Assembly: GCF_010729665.1 (NCBI RefSeq)
Contig: NZ_AP022610.1
Location: 1 to 64,000 of the forward strand
Length of the DNA stretch: 64,000 nt
Direction: 5' to 3'
From: Mycolicibacterium madagascariense
GTDB taxonomy: Bacteria > Actinomycetota > Actinomycetes > Mycobacteriales > Mycobacteriaceae
Part shown: positions 1 to 64,000 of the stretch, in pieces
Layout of the letters: the number at the start of each line of letters is the position of its first letter
Position numbering within the stretch: position 1 is the first letter of the stretch
Program-made: the position numbers and the translations under genes
The notes under the pieces: generated by a model
The model's input: the letters and a program-made list of their open reading frames with translations, nothing else
Database searches by the model: none
Told to the model about the DNA's origin: nothing

Positions 1-503
1 CGGATCGTGGTGCCCTTTTAGTGGTCTTCTCGCCCTGGCGCAGGTGCCGGGCACGGGTGATCGTAGGTTTGAAACCACTCGAACCCATCGGTGCGAATGT
101 CGGCTTCCAGGCGCGTGGACAGCGCATTCACGACCGACACACCCACGCCATGCAAGCCACCCGAGACGGTGTACGCCCCTTCCTCGAACTTGCCACCGGC
201 GTGCAGAACGGTCATCACGACGTCGACGGTGGGGATGCCGGTGCTGTGCATCGCCACCGGAATGCCGCGCCCGTCGTCGGTGACCTCGACGCCGCCGTCC
301 TCGAGGATGCGGACGTCCACCTTGGTGGCGAAGCCCGCCATCGCCTCATCGACCGCGTTGTCGACGACCTCCCACACCAGGTGGTGCAGACCGCGCTCAC
401 CCGTGGACCCGATGTACATGCCCGGACGTTTCCGCACCGCCTCGAGGCCCTCGAGAACCTTGATCGATTCTGCGCCATATGCGGTCTTGTCTGAGGCAGC
501 CAC
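1..503 (-). CDS. gyrB: DNA gyrase subunit B, N-terminal part (cut by window start)
   Basis: ATPase subunit of gyrase, which introduces negative supercoils with GyrA. About 160 residues of the GHKL ATPase domain are visible: the [15 protein letters not shown] segment, [11 protein letters not shown] with the Mg-binding Asn, DDGRGIPV, and [14 protein letters not shown]. The start is GTG at 503, with an AAGGAGA ribosome site about ten bases upstream. The frame breaks near positions 25-55: restoring about three bases gives a normal GyrB continuation that reads out of the window. The breaks sit in short C and A runs and look like sequencing deletions. The gene follows dciA on the same strand after a gap of about 220 bp that should hold its promoter. 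Confidence 0.95.
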
Positions 504-721
504 AGTTAGCGCGTCTCCTTGGTATTTTCGAGGTGCGAAGAGCCATTGCCCTCGCGAGTCCAGACCAGTCTACCGTGATGCACTGTCAGCACTGATTCTG
601 AGGCGGCGTTTCCGCGCTCCTAATCGAGCCGTGCACGGTTTTTCTCGACGTCCCGTGCGTCCCGACGACCGAATACGCACCTACACGTGTTGTCGGCGCT
701 CTGAGAACCGGCTGTTTCTGG

Positions 722-1283
722 TCATCCGTAGGTATCCCGGGGCCTCGTCCCGGCACGTTGTACTGCCCTTGCGCCAGGTGGGTCCGGCGGGGCCGACGAT
801 CTTCAGGCTGGTGACGACGCCGTCGCCGACCGCCGCGGCGATCTTGGCCAGCAGTTGCGCCTGCACCATCCGCAGCTGGGTGGCCCACGCGGTCGACTCG
901 GCCACGACCGTCAGCACGCCGTCGCGCAGGACTGTCGGATCGGCGTGCTCGGCGATCTGCTCACCGACGACGGCCGCCCACTGGCCGAACACCGAGCCCT
1001 CCGCCACGCGTGCGGACCACCCCCGGCTCTTGGCGAGCTCGGAGGTCGCCGCGGCCAACGTCTGGGGATCACGCGAATCCGGACCGGGTCCCGACCATCG
1101 CCGCCGGAAGCCGCGTGTCGGGGTGGCGTTCGTCGAGGACGTGCGACCCCTCCCGACGTCCTTGCCCTGGCTCTTCGCCGCGCCCCGGGCCTCCTCGAGG
1201 GCGCGGCGCACCAGGTCCATCCCCTTCAGATGGGCCAGCGCATCGGGCGGTCCCAACGGCTCGTCGTCGCTGCGGTCCGTCAT
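722..1283 (-). CDS. dciA: DciA-type helicase-associated protein (DUF721, Rv0004 family), frame broken near the 3' end
   Basis: DciA is the replicative-helicase operator and loader of bacteria that lack DnaC, and acts with DnaB. The protein begins [11 protein letters not shown] and has the DUF721 core ([20 protein letters not shown], [43 protein letters not shown]). The start codon ATG at 1283 overlaps the recF stop (ATGA), so the two are translationally coupled. Near 765 and 735 the frame shifts twice. With one base restored at each place, the protein ends ...NVPGRGPRDTYG, as in mycobacterial homologues, with its stop at 722. About 187 residues, the usual family length. Confidence 0.88.
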
Positions 1284-2432
1284 GGAATCACCTCCGACAC
1301 TCGACCGGAATCCTCGTCGCGCATGCCGATGCGCATCCGCCGAGCATCCCAGTCCTGCGGGATGTCCTCGGCCACCGCGGCGGTCACCAACACCTGCTCG
1401 GCCGACGCGGCCACCTCGACCAACGCCCGCCGCCTGGCGTTGTCCAATTCGGCGAACACGTCGTCGAGCAGCAGCACCGGGTCCGAGCCCTCGGATCGCA
1501 GCAATTCGTAGGCCGCGAGTCTCAGCGACAACGCCATCGACCACGACTCGCCGTGGCTGGCGAAACCCTTCGCGGGCTGATCCCCAAGCCGCAGTTCGAG
1601 GTCGTCGCGGTGCGGACCGACGAGACAGACTCCCCGTTCCAGTTCGGCCGAGCGCCGGCGCGCCAACTCGTCGAGCAGCGCCACCTCGAACACCTCCTGA
1701 TTCGCCGCGCCCGTCGAGGCCTCGGCCTCGACCGCCTCCCCGCACTGCGGTAGCGCACCGACGCCGGACGCGACGCCGGCGCCAGCAGCTGGTAGGCCTT
1801 CTCGATCTCGGGGGCCAGCAGCGTGACCAGCGCAACCCTCGCCGCGATCAGCTTGGCACCGTGGGACGCCAGGTGCCCGTCCCAGACGTCGAGGGTCTCC
1901 AACGCGCCCGCATCGCCCCGATACCGCGCGCCCGCAGCACTCTTCAGCAGCGCCGTCCGTTGGCGCAGCACCTTCTCGTAGTCGGCGCGCACCCGGCCAC
2001 CGACGGCCGGGTCGTGGCGAGCTCGTCGAGGTACCGGCGCCGCTCCCCAGGATCCCCACGCACCAGCGCCAGGTCCTCCGGTGCGAAGAGCACCGCCCGC
2101 AACGCCCCCAGGATCTCGCGGGCGCTGCGCACCGGCGACCGGTTCAACCGCGCCTTGTTGGCGCGGCCTGCGGTGATCTCCAGGTCGATTGCCAACTCAC
2201 GACCGTCGTTGACCACGATCGAGGACACGATCGCGCGCTCGGCGCCCGCCCGGATCAGCGGGTCCGACCCCACCCGGTGTGACCCCAGCGTCGACGAATA
2301 CCACAGCGCCTCAACGATGTTCGTCTTTCCAAAGCCGTTGGGTCCGACGAACACGGTGCGCCCGGGCACCAGCTCCAACTCGAGGTGCGACCACGAGCGG
2401 AAGTCGGTCAGCGCGACGTGACGGACGTACAC
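1280..2432 (-). CDS. recF: DNA replication and repair protein RecF (two apparent frameshifts)
   Basis: SMC-like ATPase that loads RecA at single-strand gaps. GTG start at 2432, directly after the gnd stop codon. The Walker A motif GPNGFGKTN is at residues 30-38, and the ABC-type Walker [11 protein letters not shown] near the C-terminus, followed by a D-loop-like region and the typical [14 protein letters not shown] ending. The frame breaks near 1998 and again near 1750; joining three frame segments gives a protein of about 384 residues, the normal mycobacterial length. The stop overlaps the dciA start. The breaks are most simply missing bases in the assembly. Confidence 0.92.
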
Positions 2433-3317
2433 CTAGCCCTCGCTGATCCTCTTCACCGCGTGGCCACCGAACTGGTTCCGCAGTGCCGCGACGGCCTTCA
2501 TCGTCGGCGAATCATCTTGTCGCGAAAGGAATCTCGCGAACAACGACGCGGCGATGGCGGGCACCGGCACGCGCAGGCGAATGGCCTCCTCGACCGTCCA
2601 CCGACCCTCACCCGAATCGTCGGTGTACCCGCGGATCTCGGCGAGCTGGGGATCTTCCTTGAGGGCCTTGGCCAGGAGCGTCTGCAGCCAGGACCGCACG
2701 ACGGTGCCGTTGGTCCAGGCCTGGTAGACCTCCTGCGGACTCTTGATGAGGTCCTCGGCGGCCAACATCTCGTATCCCTCGCCGTAGGCCGTCATCATGG
2801 CGTACTCGACACCGTTGTGAACCATCTTGGCGAAGTGCCCGGCACCGACGGGACCGGCGTGGACGAAGCCGTCCTCCCGAGGTCCCGCCGGCCGCAGCGT
2901 GTCGAAGATCGGCATGACCTTCTCGACGTCCTCGTCGCTGCCGCCGACCATCAACCCGTAGCCCTCGGTCAAGCCCCAGATGCCACCGGACACCCCGGCA
3001 TCGATGAAGCCGATCTTCTTCTCCGCCAACAGGGCAGCGTGCGGTTGATCCTCGGTGTAGCGCGAGTTGCCACCGTCGATCACCAGGTCGCCTTCACTCA
3101 GCACCTCGGACAATCCGACGATGGTCTCGTTGGTGATGTCGCCGGAGGGCACCATGACCCACACCGCGCGGGGCGCAGTCCTGGCGAGCCCGGCGAGGTC
3201 CGGAACGTCGCTGACCTCGGGGCGGGGGTCGTACCCGATGACCTCGTGACCGCCCTTGCGGAGCCGGTCACGCATGTTGAAGCCCATCTTTCCGAGACCG
3301 ACCAGGCCGAGTTGCAT
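2433..3317 (-). CDS. gnd: 6-phosphogluconate dehydrogenase, decarboxylating, short form
   Basis: Oxidises 6-phosphogluconate to ribulose 5-phosphate plus CO2 in the pentose phosphate pathway. Intact, 294 residues, typical of the short (about 300 residue) dimeric class. The Rossmann motif GLVGLGKMGFNM is at the N-terminus, with IDGGNS at about 81-86, the GVSGGIWGL loop, and the catalytic KMVHNGVEY segment. ATG start at 3317, preceded by GAAAGAGG. It lies inside the replication gene string, its stop abutting recF. That position is known from fast-growing mycobacteria and is absent in M. tuberculosis. Confidence 0.93.
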   Translation of the reverse strand: MQLGLVGLGKMGFNMRDRLRKGGHEVIGYDPRPEVSDVPDLAGLARTAPRAVWVMVPSGDITNETIVGLSEVLSEGDLVIDGGNSRYTEDQPHAALLAEKKIGFIDAGVSGGIWGLTEGYGLMVGGSDEDVEKVMPIFDTLRPAGPREDGFVHAGPVGAGHFAKMVHNGVEYAMMTAYGEGYEMLAAEDLIKSPQEVYQAWTNGTVVRSWLQTLLAKALKEDPQLAEIRGYTDDSGEGRWTVEEAIRLRVPVPAIAASLFARFLSRQDDSPTMKAVAALRNQFGGHAVKRISEG

Positions 3318-3346
3318 GTGCGCCTCTTTCGTGGCGATAGGGCCGG

Positions 3347-4537
3347 TCAGCCCGGAAGCCGCACCGGCATCAACAAATACACGTAGTCGGTTTGCCCAGC
3401 CGGGAACGGACCGGTCGCACCGACGTGCGCATCACCATCATCACCCGCCGGCCGCAACACTGCGGGACGGCTGGATGTCGTGAAGCCGAACGTCACCTTT
3501 GACGAGTGCAGCGAACCCAGGCCGTCGGTCAGGTACGTCGGGTTGAAGGCGATGGTCAGCGGGTCGCCGGAGAATTCGACGGGCAGATCCTCGCCCGGCC
3601 GACGGCGTCCTCACCGCCGGCGGTCAACCGTAGCGAATCGTCGCTGAACTCCATCCTGACCTGGGCGCCGCGGTCGGCCACCAGCGCCACGCGCTTGATG
3701 GCCTCGGTCAGCTCCGCGACGCCGACCGTGGCGACGGCGGTGTGTTCGGCGGGCAACAGCTGCCGGAACTTCGGGAATTCCGCGTCGAGCAGTCGGCTGG
3801 TGGTGCGCTTGCCGTTGCTGCGGATGCCGAGCAGTCCGTCCTTGCCGACGGCGGCCCCCGCGCCGAGCGACAGGTGGACGTCGGTGCCGTCGGTCCCCGC
3901 GCGCGCGGCCTCGGCCAGCGTCTTGGCGGGTACCAGGATGGCGGCCTCGATGTCGGCCGCGCTCGTCGACCAGGTCAGCTCGCGAACCGCGAGACGGAAG
4001 CGGTCGGTGGCGGCCAGCACGACCTTCTCACCCGAGATCTCGACCCGGATGCCGGTCAGCATCGGCAGCGTGTCGTCACGCCCGGCGGCGACGGCGACCT
4101 GGCTGATGGCCTGGCCGAACAGATCGGAGGCGACGACACCGGTCTCCTCGGGCAGCGCCGGCGTCGGGTAGTCCTCGACGGCCATCGTCGGCAGGAGAAC
4201 CGGGCGCTGCCGCAGCTGAGCGAGACACGGGTGCCCTCGACGCTGACGTCGACGGGCTTGGCAGCAGGGACTTCGTGATGTCGGAGAGCAGCCGTCCCGA
4301 GACGAGAACGCTTCCGGGAGTGGCGATTTCAGCCGCCACCCGGACCTCGGCCGACACCTCGTAGTCGTAACCGGAGATGGTCAGACCCTCGTCGGAACCG
4401 GTGAGCAGCACCCCGGAGAGCACCGGCACCGTCGGCCGGGTCGGCAGGATGCGCGCCACCCACGCCACCGCGTCGGCGAAGTCCTCCCGCACCAGGCGGA
4501 ACTTCAGGTCGGTACCCATCGTCGTCGCCACGTCCAT
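3347..4537 (-). CDS. dnaN: DNA polymerase III beta sliding clamp (three apparent frameshifts)
   Basis: Ring-shaped processivity factor of the replicative polymerase. ATG start at 4537 with an AAGGGGA site, first residues [18 protein letters not shown]. The three clamp domains can be followed across frame breaks near 4265, 4195 and 3600: [10 protein letters not shown], then [14 protein letters not shown], then [14 protein letters not shown], then [13 protein letters not shown]. It ends in the family-typical [10 protein letters not shown] at 3347. Corrected length is about 397 residues. At 4265 and 4195 a CCC run appears shortened to CC. The gene lies next to oriC, as usual. Confidence 0.92.
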
Positions 4538-4753
4538 CGCGTCCCCTTCAGTGAAACCCGAGCTACAAGCACTAGCAGCGGATCTACGGGTGCCTTGCGG
4601 ACATGTCACCACGCTGCGATTCGACGACCGTTCCGGTTGTCGAAGACCCACCGTAGAGCCTCCGCCTTCAAGTTGAAAGCTAATCCATCGGAGTGACAGA
4701 CGCCCCGTGAGGTCCGCTCGACGAGCGACCCACAGGGCGCGCTCCCCAGGTCC

Positions 4754-4769
4754 TTCTCTTAGAAGAGAA
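4754..4769. repeat. Perfect inverted repeat in the oriC A/T-rich island
   Basis: TTCTCTT, two spacer bases, then AAGAGAA: a perfect 7-bp inverted repeat immediately before the A/T-rich stretch ending near 4800. It could extrude as a small hairpin, bind a dimeric origin protein, or act as a terminator for transcription entering from either side. It is seen directly; the role is a guess. Confidence 0.6.
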
Positions 4770-5011
4770 TCTAGAGATAGAGATGAGTAACAGTAATAGG
4801 TGCTGTGGATGCTGTTAGTGCACGCGGCGCCGCGCAGGTCGAGGGCGGTGCGGTCGTGGGGCACTTCGTGGATCGTCGCGAGGCCGCCGACGCCCGCTGT
4901 GGACGGCCCGTGGTGTGTGCACCGATGCGGCCGCCGCCGCCGCTTCGTCCAGAACCTGTACGAGTTGTCCCGCGAGACGGTCATGTGACTCGTGGTGCGA
5001 GAGGGTCAGAA

Positions 5012-5025
5012 GATTTTCGAAAATC
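5012..5025. repeat. 14-bp A/T-rich palindrome downstream of dnaA
   Basis: GATTTTCGAAAATC is a perfect palindrome about 60 bp beyond the dnaA stop codon, inside oriC. It stands out in a GC-rich context. It could be a protein-binding site or part of the unwinding region. It has no loop, so it is a poor classical terminator. Confidence 0.55.
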
Positions 5026-5084
5026 GTTGGCGCAGGGGAGAACTCGACGGGTGTCTACCCGATGCGAGGTGGGGAAGCGAGGGC

Positions 5085-6552
5085 TCAGCGCTTGGAGCGC
5101 TGGCGGATCCGCGTGGTGAGTTCCTTGACGTTGTCGAAGACCTCGCGCCGCTGAGCCATCTCGCCGCGGATCTTGCGCTCGGCGTACATCACCGTGGTGT
5201 GGTCGCGGCCGAACGAGTGACCGATCTTCGGCAGGGACAGATCGGTGAGCTCGCGGCACAGATACATGGCGATCTGGCGGGACTGTGCCAGCGCGCGGGT
5301 CTTGCCGGGGCCGCGGCTCTTCGATGGTCGTCTCGAAGTACTCGGCGGTCGCGGCCATGATGGTCGCGATGCTGATCTGCATCGTGCTGGCATCGGAGAT
5401 CAGATCGCGCAGCACGATCTCGGCGAGCGACTTGTCGATGGCCGCCTTGTTGAGCGAGGCGAACGCAGTCACGCGAATCAGCGCGCCCTCGAGTTCGCGG
5501 ATGTTGCGTTCGATGCTGCTGGCGATCAGTTCCAGGACGTCGTCGGGGACGTCGAGCCGATCCATCTGAGCCTTCTTGCGCAAGATGGCGATTCGCGTCT
5601 CGAGCTCGGGTGGCTGGACGTCGGTGATCAAGCCCCTCGAACCTCGTCCGCAACCGGTCCTCGAGCGTCGCGAGCTGCTTGGGCGGCCGGTCGGACGAGA
5701 TCACGATCTGCTTGTTCGCGTTGTGCAGGGTGTTGAAGGTGTGGAAGAACTCCTCCTGGATGCCTTCCTTGCCTTCGATGAACTGGATGTCGTCGACGAG
5801 CAGGACGTCGATGTCGCGATAGCTCCGCTTGAACGACGCCTTGCGGTCGTCGCGCAGGGAGTTGATGAAGTCGTTCGTGAACTCCTCGGTCGACACGTAC
5901 TTCACGCGCATTCCCGGGAACAGCCGCTGGGCGTAGTTGCCCGCCGCGTGCAGCAGGTGGGTCTTGCCCAGACCGGACTCGCCCCAGATGAACAAGGGTT
6001 GTAGGCGCGGGCCGGCGCCTCGGCGATCGCGAGCGTCGCGGCGTGGGCGAACCGGTTGGACGCCCCGATGACGAAGGTGTCGAACGTGTAGCGGCGGTTG
6101 AGGCTGACGTCGTTGGACGGCGGATTCTGCGGCCGGTTGGTGAAGTAACTCGGCCAGCTCTCCTCCGCGCTGGCGAGTGCTTCCTCGTCGTCGTCGACCT
6201 CGTCCGGATCGGGCAGGCCGTCCAGCGGGAGCTCGGTGCCGGCATCGGGTGCCGGGGTCTCGATGCGGACCCCGAGTTCCACGCGCTGGCCGAGGCGGCG
6301 GCTGAGACTCGAGATGATCGGCTCGCGGAGGTGACGCTCGATCTCGTTCTGGACGAACGGTGTCGGAACCGACAGCAGGGCAAACCCCTCGGCGATGACC
6401 AGCGGCTTCACCAGCTTGAGCCAGGCCCTTTGCTGTGGGGTGAGGTTGGGGATCGCGGCGCCGGTCGCCGAGTCCGAGCCGAAGTCACCGTTGAGCTCCG
6501 TCACGACGTCGTTCCAGATGGCGACGAACGGGGGGTCGGGGTCTGCTGTCAA
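5085..6552 (-). CDS. dnaA: Chromosomal replication initiator DnaA (three apparent frameshifts)
   Basis: AAA+ initiator that binds oriC and melts DNA. TTG start at 6552, after an AGAGGGGGA site; residues begin [17 protein letters not shown], matching mycobacterial DnaA. Seen in order: domain I ([12 protein letters not shown]), a linker, the [11 protein letters not shown] start of the AAA+ domain, Walker [11 protein letters not shown], Walker [10 protein letters not shown], arginine region LRTRFE, and the C-terminal helix-turn-helix with the DnaA signature [11 protein letters not shown], ending RIRQRSKR. The frame breaks near 5998, 5638 and 5325. Homologues need the missing bases, for example an AACCCCTTG context reduced by one C at 5998. 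Corrected length is about 490 residues. Confidence 0.94.
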
Positions 6553-6604
6553 CGGAGACGTCCCCCTCTTGGCCGGGCGTGTTGGCCGAATGGACGAAAA
6601 CCGG

Positions 6605-6637
6605 ATGTCCACATGGTTATCCACAATTTGTGGATAA
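6605..6637. promoter_or_regulatory. DnaA-box cluster in the dnaA leader
   Basis: Two perfect DnaA boxes face each other with three bases between them: TTATCCACA at 6617-6625 and its reverse complement TGTGGATAA at 6629-6637. An ATGTCCACA at 6605-6613 (8 of 9 to TTGTCCACA) sits just beside them. They lie about 55-85 bp upstream of the dnaA start, in the leader or promoter. This suggests direct autoregulation of dnaA by DnaA, as known in other bacteria. Confidence 0.8.
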
Positions 6638-6928
6638 CCGACACCGGTCGTCGTGTCGTGCGTTCTGGCAGGACAGCCAGGCTCCCGGGCACACTAGGCC
6701 CGACCGGGTGGTCGAGGGCGTCGTGGGCTCGCGGTCGCGCGACCGTCATTCGCTTGTGTCGTAGCGCCGTCTCGTCTGAAATGGCCTTGGCAGAAGCTAA
6801 CAGGTTTATTGCCGGGTGCCAACAGTTCGGGAACATTGACGGCGTCTCCCAGGAAGCTTCTGGCAAGCACCGTGCTGGGTGGTGACGGTGTGAAGAATGT
6901 GGCGGTAGCTGGAGCCGGAGAAGGCGGT

Positions 6929-6957
6929 TTGACCTAGGGAAATCTCGTCAGTACCCT
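6929..6957 (+). promoter_or_regulatory. Putative rpmH-rnpA operon promoter in the dnaA-rpmH gap
   Basis: TTGACC at 6929-6934 and TACCCT at 6952-6957 are separated by exactly 17 bp. This is a good mycobacterial SigA-type promoter, pointing to rpmH with a 5' leader of about 160 bases. The rest of the 574-bp gap (6553-7126) holds the dnaA leader with its DnaA boxes at the left end; I see no gene in it. Promoter assignment is by motif only. Confidence 0.5.
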
Positions 6958-7126
6958 CGAACAGTCGCCCGAACGTGGCGGCACGGCTGCGACCCGGATC
7001 CTCGGGTTCACGCGCCGGGGCTAGCAAGCGAGACGAACAGAAGCGTACGTACTGCGGCTGCTTCCACGCGCACATGGAGCTCATGTGCGACGGAGCGGGC
7101 GCGACCGTCACAGAGGAGAAGCAGCC

Positions 7127-7270
7127 GTGGCCAAGGGCAAGCGGACATTTCAGCCGAACAACCGGCGCCGGGCTCGCGTGCACGGCTTCCGGTTGCGGAT
7201 GCGCACCCGCGCCGGCCGCGCCATCGTGTCGGGTCGGCGCAGCAAGGGCCGTCGCTCGCTCACTGCATGA
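7127..7270 (+). CDS. rpmH: 50S ribosomal protein L34
   Basis: A 47-residue basic protein ([20 protein letters not shown]... ending SLTA) with the invariant L34 sequence pattern: the [18 protein letters not shown] core and the [13 protein letters not shown] ending. GTG start at 7127, preceded by GAGGAGA at 7113. It is a component of the large ribosomal subunit. It heads the conserved rpmH-rnpA-yidD-yidC-jag-rsmG-parA-parB series diverging from dnaA. Confidence 0.97.
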
Positions 7271-7302
7271 TCCCGTGTGGGTCGTGAGCGGGGTGTAGGA
7301 GA

Positions 7303-7659
7303 GTGCTTCCGGCTCAGTACCGGATGACGCGGTCGACCGACTTCGGGCTGACCGTGAGTCGCGGCCTTCGCGCGGCCCAACCCGATCTCGTCGTTCACGC
7401 CCTCGTGTCGACCGGTGAGGAAACGACTCCGAAGATCGGGCTCGTCGTATCGAAGTCGGTCGGGTCGGCCGTGCAGCGCCATCGGGTATCCCGGATGCTG
7501 CGGCACGTGGCACGCGGGGTGATCGACGATCTGGGGCCAGGTGACAAAGTGGTGATCCGAGCACTCCCCGGCAGCAGGCACGCCATCTCCGCCAGGTTGG
7601 CGCAGGAACTGCACACCGCGCTGCAGCGCGTGAAGGCCAACGCCGGAGGCCGGGGATGA
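7303..7659 (+). CDS. rnpA: Ribonuclease P protein component
   Basis: Protein cofactor of RNase P, which matures the 5' ends of tRNAs. It has 118 residues, with the RNR-type signature [20 protein letters not shown] and [12 protein letters not shown] near the C-terminus. The start chosen is GTG at 7303, giving [15 protein letters not shown] as in related mycobacteria; the AGGAG is only a base or two from it, so the ATG at residue 8 could also be used. The stop overlaps the yidD start (ATGA). Confidence 0.95.
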
Positions 7660-7943
7660 CGCGCCGCGGGGTGGCCGGCGTGGCCATCCGCGCCATCGAG
7701 CTGTACCGCACGATGATCTCGCCACTGCGTCCCGCCTCGTGCCGCTTCACCCCGACGTGCAGTCAGTACGCCGTCGACGCCCTGCGGGAGTACGGCGCGG
7801 TGCGGGGGAGTTGGCTGGCCCTGGTGCGGCTGGCCAAGTGCGGCCCATGGCACCGAGGCGGATGGGACCCGATTCCGGAACGGCCGCGATCGGATGTCGT
7901 CCGCGGACGGACTCCGGCGAAGCTGAGGACACCGCGACGCTGA
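7656..7943 (+). CDS. yidD: Membrane protein insertion efficiency factor YidD
   Basis: Small membrane-associated protein that helps YidC insert inner-membrane proteins. It has 95 residues, with an amphipathic N-terminus ([15 protein letters not shown]) and the diagnostic [11 protein letters not shown] motif, then [14 protein letters not shown]. It starts with ATG overlapping the rnpA stop and lies just before yidC, the usual arrangement. Intact. Confidence 0.95.
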
Positions 7944-7955
7944 GGAGCGATTCGT

Positions 7956-9124
7956 TTGTTTAATTGGTTCAGTCTCGACGTCATCTACTACCCGGTCTCC
8001 GCGATCATGTGGCTCTGGTACAAGGCGTTCGCCTTCGTGCTCGGCCCCGACAACTTCTTCGCGTGGGCACTGGCAGTGATGTTCCTCGTGTTCACGCTGC
8101 GGGCGATCCTCTACAAGCCCTTCGTTCGGCAGATCCGCACGACGCGGCAGATGCAGGAATTGCAGCCGCAGATCAAGGCGCTGCAGAAGAAGTACGGCAG
8201 GATCGCCAGCGGATGGCGCTGGAGATGCAGAAGCTGCAGAAGGAACACGGCTTCAATCCGATCCTCGGCTGTCTGCCCATGCTGGCCCAGATCCCGGTGT
8301 TCATCGGGCTCTATCACGTGCTGAACTCATTCAACCGGACGCAGACCGGCTTCGGCCGACTGGGCCTGTCAGTCGAGCAGAACCGCGAACTGGGCAACTA
8401 CATCTTCAGCGCCACCGACGTCGGACACTTCCTGGACGCCAACCTCTTCGGTGCCCCGCTCGGCGCGTCGATGATTCAGACGGTGGGACTGGGCGCCTTC
8501 GACGACTTCAACCGGGCGGCCGTCATTGCGGTCGGCGTACCGCTGATGATCATCGCGGGCATCGCGACGCACTTCAACAGCCGCGCCTCGGTGGCACGGC
8601 AGAGCGTCGAGGCCGCGGCCAATCCGCAGACCGCGATGATGAACAAGCTCGCGCTGTACGTGTTTCCCCTCGGCGTGGTCGTCGGTGGTCCGTTCCTCCC
8701 GATCGCGATCATCCTGTACTGGGTGTCGAACAACATCTGGACCTACGGCCAGCAGCACTACGTGTTCGGCAGGATCGAGAAGGAAGAGGAGCTGAAGAAG
8801 CAGGAGGACTTGGCGCGTCGTGCGTCGAATGCCCCGGCTCCCGGTTCCAAGCCCAAACGCAAGCGGCCCGCAGCCAACGGTGCGGCGCCGACCGTGCCCG
8901 CGCCCACCGAGCTGTCCGAGACGACGGGGCAGGAGACCGATCCGCTCGAGTCCGACGCGAAGACGCCCGTGTCGAAGCCGGTGTCGAACGCCGGTGGGAA
9001 GGCGACGCCCTCCAAGGCCGGCGCGGGCGCCAACCGTGCGCCGCGCCGAACGAACAACCGCCCGAAGCGACGCCCCTACCCGATCGAGCTCGGGTCCCTG
9101 ATGGCTGAGACAGCAAGGAAGTGA
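7956..9124 (+). CDS. yidC: Membrane protein insertase YidC (one apparent frameshift)
   Basis: Inserts and folds membrane proteins, alone or with SecYEG. TTG start at 7956 ([15 protein letters not shown]) after TGAGGAG. Membrane segments are seen at about residues 8-27 and 30-50 and again after residue 100, with the [25 protein letters not shown] segment typical of YidC/Oxa1. A long basic, Pro/Ala-rich C-terminal tail runs from about residue 285. The frame breaks once near 8200, where an expected GGCAAGGAT is read as GGCAGGAT, a lost A. Corrected length is about 389 residues. Confidence 0.93.
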
Positions 9125-9130
9125 ACGAAC

Positions 9131-9658
9131 ATGACTGATGCCGATACCACCGAACGTACGGACGTCGACGACGCCGCACCCGCGTCGGACAATCTCGAGG
9201 ACCGTCTCGTCGCCGAGGGCGAGATCGCCGGTGACTATCTCGAGGAACTGCTCGATCTCCTGGACTTCGACGGGGACATCGACCTCGACGTCGAGGGTGA
9301 TCGTGCGGTGGTGGCGATCGACGGCGGCAGCGATCTGGCCAAGCTCGTCGGTCGCAAGGGCGAGGTGCTCGATGCGCTGCAGGAGCTGACCCGGCTGGCC
9401 GTGCACCAGAAGACCGGCGAGCGCAGTCGCCTCATGTTGGACGTGGCGCATTGGCGGCGTGGCCGTCGAGACGAGCTGGCCGCTCTCGGTGACAAGGTGG
9501 CGCGGCGGGTGCTGGCGAGCGGCGAGCGTGAGGAGCTCACGCCGATGACGCCGTTCGAGCGCAAGATCGTGCACGACGCCGTGTCGGCTGTCGATGGCGT
9601 TCGCAGCGAGAGCGAGGGCGCCGAGCCGTCGCGCCGCGTCGTCGTCCTGCCGGCCTGA
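9131..9658 (+). CDS. jag: KhpB/Jag RNA-binding protein (KH and R3H domains)
   Basis: Single-stranded RNA-binding protein, in Gram-positives a partner of KhpA affecting cell elongation and division. It has 175 residues. An acidic N-terminal stretch is followed by a KH domain around residues 55-115 (LAKLVGRKGEVLDALQELT) and an R3H domain at about 115-165 (RDELAALGDKVARRV, PMTPFERKIVHDAV). The Jag_N domain of firmicute homologues is absent, as normal in actinobacteria. Intact, seven bases after yidC. Confidence 0.92.
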   Translation: MTDADTTERTDVDDAAPASDNLEDRLVAEGEIAGDYLEELLDLLDFDGDIDLDVEGDRAVVAIDGGSDLAKLVGRKGEVLDALQELTRLAVHQKTGERSRLMLDVAHWRRGRRDELAALGDKVARRVLASGEREELTPMTPFERKIVHDAVSAVDGVRSESEGAEPSRRVVVLPA

Positions 9659-9712
9659 CGTCTCTAGTTACAACGATGTAGTTCGTGTGGCCGGTGGCGT
9701 CGGAGTCGGAGG

Positions 9713-10471
9713 ATGTTTCACGTGAAACATGGTGAAGCGCCGGCGGCGCCGCCGTCCGCTGCGGCAGTGTTCGGGGAATGCCTCGAGCTGGCAGAGCAGT
9801 ATGCGGCCGTGTTGGCCGGCGCCGGCATCGAGCGTGGACTCATTGGTCCAGGGGAAGTCGATCGACTCTGGGAACGGCACATTCTGAATAGCACCGCGGT
9901 GGCCGAATTGCTGAACTCGGGGGAGCGCGTCGCAGACGTCGGCAGTGGCGCGGGATTGCCGGGCATTCCCTTGCGGCTGGCGCGGGCCGACGTCGCGGTC
10001 ACCTTGGTCGAGCCGCTCCTGAGGCGGGCGGAGTTTCTCAGCGAGGTCGTCGAGCTGCTCGGTATTCCTGTGACGGTAATCCGCGGGCGAGCGGAGGAGC
10101 GGGCCGTGCGTGATGCGGCGGGTCACATCGACGTCGTCACGTCGCGGGCTGTCGCGTCTCTCGACAAGCTGTCGCGCTGGTGCTTGCCCCTCCTCGAACC
10201 GGGGGGTCGGATGCTGGCGATGAAGGGTGAGCGGGCGGCGGCCGAGATCGCCGAGCACCGCCGCGTGATGAGCTCATTGGGTGCCACCGACGTGAAGGTG
10301 ATGGAATGTGGCGTGAACTATTTGACTCCACCCGTGACCGTGGTCGTAGCGGTGCGGGGGAGTCGTTCGGGAGCCGGTCGTCGGGGGTCACGCATACCCC
10401 CGGCGCCTCGGTCGCAGAGCCAGGAGCGACGACCACCACGGCCCCAGGGGTCGACGAGGAGGACCAAGTGA
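9713..10471 (+). CDS. rsmG: 16S rRNA (guanine-N7)-methyltransferase RsmG (GidB)
   Basis: Methylates G527 of 16S rRNA (E. coli numbering) using SAM. Loss gives low-level streptomycin resistance in mycobacteria. It has 252 residues, with the SAM-binding motif VADVGSGAGLPGIPLRLA and downstream VTSRAVASLDKL and GRMLAMKGERA. The ATG start at 9713 gives MFHVKHGEAP, encoded by the parS site. The last 40 or so residues are a Ser/Arg/Pro-rich extension beyond the fold that covers the parA leader. The stop overlaps the parA GTG start. Confidence 0.94.
   Translation: MFHVKHGEAPAAPPSAAAVFGECLELAEQYAAVLAGAGIERGLIGPGEVDRLWERHILNSTAVAELLNSGERVADVGSGAGLPGIPLRLARADVAVTLVEPLLRRAEFLSEVVELLGIPVTVIRGRAEERAVRDAAGHIDVVTSRAVASLDKLSRWCLPLLEPGGRMLAMKGERAAAEIAEHRRVMSSLGATDVKVMECGVNYLTPPVTVVVAVRGSRSGAGRRGSRIPPAPRSQSQERRPPRPQGSTRRTK
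9714..9729. promoter_or_regulatory. parS: parS centromere site 1
   Basis: Perfect 16-bp palindromic ParB-binding site TGTTTCACGTGAAACA. It overlaps the rsmG start codon, so the first residues of RsmG (MFHVKH) are the translation of parS. A second identical site is 810 bp away. Confidence 0.95.
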
Positions 10472-11457
10472 CACGACCGCCGAGTGGCGACGGCGGCACT
10501 TCGTCGCCGGCTAGCCCGCCCGATGTTTCACGTGAAACATGGCGCCCTCCTGTCGACGTGGAATGGAAGGACCAGACGGTCGGCGATACGCCCATTGGGG
10601 CCGAGGCCGAGCGCGCCGTCCGTGTCCTCCACGGCGCCAAGGGTCGGCAGCTGCCGCGGCCCCCACGCCAACGGGTGTTCACGATCGCGAACCAGAAGGG
10701 CGGCGTCGGCAAGACCACGACCGCTGTCAACGTCGCCGCGGCGCTCGCGCTGCAGGGGCTGAAGACTCTGGTGATCGATCTCGACCCGCAGGGCAATGCG
10801 AGCACCGCGCTGGGCATCGAGCATCGCCCCGGCACACCGTCGTCGTACGAGGTGCTGATCGGTGAGATCCCCGTGAAGGACGCGCTGCAGCAGAGCGCGT
10901 ACAGCGAACGCCTCTACTGCGTGCCCGCGACGATCGATCTGGCGGGCGCCGAGATCGAACTCGTCAGCATGGTGGCCCGGGAGGGCCGACTGCGCAATGC
11001 GCTCGCGACGCTCGAGGAGTACGACTTCGACTATGTCTTCATCGACTGCCCGCCCTCCCTTGGCCTGCTGACGATCAACGCGCTCGTCGCCACGCCCGAG
11101 GTGCTGATCCCGATCCAGTGCGAGTACTACGCACTCGAGGGCGTCGGTCAGTTGCTCCGCAACATCGAGATGGTCAAGTCGCACCTCAATCCTCTGCTGG
11201 ACGTCACGACCGTCGTGCTCACGATGTACGACGGACGGACCAAGCTGGCCGACCAGGTGGCCGACGACGTCCGGTCGCACTTCGGGGCCAAGGTGCTCCG
11301 GACCGTCATCCCGCGCAGCGTCAAGGTCTCCGAGGCGCCGGGCTATGGCATGACGATCCTCGAATACGATCCGGGATCGCGCGGTGCGATGAGCTATCTC
11401 GACGCCAGCCGTGAGATCGCCGAACGTGCCCACACCACGGGGAAGGAACCACGATGA
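10468..11457 (+). CDS. parA: Chromosome partitioning ATPase ParA (Soj)
   Basis: Walker-type ATPase that moves ParB-parS complexes away from mid-cell after replication. It has 329 residues from the GTG at 10468, which has a good GAGGAGGA site and overlaps the rsmG stop. Deviant Walker [10 protein letters not shown] is at residues 77-85, Walker A' [10 protein letters not shown] near 110, Walker [10 protein letters not shown], and the C-terminal [16 protein letters not shown] region. The unstructured first 60 residues include DVSRET, which is the second parS site read in this frame. Intact, and overlaps parB by four bases. Confidence 0.95.
10524..10539. promoter_or_regulatory. parS: parS centromere site 2
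   Basis: A second perfect TGTTTCACGTGAAACA, inside the 5' coding part of parA, where it encodes VSRET. M. tuberculosis ParA has VSRETS at the equivalent place, so the position is conserved. Two sites 810 bp apart next to oriC should nucleate the ParB complex. Confidence 0.95.
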
Positions 11458-12431
11458 CGCCGCCTCCCAAGCGAACCGGCCTCGGACGTGGATTGGCGTC
11501 CCTGATCCCGACCGGCCCCAGCGACAGCGAGCTGAGCCCGGCGATGGGCGCGGCCGCGGCCGACGTGATGTACGGCAGCGCGCCGACCGCCACGGTCGAG
11601 CCCGTCGATGACGTGGGTGCGGTGTACCGCGAGATCGATCCGTCGCTGATCGAACCCAACCCGAAGCAGCCGCGCCAGGTGTTCGACGGTGACGCCCTCG
11701 CCGAACTGGTGCACTCGATCCGTGAGTTCGGACTGATGCAGCCGATCGTCGTGCGGGCGCTGAAGCCGGCCGACGGCGGTCCTCGGTACCAACTGGTGAT
11801 GGGGAGCGGCGCTGGCGCGCGGCAGGAGGCCGGTCTCGCCGCCATCCCGGCCATCGTGCGCGAGACCGCCGACGACAGCATGCTGCGGGACGCGCTGCTG
11901 GAGAACATCCATCGCGCACAGTTGAACCCGTTGGAAGAGGCGGCGGCGTATCAACAGCTGCTCGACGAATTCGGCGTCACCCACGACGAGCTCGCGGTGC
12001 GAATCGGTCGGTCGCGCCCGGTGATCAGCAACATGATTCGGCTGCTGCGGCTGCCGATCGCGGTGCAGCGCCGGGTGGCGGCGGGCGTCTTGTCCGCCGG
12101 CCACGCCCGGGCGTTGCTCGCCCTCGAGGGTGGTGCGGAGAAGCAGGAGGAGTTGGCCGCCCGCATCGTCGCCGAGGGCCTTTCGGTTCGGGCGACGGAG
12201 GAGGCGGTGACGCTGGCGAACCGGGATGGCGTCCCTGACGCCCCACCGGCGCCGCGGCGCAAGCCGATCCAGATGCCGGGGCTGCAGGACGTTGCTGAGA
12301 AGCTGTCGTCGGCGTTCGATACCAGGGTCACCGTGAGTCTAGGCAAACGCAAGGGCAAGATCGTCGTGGAGTTCGGCTCGGTCGACGACCTTCAGCGCAT
12401 AGTCGACCTAATGAACGCGTCGGAGGCATGA
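11454..12431 (+). CDS. parB: Chromosome partitioning protein ParB (CTPase motif altered in this assembly)
   Basis: CTP-dependent clamp that loads at parS and spreads. It has 325 residues: [13 protein letters not shown] at the N-terminus (ParA-stimulating region), then [12 protein letters not shown] (ParB box I), the [16 protein letters not shown] region, and a helix-turn-helix in [17 protein letters not shown] that reads parS. The C-terminal dimerisation domain ends LMNASEA. The box II motif, normally GERRWRA, reads GSGAGAR between about 11802 and 11825. Restoring one G before it and two bases after it recreates GERRWRA and keeps the frame, so I think three bases are missing. Start overlaps parA. 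Confidence 0.92.
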
Positions 12432-12502
12432 CCGGTCACACGGCGTAATTACGTCACTGTGACACCAGCCCGCCGTCGTCGGCCCTCGAAGGAGCTAAAC
12501 CC

Positions 12503-13346
12503 TTGCGCAGCAACGTGATTCGCATGTCTCCGGACTCGGAGCCAGCGCCGTGCCGTGACCCTGCGTCGGCGGCCGGCGCGAGCGGACTGGGCGGTCTAGT
12601 GTCCGCCCGCATCACTCCGCTGCGACTCGAAGCCTTCGAGCAGTTGCCCAAGCACGCTCGGCGCTGTGTCTTCTGGGAGGTCGACCCGGCCACCCTGCAG
12701 CGCGGAGATCACCTCGCCGACCCGGAGTTCGAAAGGAAGCCTGGCTCTCGATGGTGATGCTCGAGTGGGGTTCCTGCGGACAGCTCGCCGTCCCATGCGA
12801 ACCCGAGGAGGCCGACTTCACCGCATCGGCGTCCAGTGGCGACGACCCGTGTCTGGGCTACGCGTTCTATGCGCCGCCGCGCTCGGTGCCACGAGCGGGC
12901 CTCTTCCCGACCGGACCCGTGAGTGCCGACGCCGTCTTGTTGACGACGGTGGGCGTCGAGTCGGGGGAGGACGGCGACGGGCTCACCCGGGCTTTGATGG
13001 CTGCGGTCGTCGGGGACCTGGTGCGACGAGGCGTCCGCGCCCTCGAGTCCTACGGCAGGACGCCCGACGCAGCGGAACTGTCTGACCCACAACGGGTTTC
13101 GCCGGACCTGCGCCCGCGGTCGCGGTCCTCGGCGACTGTTCGGTGGAGCAGTGCGTGACCGACGCGGAGTTCCTCGCCGACGTCGGCTTCGAGGTCGTCG
13201 CGCCGCATCGGTACTTCCCGCGGATGCGGCTCGAACTCGAGCAGGGGCTGGGATGGAAGGCCGACGTCGAAGCAGCGCTGGAGCGACTCCTGGTGAGCGC
13301 CGAGCTGAAGCAGCCCGTCGGAGCCGGCGCGAGCCTGCGCGCGTGA
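12503..13346 (+). CDS. GNAT-like conserved protein (Rv3916c family), two apparent frameshifts
   Basis: Conserved mycobacterial protein with an acetyltransferase-like fold; substrate unknown. The proposed TTG start at 12503 follows AAGGAG with eight bases of spacing. Conserved blocks are spread over three frames: LPKHARRCVFWEVDPATL, then WLSMVMLEWGSCGQLA, LGYAFYAPP and VRALESYGR, then EQCVTDAEFLADVGF and YFPRMRLELEQGLGWKADVE. Breaks lie near 12738 and 13090. Corrected length is about 280 residues. It converges on cwlM with one base between the stops. Confidence 0.75.
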
Positions 13347-13347
13347 C

Positions 13348-14542
13348 TCAGCTCTGGGCGGCGCGCTGCTGTTCGACCGACCGCTTCGTGGGCGAGCAGT
13401 TCGGCGAAGGTGAACGTGCCCGTCGGACGATCGTTCTTGCCCAGCAGATAGAGCCGTTTGACGGCCGCGAGTATGCCCTCGGACAACGCGTCACGCACCT
13501 GCCCGGACACCAGCAGATCCCGGTCGTGCGCATTGGTGATGTAGCCGACGTCGATCTGCACGGTGGGCATGCGCGTCAGGCGCAGCAGATCCCACGTGCG
13601 GCCGTGCGTGCGGCAGTCGCGTAATCCCGTGCGCGCCACCAACTCTCGCTGCACGAAGTCCGCGAGGTTGCGGCCGATGGTCGACACCGAGCCGTGCGAA
13701 TTGCCGAAGTGGAACGATGCGACGCCGTTGGCGGGGGAGCCGGGCAGGGCGGCGCAGCGCAGGCTGATCATCAGATCGGCGCCCACGGTGTTCGCCGTCG
13801 CGGCGCGCTCGGCGTCGGAGGGACTGCGACCGACAGGCCGGGACAGGAAGGTCTCCATGCCGATCGCCGTCATCCGGCCTTCGAGGCGACTCGCGAGGTC
13901 CCACAGGATGTCGGCTTCGCTGATGGGTCCGTCGGGACCGTTCATGATGGGCCCGTGGTCGTCGCCACCGCGGCCCGGATCGATGATGATGCGCTTGCCC
14001 GACAGCCGCGGCCCGGAGCGGCGGACCAACTCCTCCTCGCGGATCGCGTGCAGCGAGCCACCCGTCACGCGGGAGCCGAGGAAGTACAGCGAGCGCAGCG
14101 TCTCCGGACCGCAGATGCCGTCCGGGTACAAGCCGTACTCGCGCTGATAGGACATCAGACCGTTGTGGGTCTGCAAACCGAAGTGGCCGTCGACGAGGCC
14201 GGTGTAGAACCCGAGGTCCTGCAACCGGGCCTGCAGCGTCGCGACGTCGTCGCCGTACATCGGCGCGCCGAACTGGTGCGCGAGTGTCCGTGCCCCCAGC
14301 CGGTAGGACGCCTCCTTCAGCGCGCGGTACGTGGCCTCTCCGACCACGCCGTCGACCAGCAACCCCCGGTGCTGCTGGAAGGCGCGGACCGCGTGATCCA
14401 GGTCGTCGTCGAAGGCATCGAAGGCCACGTGCTTGCCCGTGGTGAGGTCCGCGTCGGAGTTGTCGAGCAGCCCCAACGCCGCCAATGCCGCCCGAATCTC
14501 GGCCACGGGGATTCCCCGATCGCCGCGGCGCAGACTAGACAT
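13348..14542 (-). CDS. cwlM: CwlM, regulatory amidase-like protein
   Basis: In mycobacteria CwlM is an essential, PknB-phosphorylated activator of MurA, the first step of peptidoglycan synthesis, and not a working hydrolase. Two peptidoglycan-binding repeats (about residues 5-75 and 85-155) are followed by an amidase_3-type domain. The usual zinc-site motif DPGHGG reads DPGRGG, so a metal-ligand His is replaced by Arg, fitting loss of catalysis. ATG start at 14542. The tail GTFTFAELLAHEAVE...RAAQS crosses one frame break near 13375 to reach the stop at 13348. About 398 residues. Confidence 0.92.
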
Positions 14543-14626
14543 GAACAGAATTGTCGCAGACAGAACCGGTAATTCTGAAACCTCCAGGCCAGTCGGGAAA
14601 CCACGGCTGCCGTTGCCGGAGGCCGA

Positions 14627-14962
14627 TCAGACGACGTCGGACAGCTCGCGCAGCAGCGCGGCCTTGCCCTTCGTGCCGACGATGCGCTTGACCGGCTGAC
14701 CATCCTTGAACAGGATCAACGTCGGTATCGACACCACCTGGAAGTCGCGGGCGGTGCCGGGGTTGGCGTCGACGTCCATCTTCGCGACGGTGAGTGCGCC
14801 AGCCTTCTCGTTGGCAATCTCCTCCAGCACCGGGGCGATCATCTTGCAGGGACCGCACCAGGTGGCCCAGAAGTCCACCAGCACGGGAGTGCTGCTGGAC
14901 AGGACGTCGCTGGAGAACGAATCGTCGGTGACGGCGACGGTCGCGCTGGTGGTTTCACTCAT
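14627..14962 (-). CDS. trxA: Thioredoxin
   Basis: Small cytoplasmic dithiol reductant. It has 111 residues with the active site WCGPC in FWATWCGPCKMIAP, cis-Pro in VVSIPTLILF, and the usual KMDVDANP strand. ATG start at 14962. It lies 17 bp downstream of trxB on the same strand, so the pair is one operon. M. tuberculosis calls this orthologue trxC. Intact. Confidence 0.96.
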   Translation of the reverse strand: MSETTSATVAVTDDSFSSDVLSSSTPVLVDFWATWCGPCKMIAPVLEEIANEKAGALTVAKMDVDANPGTARDFQVVSIPTLILFKDGQPVKRIVGTKGKAALLRELSDVV

Positions 14963-14978
14963 GTCGGGCTCCTCGGGG

Positions 14979-16785
<1,807 letters not shown>

Positions 16786-16789
<4 letters not shown>

Positions 16790-17355
16790 CGGGCCGTCGC
16801 GACGCCGTCGAAGGACGCCAGCGACTGGGCCAGCTTGGCCCGGGCCCGCGAGCATCGACTCTTGACCGTGCCCTCGGGAATCCCGAGCAGGCGGGCGGTC
16901 TCCGCGATCGAGTAGCCCTGCATGTCGACCGCCACCACGACCGCGCGTTGATCGACGGGCAGCCGCAGCAGGGCGCGCTCGACGACGATCGCGGTGTCGA
17001 CGCGCGCAGTCGGGTCCCCGATCCGGCAGTCGTCGTCCCCCAGCGGGAGCGCGGCGTGAGTCTTGTTGCGCCGCAAGCGGTCCAGACAACAGTTGACGAC
17101 GATGCGGTACAGCCAGCTGCTCACCGACGCGTCGTGGCGGAAGGTCGGCGCCTTGCGGTGGGCGGCGAGCATCGCCTCCTGCAGGGCATCCGCGGCGTCC
17201 TCGGGATGGCGGCTGGTCACCTTCGCCAGCCGGTAGAGCTGCCGCTGGTGGCGGCCGAACAACTCCGCGAAGGCATGTCGATCCCCGGCGACGTGCGCGG
17301 CGAGCAACTCCGCATCGGTGCGGTCCCGACCGTCGTGCGACGCGAAAGTCCCCAT
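16786..17355 (-). CDS. sigM: ECF RNA polymerase sigma factor SigM
   Basis: Extracytoplasmic-function sigma factor; in mycobacteria it controls some secreted ESX and cell-envelope genes. Region 2 is RQLYRLAKVTSRHPEDAADALQ, then FRHDASVSSWLYRIVVNCCLDRLRR. Region 4 is ALLRLPVDQRAVVVAVDM, with the helix-turn-helix SIAETARLLGIPEGTVKSR. The start chosen is ATG at 17355 (MGTFASHDGRDRTDAELL); an in-frame GTG at 17394 is possible but has no clear ribosome site. About 189 residues, intact. It is followed by the anti-sigma and thioredoxin genes and is divergent from none. Confidence 0.93.
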
Positions 17356-17413
17356 GCCCGAACAGTAATGAACGCGCCACCCCTGCCCCGACACTTGTTG
17401 TGGGGCGCCTGAC

Positions 17414-20400
17414 TCAGGAAGCGGCCTTCAGCGTGATCTCGGAGAGGGCGCTGACGCTCTTGCCGTTGACCGACCCCAGCGTGGTGATCCACACCAGCAG
17501 GTTGGAGACCGGCGTCGGGTTGTTGATCGTGATGGTGTTCGTGCCCGGTTTCATCGGCGTCGGGGGTGTCAGCTCGGTGGTCTCGTCGAGCGTCGCCGGC
17601 GTCGGTGACTGTGCCGAGCGAAGTTGAATCGACGTGCCGGTGCTGTTGAGGTTCAACGTCACCGACCCGATGGCCGTCGGCTGCGGCAGCTGCAGGACCA
17701 ACCCGACCCCGTTCTTGAAGTTCGGGAACGGCACGGCGTCGCTGTAGATGTCGGTGGACCAGCTCGTCGCGGGATTGCCGTCGATCGCGTTGGCCGCGTC
17801 CGCGGGATTGTCGGCCTCACCGCCGGGCGAGAAGACCGTTGCGCGAACGGGTTTCACGATCGCCGTGCTCGGCGCACTGGCGCCGGTGCTGCTGCTCGTC
17901 GGTGCGTTGAGCCCCAGCTGGTCCTTGTCCAGCGGACCGCCGACGTCACTGAACACGCCCCGCAGCACCGTCGCCAGCACGACGAGGGCGACGACGAGGA
18001 TGGCACCCGCCACCGCGGCGCCGATCAGGACGCCCTTGCGGCGCTTGGCCTTGGCCTCGGGGTCGTCGTCGGCGGCGTAGCGCGCACGGGGCGCCTCGGG
18101 CTGGTCGATCGGCGCGATCAACTCCGTGCGGTCGGCGACGGCGGTGGCTTGCTGCAGCAGGTTGAGCAACGTGGGCGCCGACCTGATGCCGCCGTTCTCC
18201 TGCACGGCCCGCACGGCCGCGGCCGAGATCTGGAACGGGATGGCGCGGTCCATGCTGCGCGGCTCCACCGGCTCGCCCGCGGGATCCCGATCGGCGGCCG
18301 CCATGCCGCTGCGCACGCCGGACTCCGGCAGGGGCCAGCGGTTGACCAGCAGCGCGTAGAGCGCCGCTCCGATGCCGCGAATGTCGTCCTCGGGCGTGGC
18401 GGTGGGCAGCGTCGCCGGGAAGGCGAGCGCGACGTCACCCTCGATGCTGACGCGGATCCTGCCCGGGTGGTCGATCGACAGCGCGACCCCCGCGCGGTGG
18501 GCGGCCTCCGCGGCGGCGGCCAGCGACTGGACCGCCCTGGCACCGCCGATCGCCGACGGCGCGGTCTCGGCCACCTCGGCCAGCGACCCGCCGCGAATCC
18601 ACTCCGAGACCACCAGGCCGCCGGAGCCGGTGCGGGCGACGTCGAGCACGCGAGCCACGCCGGTCGAGTTGACCGAACTCAAACGCATTGTGCGCGAGAG
18701 GATCTCGGTCAGTTCCTCGTCGGGAAGCACGGCGTCGGGATCGATGAAGGTCAGAGCGACCTGACGGTCGAGCACCGTGTCCATCGCATGCCAGAACTGC
18801 AGGTGCGGAGGCCCGCCGTGAAACACCAGGAGGCGGTAGCGCCCGCCGGCGATGGTGGCGCCGGGAATGAGGTGGACCTCGTCGTCGGCCGTGGCGGCCT
18901 CGATCGCCGGTTCCCCCGGCACGGCAAACGCCGTCGGTTCGCGGGTGGGGTCGCCGGCGTAGTCGGCGGGAGGCCGTCCCGACGGCGGCAGATGAGACTC
19001 CGCCGGCACGTCGGGTTGGAAGTCGTCGACGCTCTGTCGCGGGATGCGGGTGGTCGCGCCGCTCGCCTCGGGTGCGGAATCGCCCGCGGGGTCGTCGGTC
19101 ACCGCTGGTCCTTTCCGAAGCCCGGCACCGGCGACGGTCGCCGGAGGCCCGCCCTGCCACGCCGGAGGAATTTGACGCGACGGTAACGGACGGAAATTGC
19201 TCTGATCAGAGTACGTGAGGGGCATACCGCGGCGAGGTGGGTCGGGCACCCGACCCCGGGGACGGGGTTCGCTCGGAACGGCTCGCCCGCGTCCGAGCCG
19301 GCGCCGGACCGCCGCGGCGGCGGCGAGCGCGTCGGGCACCTTGGCGGTCAGCAGCACCGTCGCGATGATCGGCGCCATGATGAGGCCGAGCACCAGCAGC
19401 CGCAGGATCGACCCGGCGCCGCCATGGTGCTCGGTGAGCGTCCCGAGGCCCAGCAGTCGGTCGACGACGTGCGCGACCAGGCCCGCGAGCAACGACCCCG
19501 CCACGGTGACGAGGATGGTCCGCACCACGTCGAGGCTGATCATTCGTCCGCCCGGCGGTTTGAGATTGGCCCTCAGCATGACGTGGCCGACGACGGCACC
19601 GGCCAGGAAGCCGAGCCCGTTGGCGAACCCGAGATAACCGGCGACGAGTTCGGGATCGTCGGTGAGATGCGGCGCGGCGAGCGAGGCGATGACCTTGACC
19701 GCGGTGATCACGACGATGAGCACGATGGGGGTCCACGGCTGTTCCCTGGCATAGAAGACCCGCGTCTGCAGCAGCAGCATCGAATACGGCAGCAGGGTGA
19801 ACGCCGACAGCGTGAGCGCCATCCCGAGGTAGCCGGCGTCCACCTGGCCGAAGTTCCCGTACGCGAACAGCGCACTGCCGATCGCCGGGCCCGCGACGGT
19901 CATGAACGCCACGACCGGGATGAGCGTCAGCAGCGTCAGGCGGGTCGCGAACGACAGGTCGGCGAGCACCGCGGGCTGATCGTCGGCCGCGGCGTTGCGC
20001 GAGAGCCGCGGCATCACCACCGTCAGCACCGTCACGCCGATCATGCCGAACGGGAGTTGGAGCACGAGCCACGCGTAGTTGTAGATGGCCGGGCCCGAAG
20101 CCGCTGCGTGACTGGCGATTTGGTTGCCCACGATGAGGCCGGCCTGGCTGATCAAGACGTAGAGCACCATGGCGGCGGCCATCCCGCCGAACTTCTTGAT
20201 CCGGTCGTCGAGGCCCCACAGCGGGCGCATGCTGATCCGCTCGCGGCGTACGGCGACGAACACCATCGCGGTCTGGGCCACCACGCCGAGGGTCGTGCCG
20301 ATGCCCAGGACCAACAGCTTGGCGGTGCCCATCGCGACGGGGTTCAGCGACAGTTCGCCGGGCACGACGACGAAGACGCCGAGGATCGCCAGGCCCACCA

Positions 20401-20995
20401 CGTTGTTCAGCACCGGCGCCCACGCCGGCGGCCCAAAGACGTTGCGCGTGTTGAGGATTGCCATGAACACCGACGACAGGCCGTAGAAGATGATCTGCGG
20501 CAGCAGCAGGTAGGCGAACGCCACGGTCAGCGATCGGTCGACCTTCGGATCGCCGCCGAGCATCAGTCGGACGAGCAACGGCGCGGCGGCCACCGAGACC
20601 ACCGTCGCCACCACCAGCAGTGCGGTCGTCAGCGTCAGCAGGCGGCGTACGAACGCCGTGCCCCCGTCGGCGTCGTCGCGCTCCGCGCGGGCCAGCACGG
20701 GTACGAAGATCGCGGTGAACGTCGCCTCGAGCACCAGCGCGGCGATCAGGTTGGGCAGCTGGTTGGACACCGAGAAGGCGCTCAGCAGCGGTCCGCCGAG
20801 GATCGTGGCCAGCAGGAGGATGCGGAGGAAGCCGGTGATGCGGCTAATCAACGTCGCGAGCGCCATGCCCCACGACCGCGAGACGACGGCCGAGTCGGTC
20901 AGTTCGGGGGCACCGGCGCGGCGGCGCGGCGCTGCGCCCTGCGGGATCCGCTGCGGTGCGCGCGGCGGCACCCTGGGCGGCCGGACGGCATTCAC
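17414..20995 (-). CDS. mviN: MviN/MurJ lipid II flippase with pseudokinase and extracellular domain
   Basis: Flips lipid II across the membrane for peptidoglycan synthesis. It has 1193 residues, intact. Residues about 35-550 are a multi-span MurJ domain (LISRITGFLRILLLATILGG at the first helix). Residues about 705-975 form a protein-kinase-like domain (YRLLVFHGGPPHLQFW, VVSEWIRGGSL) without a recognisable HRD/DFG pair. A single membrane helix at about 985-1008 is followed by a C-terminal domain resembling a carbohydrate-binding, discoidin-like fold (AIDGNPATSWSTD). This is the mycobacterial form, whose pseudokinase binds FhaA when phosphorylated by PknB. GTG start overlaps the upstream stop. 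Confidence 0.95.
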   Translation of the reverse strand: MNAVRPPRVPPRAPQRIPQGAAPRRRAGAPELTDSAVVSRSWGMALATLISRITGFLRILLLATILGGPLLSAFSVSNQLPNLIAALVLEATFTAIFVPVLARAERDDADGGTAFVRRLLTLTTALLVVATVVSVAAAPLLVRLMLGGDPKVDRSLTVAFAYLLLPQIIFYGLSSVFMAILNTRNVFGPPAWAPVLNNVVGLAILGVFVVVPGELSLNPVAMGTAKLLVLGIGTTLGVVAQTAMVFVAVRRERISMRPLWGLDDRIKKFGGMAAAMVLYVLISQAGLIVGNQIASHAAASGPAIYNYAWLVLQLPFGMIGVTVLTVVMPRLSRNAAADDQPAVLADLSFATRLTLLTLIPVVAFMTVAGPAIGSALFAYGNFGQVDAGYLGMALTLSAFTLLPYSMLLLQTRVFYAREQPWTPIVLIVVITAVKVIASLAAPHLTDDPELVAGYLGFANGLGFLAGAVVGHVMLRANLKPPGGRMISLDVVRTILVTVAGSLLAGLVAHVVDRLLGLGTLTEHHGGAGSILRLLVLGLIMAPIIATVLLTAKVPDALAAAAAVRRRLGRGRAVPSEPRPRGRVPDPPRRGMPLTYSDQSNFRPLPSRQIPPAWQGGPPATVAGAGLRKGPAVTDDPAGDSAPEASGATTRIPRQSVDDFQPDVPAESHLPPSGRPPADYAGDPTREPTAFAVPGEPAIEAATADDEVHLIPGATIAGGRYRLLVFHGGPPHLQFWHAMDTVLDRQVALTFIDPDAVLPDEELTEILSRTMRLSSVNSTGVARVLDVARTGSGGLVVSEWIRGGSLAEVAETAPSAIGGARAVQSLAAAAEAAHRAGVALSIDHPGRIRVSIEGDVALAFPATLPTATPEDDIRGIGAALYALLVNRWPLPESGVRSGMAAADRDPAGEPVEPRSMDRAIPFQISAAAVRAVQENGGIRSAPTLLNLLQQATAVADRTELIAPIDQPEAPRARYAADDDPEAKAKRRKGVLIGAAVAGAILVVALVVLATVLRGVFSDVGGPLDKDQLGLNAPTSSSTGASAPSTAIVKPVRATVFSPGGEADNPADAANAIDGNPATSWSTDIYSDAVPFPNFKNGVGLVLQLPQPTAIGSVTLNLNSTGTSIQLRSAQSPTPATLDETTELTPPTPMKPGTNTITINNPTPVSNLLVWITTLGSVNGKSVSALSEITLKAAS

Positions 20996-23380
20996 AGGGG
21001 GCCGTCCTCGTGGGCCAGCGCGACGTCCAACGGGTCCGGCCTGCGCTCACCGTCGCGCCGCGACGGGCGGTCGAGGTCGGCGCGGTCGGGTTGGCCTCGG
21101 AACCGATGCCACAGCCGGCGTCCCGCGAGCAGCACCAGCACCGCCCCGGCGGACAGCGTGATGAAGAACAGCACCTTGCCGTAGGCGTTCGAGTGCACCG
21201 ACAGCCGCACCGGTTCGCCAAGGGGCAGACCGTCGGCGGTCTGGAGGGCGACGTCGACGGCCACGCGCTGGGTGAAGTGCACCTCGATGGGCACGCGCAG
21301 CGGCAGGTAGCCGGGAGGCAGTTCGATCTCGCCCATGTTCGTCACGGTCATCCCGGCGGGCGTCGACGTCGAGGCGCACCCGGATGGGCACGGGCAGATC
21401 GTTGCGCAGGGCCAGCGGCAGCGGACTGCGTTCGGTCGCCAGGGTGTAGGAGCCGCCGGGGTTGACGATCGTGACGGCGTGCAGCAGGTCCTCGACCGTG
21501 GTGCCGACGACGCCGACCCGCTGCCCGCCCAGGCCGTTGCGGGCATCGGGGGCGACCGACTGACTCAGCGCCCGCAGCATGTCCTCCCGCAGCGGCGCGG
21601 TGTACTGCGGCCCGGTCAGGCCGGTGCGCGGGTCGGTGGTCAGCGCCCGGTCAGTCCCCACAGCCGAGCGGTGACGTTCGAGATGTCCGACGTCACGTCC
21701 GCGTCGATGTGGGACCGCGGGTTGCCGAGCGTCTCTGCCGGTAGCGGAGCCACCTCCGACGGCGGGATCGCGCTGCTCGGCGAGTACAGCCGACAGCGGC
21801 CTTGGTACGGCCAGCCCGGACCGGATCGCCGAGGCCAGCGTCGAGAGCACGGCTTGGGCCTCGTCGGGGGGCAGGTTCCAGGCCAGCGGCGGGATGAGCA
21901 GCTCGGTGCGGGGCTCGGTCTGCGGCCGCAGCGCACGCCACAGCACGGCGGCCAGGGCGTCTTCGCGGCGCGCGATGGAGGAGTCGTGGGACAGCGGAAC
22001 GTCGAGGGAGCCATCGAGATAGGACGGGGTCACCGGCGTGGTGCCCGCACCGGCCAGCGCCGCGCCGACCGCGGGGTCGAAGGGCGCGGCGACCACGTTG
22101 GCGTCGTAGCGACGCGGGGCGAGGTCGATGGCCGCGGGGTCGTCCGCCGTCGAGTCCTGGGCGACGGACTCACCGGCGGCGATCGCCACCGTCGGACCAT
22201 GCGAGGACAGCAGCTTGACCGCGGGCCCGGTCAGGGGGCCGTCGCCGACCAGGGTGGCGCCGCGGGTCGACGCCACGCCGAGGATCTGGTCGACGATGTC
22301 GGCGCCCTCGGTCGTCGCGGTCGTCGAGAGCCCGGGGTCCCCGACCCTGGCGAGGGCTCCCAGATCGGCCTGCGCGTAGACCGTCGGGGCCACGCACAGC
22401 CGCTGGGCGAGCGTCCGCAACCGGCCCAGCCAGTTGACCGCCGCGTCCTGCCCCGTCCCGGCGTGCGTCGGTGAGGCCAGGCCGCCGGCGGGATCGTCGT
22501 TGACGACGTAGCCCGCCGTCATGGCGTTGACCGTGACCAACAGGTCGGGATCGACGGCCAGGCACAGGGCGGCGCGCGTCTCCCCGGCCGGGTCGACGGC
22601 GGGACTCGTCGCGAAGTCGGCGGCGGTCAGCAGCGTGTCGAGACGCCCGCCAGGGGCCAGCGACGCGGCGAGCTCGTCGTCGACGAGCCGGACGGGGGTC
22701 GTGCCGCCGGGAACGCCCGCGGCGAGGCGGGGCTTGTCGGCGAGCGGCCACAGCATCGTCACGTGGACGGGTCGCGACGTGTCGGGCGGGACGACGGCGG
22801 TCACCGCGTCGTCGGTGCCGGCGGGCGTGCTCGGGTCGGCGGGCACGCCGAGGACGGGCAGCAGGAACCGGGCGTCGTCGAGGCGGGCCGGCGCGCCGTA
22901 GTCCGGGGTGCCGTTGACGTTGACCAGCGCCGGGTAGATCCCCGGCTGGTCGATGCGCAGCGAGGGGGAGTCCGCCGAGCGCACCGGATAGGACAGCGTG
23001 AAGGGCATGTGCTGGCCCTGCGCCAGCTCCGGTGCGACCGTGACGAAGTTCGCGACGGCCTCGTATTGGTCGACGCCGCCGGTCAATTCGGTGCGCAGCC
23101 CGGTCGACGACGTGACGGCGGGGGCGTGTTCGAGGCGCACCATGATGTCGTGCACGGGCCGGTCGCCGACGTTGGTCACCGTCCCCGACACGGTCACGGT
23201 GGGCTCGGTCGTCGTCGTGACGGTCTCTGGGGTGATGGAGTCGATGTGCAATTGCAGGAAGGGTCGTTCGCCGGGCTCCCCGGCGGCGGCGCGGCGCCAC
23301 CCGGGCAGGACGAGCAGCATCAGCAGCGCGAGGACGGTCAGCAGGCGCGACCCGGCGACACCCGCCGCGGCGCGCGTCAT
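20992..23380 (-). CDS. DUF6049 secreted/membrane protein (Rv3909 family), three apparent frameshifts
   Basis: Large envelope protein of unknown function, always next to mviN in mycobacteria. An N-terminal signal sequence ([15 protein letters not shown]) leads to an outer domain of about 700 residues that begins with an Ig-like block ([20 protein letters not shown]). Near the C-terminus are one membrane helix ([18 protein letters not shown]) and a short basic tail. The frame breaks near 21775, 21655 and 21350; the missing segments are present in the neighbouring frame (for example [21 protein letters not shown]). Corrected length is about 796 residues. It overlaps mutT4 upstream and mviN downstream, suggesting one operon. 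Confidence 0.85.
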
Positions 23381-24163
23381 GGGCCTTGGCCGCAGCCGTT
23401 CGCCCGCCGGCCGGGTGGCGGTTGCGGGGATTGGTCGGGTCGGCGGTTGCGGGTGTGCGAATGGGTCTGGGGTCGGCGCCGCGGTGCGCTGTGCGGCAGC
23501 GGCGGCAGCGCCTCCGGGCCGTCGGAGTGCAGCTTGTCGATGAGCTCTCCGGCCACCTCGGCGAGCCGGCGTTCGTCGGCGTAGGCCAGCCGGGCGGGCA
23601 GCTCGACCAGCGGCACCCAGGCCACCTCGGTCACCTCGACGTCTTCGTCGGAGAGCTCGCCATCGAGGAATCGCATGAGGTAATGGTGCACGGTCTTGTG
23701 GACGCGGCGACCCTCGGTCACGAACCAGTAGTCGATGCTGCCCAGCGCCGCGAGCACGCTGCCCTGGATGCCGGTCTCCTCGGCGACCTCTCGGATGGCG
23801 GTCTGCTCGGCGGTCTCACCCTGCTCGATGTGTCCCTTCGGCAGCGACCACAGCATGCGTCCGCGCCGATCCACGCGACCGATCAGCGCAGCCACCTGGG
23901 CGCCCTTCGGGCCGTCGATGCCGTCGATCACGAGTCCGCCCGCGGACGTCGTGCACCGTGCGCAGCCGGTCGGGCGCGCGCCGGCCCTGTCGACCCGATG
24001 GGGTCGCCGCGGCGTCGGGACGGTGTCCGGGCGTCGGCCCGGGAAGCGGAGCGGCGGCGGTTCCGGCGGCGGCCGTGGCGCCTGGCTCGGGGGGACCGGC
24101 AGAGCGTCGCCCGCGGCGCCGTCCCCGGCGCCGTCGTGGTTTGGCTCGTTCGCCCTCCGACAC
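23377..24163 (-). CDS. mutT4: NUDIX hydrolase MutT4 (one apparent frameshift)
   Basis: NUDIX family hydrolase related to the mycobacterial MutT proteins; the M. tuberculosis orthologue is Rv3908. The Nudix box is [22 protein letters not shown]. The GTG start at 24163 gives a very basic leader ([15 protein letters not shown]) followed by an Ala/Pro linker. The frame breaks near 23945 between RLRTVHD and [10 protein letters not shown], where about two bases are missing. The C-terminal tail is Pro/Arg-rich. About 262 residues. It is divergent from pcnA and first in the mutT4-DUF6049-mviN run. Confidence 0.88.
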
Positions 24164-24273
24164 CCAAGCGATAGTAGCTGCCAGTTGGAATTCGCCCTGG
24201 CCGCACTCGCCGTCGTGGTCGGCTTGTCGCCGGGTCGTAATACACCCGAGAGCGCCCACTAGGCTCAACGAAC

Positions 24274-25725
24274 GTGCCGAACGATCCCGCTGCCAGCCCG
24301 CCTGACTCAGGGGAGCTGCTGGCTGCCGCGAAGGCGCTGCAGCCCCACGCCGCCATCCTCGGCGAGCTGGGGCGGTTGTTCGCTGACGCCGGACACGAGC
24401 TGTACCTGGTCGGCGGCAGTGTCCGCGACGCGCTGCTGCAACGGCCGCTGACGGACCTGGACTTCACCACCGACGCCCGGCCCCGCGAGGTGCAGCAGGT
24501 GGTGCGCGGATGGGCCGACGGCCTGTGGGACACCGGCATCGAGTTCGGCACGGTCGGCGTCGGCAAGGGGACCGACCGCCTCGAGATCACGACGTTCCGC
24601 GCCGACGCGTACGACCGGGTCACCCGAAACCCCGAGGTGCAGTTCGGCGACCACCTCTCCGACGATTTGCTGCGTCGCGACTTCACCGCCAACGCGATGG
24701 CCGTGGCAATCACGCCGTCGGGCCTCGGCGAATTCCACGATCCGCTGGGCGGGCTGGCGGCAATCCGGCACCGCGTGCTCGACACGCCGTCGGCTCCGGA
24801 GGTGTCGTTCGGCGACGACCCGCTGCGGATGCTGCGGGCAGCGAGATTCGTCTCACAGCTGGGGTTCGGTGTCGCACCCCGCGTCCGCGAGGCCATGACG
24901 CGGATGGCGGGCGAGCTCGGCCGCATCACCGTCGAGCGCGTGGCGGCCGAGCTGGACAAGCTGATGCTGGGTGCCGACCCCGTGGCGGGCATCGACCTGA
25001 TGGTGCAGACCGGCCTGGGTGACGTGGTGCTGCCCGAGGTGGGCGGGATGCGCATGGCGATCGACGAGCACCACCAGCACAAGGACGTCTACCAGCATTC
25101 GCTGACCGTGCTGCGGCAGGCCATGGACCTGGAGGGGCCCGGCGGTCCGGACCTGGTGCTGCGGTGGGCGGCGCTGCTGCACGACATCGGCAAGCCCGCC
25201 ACCCGCAGGCACGAGAGCGACGGCGGGGTGAGCTTCCATCACCACGAGGTGGTGGGGGCGAAGCTGACCCGCAAGCGCATGCGCGCGCTGAAGTACTCCA
25301 ACCAGATGGTCGACGACGTCTCCGCGCTGGTGTATCTGCACCTGCGGTTCCACGGCTACGGGGACGGCAAGTGGACCGACTCGGCAGTGCGGCGCTACGT
25401 CACCGACGCCGGCCCTCTGGTGGAGCGGTTGCACAAGCTGGTGCGGGCGGACTGCACCACCCGCGACAAGCGCCGCGCCGCGCGCCTGCAGGCCAACTAC
25501 GACGACCTGGAACACCGCATCGCCGAGCTCGCGGCCAAGGAGGACCTCCAGCGGGTGCGGCCCGACCTCGACGGAAACGAGATCATGCGGATCCTCGACA
25601 TCCCACCGGGACCCCAGGTCGGCGAGGCGTGGAAGTACCTCAAGGAACTCCGCCTCGACCGCGGCCCCCTCGAGCACGACGAGGCCGTCGCCGAACTTCG
25701 GAAGTGGTGGAACGCCAAGGCCTGA
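24274..25725 (+). CDS. pcnA: CCA tRNA nucleotidyltransferase (PcnA)
   Basis: Adds or repairs the 3' CCA end of tRNAs. It has 483 residues, intact, GTG start at 24274. The nucleotidyltransferase motif is LVGGSVRDALLQRPLTDLDF with the two metal-binding Asp residues, followed by LLRRDFTANAMA and FGDDPLRMLRAARFVSQLGF. A C-terminal HD domain is marked by HKDVYQHSL and LLHDIGKPATR. The HD domain could give phosphatase or phosphodiesterase activity, as in other class II enzymes. It is divergent from mutT4 across 110 bp. Confidence 0.95.
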   Translation: MPNDPAASPPDSGELLAAAKALQPHAAILGELGRLFADAGHELYLVGGSVRDALLQRPLTDLDFTTDARPREVQQVVRGWADGLWDTGIEFGTVGVGKGTDRLEITTFRADAYDRVTRNPEVQFGDHLSDDLLRRDFTANAMAVAITPSGLGEFHDPLGGLAAIRHRVLDTPSAPEVSFGDDPLRMLRAARFVSQLGFGVAPRVREAMTRMAGELGRITVERVAAELDKLMLGADPVAGIDLMVQTGLGDVVLPEVGGMRMAIDEHHQHKDVYQHSLTVLRQAMDLEGPGGPDLVLRWAALLHDIGKPATRRHESDGGVSFHHHEVVGAKLTRKRMRALKYSNQMVDDVSALVYLHLRFHGYGDGKWTDSAVRRYVTDAGPLVERLHKLVRADCTTRDKRRAARLQANYDDLEHRIAELAAKEDLQRVRPDLDGNEIMRILDIPPGPQVGEAWKYLKELRLDRGPLEHDEAVAELRKWWNAKA

Positions 25726-25743
25726 GCGCGCGTCGAAGCAGGG

Positions 25744-26256
25744 GTGGAGTACTGCCTTGGCGACGGGGATGGGTTGGCGGCGGCGTGGTCGGTGGAACCG
25801 AACGTCGACAGTGACGGCGACGGCGTCTTCGACGCGTTCGGACTCGACTTCGACGGGGACGGCAGGCTCGACGACGCGCTGGCCGACCTCGACCGCGACG
25901 GGGTCGCCGATCACCTGCTGCTGGATCTCGACGACGACGGGCGCGCCGAGGCGTCCTACACCGACGACGGCTCGGGCACGTGGGCACTGGGAGTCGACGG
26001 GCGCGCGGGTCCGTTGCGCTGGTTCGGGCTCGACGGCGCGGAGCACACGGGCGGTCCGCTGGCGGACGTCGACGGCGACGGCCAGGCCGACGACCGACTG
26101 CTGGACGCCGACCGCGACGGTCTCGCCGACCGGGCGCTCGTCGGTCGCGACGGCGGCCGCATCGTCTACGTGGACACCGACGCCGACGGGACGTGGGACC
26201 TCACCCTGACCGACGCCGACGGCGACGGTCTGGCCGACGCGGCCGGAGCGCCCTAA
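25744..26256 (+). CDS. Asp-rich repeat protein with calcium-binding-like DxDGDG repeats (Rv3906c family)
   Basis: A 170-residue, strongly acidic protein built of repeats: [71 protein letters not shown] and [10 protein letters not shown]. The spacing resembles thrombospondin type 3 or dockerin/EF-hand-like calcium loops. There is no signal peptide, so it seems cytosolic unless exported by another route. GTG start at 25744, 18 bp after pcnA. M. tuberculosis keeps the same neighbour pair. Function unknown; calcium binding is inferred from the motif. Confidence 0.85.
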
Positions 26257-27023
26257 CCGCGGCCGGCGCCCGGCGGGCCCGCGAACGCTTGCGCGATCGT
26301 CAGCCAGCGCGACGCGTCCGCGCCGACGGCCGTGACGTCGAGTTGGGCCGCCGGTCTGCGCTGGGTGACCAGCATGCAGAAGTCCTCGGCCGATCCCGTC
26401 ACCCGCTGCGCGGCGTCCTGCGGACCCCATGACCACGTGTCGCCATCGGGGGCGCGCAACTCGACCAGGAAGGGTTCGGCGGGAACGGGCAGACCGTGCA
26501 CGGTGAACGCGAAGTCCCTGGTGCGGACGCCGATGTGGGCGATGGCGCGCAGCCTGGCCGTCGCCGGCCGCGTGACGCCGAGGGCGTCGGCGACGTCGAG
26601 CCCGTGAGCCCAGGTCTCCATGAGCCGCGCCGTCGCCATCGACGACGCACTCATGGGCGGGCCGAACCACGGGAGCTTCCTGCCGTCGGCCACCTCGAGC
26701 AGTTCGGCGTGCAGCCGGGCGCGCGTGCTGCGCCACTCGGCGAGCAGGTCCGCCGGCGACGTCGTCGCGAGCCGCTCGGCGCCCGCGTCGACGAAGCCGG
26801 ACGGGTCGGTGGCCGCCTCGCGGAGGATCTCGGCGAACCCCCGTTCGTCGGTCACCGCGACGACCGAGACCCCGTCGGTCCACCACAGGTGCGCGATCTG
26901 ATGGGCGATGGTCCAGCCGGGGGCGAGCGTCTCGAGTCGCCAGCCGTCGTCGTCGAGCCCGGCGACCAGGTCGTCCAGGGCATCGCTCTCGGCGCGGAGG
27001 TCGGCTACGAGGTCGGTCAGCAT
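26253..27023 (-). CDS. DinB-like TIGR03084 family protein (Rv0036c family)
   Basis: A 256-residue protein of the DinB/mycothiol-dependent isomerase superfamily. The N-terminal four-helix bundle has metal-ligand-like histidines in [10 protein letters not shown] and [14 protein letters not shown]. This group may use mycothiol as cofactor, but no substrate is known. ATG start at 27023. Its last bases overlap the end of the convergent Asp-rich gene. Intact. It precedes the MFS gene in the other direction of travel (both minus), as in M. tuberculosis Rv0036c-Rv0037c. Confidence 0.82.
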
Positions 27024-27041
27024 GGCGTCACCATCGGCACC

Positions 27042-28323
27042 CTAGACCTGCCACGTCGCGCGCCTGCCGGTCACCGCGCTGGCGGCCATGCCGAGCAGGT
27101 ACACGACGGCACCGGCGACGACCAGCCCAGGGGAGTGCCCGTCGGCGGGTATGACGGCGGCGCACGCCGTGATGGAGGCGACGAAGGCCACCCAGAACAG
27201 TGAGTCCTGCACGGTGAAGACGTGACCGCGCAGCGCGTCGTCGACGTCGAGCTGCATCGCCGAATCGCCGCACAGCTTGACCACCTGGCCGGCCGCGCCG
27301 AGCAGAAAACCGCAGGCCATCATGATCGGTAGGTCGAGGCCGACCGCGGCGAGCTGGAGGGCGGCGGCCGCGCCCAGCGCGACGTTGACCGTGGCGAAAC
27401 GACTCCACCGGCGCACGACGACCGGGGTGAGGAAGTTGGCCAGGAACGAGCCGAGGCCGGTCGAGGCGGCGAACAGCACGGCCACGCCGAGGCCCGCCAC
27501 GTTCGCCGAGCCGGTGTGCCGCACGATGACCAGGACCAGCAGCGTGTTGATCCCGAACACCACGCGGTGGGCGATCACCCCGGACAGCGTCGCGGCCACG
27601 CTCGGCACGACGAACGCCGTGCGCAACCCGTACCCCCACCCGGTGGCGACGGCATAGAACACCGAGCCGTGGACGGCGCGTGACGAGTCGTCGGGTCCGA
27701 GCACGTGGGTGCGAACCGCACGGACAGGAACCACGCGAGCGCCACGGGTGCCGCCGCCATGAACAGCGCGGCGGCCGAACCGCTATCACCGGCGCCGAAC
27801 GCCCAGCGCGGCACCAGCATGAAGACCGCGCCGAAGAACAGCGTCGCCGCGCTGACGGCCGTGGCCACCGAGTTCATAGTCAGCACCTGCTCGCGGGGCA
27901 CGACGTGCGGCAGCCCGGCCGAGAGCCCCGACGTCACGAAGCGGGTGAAGCCGTTGACGACCAGGGAGCCGAGCAGGATCCACGGGCGCCCGCGCTGGAG
28001 GCGATGAGCACCGCGACCACGATCATCAGCAGCAGCCGGGCGAGGTTGGCGCCGATCAGGACGGTCCGGCGGTCCCACCGGTCCAGCAGGGCGCCGGCGA
28101 ACGGACCGAGCAGCGAGTAGGGGAGATACAGCACGGCGAACGATCCGGCGATCTCCCACGGGCTGGTGGCGCGGTCGGGATTGAACAGCAGCGCGCCGAC
28201 GAGACCGCCCTGGAACAACCCGTCGCCGAACGAGCTGGCAGCCCGCAGCTCCAGCAACCGGCGAAATTCGGGGAGGGCTCGAACCGCTCGCCACGGGACG
28301 AGGCGGTTGCGCGGCGAGGTCAC
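27042..28323 (-). CDS. Major facilitator superfamily transporter (Rv0037c family), two apparent frameshifts
   Basis: Multi-span membrane carrier, substrate unknown. The GTG start at 28323 gives [20 protein letters not shown]. The conserved MFS loop between helices 2 and 3 is [21 protein letters not shown]. Breaks near 27985 and 27710 split it into three frames, each rich in membrane helices (for example [19 protein letters not shown], then [16 protein letters not shown], ending GRRATWQV). Corrected length is about 427 residues. It lies between the DinB-like gene and the divergent yqgE. Confidence 0.82.
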
Positions 28324-28466
28324 ATGTCATCCGATGTCGTGGGTGGTCGGCGGGCAGGTCGTCGTCGCGGGCCGACCGAACCACCCTACAAAGGATTCAG
28401 GTAACAAACGCCGCACGGCCGCGGTTGATCGCCACCATCGGCGAACGCTGGTGTCATGATGGACAG

Positions 28467-29065
28467 GTGTCGGAGGAACCGGATGACCACATCGCACCTG
28501 CGACGAACCGGGTCCGTGCGGGCACGCTCCTGCTCGCCAACACCGATCTCATGGAGCCGACGTTCCGCCGCAGCGTCATCTACGTCGTCGAGCACAACGA
28601 CGGCGGCACCCTCGGCGTGGTGTTGAACCGGCCCAGCGAAACCGCCGTCTTCAACGTGCTGCCGCAGTGGACGAAGCTCGCGACGAAGCCCAAGACGATG
28701 TTCGTCGGCGGGCCGGTCAAACGCGACGCCGCCCTCTGCCTGGCCACCTTGCGGGCGGGCGCCAGCCGCACGACGTGCCCGGTCTGCGCCACGTCCAGGG
28801 CCGCATCGTGATGGTCGACCTCGACGCCGATCCCGACGCCATCGAGCCCATCGTCGAGGGTGTGCGGATCTACGCCGGGTACTCGGGCTGGACCATCGGG
28901 CAGCTCGAGGGTGAGATCGAGCGTGACGACTGGATCGTGTTGTCGGCGTTGCCATCCGACGTCCTGGTCGAGCCGCGGGTGGATCTGTGGGGGCGGGTGC
29001 TGCGGCGTCAGCCGATGCCGCTGTCGCTCCTGGCGACCCACCCGATCGACGTCAGTCGCAACTAG
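28467..29065 (+). CDS. yqgE: YqgE/AlgH family protein (UPF0301), one apparent frameshift
   Basis: Conserved protein of unclear biochemical role. GTG start at 28467 (VSEEPDDHIAPATNRVRAG). Family landmarks: GTLLLANTDLMEPTFRRSV, GVVLNRPSE, FVGGPVKRDAALCL, then after a frame break near 28757 GLRHVQGRIVMVDLD, RIYAGYSGWTIGQLEGEI and DDWIVLSALPSDV. It ends LLATHPIDVSRN. Corrected length is about 200 residues. Its 3' end overlaps that of the convergent small membrane protein by 14 bases. Confidence 0.9.
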
Positions 29066-29429
29066 CCGCTCTACGAAAGTCGTTGTGCGGCAGGACATCG
29101 TGCACGCAGGCGCACGACCCCGCACAACCGGCACTCGCCGCGGCCTCACTGTCGGCGACGAGCTTGGCGCTCTGGTAGCACCCCGCCGCGACCGTTCCGA
29201 CCGCACCGAGCACGCTGACCGCGACGGCCACGACCCCGGCCTGGTGCGGGGCGATCAGCGCGACGACACCGCCCGCGCCGAGCATCACCGCGGCGGCCAG
29301 CTGGGTGGGGACGACGGCCCGCAGCACCCGCGCGACGCCGTCGGTCGGCTGCCGCCGGGCCAGCGACCAGAACCCGGTCGCGGCGCTCACCAGGGCGGCG
29401 CACAGGCACAGCACGGCGGCGATCAGCAT
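29052..29429 (-). CDS. Small membrane protein (Rv0039c-like position)
   Basis: A 125-residue protein with about three hydrophobic helices (LIAAVLCLCAALVSAATGFW, AAAVMLGAGGVVALIAP, VVAVAVSVLGAVGTVAAGCY) and a Cys-containing tail (SAGCAGSCACVHD). ATG start at 29429. M. tuberculosis has a small membrane-protein gene at the same place. Function unknown. The 3' end overlaps yqgE on the other strand. Confidence 0.65.
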   Translation of the reverse strand: MLIAAVLCLCAALVSAATGFWSLARRQPTDGVARVLRAVVPTQLAAAVMLGAGGVVALIAPHQAGVVAVAVSVLGAVGTVAAGCYQSAKLVADSEAAASAGCAGSCACVHDVLPHNDFRRAASCD

Positions 29430-29472
29430 GACCCCACCATACGAGGCCCGGCGCGGGGGTGCGGGTGGGGGC

Positions 29473-30361
29473 TCAGCGGTGCAGGCCGAGCGGCTGGGCG
29501 GCCGCGGGCAGGATGGCGGGTGCGACGGGGGCCTGGGGTGCGGTGGGTGCGTTCGGCGCTGCGACGGGCGCGGCGGCCGGCGGTGGCGGCGCATCGGGGG
29601 ACCCGACCCGGAACCCGTTGACGATCGCGTCGGTCGCCGACCCCGCCGCGACCGACACGTCGGCGCTGGTGGTCACCGACAGCGTCACCAGGTACTTGTC
29701 CGGTCCGGAGGTCGCGAGGACGTGCCGGCGCGAGGTGTTCAGCGTGAGGTTGTTCTGCCGGTAGGTGCCCTCGATGGCGGCCGACGGCATGCCGCCGAAG
29801 TCTGCGAGCGAGCCCTTGATCGGGCGGAACGCCGGGAGCTGCTGGGAGTCGATGAGGCCGTGGCTGATGGCCTCCTTGGGGTCGAAGTCCCCGACCAGCT
29901 TGTAGACCTGGAGCGCAGCGTTGGAGGTGTAGAGGCCGTCGCCGCCGACGCGGTCGGCGATCACCGCGAAGGCGTCGGGCACGTTGGGGTCGGGCACCTG
30001 GGCCCAGCCGGTGGGCATCGGGAGCACGATGTTGAGGGACTTGAAGCCGTCGGCCTTCTGCGGCTCCATGGCGACGTTCTTGGACTTGAAGAAGTCGGCG
30101 ATGGTGCCCGAGGCGGCGGGGACGATGGTGCTGATGGCCGGGGCGGCGGCGATCGGGGTGGCGACGGTCAGCTCGTTGGGCCCGGGCGCCGCGGGTGCGC
30201 CCGCCTGCACCGTGACGGTCTGCGTGACGGTGGCGGGGCGGGGGCGGGCACGGGGCGGCGGGCTCGGCGGAGGCCGTGGTGCCTGCGAGACCGAGTACGC
30301 ATGCGGTGCCCGCGGCGAAGCCACCGGCCAGAAGTCCCCAGCGACGGGCAGTTTCGAGCAT
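29473..30361 (-). CDS. mtc28: Secreted Pro-rich protein Mtc28 (LpqN/LpqT family), one apparent frameshift
   Basis: Exported protein; the M. tuberculosis orthologue is a known T-cell antigen. The start at 30361 begins a signal peptide ([20 protein letters not shown]... to about residue 32). A Pro/Ala-rich segment contains the frame break near 30262. The folded LpqN-type domain follows ([47 protein letters not shown]), and then an Ala/Pro-rich tail. There is no lipobox Cys, so it is secreted and not lipidated. Corrected length is about 296 residues. Divergent from leuS. Confidence 0.85.
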
Positions 30362-30581
30362 CTCAGCGTCGGTCCTTCCGGCTCAAGCGATGTCGTCGGG
30401 GCCGAGGGATCCCCGGCCAGGCGCCGACTGTATCCATGCCGCGATCGCCACCACTAGGCCCGGGATCGACCTGCAACCATGCCCTGACCCCACTGCAACG
30501 GTTCCGATACCAACGTGTCGGGCGGGTCGGCCCGCGAATGGCGATTGGGGCTCAGAGCAGCAGGTGACTACCCTGTTCGGC

Positions 30582-33440
30582 GTGACTGATGGGCAAGGCG
30601 CCTCGGACGCCTCGGGCACCCCACGGCACCGCTACGACGCGGCGCTGGCTGGGGAGATCGAACGTACCTGGCAGCAGAACTGGGACCGGCTGGGAACGTT
30701 CCACGTGCCCAACCCGGTCGGCTCGCTGGCGCCCACCGACGGCTCCGAGGTGCCCGCCGACAAGATGTTCGTGCAGGACATGTTCCCCTACCCCTCCGGC
30801 GAGGGCCTGCACGTCGGTCATCCCCTGGGCTACATCGCCACCGACGTGTACGCCAGGTACTTCCGTATGACGGGACGTAACGTGTTGCACGCGTTGGGTT
30901 TCGACGCGTTCGGGTTGCCCGCCGAGCAGTACGCGGTGCAGACGGGGACCCATCCCCGCACCCGCACCGAGGCGAACATCGTCAACTTCCGTCGCCAGCT
31001 GGGCCGGCTGGGGCTCGGCCACGACGCCCGGCGCAGCTTCTCCACCACCGACACCGACTTCTACAAGTGGACGCAGTGGATCTTCCTGCAGATCTACGAC
31101 TCGTGGTTCGACCAGGCCGCCAACAAGGCGCGCCCGATCGCCGACCTGGTGGCCGAATTCGAGTCGGGCGCCAGGGTCCCCGACGGCACCCCCTGGTCGC
31201 AGCTCGCGGCGGGCGAGCGCGCGGACCTCGTCGACTCCTACCGGCTGGTGTACCGCGCCGACTCCGTCGTCAACTGGTGCCCGGGGCTGGGCACGGTGCT
31301 CGCCAACGAGGAGGTGACCTCCGACGGGCGCAGCGACCGCGGCAACTTCCCGGTCTTCCGGAAACGCCTGCGGCAGTGGATGATGCGCATCACCGCGTAC
31401 TCCGACCGGCTGCTCGACGACCTCGACGTGCTGGACTGGCCGGACAAGGTCAAGGCCATGCAGCGCAACTGGATCGGGCGATCGACGGGCGCCGAGGTGC
31501 GCTTCGCCACCGACGCCGGTGACGTCGAGGTGTTCACCACACGGCCCGACACCCTCTACGGTGCCACCTACCTGGTGCTAGCGCCCGAGCACGAGCTGGT
31601 CGACGCGCTCGTCGCGGCCGGCGAGCGCGGAGGCGCCGGATGGCCGGAGGGGACCGACGAGCGCTGGACGTTCGGGGCCGCGTCGCCCGCCGAGGCCGTG
31701 GCGGCCTACCGGGCTGCCATCGCCGCCAAGTCGGACCTGGAGCGCCAGGAGAACAAGTCCAAGACCGGCGTCTTCCTCGGGGCCCATGCGACGAATCCCG
31801 TTGACGGCAGCCGCATTCCGGTGTTCATCGCCGACTACGTGCTGGCGGGTTACGGCACCGGGGCCATCATGGCGGTGCCCAGCGGCGACCAGCGCGACTG
31901 GGAGTTCGCGACGGCGTTCGGGCTGCCGATCGTCGAGGTGGTGTCCGGCGGTGACGTCACCGTCGGCGCCTACCACGGCGACGGCGTGCTGGTGAACTCC
32001 GGTGAGCTCGACGGGTTGAGCGTGGCGTCGGCCAAGGAGGCGATCGTCGGCCGGCTGGAGGCCGCCGGGCGGGGCCGCGCGCGCATCGAATACAAGCTGC
32101 GGGACTGGCTGTTCGCCCGCCAGCGCTACTGGGGTGAGCCGTTCCCGATCGTCTACGACGCCGACGGTCGCGCGCACGGGCTGCCCGAGTCGGCGCTGCC
32201 GGTGGAACTGCCCGACGTCCCCAATTACGCTCCGGTGCAATTCGATCCGGACGACGCCGACAGCGAGCCGTCTCCTCCGCTCGGCAAGGCCACCGAGTGG
32301 GTCCACGTCGACCTCGACCTCGGCGACGGGCTCAAGCCCTATACCCGCGACACCAACGTCATGCCGCAGTGGGCGGGCAGTTCCTGGTATGAGCTGCGCT
32401 ACGCCGACCCGCACAACTCGGAGACGTTCTGCGCCAAGGAGAACGAGGCGTACTGGATGGGTCCGCGGCCGGCCGAGCACGGCCCGTCGGATCCCGGCGG
32501 GGTCGACCTGTACGTCGGCGGCGTCGAGCACGCGGTGCTGCACCTGCTCTACTCGCGGTTCTGGCACAAGGTGCTCTACGACCGGGGCTTCGTCTCGTCG
32601 CGCGAGCCCTACCGCCGCCTGATCAACCAGGGCTACATCCAGGCCTACGCCTACACCGACTCGCGCGGGTCCTACGTGCCCGCCGCCGAGGTCGTCGAAC
32701 GCGACGGGGCGTTCTGGTACCAGGGCGCTGAGGTCAACCGCGAGTTCGGCAAGATCGGCAAGAGCCTGAAGAACTCGGTCTCACCCGACGAGATCTGCGA
32801 GGAGTACGGCGCGGACACCCTGCGCGTGTACGAGATGTCGATGGGGCCCCTGGAGGCGTCGCGGCCGTGGGCGACCAAGGACGTCGTCGGTGCGTACCGG
32901 TTCCTGCAGCGGGTCTGGCGCGTCGTCGTCGACGAGGGCACCGGTGCCACGCGCGTCACCGAGCAGGAGCAGTTGACCGAGCCCACGCTGCGGCTGCTGA
33001 ACAAGACGATCGCCGGCGTCGCGGAAGACTATGCGGGACTGCGCAACAACACCGCGGCCGCGAAGCTCATCGAGTACACCAACCACCTCACCAAGGACGA
33101 GGTCACCGCGCGAGCGGCGGTCGAGCCGTTGGTGCTGATGCTCGCGCCGCTGGCGCCGCACCTCGCCGAGGAGCTGTGGCACCGCCTCGGCCACGAGCGC
33201 TCACTCGCGCACGGGCCCTTCCCGCAGGCGGATCCGGCGTACCTCGTCGAGGACACCGTCGAGTATCCCGTCCAGGTCAACGGCAAGGTCCGTGGGCGCA
33301 TCACGGTGGCGGCCGACGCCGATGCCGACGCCCTGGAGGCCGCGGCGCTGGCGGACGAGAAGGTCGTCGCCTTCATGGCGGGCGCCACGCCGCGCAAGAT
33401 CATCGTGGTCGCGGGCAAGCTGGTCAACGTCGTCATCTGA
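30582..33440 (+). CDS. leuS: Leucyl-tRNA synthetase
   Basis: Class I aminoacyl-tRNA synthetase charging tRNA-Leu. The GTG start at 30582 gives [12 protein letters not shown] and 952 residues; longer in-frame starts exist but lack homology. The HIGH-type motif is in [13 protein letters not shown] (about residue 76), the connective editing domain has [18 protein letters not shown], and the KMSKS loop is [12 protein letters not shown] near 723. The C-terminal anticodon-binding part ends [10 protein letters not shown]...[11 protein letters not shown]. Intact. From here to the window end I found no broken frames. Confidence 0.96.
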
Positions 33441-33502
33441 CCGACACCGGCGCGATTCGTGTCGGTTCAGTAGCGGTGGGCGCGACGGGATCGACACGAA
33501 TC
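33441..33502. terminator. Hairpins between convergent leuS and amidase genes
   Basis: Directly after the leuS stop, CCGACAC (33441-33447) can pair with GTGTCGG (33459-33465). The overlapping GATTCGTGTCG (33454-33464) can instead pair with CGACACGAATC (33492-33502). Two alternative stems between converging genes suggest a bidirectional transcription stop. No U-run is present, which is common in mycobacterial terminators. Confidence 0.45.
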
Positions 33503-35174
33503 ACCCGAGCGGGGGCGGTGTGCGGCGCTGACCCGTCGCCTCGACCGCCGCGGCGTAGCCGAGCAGGGCGACGTCGTCGTAGGCGCGGCCCGCGATCGTC
33601 AACCCGACGGGCATGCCGATGTCGGCCATCGTGCCCATCGGGACCGTGACCGTGGGGATGCCGAGGTGGCGAATCGCCAAGTTGCCGTTGGCCACCCACA
33701 CGCCGTTGCGCCAGCCGAGGTCGGCCGACGCGGGGTTGACGTCCATGTCGGCGGGCCCGACGTCGGCCACCGCGGGGAACACGACGGCGTCCAGGCGGTG
33801 CTCGTCGAGCCACTGCTCGAAGTCGACCTGCCGGGTGCGCTCGAGGGCGTGCACGCCTTCGGCGATCGCGGGAATGCCGAGGAACGAGTCGATGGGGTGT
33901 TCCCGAATGAAGGCGGGATAGTCGGCGATGTCGTCGTCGAAGCCGTCGTAGCGGTCGGGGAGGGCACCGGGCGGGGGCGGGAAGATGCGGCTGCCGTCGA
34001 CGTCGGCGAGACGGTTGAGCGCGGGATCGCCGTTGGCGGCCAGGAAGTCGTCCCACGCCCACGCCGACAGGTCGACGATCTCGCGGCGCAGGTATTCGCG
34101 GCTGACCCAGCCACGGGTGGCGATCGTCGGTGCACCCGCCCGGTCGCCCTCGTAGTTGCTCACCACCGGGAAGTCGACGTCGACCACCTCGGCACCGGCT
34201 GCGACCAGATCCCGCCGCAGGGCGTCGAAGAGGTCGAGCACCGACGGACGCGTCTCGATGCGCCGACCCGTCGGGCCGCCGATCCCGGTGGCGCCGACCC
34301 CGGCGTCCTCGTCGGCACCGACGTACATGCCCGGTACCCCGAAGCGCCTGCCGTGCAACGACGTCGGGCTCAGAACGGGGTACGACGGCGGCCGCATCTC
34401 GTCGACGTGGGGCAACGGCACCCAGGGCTGCAGCCGCCAGAAGTCCCCCCGGGCGTCGGGGTCCGGCACGACGAGGACGTCGAGTATCTCCAGCAGGTCG
34501 GCCACCGAACGGGTGTGGGGGACCACGACGTCCATCGTCGGCACCAGGGGCCAACCCCCGCGGGTGGAGATGACGCCGCGTGACGGGGTGTAGGCGCAGA
34601 GCGCGTTGTTGGACGCCGGGCCGCGGCCCGAGGACCACGTCTCCTCACCGATGCCGAAGGCGCACAGCGACGCAGCGGTCGCGGTACCGGAGCCATTCGA
34701 CGAACCCGAGGCGAAGGGCGCGGTGAGAAACGCGGCATTGTAGGGACTCTCGGCCCGCCCGTAGAGACCGCGCTGCATGCCGCCGTTGGCCATCGGCGGC
34801 ATGTTGGTCAAGCCGATCAGTACGGCGCCTGCTGCCCGCAGGCGCTCGACGACGAACGAATCCCGCTGAGCCACCAGGTCGGCGAACGCGGGACTGCCAG
34901 CCGCCACGGTGAGACCGCGCGCCTGGTAGCTGTCCTTGACCGTGTAGGGGATGCCGTCCAGCGGGCCCAGCGTGGCACCGGCGGCGCGGCGGGCATCGGA
35001 GGCGGCCGCCGCGGCGTGGGCGTCCGGGTCGAACACCACGATCGAGTTGAGGTACCCGTCGTAGGCGGCGATGCGGGCGAGGTACGCCTCGAGCAGGCCG
35101 ACCGCGGTGACCCGGCCGTCGGCCATGGCGTTTCGCAGGTCGGCGATCGAGGCCTCGCGCACGTCGAAGGTCAT
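33501..35174 (-). CDS. Amidase signature family hydrolase
   Basis: Ser-cisSer-Lys amidohydrolase; the substrate is unknown. It has 557 residues, intact. The catalytic Lys is in GIPYTVKDSYQARG (about residue 79). The Gly/Ser-rich signature reads FASGSSNGSGTATAAS, and the nucleophile segment is EETWSSGRGPASNN, a little unlike the usual DTGGSIR pattern. A long insertion (about 290-430) and a C-terminal GTMADIGMPVGLTIAG finish the fold. ATG start at 35174. It lies six bases after the SDR gene on the same strand, likely cotranscribed. Confidence 0.85.
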   Translation of the reverse strand: MTFDVREASIADLRNAMADGRVTAVGLLEAYLARIAAYDGYLNSIVVFDPDAHAAAAASDARRAAGATLGPLDGIPYTVKDSYQARGLTVAAGSPAFADLVAQRDSFVVERLRAAGAVLIGLTNMPPMANGGMQRGLYGRAESPYNAAFLTAPFASGSSNGSGTATAASLCAFGIGEETWSSGRGPASNNALCAYTPSRGVISTRGGWPLVPTMDVVVPHTRSVADLLEILDVLVVPDPDARGDFWRLQPWVPLPHVDEMRPPSYPVLSPTSLHGRRFGVPGMYVGADEDAGVGATGIGGPTGRRIETRPSVLDLFDALRRDLVAAGAEVVDVDFPVVSNYEGDRAGAPTIATRGWVSREYLRREIVDLSAWAWDDFLAANGDPALNRLADVDGSRIFPPPPGALPDRYDGFDDDIADYPAFIREHPIDSFLGIPAIAEGVHALERTRQVDFEQWLDEHRLDAVVFPAVADVGPADMDVNPASADLGWRNGVWVANGNLAIRHLGIPTVTVPMGTMADIGMPVGLTIAGRAYDDVALLGYAAAVEATGQRRTPPPLG

Positions 35175-35180
35175 CGTCGG

Positions 35181-35879
35181 CTACCTCGGCCGGAGCACGA
35201 TCTCGTGCACCTGCGCGTCGGGCGGAGTGTGCACCGCCTGCGCGACGACGCCGGCCACCGTCTCCGGCGACATGAACCGGGCGGGGTCGTAGTCGCCCTC
35301 CTCGTAGGCGACGAGCGCACGTTGCATCTCGCTGTCGAACCTGCCGGGGTGCACCGACGTCACCCGCAGGTCCGGCTCGTCGGCGCGCAGCGAATACGCG
35401 AACGACCGCAGGGCGAACTTGCTCGCCGAGTACGACGCCATCCCCGGCGACGCCTTGATGCCCGAGCCGGAGTTGATGAAGATCACCTGCCCGCGAGCGG
35501 CGCGCAGCGCGGGTAGCAATGCGAGCGTCAGCGCGACGGCGCCGACGACGTTGACCTCGAAGCTGGCCCGCCACTCCTCGGCGCTGGACTCCGCGACCCG
35601 CCCCGGGTAGCACACGCCCGCGTTGTGGATCAGCACGTCGAGGTCGGTCAGCACCTCGGTCGCGGCCTCGATCGACGCGGCGTCGGTCAGATCGAGCGGC
35701 CAGGTCGGGGCGCCGAGCCGGGCCGCGAGCGCGTCCAGCCGATCCGACGGGCGGCCCGCGAGCAGCAGCGCGTGGGTGGGCGCCAGCGCGTCGGCGAGGG
35801 CCGAGCCGAGGCCGCCCGCGGCCCCGGTGATCAGCGCCGTGGGGGTCTTGTCGCCGTGCGACCGATCATCAGGAACCAC
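35181..35879 (-). CDS. Short-chain dehydrogenase/reductase
   Basis: NAD(P)-dependent oxidoreductase of classical SDR type, 232 residues. The cofactor motif is TGAAGGLGSALA, with the central NAG in LIHNAGVCYPG, catalytic Ser in INSGSGIKAS, and YxxxK in YSASKFALR. GTG start at 35879; the real start could be a few codons later because the first 12 residues are not part of the fold. Substrate unknown. Probably the first gene of an SDR-amidase pair, divergent from the glucosylglycerate hydrolase. Confidence 0.85.
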   Translation of the reverse strand: MVPDDRSHGDKTPTALITGAAGGLGSALADALAPTHALLLAGRPSDRLDALAARLGAPTWPLDLTDAASIEAATEVLTDLDVLIHNAGVCYPGRVAESSAEEWRASFEVNVVGAVALTLALLPALRAARGQVIFINSGSGIKASPGMASYSASKFALRSFAYSLRADEPDLRVTSVHPGRFDSEMQRALVAYEEGDYDPARFMSPETVAGVVAQAVHTPPDAQVHEIVLRPR

Positions 35880-35933
35880 ACGCGAACCCTACCGACCTGC
35901 GCGCTCGCCCAACGCATCGCATGATTGATCGCG

Positions 35934-37274
35934 ATGCCTCCCGATTCCAGCTTTGCGCCCACCCAGCTGGCGGCCCGCGCCGCCTACCTGCTGCGGGGTA
36001 ACGACCTCGGCGTGATGACCACCGCCGCCCCCCTGCTGTACCCGCACATGTGGAGCTGGGACTCCGCGTTCGTGACGATCGGACTCGCCCCGCTGAGCGT
36101 CGAGCGGGCCGTCGTCGAGTTGGACACCCTGCTGTCGGCGCAGTGGGCGAACGGGATGATCCCGCACATCGTCTTCGCCAACGGCGTCGACGGCTACTTT
36201 CCTGGGCCCGCGCGCTGGGCCACGTCGACGCTGGCGGCCAACGCGCCGAAGAACCGGCACACCTCGGGCATCACGCAACCGCCGGTGCATGCGATCGCCG
36301 TGCAGCGCATCCTCGACCGCGCCCGCACCAGGGGCCGCTCCACCCGCGCGGTGGCCGGGGCGTTCCTCGACCGGCGCTGGCCGGATCTGGTGCGGTGGCA
36401 TCGCTGGCTGGCCGAGGCGCGTGACCCCGACGGGCGGGGGCGGGTCACGCTCTACCACGGCTGGGAGTCCGGGCTCGACAACTCACCGCGCTGGGATGGC
36501 GCCTACGCCAACGTGATTCCTGGAGTGGTACCGCCGTACCAGCGCGAGGACACGAAGATCAACACCGATACGACGCAGCGGCCGTCCGACGGCGAGTACG
36601 ACCGCTACATGTGGCTCGTCGAGGAGATGAAGTCGGTCAACTACGACGACGCGCTGCTGCCGAAGGTGATGAGCTTCGCCGTCGAGGACGTCTTCGTCTC
36701 GGCCATCCTCTCGGTCGCGTGCACGGTGCTGGCCGAGATCGGGGAGGACTACAAGCGGCCGCACGCCGACGTCCGCGATCTCTACTCGTGGGCCGAGCGG
36801 TTCCGCCGGGGCGTCGTCGACAGCACCGACGAACGGACCGGCGCCGCAAGGGATTACGACCTGCGCGCCAAGAAGTGGATCGCCACCGAGACGCTCGCGC
36901 AGTTCTCGCCGCTGCTGTGCGGAGGGTTGCCGCACGAGAAGGAGCGGATGCTGCTCCGGCTGCTCGAGGGTCCGCGCTTCTGCGGCCACCCCGACCTGAA
37001 GTACGCACTGATCCCCTCGACCTCGCCGGTGTCGCGGGACTTCCGGGCGCGTGAATACTGGCGCGGGCCGGTGTGGCCGGTGGTCACGTGGCTGTTCTCG
37101 TGGTGCTTCGCACGACGCGGCTGGGCGGAGCGGTCGGCTGCCCTGCGACGGGAGGGTCTGCGCCAGGCAAGCGACGGGACGTTCGCCGAATACTACGAAC
37201 CGTTCACCGGTGAGCCGCTCGGCAGCATGCAGCAGTCGTGGACCGCGGCGGCGGTACTGGACTGGCTGGGTTAG
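35934..37274 (+). CDS. ggh: Glucosylglycerate hydrolase (GH63 family)
   Basis: Hydrolyses glucosylglycerate (and mannosylglycerate) to sugar plus glycerate. In fast-growing mycobacteria glucosylglycerate accumulates in nitrogen starvation and this enzyme removes it on recovery. About 446 residues, intact. The (alpha/alpha)6 barrel landmarks include HMWSWDSAFVTIGLAP, the substrate loop YHGWESGLDNSPRWD (candidate general acid Asp), YWRGPVWPVVTWLF, and EYYEPFTGEPLGSMQQSW (candidate base Glu). The start at ATG 35934 (MPPDSSFAPTQL) matches the M. hassiacum enzyme as I remember it; a TTG three codons earlier is in frame. Its end overlaps that of the convergent marR gene. Confidence 0.9.
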   Translation: MPPDSSFAPTQLAARAAYLLRGNDLGVMTTAAPLLYPHMWSWDSAFVTIGLAPLSVERAVVELDTLLSAQWANGMIPHIVFANGVDGYFPGPARWATSTLAANAPKNRHTSGITQPPVHAIAVQRILDRARTRGRSTRAVAGAFLDRRWPDLVRWHRWLAEARDPDGRGRVTLYHGWESGLDNSPRWDGAYANVIPGVVPPYQREDTKINTDTTQRPSDGEYDRYMWLVEEMKSVNYDDALLPKVMSFAVEDVFVSAILSVACTVLAEIGEDYKRPHADVRDLYSWAERFRRGVVDSTDERTGAARDYDLRAKKWIATETLAQFSPLLCGGLPHEKERMLLRLLEGPRFCGHPDLKYALIPSTSPVSRDFRAREYWRGPVWPVVTWLFSWCFARRGWAERSAALRREGLRQASDGTFAEYYEPFTGEPLGSMQQSWTAAAVLDWLG

Positions 37275-37738
37275 GTCTTCGGGTCCTGTTCGGCCAGTCG
37301 GGCCAACGGCGCCAACGCATTGGCCAGCGTCTCGCGCTCCTCGGTGCTGAGGTTGCCGAGCATCGATGCCAGCTGAGCCCGCCGGGTGGCCAGCGCCTCG
37401 CGGTGCTGCACCAGTCCGCGGGGGGTGACGTCGACGAGCACGGCCCGCAGGTCGGACGGATCGCGGGACCGCTTGACCAGTCCCAGCTTCTCGAGCCGGC
37501 GGATGGCGACCGTCGTCGTGGGGGTGCGGACGCGCTCGTGGGCCGCCAGCTCTGTCATCCGGATCGGGCCGAGGTCGAGCAGCGTCAGCAGAATCGACAG
37601 TTGCGCAAGGGTGAGATCGGCGCCGCCCTCGGGGGTGTTCTTGTTCGCGTCGCTTCGCCGCAGCACGGAGAACAGCTTCGAGAGCACGTGTTGCAGCTCT
37701 CCGGCAAGTTCAGTGACCTGCGGCTCGGTCTCCACCAT
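37271..37738 (-). CDS. MarR family transcriptional regulator (Rv0042c family)
   Basis: Winged-helix repressor, 155 residues. Recognition region: MTELAAHERVRTPTTTVAIRRLEKLGLV, wing KRSRDPSDLRAVLVDVT. ATG start at 37738. It is convergent with ggh (stops overlap) and shares its strand with the downstream-lying (37.8-40.4 kb) ABC transporter. Two direct repeats just upstream of its start are candidate operators. The ligand and regulon are unknown. Confidence 0.9.
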   Translation of the reverse strand: MVETEPQVTELAGELQHVLSKLFSVLRRSDANKNTPEGGADLTLAQLSILLTLLDLGPIRMTELAAHERVRTPTTTVAIRRLEKLGLVKRSRDPSDLRAVLVDVTPRGLVQHREALATRRAQLASMLGNLSTEERETLANALAPLARLAEQDPKT

Positions 37739-37752
37739 AATTCGCTAGTCTA

Positions 37753-37770
37753 ACCTGTCACTACCTGTCA
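37753..37770. promoter_or_regulatory. Direct repeats upstream of marR, candidate operator
   Basis: ACCTGTCA occurs at 37753-37760 and again at 37763-37770: identical 8-mers exactly one helical turn apart, 15-32 bp before the marR start and close to the ABC transporter end. They could bind the MarR protein or be part of its promoter. This is a motif-level inference. Confidence 0.4.
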
Positions 37771-37845
37771 GAAGCCCAACAACAGACGTTTGGGATGAAA
37801 TGACAGTGGCGCGCACCTGACCGTCCGGGTCATCACGTCACCCGG

Positions 37846-38592
37846 TCAGAGCACCTGTGACAGGAACTGGCGCAGCCGTTCGGTTTCCGCGCCGTCGAAG
37901 AGTCGGTCCGGTTCGCCCGATTCGACGACCGCGCCGTGGTCCATGAACACCACGGCGTCGGCGGCCGACTGCGCGAAACCCATCTCGTGGGTGACCACCA
38001 CCATCGTCATGCCGTCGCGGCCGAGCTCGGCGATGAGCGCCAGGATGCCCTTGACCAGTTCGGGATCCAGCGCCGAGGTGGCCTCGTCGAAGAACATCAC
38101 CTGGGGCGCCATCGCGAGCGCCCGCGCGATCGCGACCCGCTGCTGCTGGCCACCGGACAGGGTGGCGGGACGGACATCGGCCTTGTGCCGCAACCCGACT
38201 CGCTCCAACTGCGCCAGCCCGAGTTCGCGCGCCGCGTCGGCGCCGAGTCCCTTGAGCTTGCGGGGTGCCAGCGTGACGTTGTCGAGCACCGTCTTGTGCG
38301 GAAACAGGTTGAACTGCTGGAACACCATGCCGATCCGTTGCCGCAGGGCGTCGGGATCGTCCGCGAGCACCGAGCGACCGTCGAGCAGGATGTCGCCGCG
38401 ATCGGGTTCGTACAGCCGGTTGAGCACCCGCAGCAGGGTCGACTTCCCGGAACCGGACGGCCCGATCACCACGGTGGTGGTGCCTGCGGGGACGTCGAGG
38501 TCGACCCCGCGCAGGACCGCGTTCCTGCCGAATGACAAGTGAATGTCCTTGGCCGCCAACGAGACTGGTTCGGACTTCGCGGGTGTGCTCAC
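37846..38592 (-). CDS. Polar amino-acid ABC transporter, ATP-binding protein
   Basis: ATPase of a GlnQ/HisP-type importer, 248 residues, intact. Walker A is GPSGSGKSTLL, Q-loop VFQQFNLFPHKTV, signature LSGGQQQRVAIARAL, Walker B VMFFDEATSALD, and switch His in VVTHEMGFAQ. ATG start at 38592 overlaps the stop of the fused permease gene (ATGA), so the two are coupled and one transporter. Which amino acid is moved cannot be read from the sequence. Confidence 0.92.
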   Translation of the reverse strand: MSTPAKSEPVSLAAKDIHLSFGRNAVLRGVDLDVPAGTTTVVIGPSGSGKSTLLRVLNRLYEPDRGDILLDGRSVLADDPDALRQRIGMVFQQFNLFPHKTVLDNVTLAPRKLKGLGADAARELGLAQLERVGLRHKADVRPATLSGGQQQRVAIARALAMAPQVMFFDEATSALDPELVKGILALIAELGRDGMTMVVVTHEMGFAQSAADAVVFMDHGAVVESGEPDRLFDGAETERLRQFLSQVL

Positions 38593-40391
38593 ACCATCTC
38601 CTGGGTGGCCGCCGGGCTGGCCGGGCTGTTCGGCTCCGCGGAGTCGGCGACGGGCCGCCCGCGCCGGAGGCGATCGTCGATGACGTTGACCAGATGGGTC
38701 AGCGGAATGGTCAACAGCAGGTAGAACAGCCCCGCCGCCACCAGGGGCGAGAGGTTGCCGGTCTGGGCGTTGAGGTCCCGGCCGACCTGGAACAGTTCAC
38801 GCTGGCTGGCGATCAGGCCGAGGAAGTACACCAGCGACGACGCCTTGAGCAACGCGATGAATTGGTTGACCAGTGCCGGCAGCACCCGTCGAATGCCTTG
38901 TGGCACAACGACCAAGCGCATCGACCGCGAGTAGCTGAAGCCCAGCGCCCGGGACGCCTCGAGCTGTCCGGCCTCCACGCTCTGAATGCCCGAACGCAGG
39001 ATCTCGCCCACGTAGGCCGCCGCCATCAACCCCAGCGCCGCGATGCCCAGCGGGTAGGGGTCGTTGCCCGTCAGACTGCCGACGAGCGGCCCGACGCCCA
39101 ACCCGATCAGCAGGATGATGACCACCTCGGGCAGGCCACGGAACACGTCGGTGTACACGCGCGCCGGCCACCGCAGCCATCTCGAGGTCGAGATGCCCGC
39201 CACGGCGAGGACCAACCCGAGCGCCAGCCCGATGACGCTGGCGCTGACGGTGAGGATCAGCGTGTTCGGCAGGCCCGTCGTCAGGAGGTCGGGGATCGCC
39301 TTGCGGTACAGCCCCCAATCCAGGAACGAGTCCTTCAGTTGGCGCAGTACCGATTTCGGCGCGACCCCGGAGTTGTCCGCGGTCGGCTTCTTGGTCGCCG
39401 CGATCGTCGCGAAGTCCGGCAGCTGGGGCACGGGAGCCGCCTTCGAGCCCGGTTTCCACCCGGGCGGGAGCGCCCGCGGCACCCATTCGGAGTACAGCTT
39501 GGCCCAGGTGCCGTCGGCGATGACGGCGTCGAGGCCGGCGTTGAGGGCGTCGATCAACGGCCTGTTCTCCTTGGCCACCGCGTAGGCGACGAAGTTGTCC
39601 AAGCTGAAGGTGTTCTCGACGATCTGGGCGGGGTCGCCCGCCCGGACCGTGCCGACGGCCTGTTGCGACGGCGCGACCCACGCGTCGATCTGGCGGGTCT
39701 TCAGGCTGGCGTACACCGTGTTGTAGTCGGGGAACTTCACCGGATCCAGGTGCAGCGTGTCGACGACGTAGGCCTCCTGCACCGTGCCCTGCACGACGCC
39801 GATGCGCTGACCCGCCGCCAGTTGCGAGAAGCTCTTGAGTGCCGAACCCGACGGGACGACGAGCGAGAAGTAGCCGAAGTCGTAGCCGTTGGTGAACCCG
39901 ACGGTCCGCCGACGGGCGTCGGTCGTGGTGATCGAGGACGAGCCGACGTCGAAGCGCCGCGCCGCGACCTGTGCCAGCAGCCCGGAGAAGTCGGTGCCGA
40001 CGAAGTTCACCTTCAGCCCGAGCTTGGCGGCGATCGCCCGCAGCAGCTCGTTGTCGAATCCGGTGAACTGGCCCCGAGCGTCGATGCAGATGCTCGGCGG
40101 CGCGTCGGAGAGCGTGCCGACCGTCAGCACGCCGGGGGTGCCGAGCCCCAGCGCGCCGACGTTCACCGGCAGCGGTTCGACGCCGGGGGTCGTGTACTTG
40201 TCGGCCGCCGGCCCCTTGGCTGCCGACGCGAGGTTGGTGGGGAGGGCGCTGGCACTGCCGACGCCGGGCGGCGCGCACTGGTCGCCGTCGGCGCCCGCCG
40301 CCGGTGCCACGCCCAGCGCGGCGACGAACAGGGTGGCGAGGAGAACGACGAGGACCTTGAGGCTGGCCGGGTGCCTGGGTTCGCCGATCAC
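38589..40391 (-). CDS. Fused substrate-binding protein and permease of amino-acid ABC transporter
   Basis: One 600-residue polypeptide carries both import modules. A signal or anchor helix (LKVLVVLLATLFVAALGV) is followed by a family 3 solute-binding domain at about residues 85-320 (FTGFDNELLRAIAAKLGLKV, GSSSITTTDARRRTVGFTN). After a linker, a HisM-type permease domain spans about 355-575 (NTLILTVSASVIGLALGL, EAGQLEASRALGFSYSRSM, the ATPase-contact loop). Fusion tethers one binding domain per subunit, so the transporter dimer has two. Intact, start ATG at 40391. Confidence 0.9.
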   Translation of the reverse strand: MIGEPRHPASLKVLVVLLATLFVAALGVAPAAGADGDQCAPPGVGSASALPTNLASAAKGPAADKYTTPGVEPLPVNVGALGLGTPGVLTVGTLSDAPPSICIDARGQFTGFDNELLRAIAAKLGLKVNFVGTDFSGLLAQVAARRFDVGSSSITTTDARRRTVGFTNGYDFGYFSLVVPSGSALKSFSQLAAGQRIGVVQGTVQEAYVVDTLHLDPVKFPDYNTVYASLKTRQIDAWVAPSQQAVGTVRAGDPAQIVENTFSLDNFVAYAVAKENRPLIDALNAGLDAVIADGTWAKLYSEWVPRALPPGWKPGSKAAPVPQLPDFATIAATKKPTADNSGVAPKSVLRQLKDSFLDWGLYRKAIPDLLTTGLPNTLILTVSASVIGLALGLVLAVAGISTSRWLRWPARVYTDVFRGLPEVVIILLIGLGVGPLVGSLTGNDPYPLGIAALGLMAAAYVGEILRSGIQSVEAGQLEASRALGFSYSRSMRLVVVPQGIRRVLPALVNQFIALLKASSLVYFLGLIASQRELFQVGRDLNAQTGNLSPLVAAGLFYLLLTIPLTHLVNVIDDRLRRGRPVADSAEPNSPASPAATQEMV

Positions 40392-40461
40392 CCCGGAAAC
40401 CTATCGGTACCGGCGCTCCTCGTGAAACGTTCGGCTCATACCGAACCCAACGCGCACCGCA

Positions 40462-41247
40462 TCACCGCTGCGCGTCGCGCCAGCGGCACAGCGCCTCGGC
40501 GTCGGTCAGGTCGTAGTCCGGTCCGTTGACCCCGACGGTGAGCAGCGAGACGCCCAGGCCGACGAGCGCCTCGGCGTCGGCGATGAGGTCGTCGCCCTTG
40601 CCGGTGACGCCCGCGGACCGTTCGATGGTGTCGGGGTCGCGGCCCACGGTGGCGCAGTGCTCGGCGAGCACCTTGGCCTTGGCCGGGTAGGTCTCGGTCG
40701 TCGTGAAACCGTGCCACTGGTGGGCGAATTCGGCCACCAGACGCAGTGTCTTCTTCTCGCCCTGGCCACCGATGAGGATCGGAATCTCGCGCACCGGAGC
40801 AGGATTGAGCTTGGCCAGCCGCGACGTGATGCGCGGCAGCGCCGCCGCGAGGTCGTCGAGACGGCTGCCGACGGTGCCGAAGTCGTAGCCGTACTCGTCA
40901 TAGTCCTTCTGCTTCCAGCCCGATCCGATGCCAAGGATCAGCCTGCCGTCGGAGATGTTGTCGACGGTGCGCGCCATGTCCGCCAGGAGCTCGGGGTTGC
41001 GGTAGGAGTTGCAGGTGACCAGCGCGCCGATCTCGAGGCGCGACGTCTGCTCGGCCCAGGCGCCGAGCATGGTCCAGCATTCGTAGTGCGCGCCATCGGG
41101 ATCGCCGTACAGCGGATAGAAGTGGTCCCAGTTGAACGCCACGTCGACGCCGAGGTCCTCGCAGCGCAGGACTGCGTCGCGCAGATGGCCGTAGTTGGGG
41201 GAGTGCTGCGGTTGAAGTTGGACGCCGATGCGGGTGGGGAAGCTCAT
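40462..41247 (-). CDS. LLM class F420-dependent oxidoreductase (Rv0044c family)
   Basis: Luciferase-like TIM-barrel enzyme, 261 residues, of the mycobacterial F420-dependent group (MSFPTRIGVQLQPQHSPNYGHL; AFNWDHFYPLYGDPDG; LEIGALVTCNSYRNPELLA; GRLILGIGSGWKQKDYDEYG). F420 use is inferred from the subfamily. ATG start at 41247; longer readings upstream are not conserved. It lies 11 bp after the alpha/beta hydrolase on the same strand, matching M. tuberculosis Rv0045c-Rv0044c order. Confidence 0.88.
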   Translation of the reverse strand: MSFPTRIGVQLQPQHSPNYGHLRDAVLRCEDLGVDVAFNWDHFYPLYGDPDGAHYECWTMLGAWAEQTSRLEIGALVTCNSYRNPELLADMARTVDNISDGRLILGIGSGWKQKDYDEYGYDFGTVGSRLDDLAAALPRITSRLAKLNPAPVREIPILIGGQGEKKTLRLVAEFAHQWHGFTTTETYPAKAKVLAEHCATVGRDPDTIERSAGVTGKGDDLIADAEALVGLGVSLLTVGVNGPDYDLTDAEALCRWRDAQR

Positions 41248-41257
41248 GGCCTCCACG

Positions 41258-42157
41258 TTAGGCGTTGAGAATGCCGCGCAGGATGTCGACCAGCGCAGCG
41301 GGTTGGTCGCCCTGCACCGAGTGCCCGGCGTCGGGCACGACGTGGGTGCGCTGGAAGCCCGGGGCGCCCTTGGCGAACGCGTCGGCGTCCGCATCGTCGA
41401 CGAAGTGGGAGTTCGCGCCGCGCACCAGCGTGGTCGGCATGGTGATGGCGGGGACGTCGTCCCAGAGGTTCGTGAAGCCGTCGCCCGTGCGGAACGAGTC
41501 GTACCGCCACGTCCACGAACCGTCGTCGAGCTGCTTGCTGTTGTGAAAGACACCGCGGCGCAACGAGTTTCGGCTGCGATGCGGAGCGGCGGCGACGGCC
41601 ACGTCGAGCATGGCGGCGAACGACGGGAAGGTGCGGTCCCCCTGCACCAGCGCGACGGTGCCCATCTGCGCCTTGGTCATCGCCTCGTGCTTCTCGGGGG
41701 ATGACGGCGTCACGTCGACGAGGACCAACTCGGGGACGAGCGCGGGCTCGGTGGCGGCGATGCGCAGCGCGGTCAGGCCGCCGAGGGACATGCCGACCAG
41801 CAACCGTGGCGCCGGGGCCCATTCGCGCAGGATCGGGCGCAACGTCTCCGCGGCGCGGCGAGGTCCGTAGTCACCGTCCTCGCGCCAGGCCGAGCGGCCG
41901 TGCCCGGGCAGGTCGACGGCCAGCGCGGGCACGCCGAGCCCGAGGATCACGGTGTCCCAGGTGTGCGCGTTCTGCCCGCCGCCGTGCAGGAAGACGAGCT
42001 GCGGGTCGGCGTCCCCCCACTTCAGCGCGCTGATCGGACCGGAGTCGACCCGGGTCACCGTGGGGAGGGGGCCCGTCGCGCCGATCTGCTCGGCGTTCTC
42101 GGGCAGCAGGGCGAACTCGTCGAGGCCCAGGAGTTCGTCATCGGAGAGCTGCGCCAT
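41258..42157 (-). CDS. Alpha/beta hydrolase (Rv0045c family esterase)
   Basis: Serine hydrolase, 299 residues. The oxyanion HG motif is VFLHGGGQNAHTWD, the nucleophile elbow is LLVGMSLGGLTAL, the acid is probably in the TLVRGANSHFVDDADAD stretch, and the catalytic His is in DAGHSVQGDQP. The M. tuberculosis orthologue is an esterase with short-chain ester substrates. ATG start at 42157 (MAQLSDDELLGLDEFALL). Divergent from the Eis-like gene. Confidence 0.9.
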   Translation of the reverse strand: MAQLSDDELLGLDEFALLPENAEQIGATGPLPTVTRVDSGPISALKWGDADPQLVFLHGGGQNAHTWDTVILGLGVPALAVDLPGHGRSAWREDGDYGPRRAAETLRPILREWAPAPRLLVGMSLGGLTALRIAATEPALVPELVLVDVTPSSPEKHEAMTKAQMGTVALVQGDRTFPSFAAMLDVAVAAAPHRSRNSLRRGVFHNSKQLDDGSWTWRYDSFRTGDGFTNLWDDVPAITMPTTLVRGANSHFVDDADADAFAKGAPGFQRTHVVPDAGHSVQGDQPAALVDILRGILNA

Positions 42158-42224
42158 CGCTCGACCATACAAAGCTCTGAATATTTCGGTGCGGTCGCGT
42201 CGCGGCTGTGCCACGGTCGACTCC

Positions 42225-43400
42225 GTGACGACGCTGCGCACCGCCGAGGACGCGGACTGGCCCGCGATGAGGTCGTTGGCCGCGACGAGCTTTGGATCGT
42301 TCCGGCCGCAGGACGCCACCGACATGTGGCGGACGCTGATCCCACCGGGTGGGGCGATCGTCGTCTGCGATGGCGACGACGTCGTCGGCATGTCGTTCCA
42401 TCTGGACCTGCGGCTGACGGTCCCCGGCGGCGCCGTGCTCCCGATGGCGGGGCTGTCGTGGGTGTGCGTGGCGCCGACGCACCGGCGGCGGGGCCTGCTC
42501 ACCGAGATGCTCGACGAACTGCACCGCCGAATGGTCGAGGCGCGGTATCCGATCGCCGGTCTCGAGGCGTCCGAGGGTGGCATCTACGGCCGGTTCGGCT
42601 ACGGCCCGGCAACCATCGTCGACGGTGTCGCGGTGGACCGGCGGGTGGCCCGCGTCCACCCCGAGGTGCCCGATCCCGGCGGCGTCCGGGTGGTGACGCC
42701 GGCTCGGCACCGCGAACGGATCGAGCAGATCTACGACCGGTGGCGGTTGCGGACGCCCGGCGGCCTGCACACGCCACCGCAGCTGTGGGACGAGGTGTTC
42801 GGCGATCGCGAGGTGTCGCGCGGCGGCGACAGTCCGTTCTTCGCGCTCCTGCGCGACGACGGTTTCGTCTTCTACCGCACGCACGGCGACACCGAACGCA
42901 AGGACGTCGTGATCACCAAGCTCGCCACCGCGAGCGACGACGCCTACGTCGCGCTGTGGCGGGCGCTACTGGGGTTGGACCTGATGCAGAACGTCACGCT
43001 CCGGATGCCGCCGGGTGCCCCTCTTCCCTACCTATTGAGCGACGCGCGGGTGGTCCGCACCACCGGCAGGGAGGACGGTCTGTGGCTGCGCCTGCTCGAC
43101 GTACCGAGGGCCCTGCAGGCCCGCACCTACGCCGCGGACCTGTCGGTCGTGATCGACGTGGCCGACGTGGGCCGGTTCGCGCTCGAGATTCGCGAGGGGC
43201 GGGCCCGGTGTGAGCCCAGTGGGGACGAGCCCGACGTGTCGACCGACCTCTCGGTGCTCGGCAGTCTCTACCTCGGCGCGCACCGGGCGTCGTCGTTCGT
43301 GATGGCGAAACGCTTGCGCGGCAACGACACTCGCGTCATGCGGCAGCTGGACGCGGCGTTCGCCTCCGACGTACCCGCGGAGCTCGGCTTCGGCTTTTGA
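42225..43400 (+). CDS. Eis-like GNAT family N-acetyltransferase
   Basis: Homologue of Eis, the mycobacterial multi-acetylating aminoglycoside/peptide acetyltransferase. It has 391 residues. The N-terminal GNAT domain binds acetyl-CoA (LSWVCVAPTHRRRGLLTEML), a second GNAT-like domain follows, and the C-terminal part is SCP2-like (LSVVIDVADVGRFALEIREG). The chain ends in FGF, fitting the family use of the C-terminal Phe carboxylate. GTG start at 42225. It may be Eis2-like, not true Eis, and acetylation target is unknown. Intact. Confidence 0.85.
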   Translation: MTTLRTAEDADWPAMRSLAATSFGSFRPQDATDMWRTLIPPGGAIVVCDGDDVVGMSFHLDLRLTVPGGAVLPMAGLSWVCVAPTHRRRGLLTEMLDELHRRMVEARYPIAGLEASEGGIYGRFGYGPATIVDGVAVDRRVARVHPEVPDPGGVRVVTPARHRERIEQIYDRWRLRTPGGLHTPPQLWDEVFGDREVSRGGDSPFFALLRDDGFVFYRTHGDTERKDVVITKLATASDDAYVALWRALLGLDLMQNVTLRMPPGAPLPYLLSDARVVRTTGREDGLWLRLLDVPRALQARTYAADLSVVIDVADVGRFALEIREGRARCEPSGDEPDVSTDLSVLGSLYLGAHRASSFVMAKRLRGNDTRVMRQLDAAFASDVPAELGFGF

Positions 43401-43412
43401 CCGCGCGAGACG

Positions 43413-44495
43413 TCAGCCCTCGATGAAGGATTCGAGCTGGGCGCGGGCGATGTCGTCGGCCAGCTGCTTGGGCGGGCTCTTCATGAGGTACGCCGACGCG
43501 GCCTCGACCGGTCCGCCGATGCCACGGTCGAGCGCGATCTTCGCGGCGCGCACCGCGTCGATGATGACGCCCGCCGAGTTCGGCGAATCCCACACCTCGA
43601 GCTTGTACTCCAGGTTCAGCGGCACGTCGCCGAAGGCGCGACCCTCGAGGCGGACGTAGGCCCACTTGCGGTCGTCGAGCCAACCGACGTGATCGGACGG
43701 ACCGATGTGGACGTCCTTGGTGTTGAACTCCCGCTGCAGGTTCGACGTGACGGCCTGGGTCTTGGAGATCTTCTTGGACTCCAGGCGCGAGCGCTCGAGC
43801 ATGTTGAGGAAGTCCATGTTGCCGCCGACGTTGAGCTGCATCGTGCGGTCGAGCTGCACGCCGCGGTCCTCGAACAGCTTGGCCATCACGCGGTGGGTGA
43901 TGGTGGCGCCGACCTGGCTCTTGATGTCGTCGCCGACGATCGGCACGCCGGCGTCGGTGAACTTCTTGGCCCACACGGGATCCGAGGCGATGAAGACGGG
44001 CAGCGCGTTGACGAAGGCCACGCCCGCGTCGATCGCGCACTGCGCGTAGAACTTGTCGGCCTCCTCCGAACCCACGGGAAGGTAGGACACCATGACGTCG
44101 ACCTTGGCGTCCTTGAGCGCCTTGACGACGTCGACGGCGTCGCTGTCGGACACCTCGATGGTCTCGGAGTAGTACTTGCCGATGCCGTCGAGCGTCGGGC
44201 CGCGCTGCACCGTGACGTTGGTCGGCGGCACGTCGGCGATCTTGATGGTGTTGTTCTCCGACGCGAAGATCGCCTCGGACAGGTCGAAGCCGACCTTCTT
44301 GGCGTCGACGTCGAACGCGGCCACGAACTGCACGTCGCGCACGTGGTACTTGCCCAGCTTGACGTGCATGAGGCCGGGGACGGTCGAGTTCTCGTCGGCG
44401 TCCTGGTAGTACTGCACACCCTGGATCAAGGAGGAGGCGCAGTTGCCGACGCCGACGATGGCGACCCGGATCTCGTTCTGCGGGCTCTCGGACAT
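43413..44495 (-). CDS. ino1: Inositol-1-phosphate synthase
   Basis: Converts glucose 6-phosphate to inositol 1-phosphate (NAD-dependent), feeding phosphatidylinositol, PIMs, lipoarabinomannan and mycothiol. It has 360 residues, intact. NAD-binding motif [16 protein letters not shown], catalytic core [17 protein letters not shown] segment, and [22 protein letters not shown] start at 44495 with GAAGGAGA. It is preceded by padR on the same strand with 62 bp between, so padR may control it; a similar link is proposed for M. tuberculosis. Confidence 0.96.
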
Positions 44496-44557
44496 AAGGC
44501 GGTCTCCTTCTCGTACTGACACTGTTGTGGTGGTCGGCTTGGGTCTGTTGGTCGGGT

Positions 44558-45103
44558 TCAGGTCTGTTGGTCCGGCGGTGCGGCCACGCGCTCGGCCGCG
44601 ATCAGGTCGTTGAGCCACTTGACTTCGCGCTCACTGGATTCCAGGCCGAGCTGATGCAGCTGGCGGGTGTAGCGGTCCAGTGAATTGGTGGCGCGCGCGA
44701 TGGCTTCGCGCAGGCCTTCGCGGCGTTCCTCCACCTGGCGGCGGCGGCCCTCGAGGATGCGCATCCTGGCTTCGGCCGGCGTGCGGTTGAAGAAGGCCAG
44801 GTGCACGCCAAAGCCGTCGTCGGTGTAGTTCTGCGGGCCGGTGTCGGCGACGAGTTCGGCGAAGCGCTGCTTGCCGGTGTCGGTCAGGACGTAGACGCGG
44901 CGGGCCCGACGGACCTTGACCGTGCCCTCGGGTGCCGACTCCTCGACGATGAGCCCGTCGGCCTGCATGCGCCGCAGCGCCGGGTACAGCGAGCCGTAGG
45001 AGAACGCGCGAAACGCTCCCAGCAGGCCCGTCAGCCGCTTGCGCAGCTCGTAGCCGTGCATGGGCGATTCGAGCAGAAGTCCCAAGATCGCGAGTTCGAG
45101 CAC
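44558..45103 (-). CDS. PadR family transcriptional regulator (Rv0047c family)
   Basis: Winged-helix regulator, 181 residues. N-terminal PadR domain: [21 protein letters not shown], with [17 protein letters not shown] as recognition helix region and a beta-wing [15 protein letters not shown] helical C-terminal domain (VinR type, about residues 100-175) follows. GTG start at 45103. It lies upstream of ino1 on the same strand; a 29-bp symmetric sequence upstream of its start is a candidate operator. Confidence 0.9.
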
Positions 45104-45153
45104 CGAATCACCTCCCTACGCCACCGCTACGATCATCCGACACGTCGCGCAAC

Positions 45154-45182
45154 TGTATCGCGCCGATATATATCGCGCTACA
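45154..45182. promoter_or_regulatory. Symmetric A/T-core element upstream of padR, candidate PadR operator
   Basis: TGTA at 45154-45157 faces TACA at 45179-45182. Inside are two direct TATCGCGC copies (45156-45163 and 45171-45178) around a perfect 12-bp palindrome CGATATATATCG (45164-45175). PadR proteins often bind symmetric sites with ATGTA/TACAT-like ends near their own promoters. Placement 50-80 bp before the padR start suits autorepression. The A/T core may also be a promoter element. Confidence 0.5.
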
Positions 45183-45359
45183 TCGGGGGCGCAATCCGCC
45201 ATTGCCGTCCCCGGCCGGGCGGTCCCGGGGTCTGCCGCGTCCCTCGCGGGACGGATCGCGGAAGTTGGGGCGGCATCGACGCAGACCAGATGCCACGGCT
45301 GGCAACCGTGCCGTGGAGTCCGGGCTGCGCCGGGACGGGGCCGACGTACTCTGGTCCTC

Positions 45360-45782
45360 GTGCGATTGCAGCGACAGGTGGTGGACTACGCGCTCAAGCG
45401 GCGGTCTCTGCTGGCTGAGGTGTACTCCGGACGCACCGGCGTCTCCGAGGTGTGCGACGCCAATCCGTACCTGCTGCGGGCCGCGAAGTTCCACGGCAAG
45501 GCCAGTCAGGTCATGTGCCCCATCTGCCGCAAGGAACAGCTCACCCTGGTGTCGTGGGTGTTCGGCGACCACCTCGGCGCGGTGTCCGGGTCGGCCCGCA
45601 CCACCGAGGAGCTGGTGATGCTGGCCGCCAAGTTCGACGAGTTCGCAGTGCACGTCGTCGAGGTTTGCCGGACGTGCAGCTGGAACCACCTGGTCAAGTC
45701 CTACGTCCTCGGAGCGCCCAAGCCCCCCAAGGCGCGCGGGACCCGAACGGCGCGCTCCGGAGCTCGCACGGCCAGTGAATAG
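45360..45782 (+). CDS. DUF5318 protein, zinc-ribbon-like (Rv0049 family)
   Basis: A 140-residue conserved actinobacterial protein of unknown function. Two CxxC pairs, MCPICRKE and VCRTCSWN, suggest one zinc site. The N-terminus is QRQVVDYALKRRSLLAEVYSGR, and the tail is basic. GTG start at 45360. Its 3' end overlaps the ponA1 start by eight bases, so it is probably translated with ponA1. Intact. Confidence 0.85.
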   Translation: MRLQRQVVDYALKRRSLLAEVYSGRTGVSEVCDANPYLLRAAKFHGKASQVMCPICRKEQLTLVSWVFGDHLGAVSGSARTTEELVMLAAKFDEFAVHVVEVCRTCSWNHLVKSYVLGAPKPPKARGTRTARSGARTASE

Positions 45783-48198
45783 CGAAGGACGACGCCAAGA
45801 GTCGGCCGACGACCTCCGTAAGGAGTCTTCGGCTGGCGGTGGCGTCATGCCCGCCCGACGCCCGGTCGGCGCCCAGGTGCGCGAACCGTTCCCTGCCGAC
45901 GACCGCAGGACGATGTTGCTGCCGCCGGTCGGCGAGCCGCCACCCGCGCAGTACCGCGACCCGATCGACGTCGTGAAGGCCGCTCTCGACGGCACGCCGC
46001 CGCCCAAGTCGCCGCCACCCGGTCCCCCGATCGGCGGCGGTCCGCCCGGCGGGCAGGGGCCCGGGCGCCGGTTTCACGTCAATTGGAAGTGGGTGCGCCG
46101 GGGCACCTACCTCTTCCTCGCGCTGTGCGTGCTGCTGCCCGCCATCACGTTCGGCATGGCCTACGTCATCGTGGACATCCCCAAGCCGGGGGACATCAGG
46201 ACCAACCAGGTGTCGACGATTCTGGCCAGCGACGGCAGCGAACTCGCCAAGATCGTGCCGCCGGAGGGCAACCGGGTCGACGTCGACATCGACCAGATTC
46301 CCGTGCACGTGCGCAACGCGGTGATGGCCGCGGAGGATCGCGACTTCTACTCCAACCCGGGCTTCTCGTTCACCGGATTCCTGCGGGCCATGAAGAACAA
46401 CGTCTTCGGCGGTGACCTGCAGGGTGGTTCGACGATCACGCAGCAGTACGTCAAGAACGCGCTCGTGGGCGATGCCCGTTCGGGTGTCGGCGGCCTGGTC
46501 CGAAAAGCCAAGGAGCTCGTCATCTCGACGAAGATGACCGGCGAGTGGTCGAAGGACCAGATCCTGCAGTCCTACCTCAACATCATCTACTTCGGCCGCG
46601 GGGTGTACGGCATCGCGGCGGCGTCGACGGCGTACTTCGGCAAACCCGTCGAACAGCTGAACGTCGCCGAGGGCGCACTACTGGCGGCGCTCATCCAGCA
46701 GCCCTCGGCACTGGACCCGGCGGTCGATCCAGCGGGGTCGGCCGAGCGGTGGAACTGGGTGCTCGACGGCATGGTCCGGATGGGCGCGCTGTCGCCGAGC
46801 GAACGCGCCGCGCAGGTGTTCCCCCCGACGGTGCCGCCGGAGCAGGCGCAGGCACAGAACCAGACGACCGGGCCCAACGGGTTGATCGAGCGTCAGGTCA
46901 CCCGCGAACTGATGGACCTGTTCAACATCGACGAGCAGACCCTCAACACCGAGGGCCTGCAGGTCACCACCACGATCGACCCCAAGGCGCAGGCGGCCGC
47001 CGAGGACGCGGCGACGAAGTACCTGGACGGCCAGGATCCCGACATGCGGACGGCCATCGCGTCGGTCGACCCGAGGACCGGCGGGGTCAAGGCGTACTAC
47101 GGCGGTTCGGACGCCAACGGCTTCGACTTCGCGCAGGCCGGTTTGCCGACGGGGTCGTCGTTCAAGGTGTTCGCGCTCGTCGCGGCCCTCGAGCAGGGCA
47201 TCGGGCTCGGCTACCAGGTGGACAGTTCGCCGGTCGACGTCAACGGCATCAAGATCACCAACGTCGACGGCGAGGCGTGCGGCACGTGCAACATCGCCGA
47301 GGCGCTCAAGCTGTCGCTCAACACCAGCTACTACCGACTCATGCTCAAGCTGAAGAACGGTCCGCAGGACGTGGCCGATGCGGCCCATGCGGCCGGCGTC
47401 GCGACCAGCTTCCCCGGCGTCGAGCACACGCTGTCCGAGGACGGCAAGGGCGGCCCGCCCAACAACGGTGTGGTGCTGGGCCAGTACCAGACCCGCGTCA
47501 TCGACATGGCCTCGGCGTACGCGACGCTCGCCGACTCGGGCATCTATCACCGCCCGCACTTCGTGCAGAAGGTCGTCCGCCCGGACGGTCAGGTGCTCTT
47601 CGACGCCTCCCAGCAGAACGACCCCGGCGAACAGAAGATCCCGAAGGCCGTGGCCGACAACGTGACCGCCGCGATGCAGCCCATCGCGTCCTACTCCCGC
47701 GGACACGGTCTGGCCGGGGGCAGGCCGTCGGCGGCCAAGACCGGCACCAACCAGCTCGGCGACACCGACAACAACCGCGACGCGTGGATGGTCGGGTACA
47801 CCCCGTCGCTGTCCACCGCGGTCTGGGTGGGCACGACCGAGGGCACCAAGCCGTTGGTCACCAAGTCCGGCGCCGCGGTGTACGGCTCCGGGCTGCCGTC
47901 CGACATCTGGAAGGCGACCATGGACGGCGCGCTGAAGGGGACCGACGTGGAGACGTTTCCCAAGCCGACCGAGATCGGCGGCTACGCGGGGCCGCCCGCC
48001 CCGCCACCGCCGCCGCCACCCCCGCCCGCGCCGCCGTCGGAGACCGTCATCCAGCCGACGATCGAGCTGGGCCCCGGCATCACGATCCCGTTCGGACCGC
48101 CGACGACGGTGACCGGGGGCCCGCCGCCACCGCCGCCACCGCCGGGTGACCCCGCTGCGGCGACCCCGACCGTCACTGCCCCGCCTCCGCCGCCGTGA
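45775..48198 (+). CDS. ponA1: Class A penicillin-binding protein PonA1
   Basis: Bifunctional peptidoglycan glycosyltransferase-transpeptidase at the growing pole and septum. It has 807 residues, intact. A cytosolic Pro-rich leader (about 110 residues) is followed by one membrane helix (YLFLALCVLLPAITFGMAYV). The GT51 domain has EDRDFY (catalytic Glu near 187) and GGSTITQQYVKNAL. The transpeptidase has SSFK (residues 461-464), SLN, and KTGT near 655. A long Pro-rich tail (PPPPPPPPPAPP and a second run) ends the protein. GTG start at 45775. Confidence 0.95.
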   Translation: MNSEGRRQESADDLRKESSAGGGVMPARRPVGAQVREPFPADDRRTMLLPPVGEPPPAQYRDPIDVVKAALDGTPPPKSPPPGPPIGGGPPGGQGPGRRFHVNWKWVRRGTYLFLALCVLLPAITFGMAYVIVDIPKPGDIRTNQVSTILASDGSELAKIVPPEGNRVDVDIDQIPVHVRNAVMAAEDRDFYSNPGFSFTGFLRAMKNNVFGGDLQGGSTITQQYVKNALVGDARSGVGGLVRKAKELVISTKMTGEWSKDQILQSYLNIIYFGRGVYGIAAASTAYFGKPVEQLNVAEGALLAALIQQPSALDPAVDPAGSAERWNWVLDGMVRMGALSPSERAAQVFPPTVPPEQAQAQNQTTGPNGLIERQVTRELMDLFNIDEQTLNTEGLQVTTTIDPKAQAAAEDAATKYLDGQDPDMRTAIASVDPRTGGVKAYYGGSDANGFDFAQAGLPTGSSFKVFALVAALEQGIGLGYQVDSSPVDVNGIKITNVDGEACGTCNIAEALKLSLNTSYYRLMLKLKNGPQDVADAAHAAGVATSFPGVEHTLSEDGKGGPPNNGVVLGQYQTRVIDMASAYATLADSGIYHRPHFVQKVVRPDGQVLFDASQQNDPGEQKIPKAVADNVTAAMQPIASYSRGHGLAGGRPSAAKTGTNQLGDTDNNRDAWMVGYTPSLSTAVWVGTTEGTKPLVTKSGAAVYGSGLPSDIWKATMDGALKGTDVETFPKPTEIGGYAGPPAPPPPPPPPPAPPSETVIQPTIELGPGITIPFGPPTTVTGGPPPPPPPPGDPAAATPTVTAPPPPP

Positions 48199-49844
48199 CG
48201 GTCGCCGAGCCGCCCCTGACACCGCCCGAGCCGCAGATCGGGATCGACTCGCCAGCTCCGCTGGCACACGACCTGCGCAGTGACGACGACCGAGACCTAC
48301 CCAGCCGGACCGACACCATCGGCGCGGCGCTGTCGGGTGTCATCGGCGGTCCGGTCGGACGGCACGCGCTGATCGGCCGGGCGCGGTTCATGACGCCGCT
48401 GCGGGTCATGCTGATGATCGCGCTGGTGTTCCTGGCCCTCGGATACACGACGAAGGCGGCCTGTCTACAGTCCACGGGCAGGGGCACGGCCGATCAGCGG
48501 GTCGCCGTGTGGGAGAACCAGCGCGCCTACTACGAGCTCTGCTACTCCGACACGGTTCCGCTGTACACCGCAGAGTTGTTGTCCCAGGGCAAGTTTCCGT
48601 ACAAGTCGTCGTGGCGGGAGAAGGACGCCGCGGGCAATCCGCAGGTCCAGTACGACGGCCGCCCGGCGGTCCGGTACATGGAGTATCCGGTGCTGACCGG
48701 GCTCTACCAGTACGCGTCGATGGCGTTGGCGAAGACCTACACCGCCCTGACCAAGCTCGTCGGCGTGCCGATCGTCGCAGAAGTGGTGATGTTCTTCGAC
48801 ATCGCCGCCTTCGGCCTGGCGCTCGCCTGGCTCGCGACGGTGTGGGCGACGGCGCGACTGGCAGGCCGACGCCCGTGGGATGCGGCGCTCGTCGCGGGCT
48901 CGCCGCTGCTGATCTTCCAGATCTTCACCAACTTCGACGCGTTGGCGACGGCCTGCGCGGCGGGCGCGATGCTGGCGTGGTCGCGCCGCCGACCCGCGTT
49001 GGCGGGTGCCCTCATCGGCGTCGGGGTGGCGCTCAAGCTCTACCCCCTGCTGCTGATCGTGCCGCTGGTCATCGTCGGCGTGCGGACGGGACGGCTGCGC
49101 GAGGTCGGCAAGACCGTCGGCGCCGCCGTCGCGACGTGGTTGGTGGTGAATCTGCCGATCCTGGTGCTGTTTCCGCGCGGCTGGTCGGAATTCTTCCGGC
49201 TCAACACCCGGCGCGGCGACGACATGGATTCGATCTACAACGTCGTGAAGTCGTTCACGGGGTGGAAGGGCTTCGATCCGCAGCTGGGCTTCTGGCAGCC
49301 GCCGTCGGTGACGAACGCGGTGACGGCGGTGTTGTTCGCGATCTGCCTGTGCGCGATCGCCTATTTCGGGTTGACGGCCAGGCAGCGGCCCAGGGTGGCG
49401 CAGTTGGCGTTCCTCGTCGTCGCGGCCTTCCTGCTGACGAACAAGGTCTGGAGTCCGCAGTACTCGCTGTGGCTGGTGCCGCTGGCGGTGCTGGCCCTGC
49501 CGCACCGTCGAATCCTGTTGGCGTGGATGACGATCGACGCACTGGTCTGGGTGCCGCGGATGCTCTATCTGTTCGGCGAGCAGAAGATGGGCCTGCCGGA
49601 ACAGTGGTTCACCACGACCGTACTGATACGTGACGTCGCCGTAGTCACGTTGTGCGCGTTGGTGATTCGCCAAATCCGCCGGTCCGAACTGGATCTGGTC
49701 CGGTACGGCGGCCGGGTCGACGATCCGTCGGGCGGGGTCTTCGAGCACGCCGAGGACGCGCCGCCGAAGTGGTTGCCCCGTCGACTGCGGCCCGCCTCGC
49801 GCGAGCCGGTGTCCACACCCGAGAAGGAGTTGCTGCCCACGTGA
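48195..49844 (+). CDS. Polytopic membrane protein, GT87/DUF2029-like (Rv0051 family)
   Basis: A 549-residue protein with about 10-11 membrane helices, related to polyprenol-phosphate-sugar-dependent mannosyltransferases (GT87, GT-C fold). Landmarks: LMIALVFLALGYTTKAAC, YKSSWREKD, MEYPVLTGLYQY (the GT-C acidic loop), NFDALATACAAGAMLAWSRRRP, KLYPLLLIVPLVIV, VWSPQYSLWLVPLAVL. It may add a sugar to an envelope lipid or glycan, but this is unproven. GTG start overlaps the ponA1 stop; ponA1 is upstream in the same run. Confidence 0.85.
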   Translation: MTVAEPPLTPPEPQIGIDSPAPLAHDLRSDDDRDLPSRTDTIGAALSGVIGGPVGRHALIGRARFMTPLRVMLMIALVFLALGYTTKAACLQSTGRGTADQRVAVWENQRAYYELCYSDTVPLYTAELLSQGKFPYKSSWREKDAAGNPQVQYDGRPAVRYMEYPVLTGLYQYASMALAKTYTALTKLVGVPIVAEVVMFFDIAAFGLALAWLATVWATARLAGRRPWDAALVAGSPLLIFQIFTNFDALATACAAGAMLAWSRRRPALAGALIGVGVALKLYPLLLIVPLVIVGVRTGRLREVGKTVGAAVATWLVVNLPILVLFPRGWSEFFRLNTRRGDDMDSIYNVVKSFTGWKGFDPQLGFWQPPSVTNAVTAVLFAICLCAIAYFGLTARQRPRVAQLAFLVVAAFLLTNKVWSPQYSLWLVPLAVLALPHRRILLAWMTIDALVWVPRMLYLFGEQKMGLPEQWFTTTVLIRDVAVVTLCALVIRQIRRSELDLVRYGGRVDDPSGGVFEHAEDAPPKWLPRRLRPASREPVSTPEKELLPT

Positions 49845-50305
49845 CCGCCCTGGACTTCCACGATTCGGTCGTCGTGCACGTCGAGCCCGATCGGCTCTAC
49901 GAGCTGGTCTCCGACGTCACCAGGATGGGCGAGTGGAGCCCGCAGTGCCGGGCGTGCTGGTGGGACGAGGGCGCCGGCCCGACGGTCGGTTCCTACTTCA
50001 CCGGCCGCAACGACGACGGCAAGCGCACGTGGGAGACCAGGAGCCGGGTCGTGGCCGCGGACCCCGGCCGCGAGTTCGCCTGGGTGGTCAACGACGGCTG
50101 GGTGCGGTGGGGCTTCACGATCGACGCCGTCGACGGCGGTTCCCGGCTCACCGAGTGGTGGGCGTTCCAGCCCGAGGGCATCCAGGGTTTCCACGACCGC
50201 TTCGGCGAGCACGCGGAGCACCAGATCGAGATCCGCTCGACGGCGGCCCACGCCGGCATCCCCGTCACGCTGGCGGCCATCAAGCGGACCGCCGAGGGCG
50301 GCTGA
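49841..50305 (+). CDS. SRPBCC (START-like) family protein
   Basis: A 154-residue protein with a START/polyketide-cyclase-like helix-grip fold (VVVHVEPDRLYELVSDVTRMGEWSPQCRACWW, WETRSRVVAADPGREFAW, RLTEWWAFQPEG). Such proteins bind lipids or other hydrophobic ligands. GTG start at 49841 overlaps the stop of the preceding gene, so it ends the DUF5318-ponA1-GT87 operon. Intact; ligand unknown. Confidence 0.82.
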   Translation: MTALDFHDSVVVHVEPDRLYELVSDVTRMGEWSPQCRACWWDEGAGPTVGSYFTGRNDDGKRTWETRSRVVAADPGREFAWVVNDGWVRWGFTIDAVDGGSRLTEWWAFQPEGIQGFHDRFGEHAEHQIEIRSTAAHAGIPVTLAAIKRTAEGG

Positions 50306-50425
50306 GCGCGCGATTTCGCTGCTCAGGCCCCCTTGCGGTAACCTTGCCCAGTTGCCGACGCAGGCGACCCTCCTGCCACGGACACGCCGTGGCCGCACAC
50401 GACCATAGGAGGTGATGGGTTCCAC

Positions 50426-50716
50426 ATGCGTCCATACGAAATCATGGTCATCCTCGACCCCACGCTCGACGAGCGCACTGTTGCTCCGTCGCTGGAGACG
50501 TTCCTGAACGTCATCCGCAAGGACGGTGGCACGGTCGAGAAGATCGACATCTGGGGCCGTCGCCGGTTGGCGTACGAGATCCTCAAGCACCCCGAGGGCA
50601 TCTACGCCGTCATCGACGTGAAGGCCGAGCCGGCCACGGTGTCCGAGCTGGATCGCCAGCTCAGCCTCAACGAGTCCGTCCTGCGGACCAAGGTGATGCG
50701 GACCGACAAGCACTAG
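50426..50716 (+). CDS. rpsF: 30S ribosomal protein S6
   Basis: A 96-residue S6 ([40 protein letters not shown]). S6 binds with S18 to the 16S rRNA platform. A near-perfect Shine-Dalgarno, AGGAGGTGAT at 50407-50416, lies nine bases before the ATG. It begins the rpsF-ssb-rpsR-rplI cluster, which is the usual S6 operon. Intact. Confidence 0.97.
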
Positions 50717-50830
50717 GTCCGACCGACCGCGCTGTCCAACCGACCGCGCTCGTCGGAGTGCTTCCGTAGGCTCGCTGCGACTCGCTTCGAGGCGACCTAC
50801 CCCGCCGACCACTCATCACAGGAGGATCCC

Positions 50831-51352
50831 GTGGCTGCTGGTGACACCAACCTCACCATCGTCGGAAACCTGACCGCCGATCCCGAACTGCGCTTCACGC
50901 CGTCCGGGGCCGCCGTCGCCAACTTCACGGTGGCGTCGACGCCCCGGGTGATGGACCGGCAGACCAACGAGTGGAAGGACGGCGATCCGCTCTTCATGCG
51001 GTGCAGCATCTGGCGCGAGGCCGCCGAGAACGTGGCCGAGAGCCTTACTCGCGGATCGCGGGTCATCGTCACCGGTCGCCTCAAGCAGCGGTCGTACGAA
51101 ACCCGCGAAGGCGAGAAGCGCACGGTGGTCGAGCTGGAGGTCGACGAGATCGGCCCGTCCCTGCGTTACGCGACGGCGAAGGTCAACAAGGCCAGCCGCA
51201 GCGGTGGTGGCGGTGGCGGCTTCGGCGGCGGTGGCGGCGGTTCGCGTCCCCCGGCCAACAGCGGCTCCAACGACGGTCCGCGCGACGATCCGTGGGGCAG
51301 CGCCCCCGCATCGGGTTCGTTCAGCGGCGCCGACGACGAGCCCCCCTTCTGA
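50831..51352 (+). CDS. ssb: Single-stranded DNA-binding protein
   Basis: Tetrameric ssDNA-binding protein, 173 residues. OB fold at residues about 5-115 ([43 protein letters not shown]). A Gly/Ser-rich linker leads to the acidic tip DDEPPF that recruits partners. GTG start at 50831. The gap before it (50717-50830) has an 11-bp direct repeat, CCGACCGCGCT, at 50723-50733 and 50740-50750. Intact. Confidence 0.97.
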
Positions 51353-51387
51353 TCAACATCTTCATCCGTACCTAGAAAGAGATAGAC

Positions 51388-51654
51388 ATGGCCAAGTCCT
51401 CCTCCACGAAGAGGCGTCCGGCTCCTGAGAAGCCGGTCAAGACACGCAAGTGCACCTTCTGCTCGAAGAAGGGCAAGAACACGATCATCGACTACAAGGA
51501 CACCGCGTTGCTGCGGACGTACATCAGCGAGCGCGGCAAGATCCGTGCCCGCCGCGTGACCGGCAACTGCGTGCAGCACCAGCGCGACATCGCGATCGCC
51601 GTCAAGAATGCCCGCGAGGTGGCTCTGCTGCCGTTCAGCGCGGCATCGCGCTAG
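51388..51654 (+). CDS. rpsR: 30S ribosomal protein S18, zinc-binding (C+) form
   Basis: An 88-residue S18. The CTFCSKKGK pair plus a Cys in [11 protein letters not shown] mark the zinc-carrying C+ type. Mycobacteria usually hold a second, zinc-free copy elsewhere under zinc control. The conserved S18 core is [26 protein letters not shown] start at 51388 with an AAAGAGAT site. Part of the rpsF-ssb-rpsR-rplI cluster. Confidence 0.96.
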
Positions 51655-51674
51655 ACCGGAACGGAGACACTGAC

Positions 51675-52127
51675 ATGAAGCTCATTCTGACCGCCGAGGT
51701 CGACCACCTGGGCTCGGCCGGCGACGCCGTCGAGGTCAAGGACGGCTACGGCCGCAACTACCTGCTGCCCCGCGGCATGGCGATCGTCGCGTCGCGTGGC
51801 GCCGAACGCCAGGCCGAGGAGATCCGGCGGGCCCGCGAGGTGAAGCTCGTCCGCGATCTCGATCACGCCAAGGAGCTCAAGGCAGCCATCGAGGCGCTCG
51901 GTTCGGTGACGCTGCCCGTGCGGACCGCCGGGGCCGGCAAGCTGTTCGGCTCGGTGACCCCGTCCGACATCGCGTCCGCCATCAAGAAGGCCGGCGGCCC
52001 GAACCTGGACAAGCGGACCATCAACCTGCCCAAGGCGCACATCAAGGCCGTCGGATCCCACGACGTCGACGTGCGTCTGCACCCCGAGGTCGTCACCGTC
52101 GTCACCGTGGACGTCGTCGCGGAGTAG
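51675..52127 (+). CDS. rplI: 50S ribosomal protein L9
   Basis: L9 with 150 residues: N-terminal domain [21 protein letters not shown] and [14 protein letters not shown], a helical linker, and a C-terminal domain with [14 protein letters not shown] and [11 protein letters not shown]. It is a 50S subunit protein and last gene of the cluster. A strong hairpin follows the stop at once. Intact. Confidence 0.97.
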
Positions 52128-52141
52128 TACCACAGCGTTGA

Positions 52142-52182
52142 AACGCCCGGGTGAAGCCTTGATCGATCTTCACCCGGGCGTT
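52142..52182 (+). terminator. Strong hairpin terminator after rplI
   Basis: AACGCCCGGGTGAAG (52142-52156) and CTTCACCCGGGCGTT (52168-52182) form a perfect 15-bp stem with an 11-base loop, 14 bases after the rplI stop. There is no run of T after it, as is usual in mycobacteria. It should end transcription of the ribosomal cluster. Confidence 0.85.
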
Positions 52183-52314
52183 GCTGTATGCCTGGGCGAA
52201 CATTGCCGGTGCGTCTCGGCACAGCGAATCCCACCAGTTGTTCACCCAAGGGGCCCGCGGACGCCATGCAACACGCCCGAGACGGCAACCGTGGCCGACA
52301 CGCCGCACCAATTC

Positions 52315-52455
52315 GCATCCACAGCCGTCAACACCTGTTGTAATGCTCTCATCAGCGCCGATGGTAGAAACCCGCGCGGTTGTGCACAGGTTGTCCCCAA
52401 GGGCTCAACATGGCCGACCAGTCGTATCCACACGCCATCCACGAGGTTGTCAACA
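52315..52455 (+). promoter_or_regulatory. Cluster of DnaA-box-like 9-mers upstream of dnaB
   Basis: Same-strand 9-mers close to TTRTCCACA: GCATCCACA (52315, 7 of 9), TTGTGCACA (52380, 8 of 9), TTGTCCCCA (52391, 8 of 9), GTATCCACA (52424, 8 of 9), CCATCCACG (52435, 6 of 9), TTGTCAACA (52447, 8 of 9). A weaker TTGTTCACC lies at 52238. From 52380 on, start spacings are 11, 33, 11 and 12 bp. The rest of this 490-bp gap (52128-52619) holds the rplI terminator; no gene is seen. DnaA binding is inferred. Confidence 0.55.
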
Positions 52456-52619
52456 GCGTTGGTTTCCACCACTTTCAGCAACGTCTAGCGTGAGCGGTCA
52501 CGGCTGGATCCGACGTCAACGGGGACGTATTCGTCGGGGGGTTGATCTACAGTCGCGGTGATGGTGTCGAACGGATGTTCGATCGCCTGTCGGACGTGAA
52601 GGGGTAGGTGGGACGCTTC

Positions 52620-54446
52620 GTGGCTGTCGTCGATGACCTTGGCAGGCAGGGTGGTCATTCCGGGGGGCGTACCGACGAGGCGGGCCCGCCCGCCGAGGAC
52701 TACGGCCGCCAACCGCCCCAGGACATGGCGGCCGAGCAGTCCGTGCTCGGGGGGATGCTGCTCTCCAAGGACGCCATCGCCGACGTGCTCGAGCGCCTGC
52801 GGCCCGGGGACTTCTACCGTCCGGCCCACCAGAGCGTGTACGACGCGATCCTCGACCTGTATGGGCGCGGTGAGCCGGCCGACGCCATCACGGTGGCCGC
52901 CGAGCTGGACCGCCGCGGGCTGCTGAAGCGCGTGGGCGGGGCGCCCTATCTGCACACGCTGATCTCGACGGTGCCGACGGCGGCCAACGCCGGCTTCTAC
53001 GCGGGCATCGTGGCCGAGAAGTCGCTGCTGCGCCGGCTCGTCGAGGCGGGCACGCGAGTGGTGCAGTACGGGTACGCGGGTGCCGACGGATCTGACGTCG
53101 CCGAGGTCGTGGACCGGGCGCAGGCCGAGATCTACGACGTGACCGAGCGCCGCACCCGTGAGGACTTCACCGTCCTGGAGGACCTGCTGCAGCCCACGAT
53201 GGACGAGATCGACGCCATCGCATCGCAAGGCGGCATCGCGCGCGGCGTGCCCACCGGCTTCGTCGAACTCGACGAGGTGACCAACGGCCTGCACCCCGGG
53301 CAGATGATCGTGGTGGCGGCACGGCCCGGCGTGGGCAAGGCGCTGGCACTGGACACTCCGCTGGCCACCCCGGGCGGGTGGACGACGATGGGCGACGTCC
53401 GGGTCGGCGACCAGCTCCTCGGGGCCGACGGTGAGCCGACGCGCGTCGTGGCGGCGACCGAGGTCATGACCGGACGGCCCTGCTACGAGGTCGAGTTCTC
53501 CGACGGCACCATGATCGTCGCCGACGAGCTGCACCAGTGGCCGACCGAGGCAGGCATCCGCACGACCGTCGAATTGCGCAGTGGCGCAGACCGACTCATT
53601 CCGACCACCCTCGGTGCGACCAGGGGCGGCGGGACGGGTCTGCTGACCCGCGGCGTCCACGTGGCGTGGGTCCGGGCGGTGGCGAGTGTCCCCGTGCGAT
53701 GCGTGGAGGTCGACAACGAGTCGCACCTGTACCTCGCCGGCGAGGGCATGGTGCCGACGCACAACTCGACGCTGGGATTGGACTTCCTGCGGTCGTGCTC
53801 GATCAAGGGCCGCATGCCGAGCATCGTGTTCTCCCTGGAGATGAGCAAGCCCGAGATCGTCATGCGACTGCTGTCGGCCGAGGCGAAGATCAAGCTCGCC
53901 GACATGCGATCCGGTCGAATGAGTGACGACGACTGGACGCGACTGGCCCGCCGCATGAGCGAGATCAGCGAGGCGCCGCTCTACATCGACGATTCACCGA
54001 ACCTCACGATGATGGAGATTCGCGCCAAGGCGCGCCGACTGCACCAGAAGGTGGACCTGCGTCTGATCGTCATCGACTACCTGCAGCTGATGACCTCGGG
54101 CAAGAAGGTCGAGTCGCGCCAGCAGGAAGTCTCCGAATTGTCGCGGCAGATCAAGCTTTTGGCGAAGGAGCTCGAAGTGCCGGTGGTCGCGATGAGCCAG
54201 CTGAACCGTGGTCCGGAGCAACGAACCGACAAGAAGCCGATGCTGTCCGACCTCCGCGAGTCGGGATCAATCGAGCAGGATGCGGACATGGTCGTCCTGT
54301 TGCACCGGCCGGACGCGTTCGAGCGGGACGACCCGCGCGGCGGGGAGGCCGACCTCATCATCGCCAAACACCGTGCGGGACCGACGAAGACGATCACCGT
54401 GGCGCATCAGCTGCACCTGTCGCGGTTTGCGAACATGGCGCACTGA
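52620..54446 (+). CDS. dnaB: Replicative DNA helicase DnaB, interrupted by an in-frame mini-intein
   Basis: Hexameric 5'-3' helicase of the replisome. GTG at 52620 gives MAVVDDLGRQGG, like the mycobacterial start MAVVDDL; a GTG four codons earlier is in frame but too near the ribosome site. The N-terminal DnaB domain (AAEQSVLGGMLLSKDAIADVL) leads to the RecA-like domain, where the Walker A reads GVGK, then the intein, then STLGLDFL. Downstream are SLEMSKPEIVMRLL, LRLIVIDYLQLM (Walker B), MSQLNRGPEQRTDKKPML and SGSIEQDADMVVLLHR. 608 residues with the intein, 466 after splicing. The second insertion site used in some mycobacteria (after RESG) is empty. Confidence 0.95.
   Translation: MAVVDDLGRQGGHSGGRTDEAGPPAEDYGRQPPQDMAAEQSVLGGMLLSKDAIADVLERLRPGDFYRPAHQSVYDAILDLYGRGEPADAITVAAELDRRGLLKRVGGAPYLHTLISTVPTAANAGFYAGIVAEKSLLRRLVEAGTRVVQYGYAGADGSDVAEVVDRAQAEIYDVTERRTREDFTVLEDLLQPTMDEIDAIASQGGIARGVPTGFVELDEVTNGLHPGQMIVVAARPGVGKALALDTPLATPGGWTTMGDVRVGDQLLGADGEPTRVVAATEVMTGRPCYEVEFSDGTMIVADELHQWPTEAGIRTTVELRSGADRLIPTTLGATRGGGTGLLTRGVHVAWVRAVASVPVRCVEVDNESHLYLAGEGMVPTHNSTLGLDFLRSCSIKGRMPSIVFSLEMSKPEIVMRLLSAEAKIKLADMRSGRMSDDDWTRLARRMSEISEAPLYIDDSPNLTMMEIRAKARRLHQKVDLRLIVIDYLQLMTSGKKVESRQQEVSELSRQIKLLAKELEVPVVAMSQLNRGPEQRTDKKPMLSDLRESGSIEQDADMVVLLHRPDAFERDDPRGGEADLIIAKHRAGPTKTITVAHQLHLSRFANMAH
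53340..53765 (+). other. Class 3 mini-intein in the DnaB P-loop
   Basis: 142 residues lie exactly between GVGK and STL of the Walker A. It starts with Ala, not Cys or Ser, and ends HN before Ser. Block A is ALALDTPLATPGGWTTMGDV. Block B has ELHQW (Trp67 counted from Ala1), block F VPVRCVEVDNESHLYLAG (Cys121), block G GMVPTHN (Thr140). Ala1 plus this Trp-Cys-Thr set is the hallmark of class 3 inteins, in which the block F Cys makes the first attack. No homing endonuclease domain fits. The M. smegmatis DnaB mini-intein of this kind is known and redox-sensitive. The boundaries are from host-protein alignment to memory. Confidence 0.92.
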
Positions 54447-55129
54447 GGGGGGTTGTGTCGAGATGCACCGTGAATTAACAATTCGCACTTCATTGTTGAA
54501 CTAGACGCAAAAGTATTGATGTCTAGACAATTTACGAGCCCCGCTTTGGGTACGCATCAGCCCGTGCGGGTGAGACGCGAGTCTCGCCAGGTGCACGTCA
54601 GCTGACTGGGCGGTGACATCACGTCGGATCGCGGCGTGACCGCGAACGATGCCGTGGATGTGGGGTCACCATCGGCGCAGAGTCGCAACCTAGGCGCCAT
54701 CAGGAAAGGTCCAGGGCTGCTCTCGAGCTCTCGCGAATCGTGCTGCGCTGCTGGGAGACCCGTGACAGTCGAACACCTCCGCCGAGTGGCCATCGGTTGT
54801 CGAGCTCTCGACGATCCGGTGTTGATGGCGCACGCATGAGACGAACCCACGTCACCTGAGGAGCTGTGAGCGGCTCAATTCGCGGAAGGGGTCGGCCAAA
54901 ACCACAGAGGCCTCGGGCGGTCAGCGATCGCTGGAACGTCGACGAGTCGGCTCAGGTGAAATCGGCCTCTGGGGTGCCCGGAACTCGGGAGCTAGCCGAT
55001 CCACGACGCCGACGACTCGATTGAATGCACTATCCGTGCGCTGGCGGGACGAAGTCTCCGGCGCCCGCTCGCGGCCCCCCGAGGTATTCATGGCGACAGA
55101 GTCTCGGTGCGGGGTGTAGTGCCGCGGCG
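54447..55129. other. Gene-free stretch between dnaB and the mce locus
   Basis: This stretch of 683 bp has no convincing gene. Its first 100 bases after dnaB are markedly A/T-richer than the surroundings (about 54465-54540, with TCTAGA around 54521), the rest is ordinary. Short open frames, such as 54636-54839 plus, lack a ribosome site, coding bias and recognisable sequence. I saw no tRNA, IS end or integrase. It may be the border between conserved origin-proximal genes and an inserted mce region. Confidence 0.5.
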
Positions 55130-55642
55130 TCATGGGCGAGTCTTGGTGAGCGTGAACGGCATGGCGACGTCGAGCCATTGGTTGACGCCGCATGCCCCGC
55201 TGGGTCCGACGGTGCGATCGAAGCCGACCAGGACGTTGGGCGGGTAGTTGTCGTCGAGGGCGAACGTGTATTTCTGGGTGCCGGGTGCGGTGGAGCCGTC
55301 GGGGCAGTGCTCCCAGTCGGGTAGGTCGCGCACCACCTTCCACAACCGGCCGGCGTACTGGATGTCGGCGGTCCACCCTTGGTCGCTGCGGACCGTGCCG
55401 GTGCAGTCCTCGAAGTCCGCGCAGTCGGTGGTGATGGTCCAGGTGCTGGTGACGGTGGCCTCGTCGTGAAAGCGGTCGTTGGTCTTGGCGTACTGACCGT
55501 CGGAGACCGCGAAAAACGTTCCGTTGAGCGCGAATTCGTCGTCACTGGGGTCAGCCCCGGCTCTCGTGGCGCACGTGACGAGCAGCAGGAGTGTGCAGGT
55601 CGACACCGTCAGGAGTCGGGGCGTCGTCGCGGGCCGTTTCAC
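55130..55642 (-). CDS. Small secreted protein after mceF, unknown family
   Basis: A 170-residue protein with a cleavable signal (LLTVSTCTLLLLVTCATRAGA). The mature part starts DPSDDEFALNGTFFAVSDG and has several cysteines (TDCADFEDC, EHCPDGS, SGACG), probably paired outside the membrane, and aromatic-rich strands (YAGRLWKVVRDLPDWEHC). GTG start at 55642, one base after the mceF stop, so it is the last gene of the mce operon. I do not recognise the family; similar proteins with this position may be Mce-associated. Confidence 0.75.
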   Translation of the reverse strand: MKRPATTPRLLTVSTCTLLLLVTCATRAGADPSDDEFALNGTFFAVSDGQYAKTNDRFHDEATVTSTWTITTDCADFEDCTGTVRSDQGWTADIQYAGRLWKVVRDLPDWEHCPDGSTAPGTQKYTFALDDNYPPNVLVGFDRTVGPSGACGVNQWLDVAMPFTLTKTRP

Positions 55643-55643
55643 G

Positions 55644-57296
55644 TCAGGACCCGGTGGGCAGGATGACGCTTCGCCAGTCGTGTGGCGGCGCGGAGGTCAC
55701 GTTGGTTTGGGTGAATGCCTGTCCGTCGGGGGTGGCGTAGCGGCCGGTCTTCGGGTCGTAGCGGGCGGTGGCCACCGATGGACTCGTGGGGTCTTGGTGA
55801 AACGCGCTGGGCGCGACGTCTGCGGCGTTGGGCGCCGGGGCCGGCTCCGCGTTCGGCGCCGGCGGAGAGTCCGCGGTGGTGTCGGCGGGACCGGGCGGGG
55901 TAGCGGGTGAAGGTGCCGGCGGTGGGGTCGTCGGTATGGGCGGTCCCTCGTTGGGTCCTGGCGGGGTGCCCGAGGGTGTGGCGCCTGGTGGCAGGGGTGT
56001 TCCCTGCACGGGGGCATAGGTGTGGTCGCGGGGGGTGACGCGTTGGTCGGGGGGAATGCCCTGGGAGATCAGGTTGGGGTCCAGGGGGTAGGGCCCGAGG
56101 GCGTGCTGACGCAGGGCGAGGGGTTGAAAGGGCTTGTCGGAGGAGCACTCTTCGACGGTGGGCGCGAACTTGCCGGGCACTGCCATGCAGGGGTAGTTGC
56201 GGGCGCCGCGCACGGAGATGGGTGAGTCTTGGGGCAGCTTGCAGTAGAGCCCGTCGGGGGTGTCGACTTCTGAGGTGTCGTCGGGGTTGCGCCAGGCCGA
56301 CGGGGGGAGGAATCCCACGGTGCAGGCGGGCGGGTCGGAGATCGAGACGTGGAAGTCCCCGACCGGTTTGCCGGTCGCGTTGTTTTGGCCGGCCTCCGAC
56401 ATGTAGAACGCCGTCGATGGGGGGAGCAGGACCAGTAGTTGCTCGAGGGCGGGTCGGTAGGTGAGCAGCACTTGTCCGACGGTGGTGAGGTTGGCCAACA
56501 GGATCGGCAGGGTCGGTTTGATCTGGTCGAGCAGGGCCGTGGCCTCGTCGAGCGCGCCCGGACCGGTGGACAGGATTCGTCGCAGGGGTGGGTCGTCGGT
56601 GACGAGCTGGTCGGTCACGTCGGCCAGGTCGTGCGTCCACTGACGGAGGTCATCGGCGCTGCGGAGCTGTCCTTGCAGGACGGGGCGGGAATCGTCGATG
56701 AGGTGGCCCGCTCGGGCGGAGGCCGAGCGCAGGTCGGCGGCCGCGCGGGAGGAGGAGTCGATGAGGGTGGCCAGGTCGGGTCCGGCGCCGTCGAACGCCG
56801 TCGAGGTTTCGGTCAACAGTCTCTTGATCTGGTCTTGGGGCAGGCTGCCCAGGAACGCGCTGAGGTGGTCCACCATGGGTCCGACGGGCTGGGGAAGTAC
56901 GACGTCTTGGCGTCCGATGACCGACCCGTCGTGCAGGTAGGGCGGGTTGTCGCTGCGCGGACGCAGGTCCACGTACTGCTCGCCGATGGCCGACACGCTG
57001 CGGACGGCGGCTTGCAGATTGGCGGGGACGTGTGCGGAGGCGTTCAGTGACAAGGTCGCCGTGGCGCCGGTGCGGTCGACGTCGACGCCGCTGACCTGTC
57101 CGATCTCCACTCCGCGGTAGGTGACGTTGGCCCGCGGGTAGAGCCCGGAGGCGTTGGGCATCTGCACGCGGACGGTGATGCGGCCGACGTCGACCAGGGT
57201 GGGCAGTCGCAGGTAGACCACCGCCATCACGATCAAGCCGACTGTTGAGGTGATCGCGAAGATCACCAGCTGGATGCGCACCAATCTGGACAGCAT
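55644..57296 (-). CDS. mceF: Mce family protein F
   Basis: Cell-wall-spanning subunit of an Mce lipid-import complex. It has 550 residues: an N-terminal membrane helix (LVIFAITSTVGLIVMAVVYL), the MCE/MlaD domain (about residues 35-115, TYRGVEIGQVSGVDVDRTGA), a long helical segment to about 300, and a very Pro-rich tail after about 400 (GPPIPTTPPPAPSP), then a short folded end. ATG start at 57296, right after the mceE stop. Intact. Substrate unknown (sterol, fatty acid or other lipid). Confidence 0.93.
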   Translation of the reverse strand: MLSRLVRIQLVIFAITSTVGLIVMAVVYLRLPTLVDVGRITVRVQMPNASGLYPRANVTYRGVEIGQVSGVDVDRTGATATLSLNASAHVPANLQAAVRSVSAIGEQYVDLRPRSDNPPYLHDGSVIGRQDVVLPQPVGPMVDHLSAFLGSLPQDQIKRLLTETSTAFDGAGPDLATLIDSSSRAAADLRSASARAGHLIDDSRPVLQGQLRSADDLRQWTHDLADVTDQLVTDDPPLRRILSTGPGALDEATALLDQIKPTLPILLANLTTVGQVLLTYRPALEQLLVLLPPSTAFYMSEAGQNNATGKPVGDFHVSISDPPACTVGFLPPSAWRNPDDTSEVDTPDGLYCKLPQDSPISVRGARNYPCMAVPGKFAPTVEECSSDKPFQPLALRQHALGPYPLDPNLISQGIPPDQRVTPRDHTYAPVQGTPLPPGATPSGTPPGPNEGPPIPTTPPPAPSPATPPGPADTTADSPPAPNAEPAPAPNAADVAPSAFHQDPTSPSVATARYDPKTGRYATPDGQAFTQTNVTSAPPHDWRSVILPTGS

Positions 57297-58511
57297 CTAA
57301 CTGCCGCCCGTCGGGGGTGGTGGGGCAGGGATGGCGCCGTCGGGTGGGTTGGTCGACGGCGGGGTGGTGGTGGTGTCGGGCGGGTGGGCCGGTGGTGGGG
57401 CGAGGCCGGCGCCGAGGGGATCCTTGGAGTAGTAGGCGTCATAGCCTTCGTCGCCGGGTGCGGGCACCAGAGGGATGTTGGGGTCACCGAAACGGGTGCC
57501 CACGCCCAGTCCGCGCTTGAGTCGTTCCCGGGTGAGGTCCAGGGTGACGAACAGGTTCATGTAGTCCCCGCGGATGCCGCGGTCGATGACGTTCTGCCCG
57601 ATCGGGAACACCGGCAGGAAGGCCAGTGCGGTGTCGATGTCGTCTCCGACGTCGGCCAGCGCCTGAACCGTGGGTGCCAGGTTCTGCAGGTTGGTGACGA
57701 GGTCGGATTGGGTGTCGTCGATGACGTGGGTGGCGGTGTCGCTGAAGACGCGCAGCCTGTTCAGTGCCTCGACGAGGCGGGGTCGTTCTCGCAGCAGGAC
57801 GTCCAGCGCCGGGGGAATGGTCTGCAGGGCGTGGGTGATCGTCGCGGACTGCCCGGCCAGGGTGGTGGTGAACCGGTCGAGGTTGGTGATGGTGGTGATG
57901 ATGTCGTCGCGTTGGTCGTTCAGGGTGCCGACGAACGTGCTGAGTTCGTCGATCAGGGCGCGCGCGGTCTCGGGGCGGTCCTTGAGTGCGACGTCGAGGG
58001 CATGGATGATGTCGCCGATCTGGCCGAGGCCGCCGGCGTTGGCGACCACCGACAGCGAGGCCAGCGTGCGTTCGGTGGAGGGGTAGGTCTTGGACGCGTT
58101 GAGGGGAATCGTCGAGCCCTGCTGGAGGGCGCCGACGGGTGCCTGCCCGGGCGGTGGGCCCAGTTGCACGTGCATCGATCCCAGGAGGCTGGTCTGCCCG
58201 ACCGCGGCCACGGCGTTGCCCGGGACGACGACGCCGCGCTCGACGGTGATGGTGATCAGGGGGTGTCGGTCGACGATGGCGATGCGCTCGATGGATCCGA
58301 CGGTGACGTCGTCGATGAGCACGGGCGAATTGGGTTCCAGCGTGCCGACATTGGCGACCTGGACGTAATAGGTACTCGACCCGCTGCCGTGACCGCGGGT
58401 CCCCGGCAGGGGCAGGGAGTTCACCCCGTCGTAGGCGCAGGAGGACGTCAGCACGACCGCGATCGACGCGGCGAGAACCCGAAGCCGTGACCGGTGGCTG
58501 AGGATGTTCAT
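57297..58511 (-). CDS. mceE: Mce family lipoprotein E
   Basis: Lipid-anchored Mce subunit, 404 residues. The lipobox is VLTSSCAYDG with the acylated Cys at 25. The MCE domain follows (YYVQVANVGTLEPNSPVLIDDVTVG), then long helices with regular hydrophobic spacing (HALDVALKDRPETARALIDEL). The Pro/Thr-rich tail ends PPPTGGS. ATG start at 58511 overlaps the mceD stop. Fifth gene in the operon, as expected for MceE. Confidence 0.93.
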   Translation of the reverse strand: MNILSHRSRLRVLAASIAVVLTSSCAYDGVNSLPLPGTRGHGSGSSTYYVQVANVGTLEPNSPVLIDDVTVGSIERIAIVDRHPLITITVERGVVVPGNAVAAVGQTSLLGSMHVQLGPPPGQAPVGALQQGSTIPLNASKTYPSTERTLASLSVVANAGGLGQIGDIIHALDVALKDRPETARALIDELSTFVGTLNDQRDDIITTITNLDRFTTTLAGQSATITHALQTIPPALDVLLRERPRLVEALNRLRVFSDTATHVIDDTQSDLVTNLQNLAPTVQALADVGDDIDTALAFLPVFPIGQNVIDRGIRGDYMNLFVTLDLTRERLKRGLGVGTRFGDPNIPLVPAPGDEGYDAYYSKDPLGAGLAPPPAHPPDTTTTPPSTNPPDGAIPAPPPPTGGS

Positions 58512-59881
58512 GACGGGGGCCGTTCGGCGGGAAGCAGCAACGCGGGCAGCCCTGGGGTCGGAGGTGACGACGGCAACGGTGGTGTGTCGGCGGCGCCTGG
58601 CGGGGGAGTCGGCGCCGTGTCGGCGGGAGCTGGTGGCGGCGGGGCGTCGGGTGGGTCGTCGCCGCCGTAGGCCGACGTCGCCGGGGTGGGGGCGGGATGT
58701 GAGTCCGGCCCCGGGCCTCCTGGTGCGAGTTTGGGGTCGCTGTAGATGAGTTTGTCGGGGGTCGGGACGGCTTCCAGGATGGGATTGATGGGGAAGGGGA
58801 CGTAGTTGAAGTTGGCCTTGCTCAGCGCGGGTCCGAGGTAGTCCGCGCACAGTTTCGCCGATTCGGGCGCGGTGACGTTGGCGACGGAGCCGACCATGCC
58901 GCAGAGGAACTTGACCGGGTCGGAGAAGTTGTTGACCACGAAGACGCCACCGGCCCCGCCGGTGCGGGGGTCGAACATGCTGTAGCTGTTGGCCAAGGCA
59001 TTGGGCGCCACGTGCAGCACCTGTTCGAGTTCGGTGCGGTGTTGGACGAGGTTGGTGGTGACGTTGGTGAGGCGCTGGACCTGTTCGGTGGTCTGGTTCC
59101 TCGACCCCGCCACGAAGCGTCGCACCTCGCCCAGCGCCACCGACAGGTTGGTCAGGGCGTCGTCGAGGTCGGATCGGCTGCCGTTCAACGTGCTCGACAG
59201 GCTGGCCAGGTGGCCTTGGAACTCGACGAGTTGCTCATTGCTGCTGCGCAGGACCGCGACGAAGGTCTGCAGGTTCTCCACGATGCCGACGATGTCGCCG
59301 CCGCCCTCGCGCAGGATGCGCGCGACGCCGGCCAGCTGCGCGAGGGTGGCCCGCAACTTCTCGCCATTGCCCGCCAACGCCGTCGCGGTGCTGTCGATGA
59401 AGTGTTGCACCGAGGTCGCGGACTGGTCGGGCTTGGGCCCCAGGTCGGTGGCGAGGCGGTTCAGCTGTTGCTTCACCTCGTCCCACTCGACGGGAACTGC
59501 GGTGCGGTCCAACGGGATTCGAGCGCCGCTAGCCATGGTCGGACCGGTGGTGTAGGTCGGGGTGAGCTGCACGTAGCGCGCGGAGATGAGGTTTTGGGCG
59601 ACGATCACTGCCCGCGCGTCGGCGGGGATGGCGATGTCGTGATCGACGGACATGACCACCGTGGCTTGGGTTCCGCGGGGGGTGATGCTGTCGATCCTTC
59701 CTACCCGCACCCCGGCGACGCGGACGTCGTCCCCGGGGTAGATCGCGGTGGCCGAGGAGAACGTCGCGACGACCTGGGTGGGGGCGGTGAGCCGATGCTG
59801 CACCAGGACGCCGCCCGCACCGATCACCGCGATGACGAGCAGCGCGCCCAGTCGGTTCCTGTGCGTGCCGGGGATCCTCAT
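58508..59881 (-). CDS. mceD: Mce family protein D
   Basis: Mce subunit of 457 residues. N-terminal helix LGALLVIAVIGAGGVLVQH, MCE domain AIYPGDDVRVAGVRVGRIDSI, long coiled or helical central region, and a Pro-rich C-terminus (PPPPAPADTAPTPPPGA). ATG start at 59881; four-base overlaps with neighbours on both sides indicate coupled translation. Intact. Confidence 0.93.
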   Translation of the reverse strand: MRIPGTHRNRLGALLVIAVIGAGGVLVQHRLTAPTQVVATFSSATAIYPGDDVRVAGVRVGRIDSITPRGTQATVVMSVDHDIAIPADARAVIVAQNLISARYVQLTPTYTTGPTMASGARIPLDRTAVPVEWDEVKQQLNRLATDLGPKPDQSATSVQHFIDSTATALAGNGEKLRATLAQLAGVARILREGGGDIVGIVENLQTFVAVLRSSNEQLVEFQGHLASLSSTLNGSRSDLDDALTNLSVALGEVRRFVAGSRNQTTEQVQRLTNVTTNLVQHRTELEQVLHVAPNALANSYSMFDPRTGGAGGVFVVNNFSDPVKFLCGMVGSVANVTAPESAKLCADYLGPALSKANFNYVPFPINPILEAVPTPDKLIYSDPKLAPGGPGPDSHPAPTPATSAYGGDDPPDAPPPPAPADTAPTPPPGAADTPPLPSSPPTPGLPALLLPAERPPS

Positions 59882-60960
59882 CGCGGTTGTGGGGGAATGC
59901 TGTTGTAGGGGAAGGGGAGTTCGGCGCGGGGTCCGGCGGTATCGGGCGGGCGGCCCGCGTCGACGCCGCGGCGGAACCCGAAGGCGTAGTCCAGGAAGGG
60001 CTGCAGGATCTGCGGCAAGTCCAGGTTGGGGACATAGGCGCTGTAGAACGGCCCGTTGGACACCGTCTCTCCCAAGGTGAGCTGGTACTTCGCCAGGCCG
60101 GGTAGGGCCTTGGCGATGTTGTCGCGGTTGCGTTCGAGCACCTCGGTGACGCGGTTGAGGCGTTGCAGGGTGGGTGCCAGCTTGGCCTCGTCGTCGTTGA
60201 CCAGCCCGGTGAGTTGCTGGGACACCGCCGAGGTGCTGGCCAGCAGTTCGACGATGGCGCGGCGACGCTCGGCCAAGACGCCGACCAGGTCGTCGGCGTC
60301 CAGGATGAGCGTGTTCACCTGTTGGCTGCGTCGGGCAAGGATCGAGGTCACGTCACTCCCGCTGCGCAGCAGCTGCGCGAGCGCGGTGTCGCGGTCGTTG
60401 AGTGCCGCGGAGATGCGTGAGACGCCGTCGAGTGTGCCGCCGAGCTGCGGGGCGATCTGGTCCAGGGTCGAGGCCAGCGTGTCCAGCGAGGTGTTGAGGC
60501 TGGCGGTGTCGGTGCTCGCGGTGTTGGCGGTGAGTTCGCCCACGGCGTCGGTCAGTGTGTAGGGGGAGAACGTGCGGGACATGGGAATCGTGGATCGTGG
60601 TGCCAGCGTGGGGGTTCCGCGGGAATCCAGGGTGAGGACGCGTTGGCCCAGCAGGGTGCCGGTCGCGATCCGCGCGGTGGTTTGGCTGCCGAGTGTGGTG
60701 TCGGCGCTCACGGTGAAGGTGACCTTGGCCCCACCGCGGATGACCGTGATGTCGGATACCGCGCCGACGTCCATCCCGGAGATCGTGACCTTGTTGCCGA
60801 CGGTCAGGCCGCTGGCGTCGCTGAAGACCGCGTCGTAGCGCACCGTGGTCGCCCACGCGGTGATCACGGTGGGGGACAACCCCACCAAGATGATGCATGC
60901 CATCAGGACGACGGCGATGAATCCGGCACGCGCCAAACCGGTTCCGCGGTACTTGTGCAT
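59878..60960 (-). CDS. mceC: Mce family protein C
   Basis: Mce subunit of 360 residues. Membrane helix at about 10-30 (ARAGFIAVVLMACIILVGL), MCE domain DASGLTVGNKVTISGMDVGAV, followed by helical repeats (LRSGSDVTSILARRSQQVNTLILD). Short C-terminus, with no Pro-rich tail as long as in D and F. ATG start at 60960 overlaps the mceB stop by one base. Intact. Confidence 0.93.
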   Translation of the reverse strand: MHKYRGTGLARAGFIAVVLMACIILVGLSPTVITAWATTVRYDAVFSDASGLTVGNKVTISGMDVGAVSDITVIRGGAKVTFTVSADTTLGSQTTARIATGTLLGQRVLTLDSRGTPTLAPRSTIPMSRTFSPYTLTDAVGELTANTASTDTASLNTSLDTLASTLDQIAPQLGGTLDGVSRISAALNDRDTALAQLLRSGSDVTSILARRSQQVNTLILDADDLVGVLAERRRAIVELLASTSAVSQQLTGLVNDDEAKLAPTLQRLNRVTEVLERNRDNIAKALPGLAKYQLTLGETVSNGPFYSAYVPNLDLPQILQPFLDYAFGFRRGVDAGRPPDTAGPRAELPFPYNSIPPQPR

Positions 60961-61988
60961 CAGGGTTCACTGCACCTTCCGCCGTCCTGCCGGAAGGCGT
61001 GGAACACCGCGGTCTTGTCCTGCAGGTCGGTGACCCGGACGTCCAGGTAGCAGATGTAGTAGTTGATGAAGGAGCCGTAGGCACCGATGCGGACCAGTTT
61101 GCGGTAGTTCTCGGGGGACTTCGCCAGGACGGTGCCCAATCGGTCTCGCTTGGCGTCTAGCGCAGGAGCCAGCTTGCTGAGTTGGTCGACGGTGGCGGCC
61201 AAGGGGGGTCGGGCTTGGGTGAGCAGGCCGGCCAGGGAGTTGGTGCCCGCGCTGAGGGAGTCGATGGCCGCGCCGATGGGTTCTCGGTCGGCGGCCAGTT
61301 CGGTGACCAGTCGTTGGATCTTGTCGATGCCGCCGGAGAATTGGTCACCCTGACGGGCCACGGTGGCCAACGTGGTCTGCAGGGTGTCGATCAGCTGCTG
61401 CACCGTGTGGCTCTTGTCGGCGAGCGCGTTGGTGAACGATGCGGTTTGCTCGGTGAGCGAGGCGACCGTGTCGCCTTGACCCTGGAAGATTTGGATCAGG
61501 GCCGCGCTGAGTTGGTTGACGTCGCGTGGGTTGAGGCCCTGGATCACCGGTTTGAGGCCGCCGAGGAGTTCGTCGAGGTCCAGGGCTGGTGCGGTGCGTT
61601 GCGGGGGGATGCGTGAGCCGGCGGGTAGCAGCCGCGTGGAGGCGGGCTCGTCGACCAGGTCCAGGTAGTGGTCCCCCACCAGGTTGAGGTAGCGGACCTC
61701 CGCGTGGGTGCCGTCGGTCAGCGACAGACCGCGGTCGACGTCGAAGTCGACCACGACGGTCTTGTCGGGTTGCAGCGTCAGTGCGGTGACGGTTCCCACG
61801 CGCACTCCGTCGAAGCGCACGGTCTCCCCGGCATGCAGGTGCGACACGTTGAGGAAGACCGCGGAATAGGACACCGTGTCCGCGGAGCGGTAGTCACCGA
61901 ACATCGCGAACAGCGCGGCGGTGACCATGGCCATGACCACGGCGAACGCCCCGAACTTGGCCAGCGCGGACCAGGGGTGGGCGCTCAT
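60960..61988 (-). CDS. mceB: Mce family protein B
   Basis: Mce subunit of 342 residues. ATG at 61988 (MSAHPWSALAKFGAFAVVM) overlaps the mceA stop. Membrane helix about 10-30, MCE domain HLHAGETVRFDGVRVGTVTAL, VRYLNLVGDHYLDL typical of MceB/C/D, and a helical region. The chain ends with a few Cys (YYICYLDV, GGRCSEP). Intact. Confidence 0.93.
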   Translation of the reverse strand: MSAHPWSALAKFGAFAVVMAMVTAALFAMFGDYRSADTVSYSAVFLNVSHLHAGETVRFDGVRVGTVTALTLQPDKTVVVDFDVDRGLSLTDGTHAEVRYLNLVGDHYLDLVDEPASTRLLPAGSRIPPQRTAPALDLDELLGGLKPVIQGLNPRDVNQLSAALIQIFQGQGDTVASLTEQTASFTNALADKSHTVQQLIDTLQTTLATVARQGDQFSGGIDKIQRLVTELAADREPIGAAIDSLSAGTNSLAGLLTQARPPLAATVDQLSKLAPALDAKRDRLGTVLAKSPENYRKLVRIGAYGSFINYYICYLDVRVTDLQDKTAVFHAFRQDGGRCSEP

Positions 61989-63181
61989 CCGGGCTGACCG
62001 ATCTGGGCGCTGTTGCGGGGCGGGCCGTCGATGGGACCACCGAAGAGGATGCGTTTGAGGACGTCGGTGTTGAGGTGGATTCCGGTGTTGCCGTACTTCC
62101 ACGGGTTGGTGCCGACGTCGGCGACCACGAACGGTGGGATCGCTCCGAAGTAGGGAATGGTGGGGATGTTGGTGCACTGGGGGCCGCCCGTGGCGGCGAC
62201 CTTGGGTACGTCGGCGGGGAAGCGGTAGCGGTCCAATCCCCACAGCAGACCCGCGGAGACCTCGACGCCGGGGACGTCGAGCGGCTTGGTGTGGGCCAAG
62301 ACGTTCATGCCCTGCAAACCGCAGGTCAGCGCCGTCCGGTACTGATTGGTCAGCGAGGTGGTGGGGACCAGTAGTCGCAGCACGTCGCTCAACGGTCGAC
62401 CGTTGGTGCTCAGCACGTCGTTGCCGAGGGTGGCCAGCCCGGTCGCCGACAGCAGCAGCGCGTCCAGGTCGCGCTGATGCTCGACGATCGTCGTGCCGGT
62501 GCGGCTGGTGTCGTCGACGATGCGCAACAGATCCGGGGCGGCGTCGGCGTAGGCCCCGGTCACCGGGGCGGCGAGGGCGAGGTCGCTGCGCAGCGCGTCG
62601 CCGTGGGCGTTGACCTCGTGCAGCACCGCCTGCAGGTCGTCGATCGCCGAGCCGAGCTGCTCGCCGTGGCCGCGGACGCCGGTGGCGACGGCGGCCAGGG
62701 TGTCGTTGAGCTCGATGGGGTCGATGCTGGAGAGCGCGGAGTCGAGCTGTTCGAAGAGGGTGTCGACCTCCACCATCACGTGCTCGCCCCGTAGCACCTG
62801 ACCCGGCTGCAGCGACCCGGCCGAGGAGGAGTCATCCGACGGCACGAGCGCGACGCTCTTGGCGCCGAAGACGGTGGGCGAGGCGATGTCGGCGACCACG
62901 TCGGCCGGGATCTCCTTGAGCCGTGATGGCTGCATGGCCAGGTGCAGGGCGGCCTGACCGTCGGGTAGGTATTCGATCGAGGCCACCGTGCCGACCTGCA
63001 CCCCGCGGTACTGCACCTTGGCCTCGGGGTTCATCACGAGGCCAGCGCGGGGAGACAACACCGTGACGGGGAGCGACTCGGTGAGGCCGCCGGCGAACAG
63101 GGTGAGCGCGACCGCGACGATGGCCAAGAGGAACGTCACCATGGCCGAACCGGCCATGATCCGGGCGCGCGTCGAACTCAT
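61985..63181 (-). CDS. mceA: Mce family protein A (first gene of the operon)
   Basis: Mce subunit of 398 residues from the ATG at 63181 (MSSTRARIMAGSAM). A helix at about 10-30 (MVTFLLAIVAVALTLFAGG) and the MCE domain (VMNPEAKVQYRGVQVGTVASIEYLPDG), then the helical domain with GLATLGNDVLSTNGRPLSDV. In every mycobacterial mce operon I know, yrbEA and yrbEB come directly before mceA; here only a 444-bp gap and a divergent TetR gene do. Confidence 0.92.
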   Translation of the reverse strand: MSSTRARIMAGSAMVTFLLAIVAVALTLFAGGLTESLPVTVLSPRAGLVMNPEAKVQYRGVQVGTVASIEYLPDGQAALHLAMQPSRLKEIPADVVADIASPTVFGAKSVALVPSDDSSSAGSLQPGQVLRGEHVMVEVDTLFEQLDSALSSIDPIELNDTLAAVATGVRGHGEQLGSAIDDLQAVLHEVNAHGDALRSDLALAAPVTGAYADAAPDLLRIVDDTSRTGTTIVEHQRDLDALLLSATGLATLGNDVLSTNGRPLSDVLRLLVPTTSLTNQYRTALTCGLQGMNVLAHTKPLDVPGVEVSAGLLWGLDRYRFPADVPKVAATGGPQCTNIPTIPYFGAIPPFVVADVGTNPWKYGNTGIHLNTDVLKRILFGGPIDGPPRNSAQIGQPG

Positions 63182-63625
63182 CACACCGCCCGCAGACGAT
63201 TGGCTGCGCACCCACCACCGGTGAGCAGCTCGACGTGCCCCGGGCGGCCCGGGGTCCACCGCGGCGGCGGCGGTGCACTCCTGGCCGACGCGTCGGAGGC
63301 GGCTGCTCGCGCCGTCGCGATCGGGGGCGTCGACGACGAGGTTCGTCGTCTTTTGGTATCGATGGCAACCCCGTCCTGGTCGACGCGTCCCGCGGCGAGG
63401 CTCTGCGCTCCCGTCGCAGGGGTAGGTCTAGCACGCTCACTGACAGATGACAACAGAATCGCCACTTCAGGCGATGGCGCGGTGCACCGCCACCAGTCCA
63501 CGCGCCAATTCGAGCGATGACGGGGTCCGAGGCTGCGATGCCGTCCTTTGACCAAGCCTTCCTCGGTGCGGGCCCACATCTGGGCAGCACCTGGTGCTGT
63601 GTGAGGGCTGCGGCACAATGATCGG
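63182..63625. promoter_or_regulatory. Divergent intergenic region between mceA and tetR
   Basis: A 444-bp stretch between two divergent starts. It must hold the promoters of the mce operon and the regulator. I could not pick a clear TetR operator by eye. No yrbE membrane-protein sequence is present in any frame; the minus-strand open frame at 63181-63618 is low-complexity Arg/Ser/Pro and not a membrane protein. Confidence 0.55.
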
Positions 63626-64000
63626 GTGCCGGAAGGAGCTTCGAGTCGCGACGTGCAGCGTCAACGAACCCGCGCCCGGTTGCTGGATGCCGCCATCGTG
63701 GAGTATCAACGAGCCGGTTTCGTCGGTGCGGACATCAACGCGATCGTCGAGGCCGCAGGCGTGTCGCGCAGCACCTTCTACTTCCACTTTCCGTCCCGGG
63801 AGCACGTGCTACTGGAGTTGATCCGTCGCGACGAAGCGCAGCTCGCCGAAGAGCTGAGTCGCTTCCTGGACTCCCGCCACACGCTGCCGGCGGTGTTGAA
63901 CGAAATCGTCGTGCGGGTGCTGGCGCTCGAACGGCAGTGGGGCGGCGGGCTTTTCCGCGACGTGATCGGCCTGTACTTCTCCTCGACGCGGCCGCCGGAA
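63626..64000 (+). CDS. TetR family regulator (cut by window end)
   Basis: The first 125 residues of a TetR/AcrR regulator. The N-terminal helix-turn-helix is complete: RARLLDAAIVEYQRAGFVGA, DINAIVEAAGVSRSTFYFHF, then the start of the ligand domain. GTG at 63626 (VPEGASSRDVQRQR); it has no obvious ribosome site, so a leaderless message or the GTG at residue 10 are options. Divergent from mceA, and so likely the local controller of the mce operon. Confidence 0.85.
   Translation, partial: MPEGASSRDVQRQRTRARLLDAAIVEYQRAGFVGADINAIVEAAGVSRSTFYFHFPSREHVLLELIRRDEAQLAEELSRFLDSRHTLPAVLNEIVVRVLALERQWGGGLFRDVIGLYFSSTRPPE

What the first reader, a model, noticed from the sequence alone, without database searches (positions are those of the whole stretch)
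53340..53765. Class 3 mini-intein in the DnaB Walker A motif
The insertion splits GVGK from STL, so the helicase is dead until splicing. Ala1, block B Trp67, block F Cys121 and block G Thr140 form the class 3 Trp-Cys-Thr set. A related M. smegmatis DnaB intein is reported to splice slowly under oxidation, so replication here could be post-translationally gated. The sequence is seen; redox control is inference from that relative.
Basis: partly seen in the sequence, partly recalled or inferred. Interest (0 to 1): 0.7.

Follow-up and report, generated by a model that had tools for sequence, protein, structure and literature searches.

The report
Known-type self-splicing insert in DnaB
The main DNA-unwinding enzyme of this mycobacterium carries, inside its ATP-binding loop, a small self-removing protein insert of a well-studied type; it looks functional and has the two cysteines of a known oxidation switch, but it is one more example of something already described.

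Summary
Confirmed. Window 53340-53765 (+) is an intact in-frame 142-residue mini-intein in dnaB, between Lys and Ser of the Walker A loop (GVGK|STL). Ala1, His65, Trp67, Cys121, Thr140, His141, Asn142 and Ser+1 give the full class 3 signature. It matches the solved M. chimaera and M. smegmatis DnaB class 3 inteins over its whole length. Five intein-free dnaB genes of the genus read straight through the same junction. It is the only DnaB found in a 99.94% complete genome.

Cys48 is present here and in 202 of 202 distinct full-length sequences, window included, but in only 10 of 18 chosen phage/plasmid class 3 inteins: a lineage trait, not a class-wide one. The pair permits redox gating; it does not show it.

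In the same genus the site also holds LAGLIDADG-bearing long inteins, decayed remnants, or nothing, although a 2016 paper describes mycobacterial DnaB-b inteins as lacking endonucleases (passages). New member of a known kind; modest interest.

The parts
52620..54446 (+). dnaB, replicative DNA helicase precursor with intein (608 aa from GTG 52620; 612 aa from GTG 52608)
   Evidence: TIGR00665 DnaB 515 bits, PF00772 and PF03796
52620..53339 (+). N-extein of DnaB, ending in ...AARPGVGK (first part of Walker A)
53340..53765 (+). class 3 mini-intein, 142 aa, insertion site DnaB-b (P-loop)
53340..53342 (+). Ala1: no nucleophile at intein position 1
   Evidence: Ala in 201 of 202 distinct sequences, window included
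53481..53483 (+). Cys48: partner of the redox disulfide in M. smegmatis DnaBi1
   Evidence: 202 of 202
53523..53534 (+). block B DxxH: Asp62 to His65
   Evidence: Asp62 in 200 of 202, His65 in 202 of 202
53538..53540 (+). Trp67 (block B:12), W of the WCT set
   Evidence: 202 of 202
53607..53648 (+). residues 90-103, variable linker with model confidence under 50; it lies in the stretch between blocks B and F, where the long alleles carry their extra sequence
53700..53702 (+). Cys121 (block F:4), catalytic nucleophile by homology, C of the WCT set
   Evidence: 202 of 202
53730..53732 (+). Tyr131, counterpart of the zinc ligand Tyr128 of M. smegmatis
   Evidence: 198 of 202
53757..53765 (+). Thr140-His141-Asn142 (block G), T of the WCT set and the cyclising Asn
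   Evidence: 202 of 202
53766..54446 (+). C-extein of DnaB, starting with Ser+1 (second splicing nucleophile and Walker A Ser); the second known site (DnaB-a, motif H4) is empty

Best explanation
This is a functional class 3 mini-intein at insertion site DnaB-b, the same allele type as M. smegmatis DnaBi1. The DnaB precursor cannot form a complete ATP-binding loop until Cys121 attacks the Lys|Ala junction, the N-extein passes to Ser+1, Asn142 cyclises and the exteins join as ...GVGKSTL... (class 3 chemistry as described for relatives in the passages; inferred here). It carries no homing endonuclease and is under purifying selection, weaker than on its host protein. Its Cys48 and Cys121 make oxidation-sensitive splicing chemically possible; whether the cell uses it is not shown.
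Against: No experiment on this protein. Purifying selection could reflect only the need to splice, not regulation. In M. smegmatis all seven tested Cys48 changes abolished splicing (passage), so conservation of Cys48 can be explained by folding or catalysis without any sensor role.
Confidence: 0.95

Rival explanations
1. A class 1 or class 2 intein mistaken for class 3.
For: The Hint fold is shared, and the next nearest solved structure after the class 3 DnaB inteins is the gp41-1 intein, class 1 by PMC7664689.
Against: Position 1 is Ala (class 1 needs Cys/Ser), and Trp67, Cys121 and Thr140 are all present; close relatives were shown to be class 3 by mutagenesis.
Confidence: 0.02
2. A dead intein: the gene is expressed but the precursor no longer splices, and another helicase does the work.
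For: An inactive class 3-type intein pseudogene is known in Arthrobacter (PMC3196547, title and start of abstract in the listing).
Against: The catalytic residues are intact, dN/dS is well below 1, and no second DnaB was found in a 99.94% complete genome; the only other PF03796 hit is a short match in a 465-aa ORF that looks like RadA (my reading; no family search was run on it).
Confidence: 0.02
3. A dedicated redox switch: selection has kept the mini-intein in DnaB because it pauses replication under oxidative stress.
For: Cys48 and Cys121 are both present; the same pair forms a reversible disulfide in M. smegmatis (passages); Cys48 is in 202 of 202 distinct sequences.
Against: The same cysteine is present in phage inteins at unrelated sites (31 of 33 viral loci, some of them near-copies; 10 of 18 chosen phage/plasmid inteins), so it was probably not acquired for DnaB. 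It is needed for splicing itself in M. smegmatis. 28 of 98 same-genus genomes gave no strong match to this intein, and five of them that I read have an uninterrupted site, so it is dispensable.
Confidence: 0.2

Closest known systems
Mycobacterium smegmatis DnaBi1 (Msm DnaB-1 intein), PDB 6bs8/6own
   Same: Same gene, same Lys|Ser site in the P-loop, mini-intein, same catalytic set, exactly two cysteines (48 and the block F Cys); 64% identity in the Foldseek alignment.
   Different: 139 aa against 142; M. smegmatis DnaB holds a second intein at site a, which is absent here.
Mycobacterium chimaera DnaB1 intein, PDB 6rix/6riy
   Same: Same class, full-length match, 68-69% identity.
   Different: 145 aa; sequence differences mostly in the linker.
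Mycobacterium leprae DnaB intein
   Same: Same site, class 3, splicing shown (passages); 64% identity (L057).
   Different: 145 aa; two further cysteines, C81 and C110, reported for it (passage), absent here.
Mycobacteriophage terminase (TerL1-c/e) class 3 inteins
   Same: Same class, reported as a common clade with mycobacterial DnaB-b (passages of PMC5050341); the Gaia terminase intein has Cys48 and the WCT set.
   Different: Different host protein and site; longer (326-354 aa in the 17 phage loci); the Big3 terminase intein has Thr at position 48.

Membership tests
Class 3 intein | No Cys or Ser at intein position 1 | tested here: met
   Ala1
Class 3 intein | Trp at block B:12 | tested here: met
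   Trp67, aligned with Trp67 of M. smegmatis and M. chimaera
Class 3 intein | Cys at block F:4 | tested here: met
   Cys121, aligned with Cys118/Cys124 of the solved relatives
Class 3 intein | Thr at block G:5, then His-Asn and a +1 nucleophile | tested here: met
   Thr140-His141-Asn142|Ser
Class 3 intein | Cys F:4 is required and forms the first branched intermediate | not testable with these tools
   Shown for M. smegmatis and M. leprae counterparts (passages)
Mini-intein | No homing endonuclease domain | tested here: met
   142 aa; no family reached its cut-off on the intein in Pfam
Hint fold | Intein/Hedgehog fold | tested here: met
DnaB-b (Msm DnaBi1) allele | Insertion between Lys and Ser of the DnaB P-loop | tested here: met
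   GVGK|STLG; empty sites in five same-genus genomes
Redox-sensing intein of the DnaBi1 kind | Cys48 plus catalytic Cys present | tested here: met
   Cys48 and Cys121
Redox-sensing intein of the DnaBi1 kind | Oxidation forms the disulfide and reversibly blocks splicing | not testable with these tools
   Reported for M. smegmatis (passages)
Class 1 intein | Cys or Ser at position 1 | tested here: not met
   Ala1

The most novel reading that the evidence does not exclude
The Walker A site of mycobacterial DnaB is an active battleground rather than the seat of a fixed, domesticated mini-intein. Endonuclease-bearing class 3 alleles still invade it and decay in steps, so the mini-intein of this window is one stage of a homing cycle, and its redox-sensitive cysteine pair is an inherited, splicing-required feature of the phage-related lineage that preceded any use as a stress sensor.
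Probability: 0.5. Interest if true: 0.45.

Novelty: new member of a known kind. Interest (0 to 1): 0.25.

Why it matters
The intein itself is ordinary. The comparison gives two usable points. First, the cysteine pair behind the reported oxidative switch is invariant in the sampled close relatives, but position 48 is Ser, Thr, Met, Val or Ile in other class 3 inteins. These are natural variants for testing whether sensing and splicing can be separated; point mutants of the M. smegmatis intein could not do this because all lost splicing. Second, the genus carries mini, endonuclease-bearing and empty alleles of one essential site in close relatives, which makes the question of domestication against selfish cycling directly testable.

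Tried and rejected
A swap of Cys48 for Cys62 (CxxH in place of DxxH) looked exclusive in the first set and was dropped: L134 and L136 carry both. The Tyr that one search gave at position 48 of those two loci was a gap error.

A second DnaB or other inteins in the genome: none found. PF03796 hits only this gene and a 465-aa ORF that looks like RadA. The intein C-terminal model hits only this intein. The N-terminal model gives one hit below its cut-off, not followed; note that this model also failed to find the window's own class 3 intein, so it is a weak test.

Foreign composition: intein GC3 0.90 against 0.91 and 0.88 in the exteins, so no sign of recent foreign DNA.

Limits. The protein search scored only the 7993 best-sharing candidates, and 120 of its 6289 hits were listed. 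The 202 distinct sequences therefore lean towards close relatives. The 18 phage/plasmid records were picked by me: 3 from the best list, 14 from the spread list of 454 phage records, 1 of 21 plasmid records. The parser required Ala or Pro at position 1 and Thr or Ser, His, Asn at the end, so those positions are partly imposed in that count; positions 48, 62, 65, 67, 121 and 131 are not. All 40 split places were fetched; the parser recovered 36 (not L167, L175, L176, L185). LAGLIDADG motifs were judged by a simple text pattern. The intein tree has only 110 columns and 12 of 128 inner branches starred. The dN/dS figures are simple pairwise counts; dS is near 1 for two of the pairs.

Full report
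WHAT IS THERE. The window holds one intact dnaB (52620-54446, +). Its reading frame is interrupted by 142 extra codons at 53340-53765, between the Lys and Ser codons of the Walker A loop. PF03796 (DnaB_C) matches in two pieces, profile positions 1-33 before the insert and 33-255 after it. Five same-genus genomes with an uninterrupted gene, picked, read RPG[VM]GK|STL at the same place with no residue gained or lost. PF03796 runs unbroken through the second known site (motif H4), so that site is empty here.

HOW IT MOST LIKELY WORKS. Shown for relatives, inferred here: Cys121 attacks the Lys|Ala bond, the N-extein moves to Ser+1, Asn142 cyclises and DnaB is joined. M. smegmatis and M. leprae DnaB inteins were shown to need Cys F:4 and Trp B:12 (passages of PMC5222942). 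Ser+1 is both a splicing residue and the P-loop serine that takes part in Mg2+ binding (passages of PMC6195587), so an unspliced precursor should lack ATPase; the authors call this reasonable to assume. This genome has one DnaB by PF03796; the other hit is a 465-aa ORF that looks like RadA by my reading. Replication should therefore depend on splicing. Against seven mini-intein relatives, intein dN/dS is 0.13-0.18 and extein dN/dS 0.05-0.07: constrained, but less than the helicase.

THE REDOX QUESTION. In M. smegmatis peroxide produces a Cys48-Cys118 disulfide and reversibly stops splicing, and all seven tested Cys48 changes abolish splicing; the authors call Cys48 non-conserved (passages of PMC6195587). 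It is here at 53481-53483, and the window intein has only these two cysteines, like M. smegmatis and unlike M. leprae, which is reported to have two more (passage of PMC8557812); 57 of 96 non-redundant mini-inteins have just two. Cys48 is in all 202 sequences above. It is in 31 of 33 viral loci, some of them near-copies; the two without it have a PhoH-like flank by my reading. In 18 phage/plasmid class 3 inteins that I chose (17 phage, 1 plasmid), all with Trp67, Cys121 and Thr140, position 48 is Cys in 10 and Ser, Thr, Met or Val in 8. Two same-genus PhoH-type inteins have Ile (PhoH by Pfam for L158). So Cys48 looks like a fixed trait of the lineage that holds DnaB-b and many terminase inteins. 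The chemistry for a redox switch is present here, but its conservation fits a splicing requirement equally well and is not evidence of a sensor selected in DnaB. The counterparts of the zinc-binding residues Cys118, Val119 and Tyr128 are also present (Cys121, Val122, Tyr131).

THE SITE IN RELATIVES. In 98 same-genus genomes (own included), 34 hold a full-length short match, 39 hold a strong match split by an insertion, 3 of them both, and 28 have neither (rows, counted; four of the 28 have weak matches elsewhere; 8 of the 98 fall below 90% completeness or above 5% contamination). I fetched all 40 split places and parsed 36: DnaB inteins of 233-417 aa at the same Lys|Ser site. By motif pattern 23 keep both LAGLIDADG acidic motifs, 2 keep one and 11 neither. 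Of five tested in Pfam, L149 and L159 pass the cut-offs of both LAGLIDADG_3 and Hom_end, L155 passes LAGLIDADG_3 alone, and the two 235-aa ones (L150, L151) show neither. A 2016 paper describes mycobacterial DnaB-b inteins as lacking endonucleases (passages of PMC5050341); a 2020 survey found LAGLIDADG motifs in 82.5% of 1701 class 3 inteins (passages of PMC7891396), so I do not claim the long alleles as unreported. Searches for them in print: listings only.

On the extein tree the smallest starred set with the window (9 rows, SH-aLRT 96) holds eight mini-intein rows, the window among them, and one 417-aa allele, L149. L149 shares 94.4% of the exteins with the window but only 74.5% of the splicing domain, against 89-91% for L004, L005 and L006. 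That suggests replacement of one allele by another in close relatives. Labels mini, long and empty need 20 changes on the extein tree (shuffled mean 36.9), though starred branches force only 3 per label. On the intein tree mini and long need 4 changes, and a single origin is not ruled out.

SPREAD. In the window's class 91 of 246 genomes have some match at E <= 0.001, mostly split or partial, so not all are this allele. Named mycobacterial plasmids also carry dnaB with such inteins (6 of 21 plasmid records with a match).

VERDICT. A correctly read, intact, known-type intein. New member of a known kind. The value lies in the comparison: the redox pair is shared across this lineage and with phage inteins, and the site still holds endonuclease-bearing alleles.

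Noticed in passing
P0004 (1002 aa database protein): A protein that looks like a phage terminase (my reading) with three class 3 mini-inteins in one chain, each with Cys48 and the WCT set, and HN before Ser, Ser and Thr.
   Followed up: partly
L150, L151, L153, L161, L163, L174: Second dnaB copies on other contigs of six same-genus genomes, with 233-235 aa inteins at the same site whose LAGLIDADG motifs are lost. Named mycobacterial plasmids also carry dnaB with inteins; whether these are the same plasmids was not tested. In G040 the other dnaB has an uninterrupted site.
   Followed up: partly
L149 (G035 C33): 417-aa LAGLIDADG class 3 intein in a DnaB whose exteins are 94.4% identical to the window's: a candidate for allele replacement; its endonuclease region has a cysteine-rich, zinc-finger-like stretch.
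   Followed up: partly
L195 (G020 C2): 130-aa version of the DnaB-b intein, on the longest end branch of the intein tree, on a contig whose length and coordinates equal those of a Mycolicibacterium alvei plasmid record.
   Followed up: no
genome G000 C1:4395929-4396072: One match to the intein N-terminal model, below its cut-off (17.1 bits), in a 952-aa frame; the C-terminal model found nothing there. Probably chance.
   Followed up: no
L039 (record titled Bifidobacterium breve MAG): A DnaB-b intein that groups with an unnamed actinobacterial MAG among mycobacterial ones; the bin or its name may be wrong.
   Followed up: no
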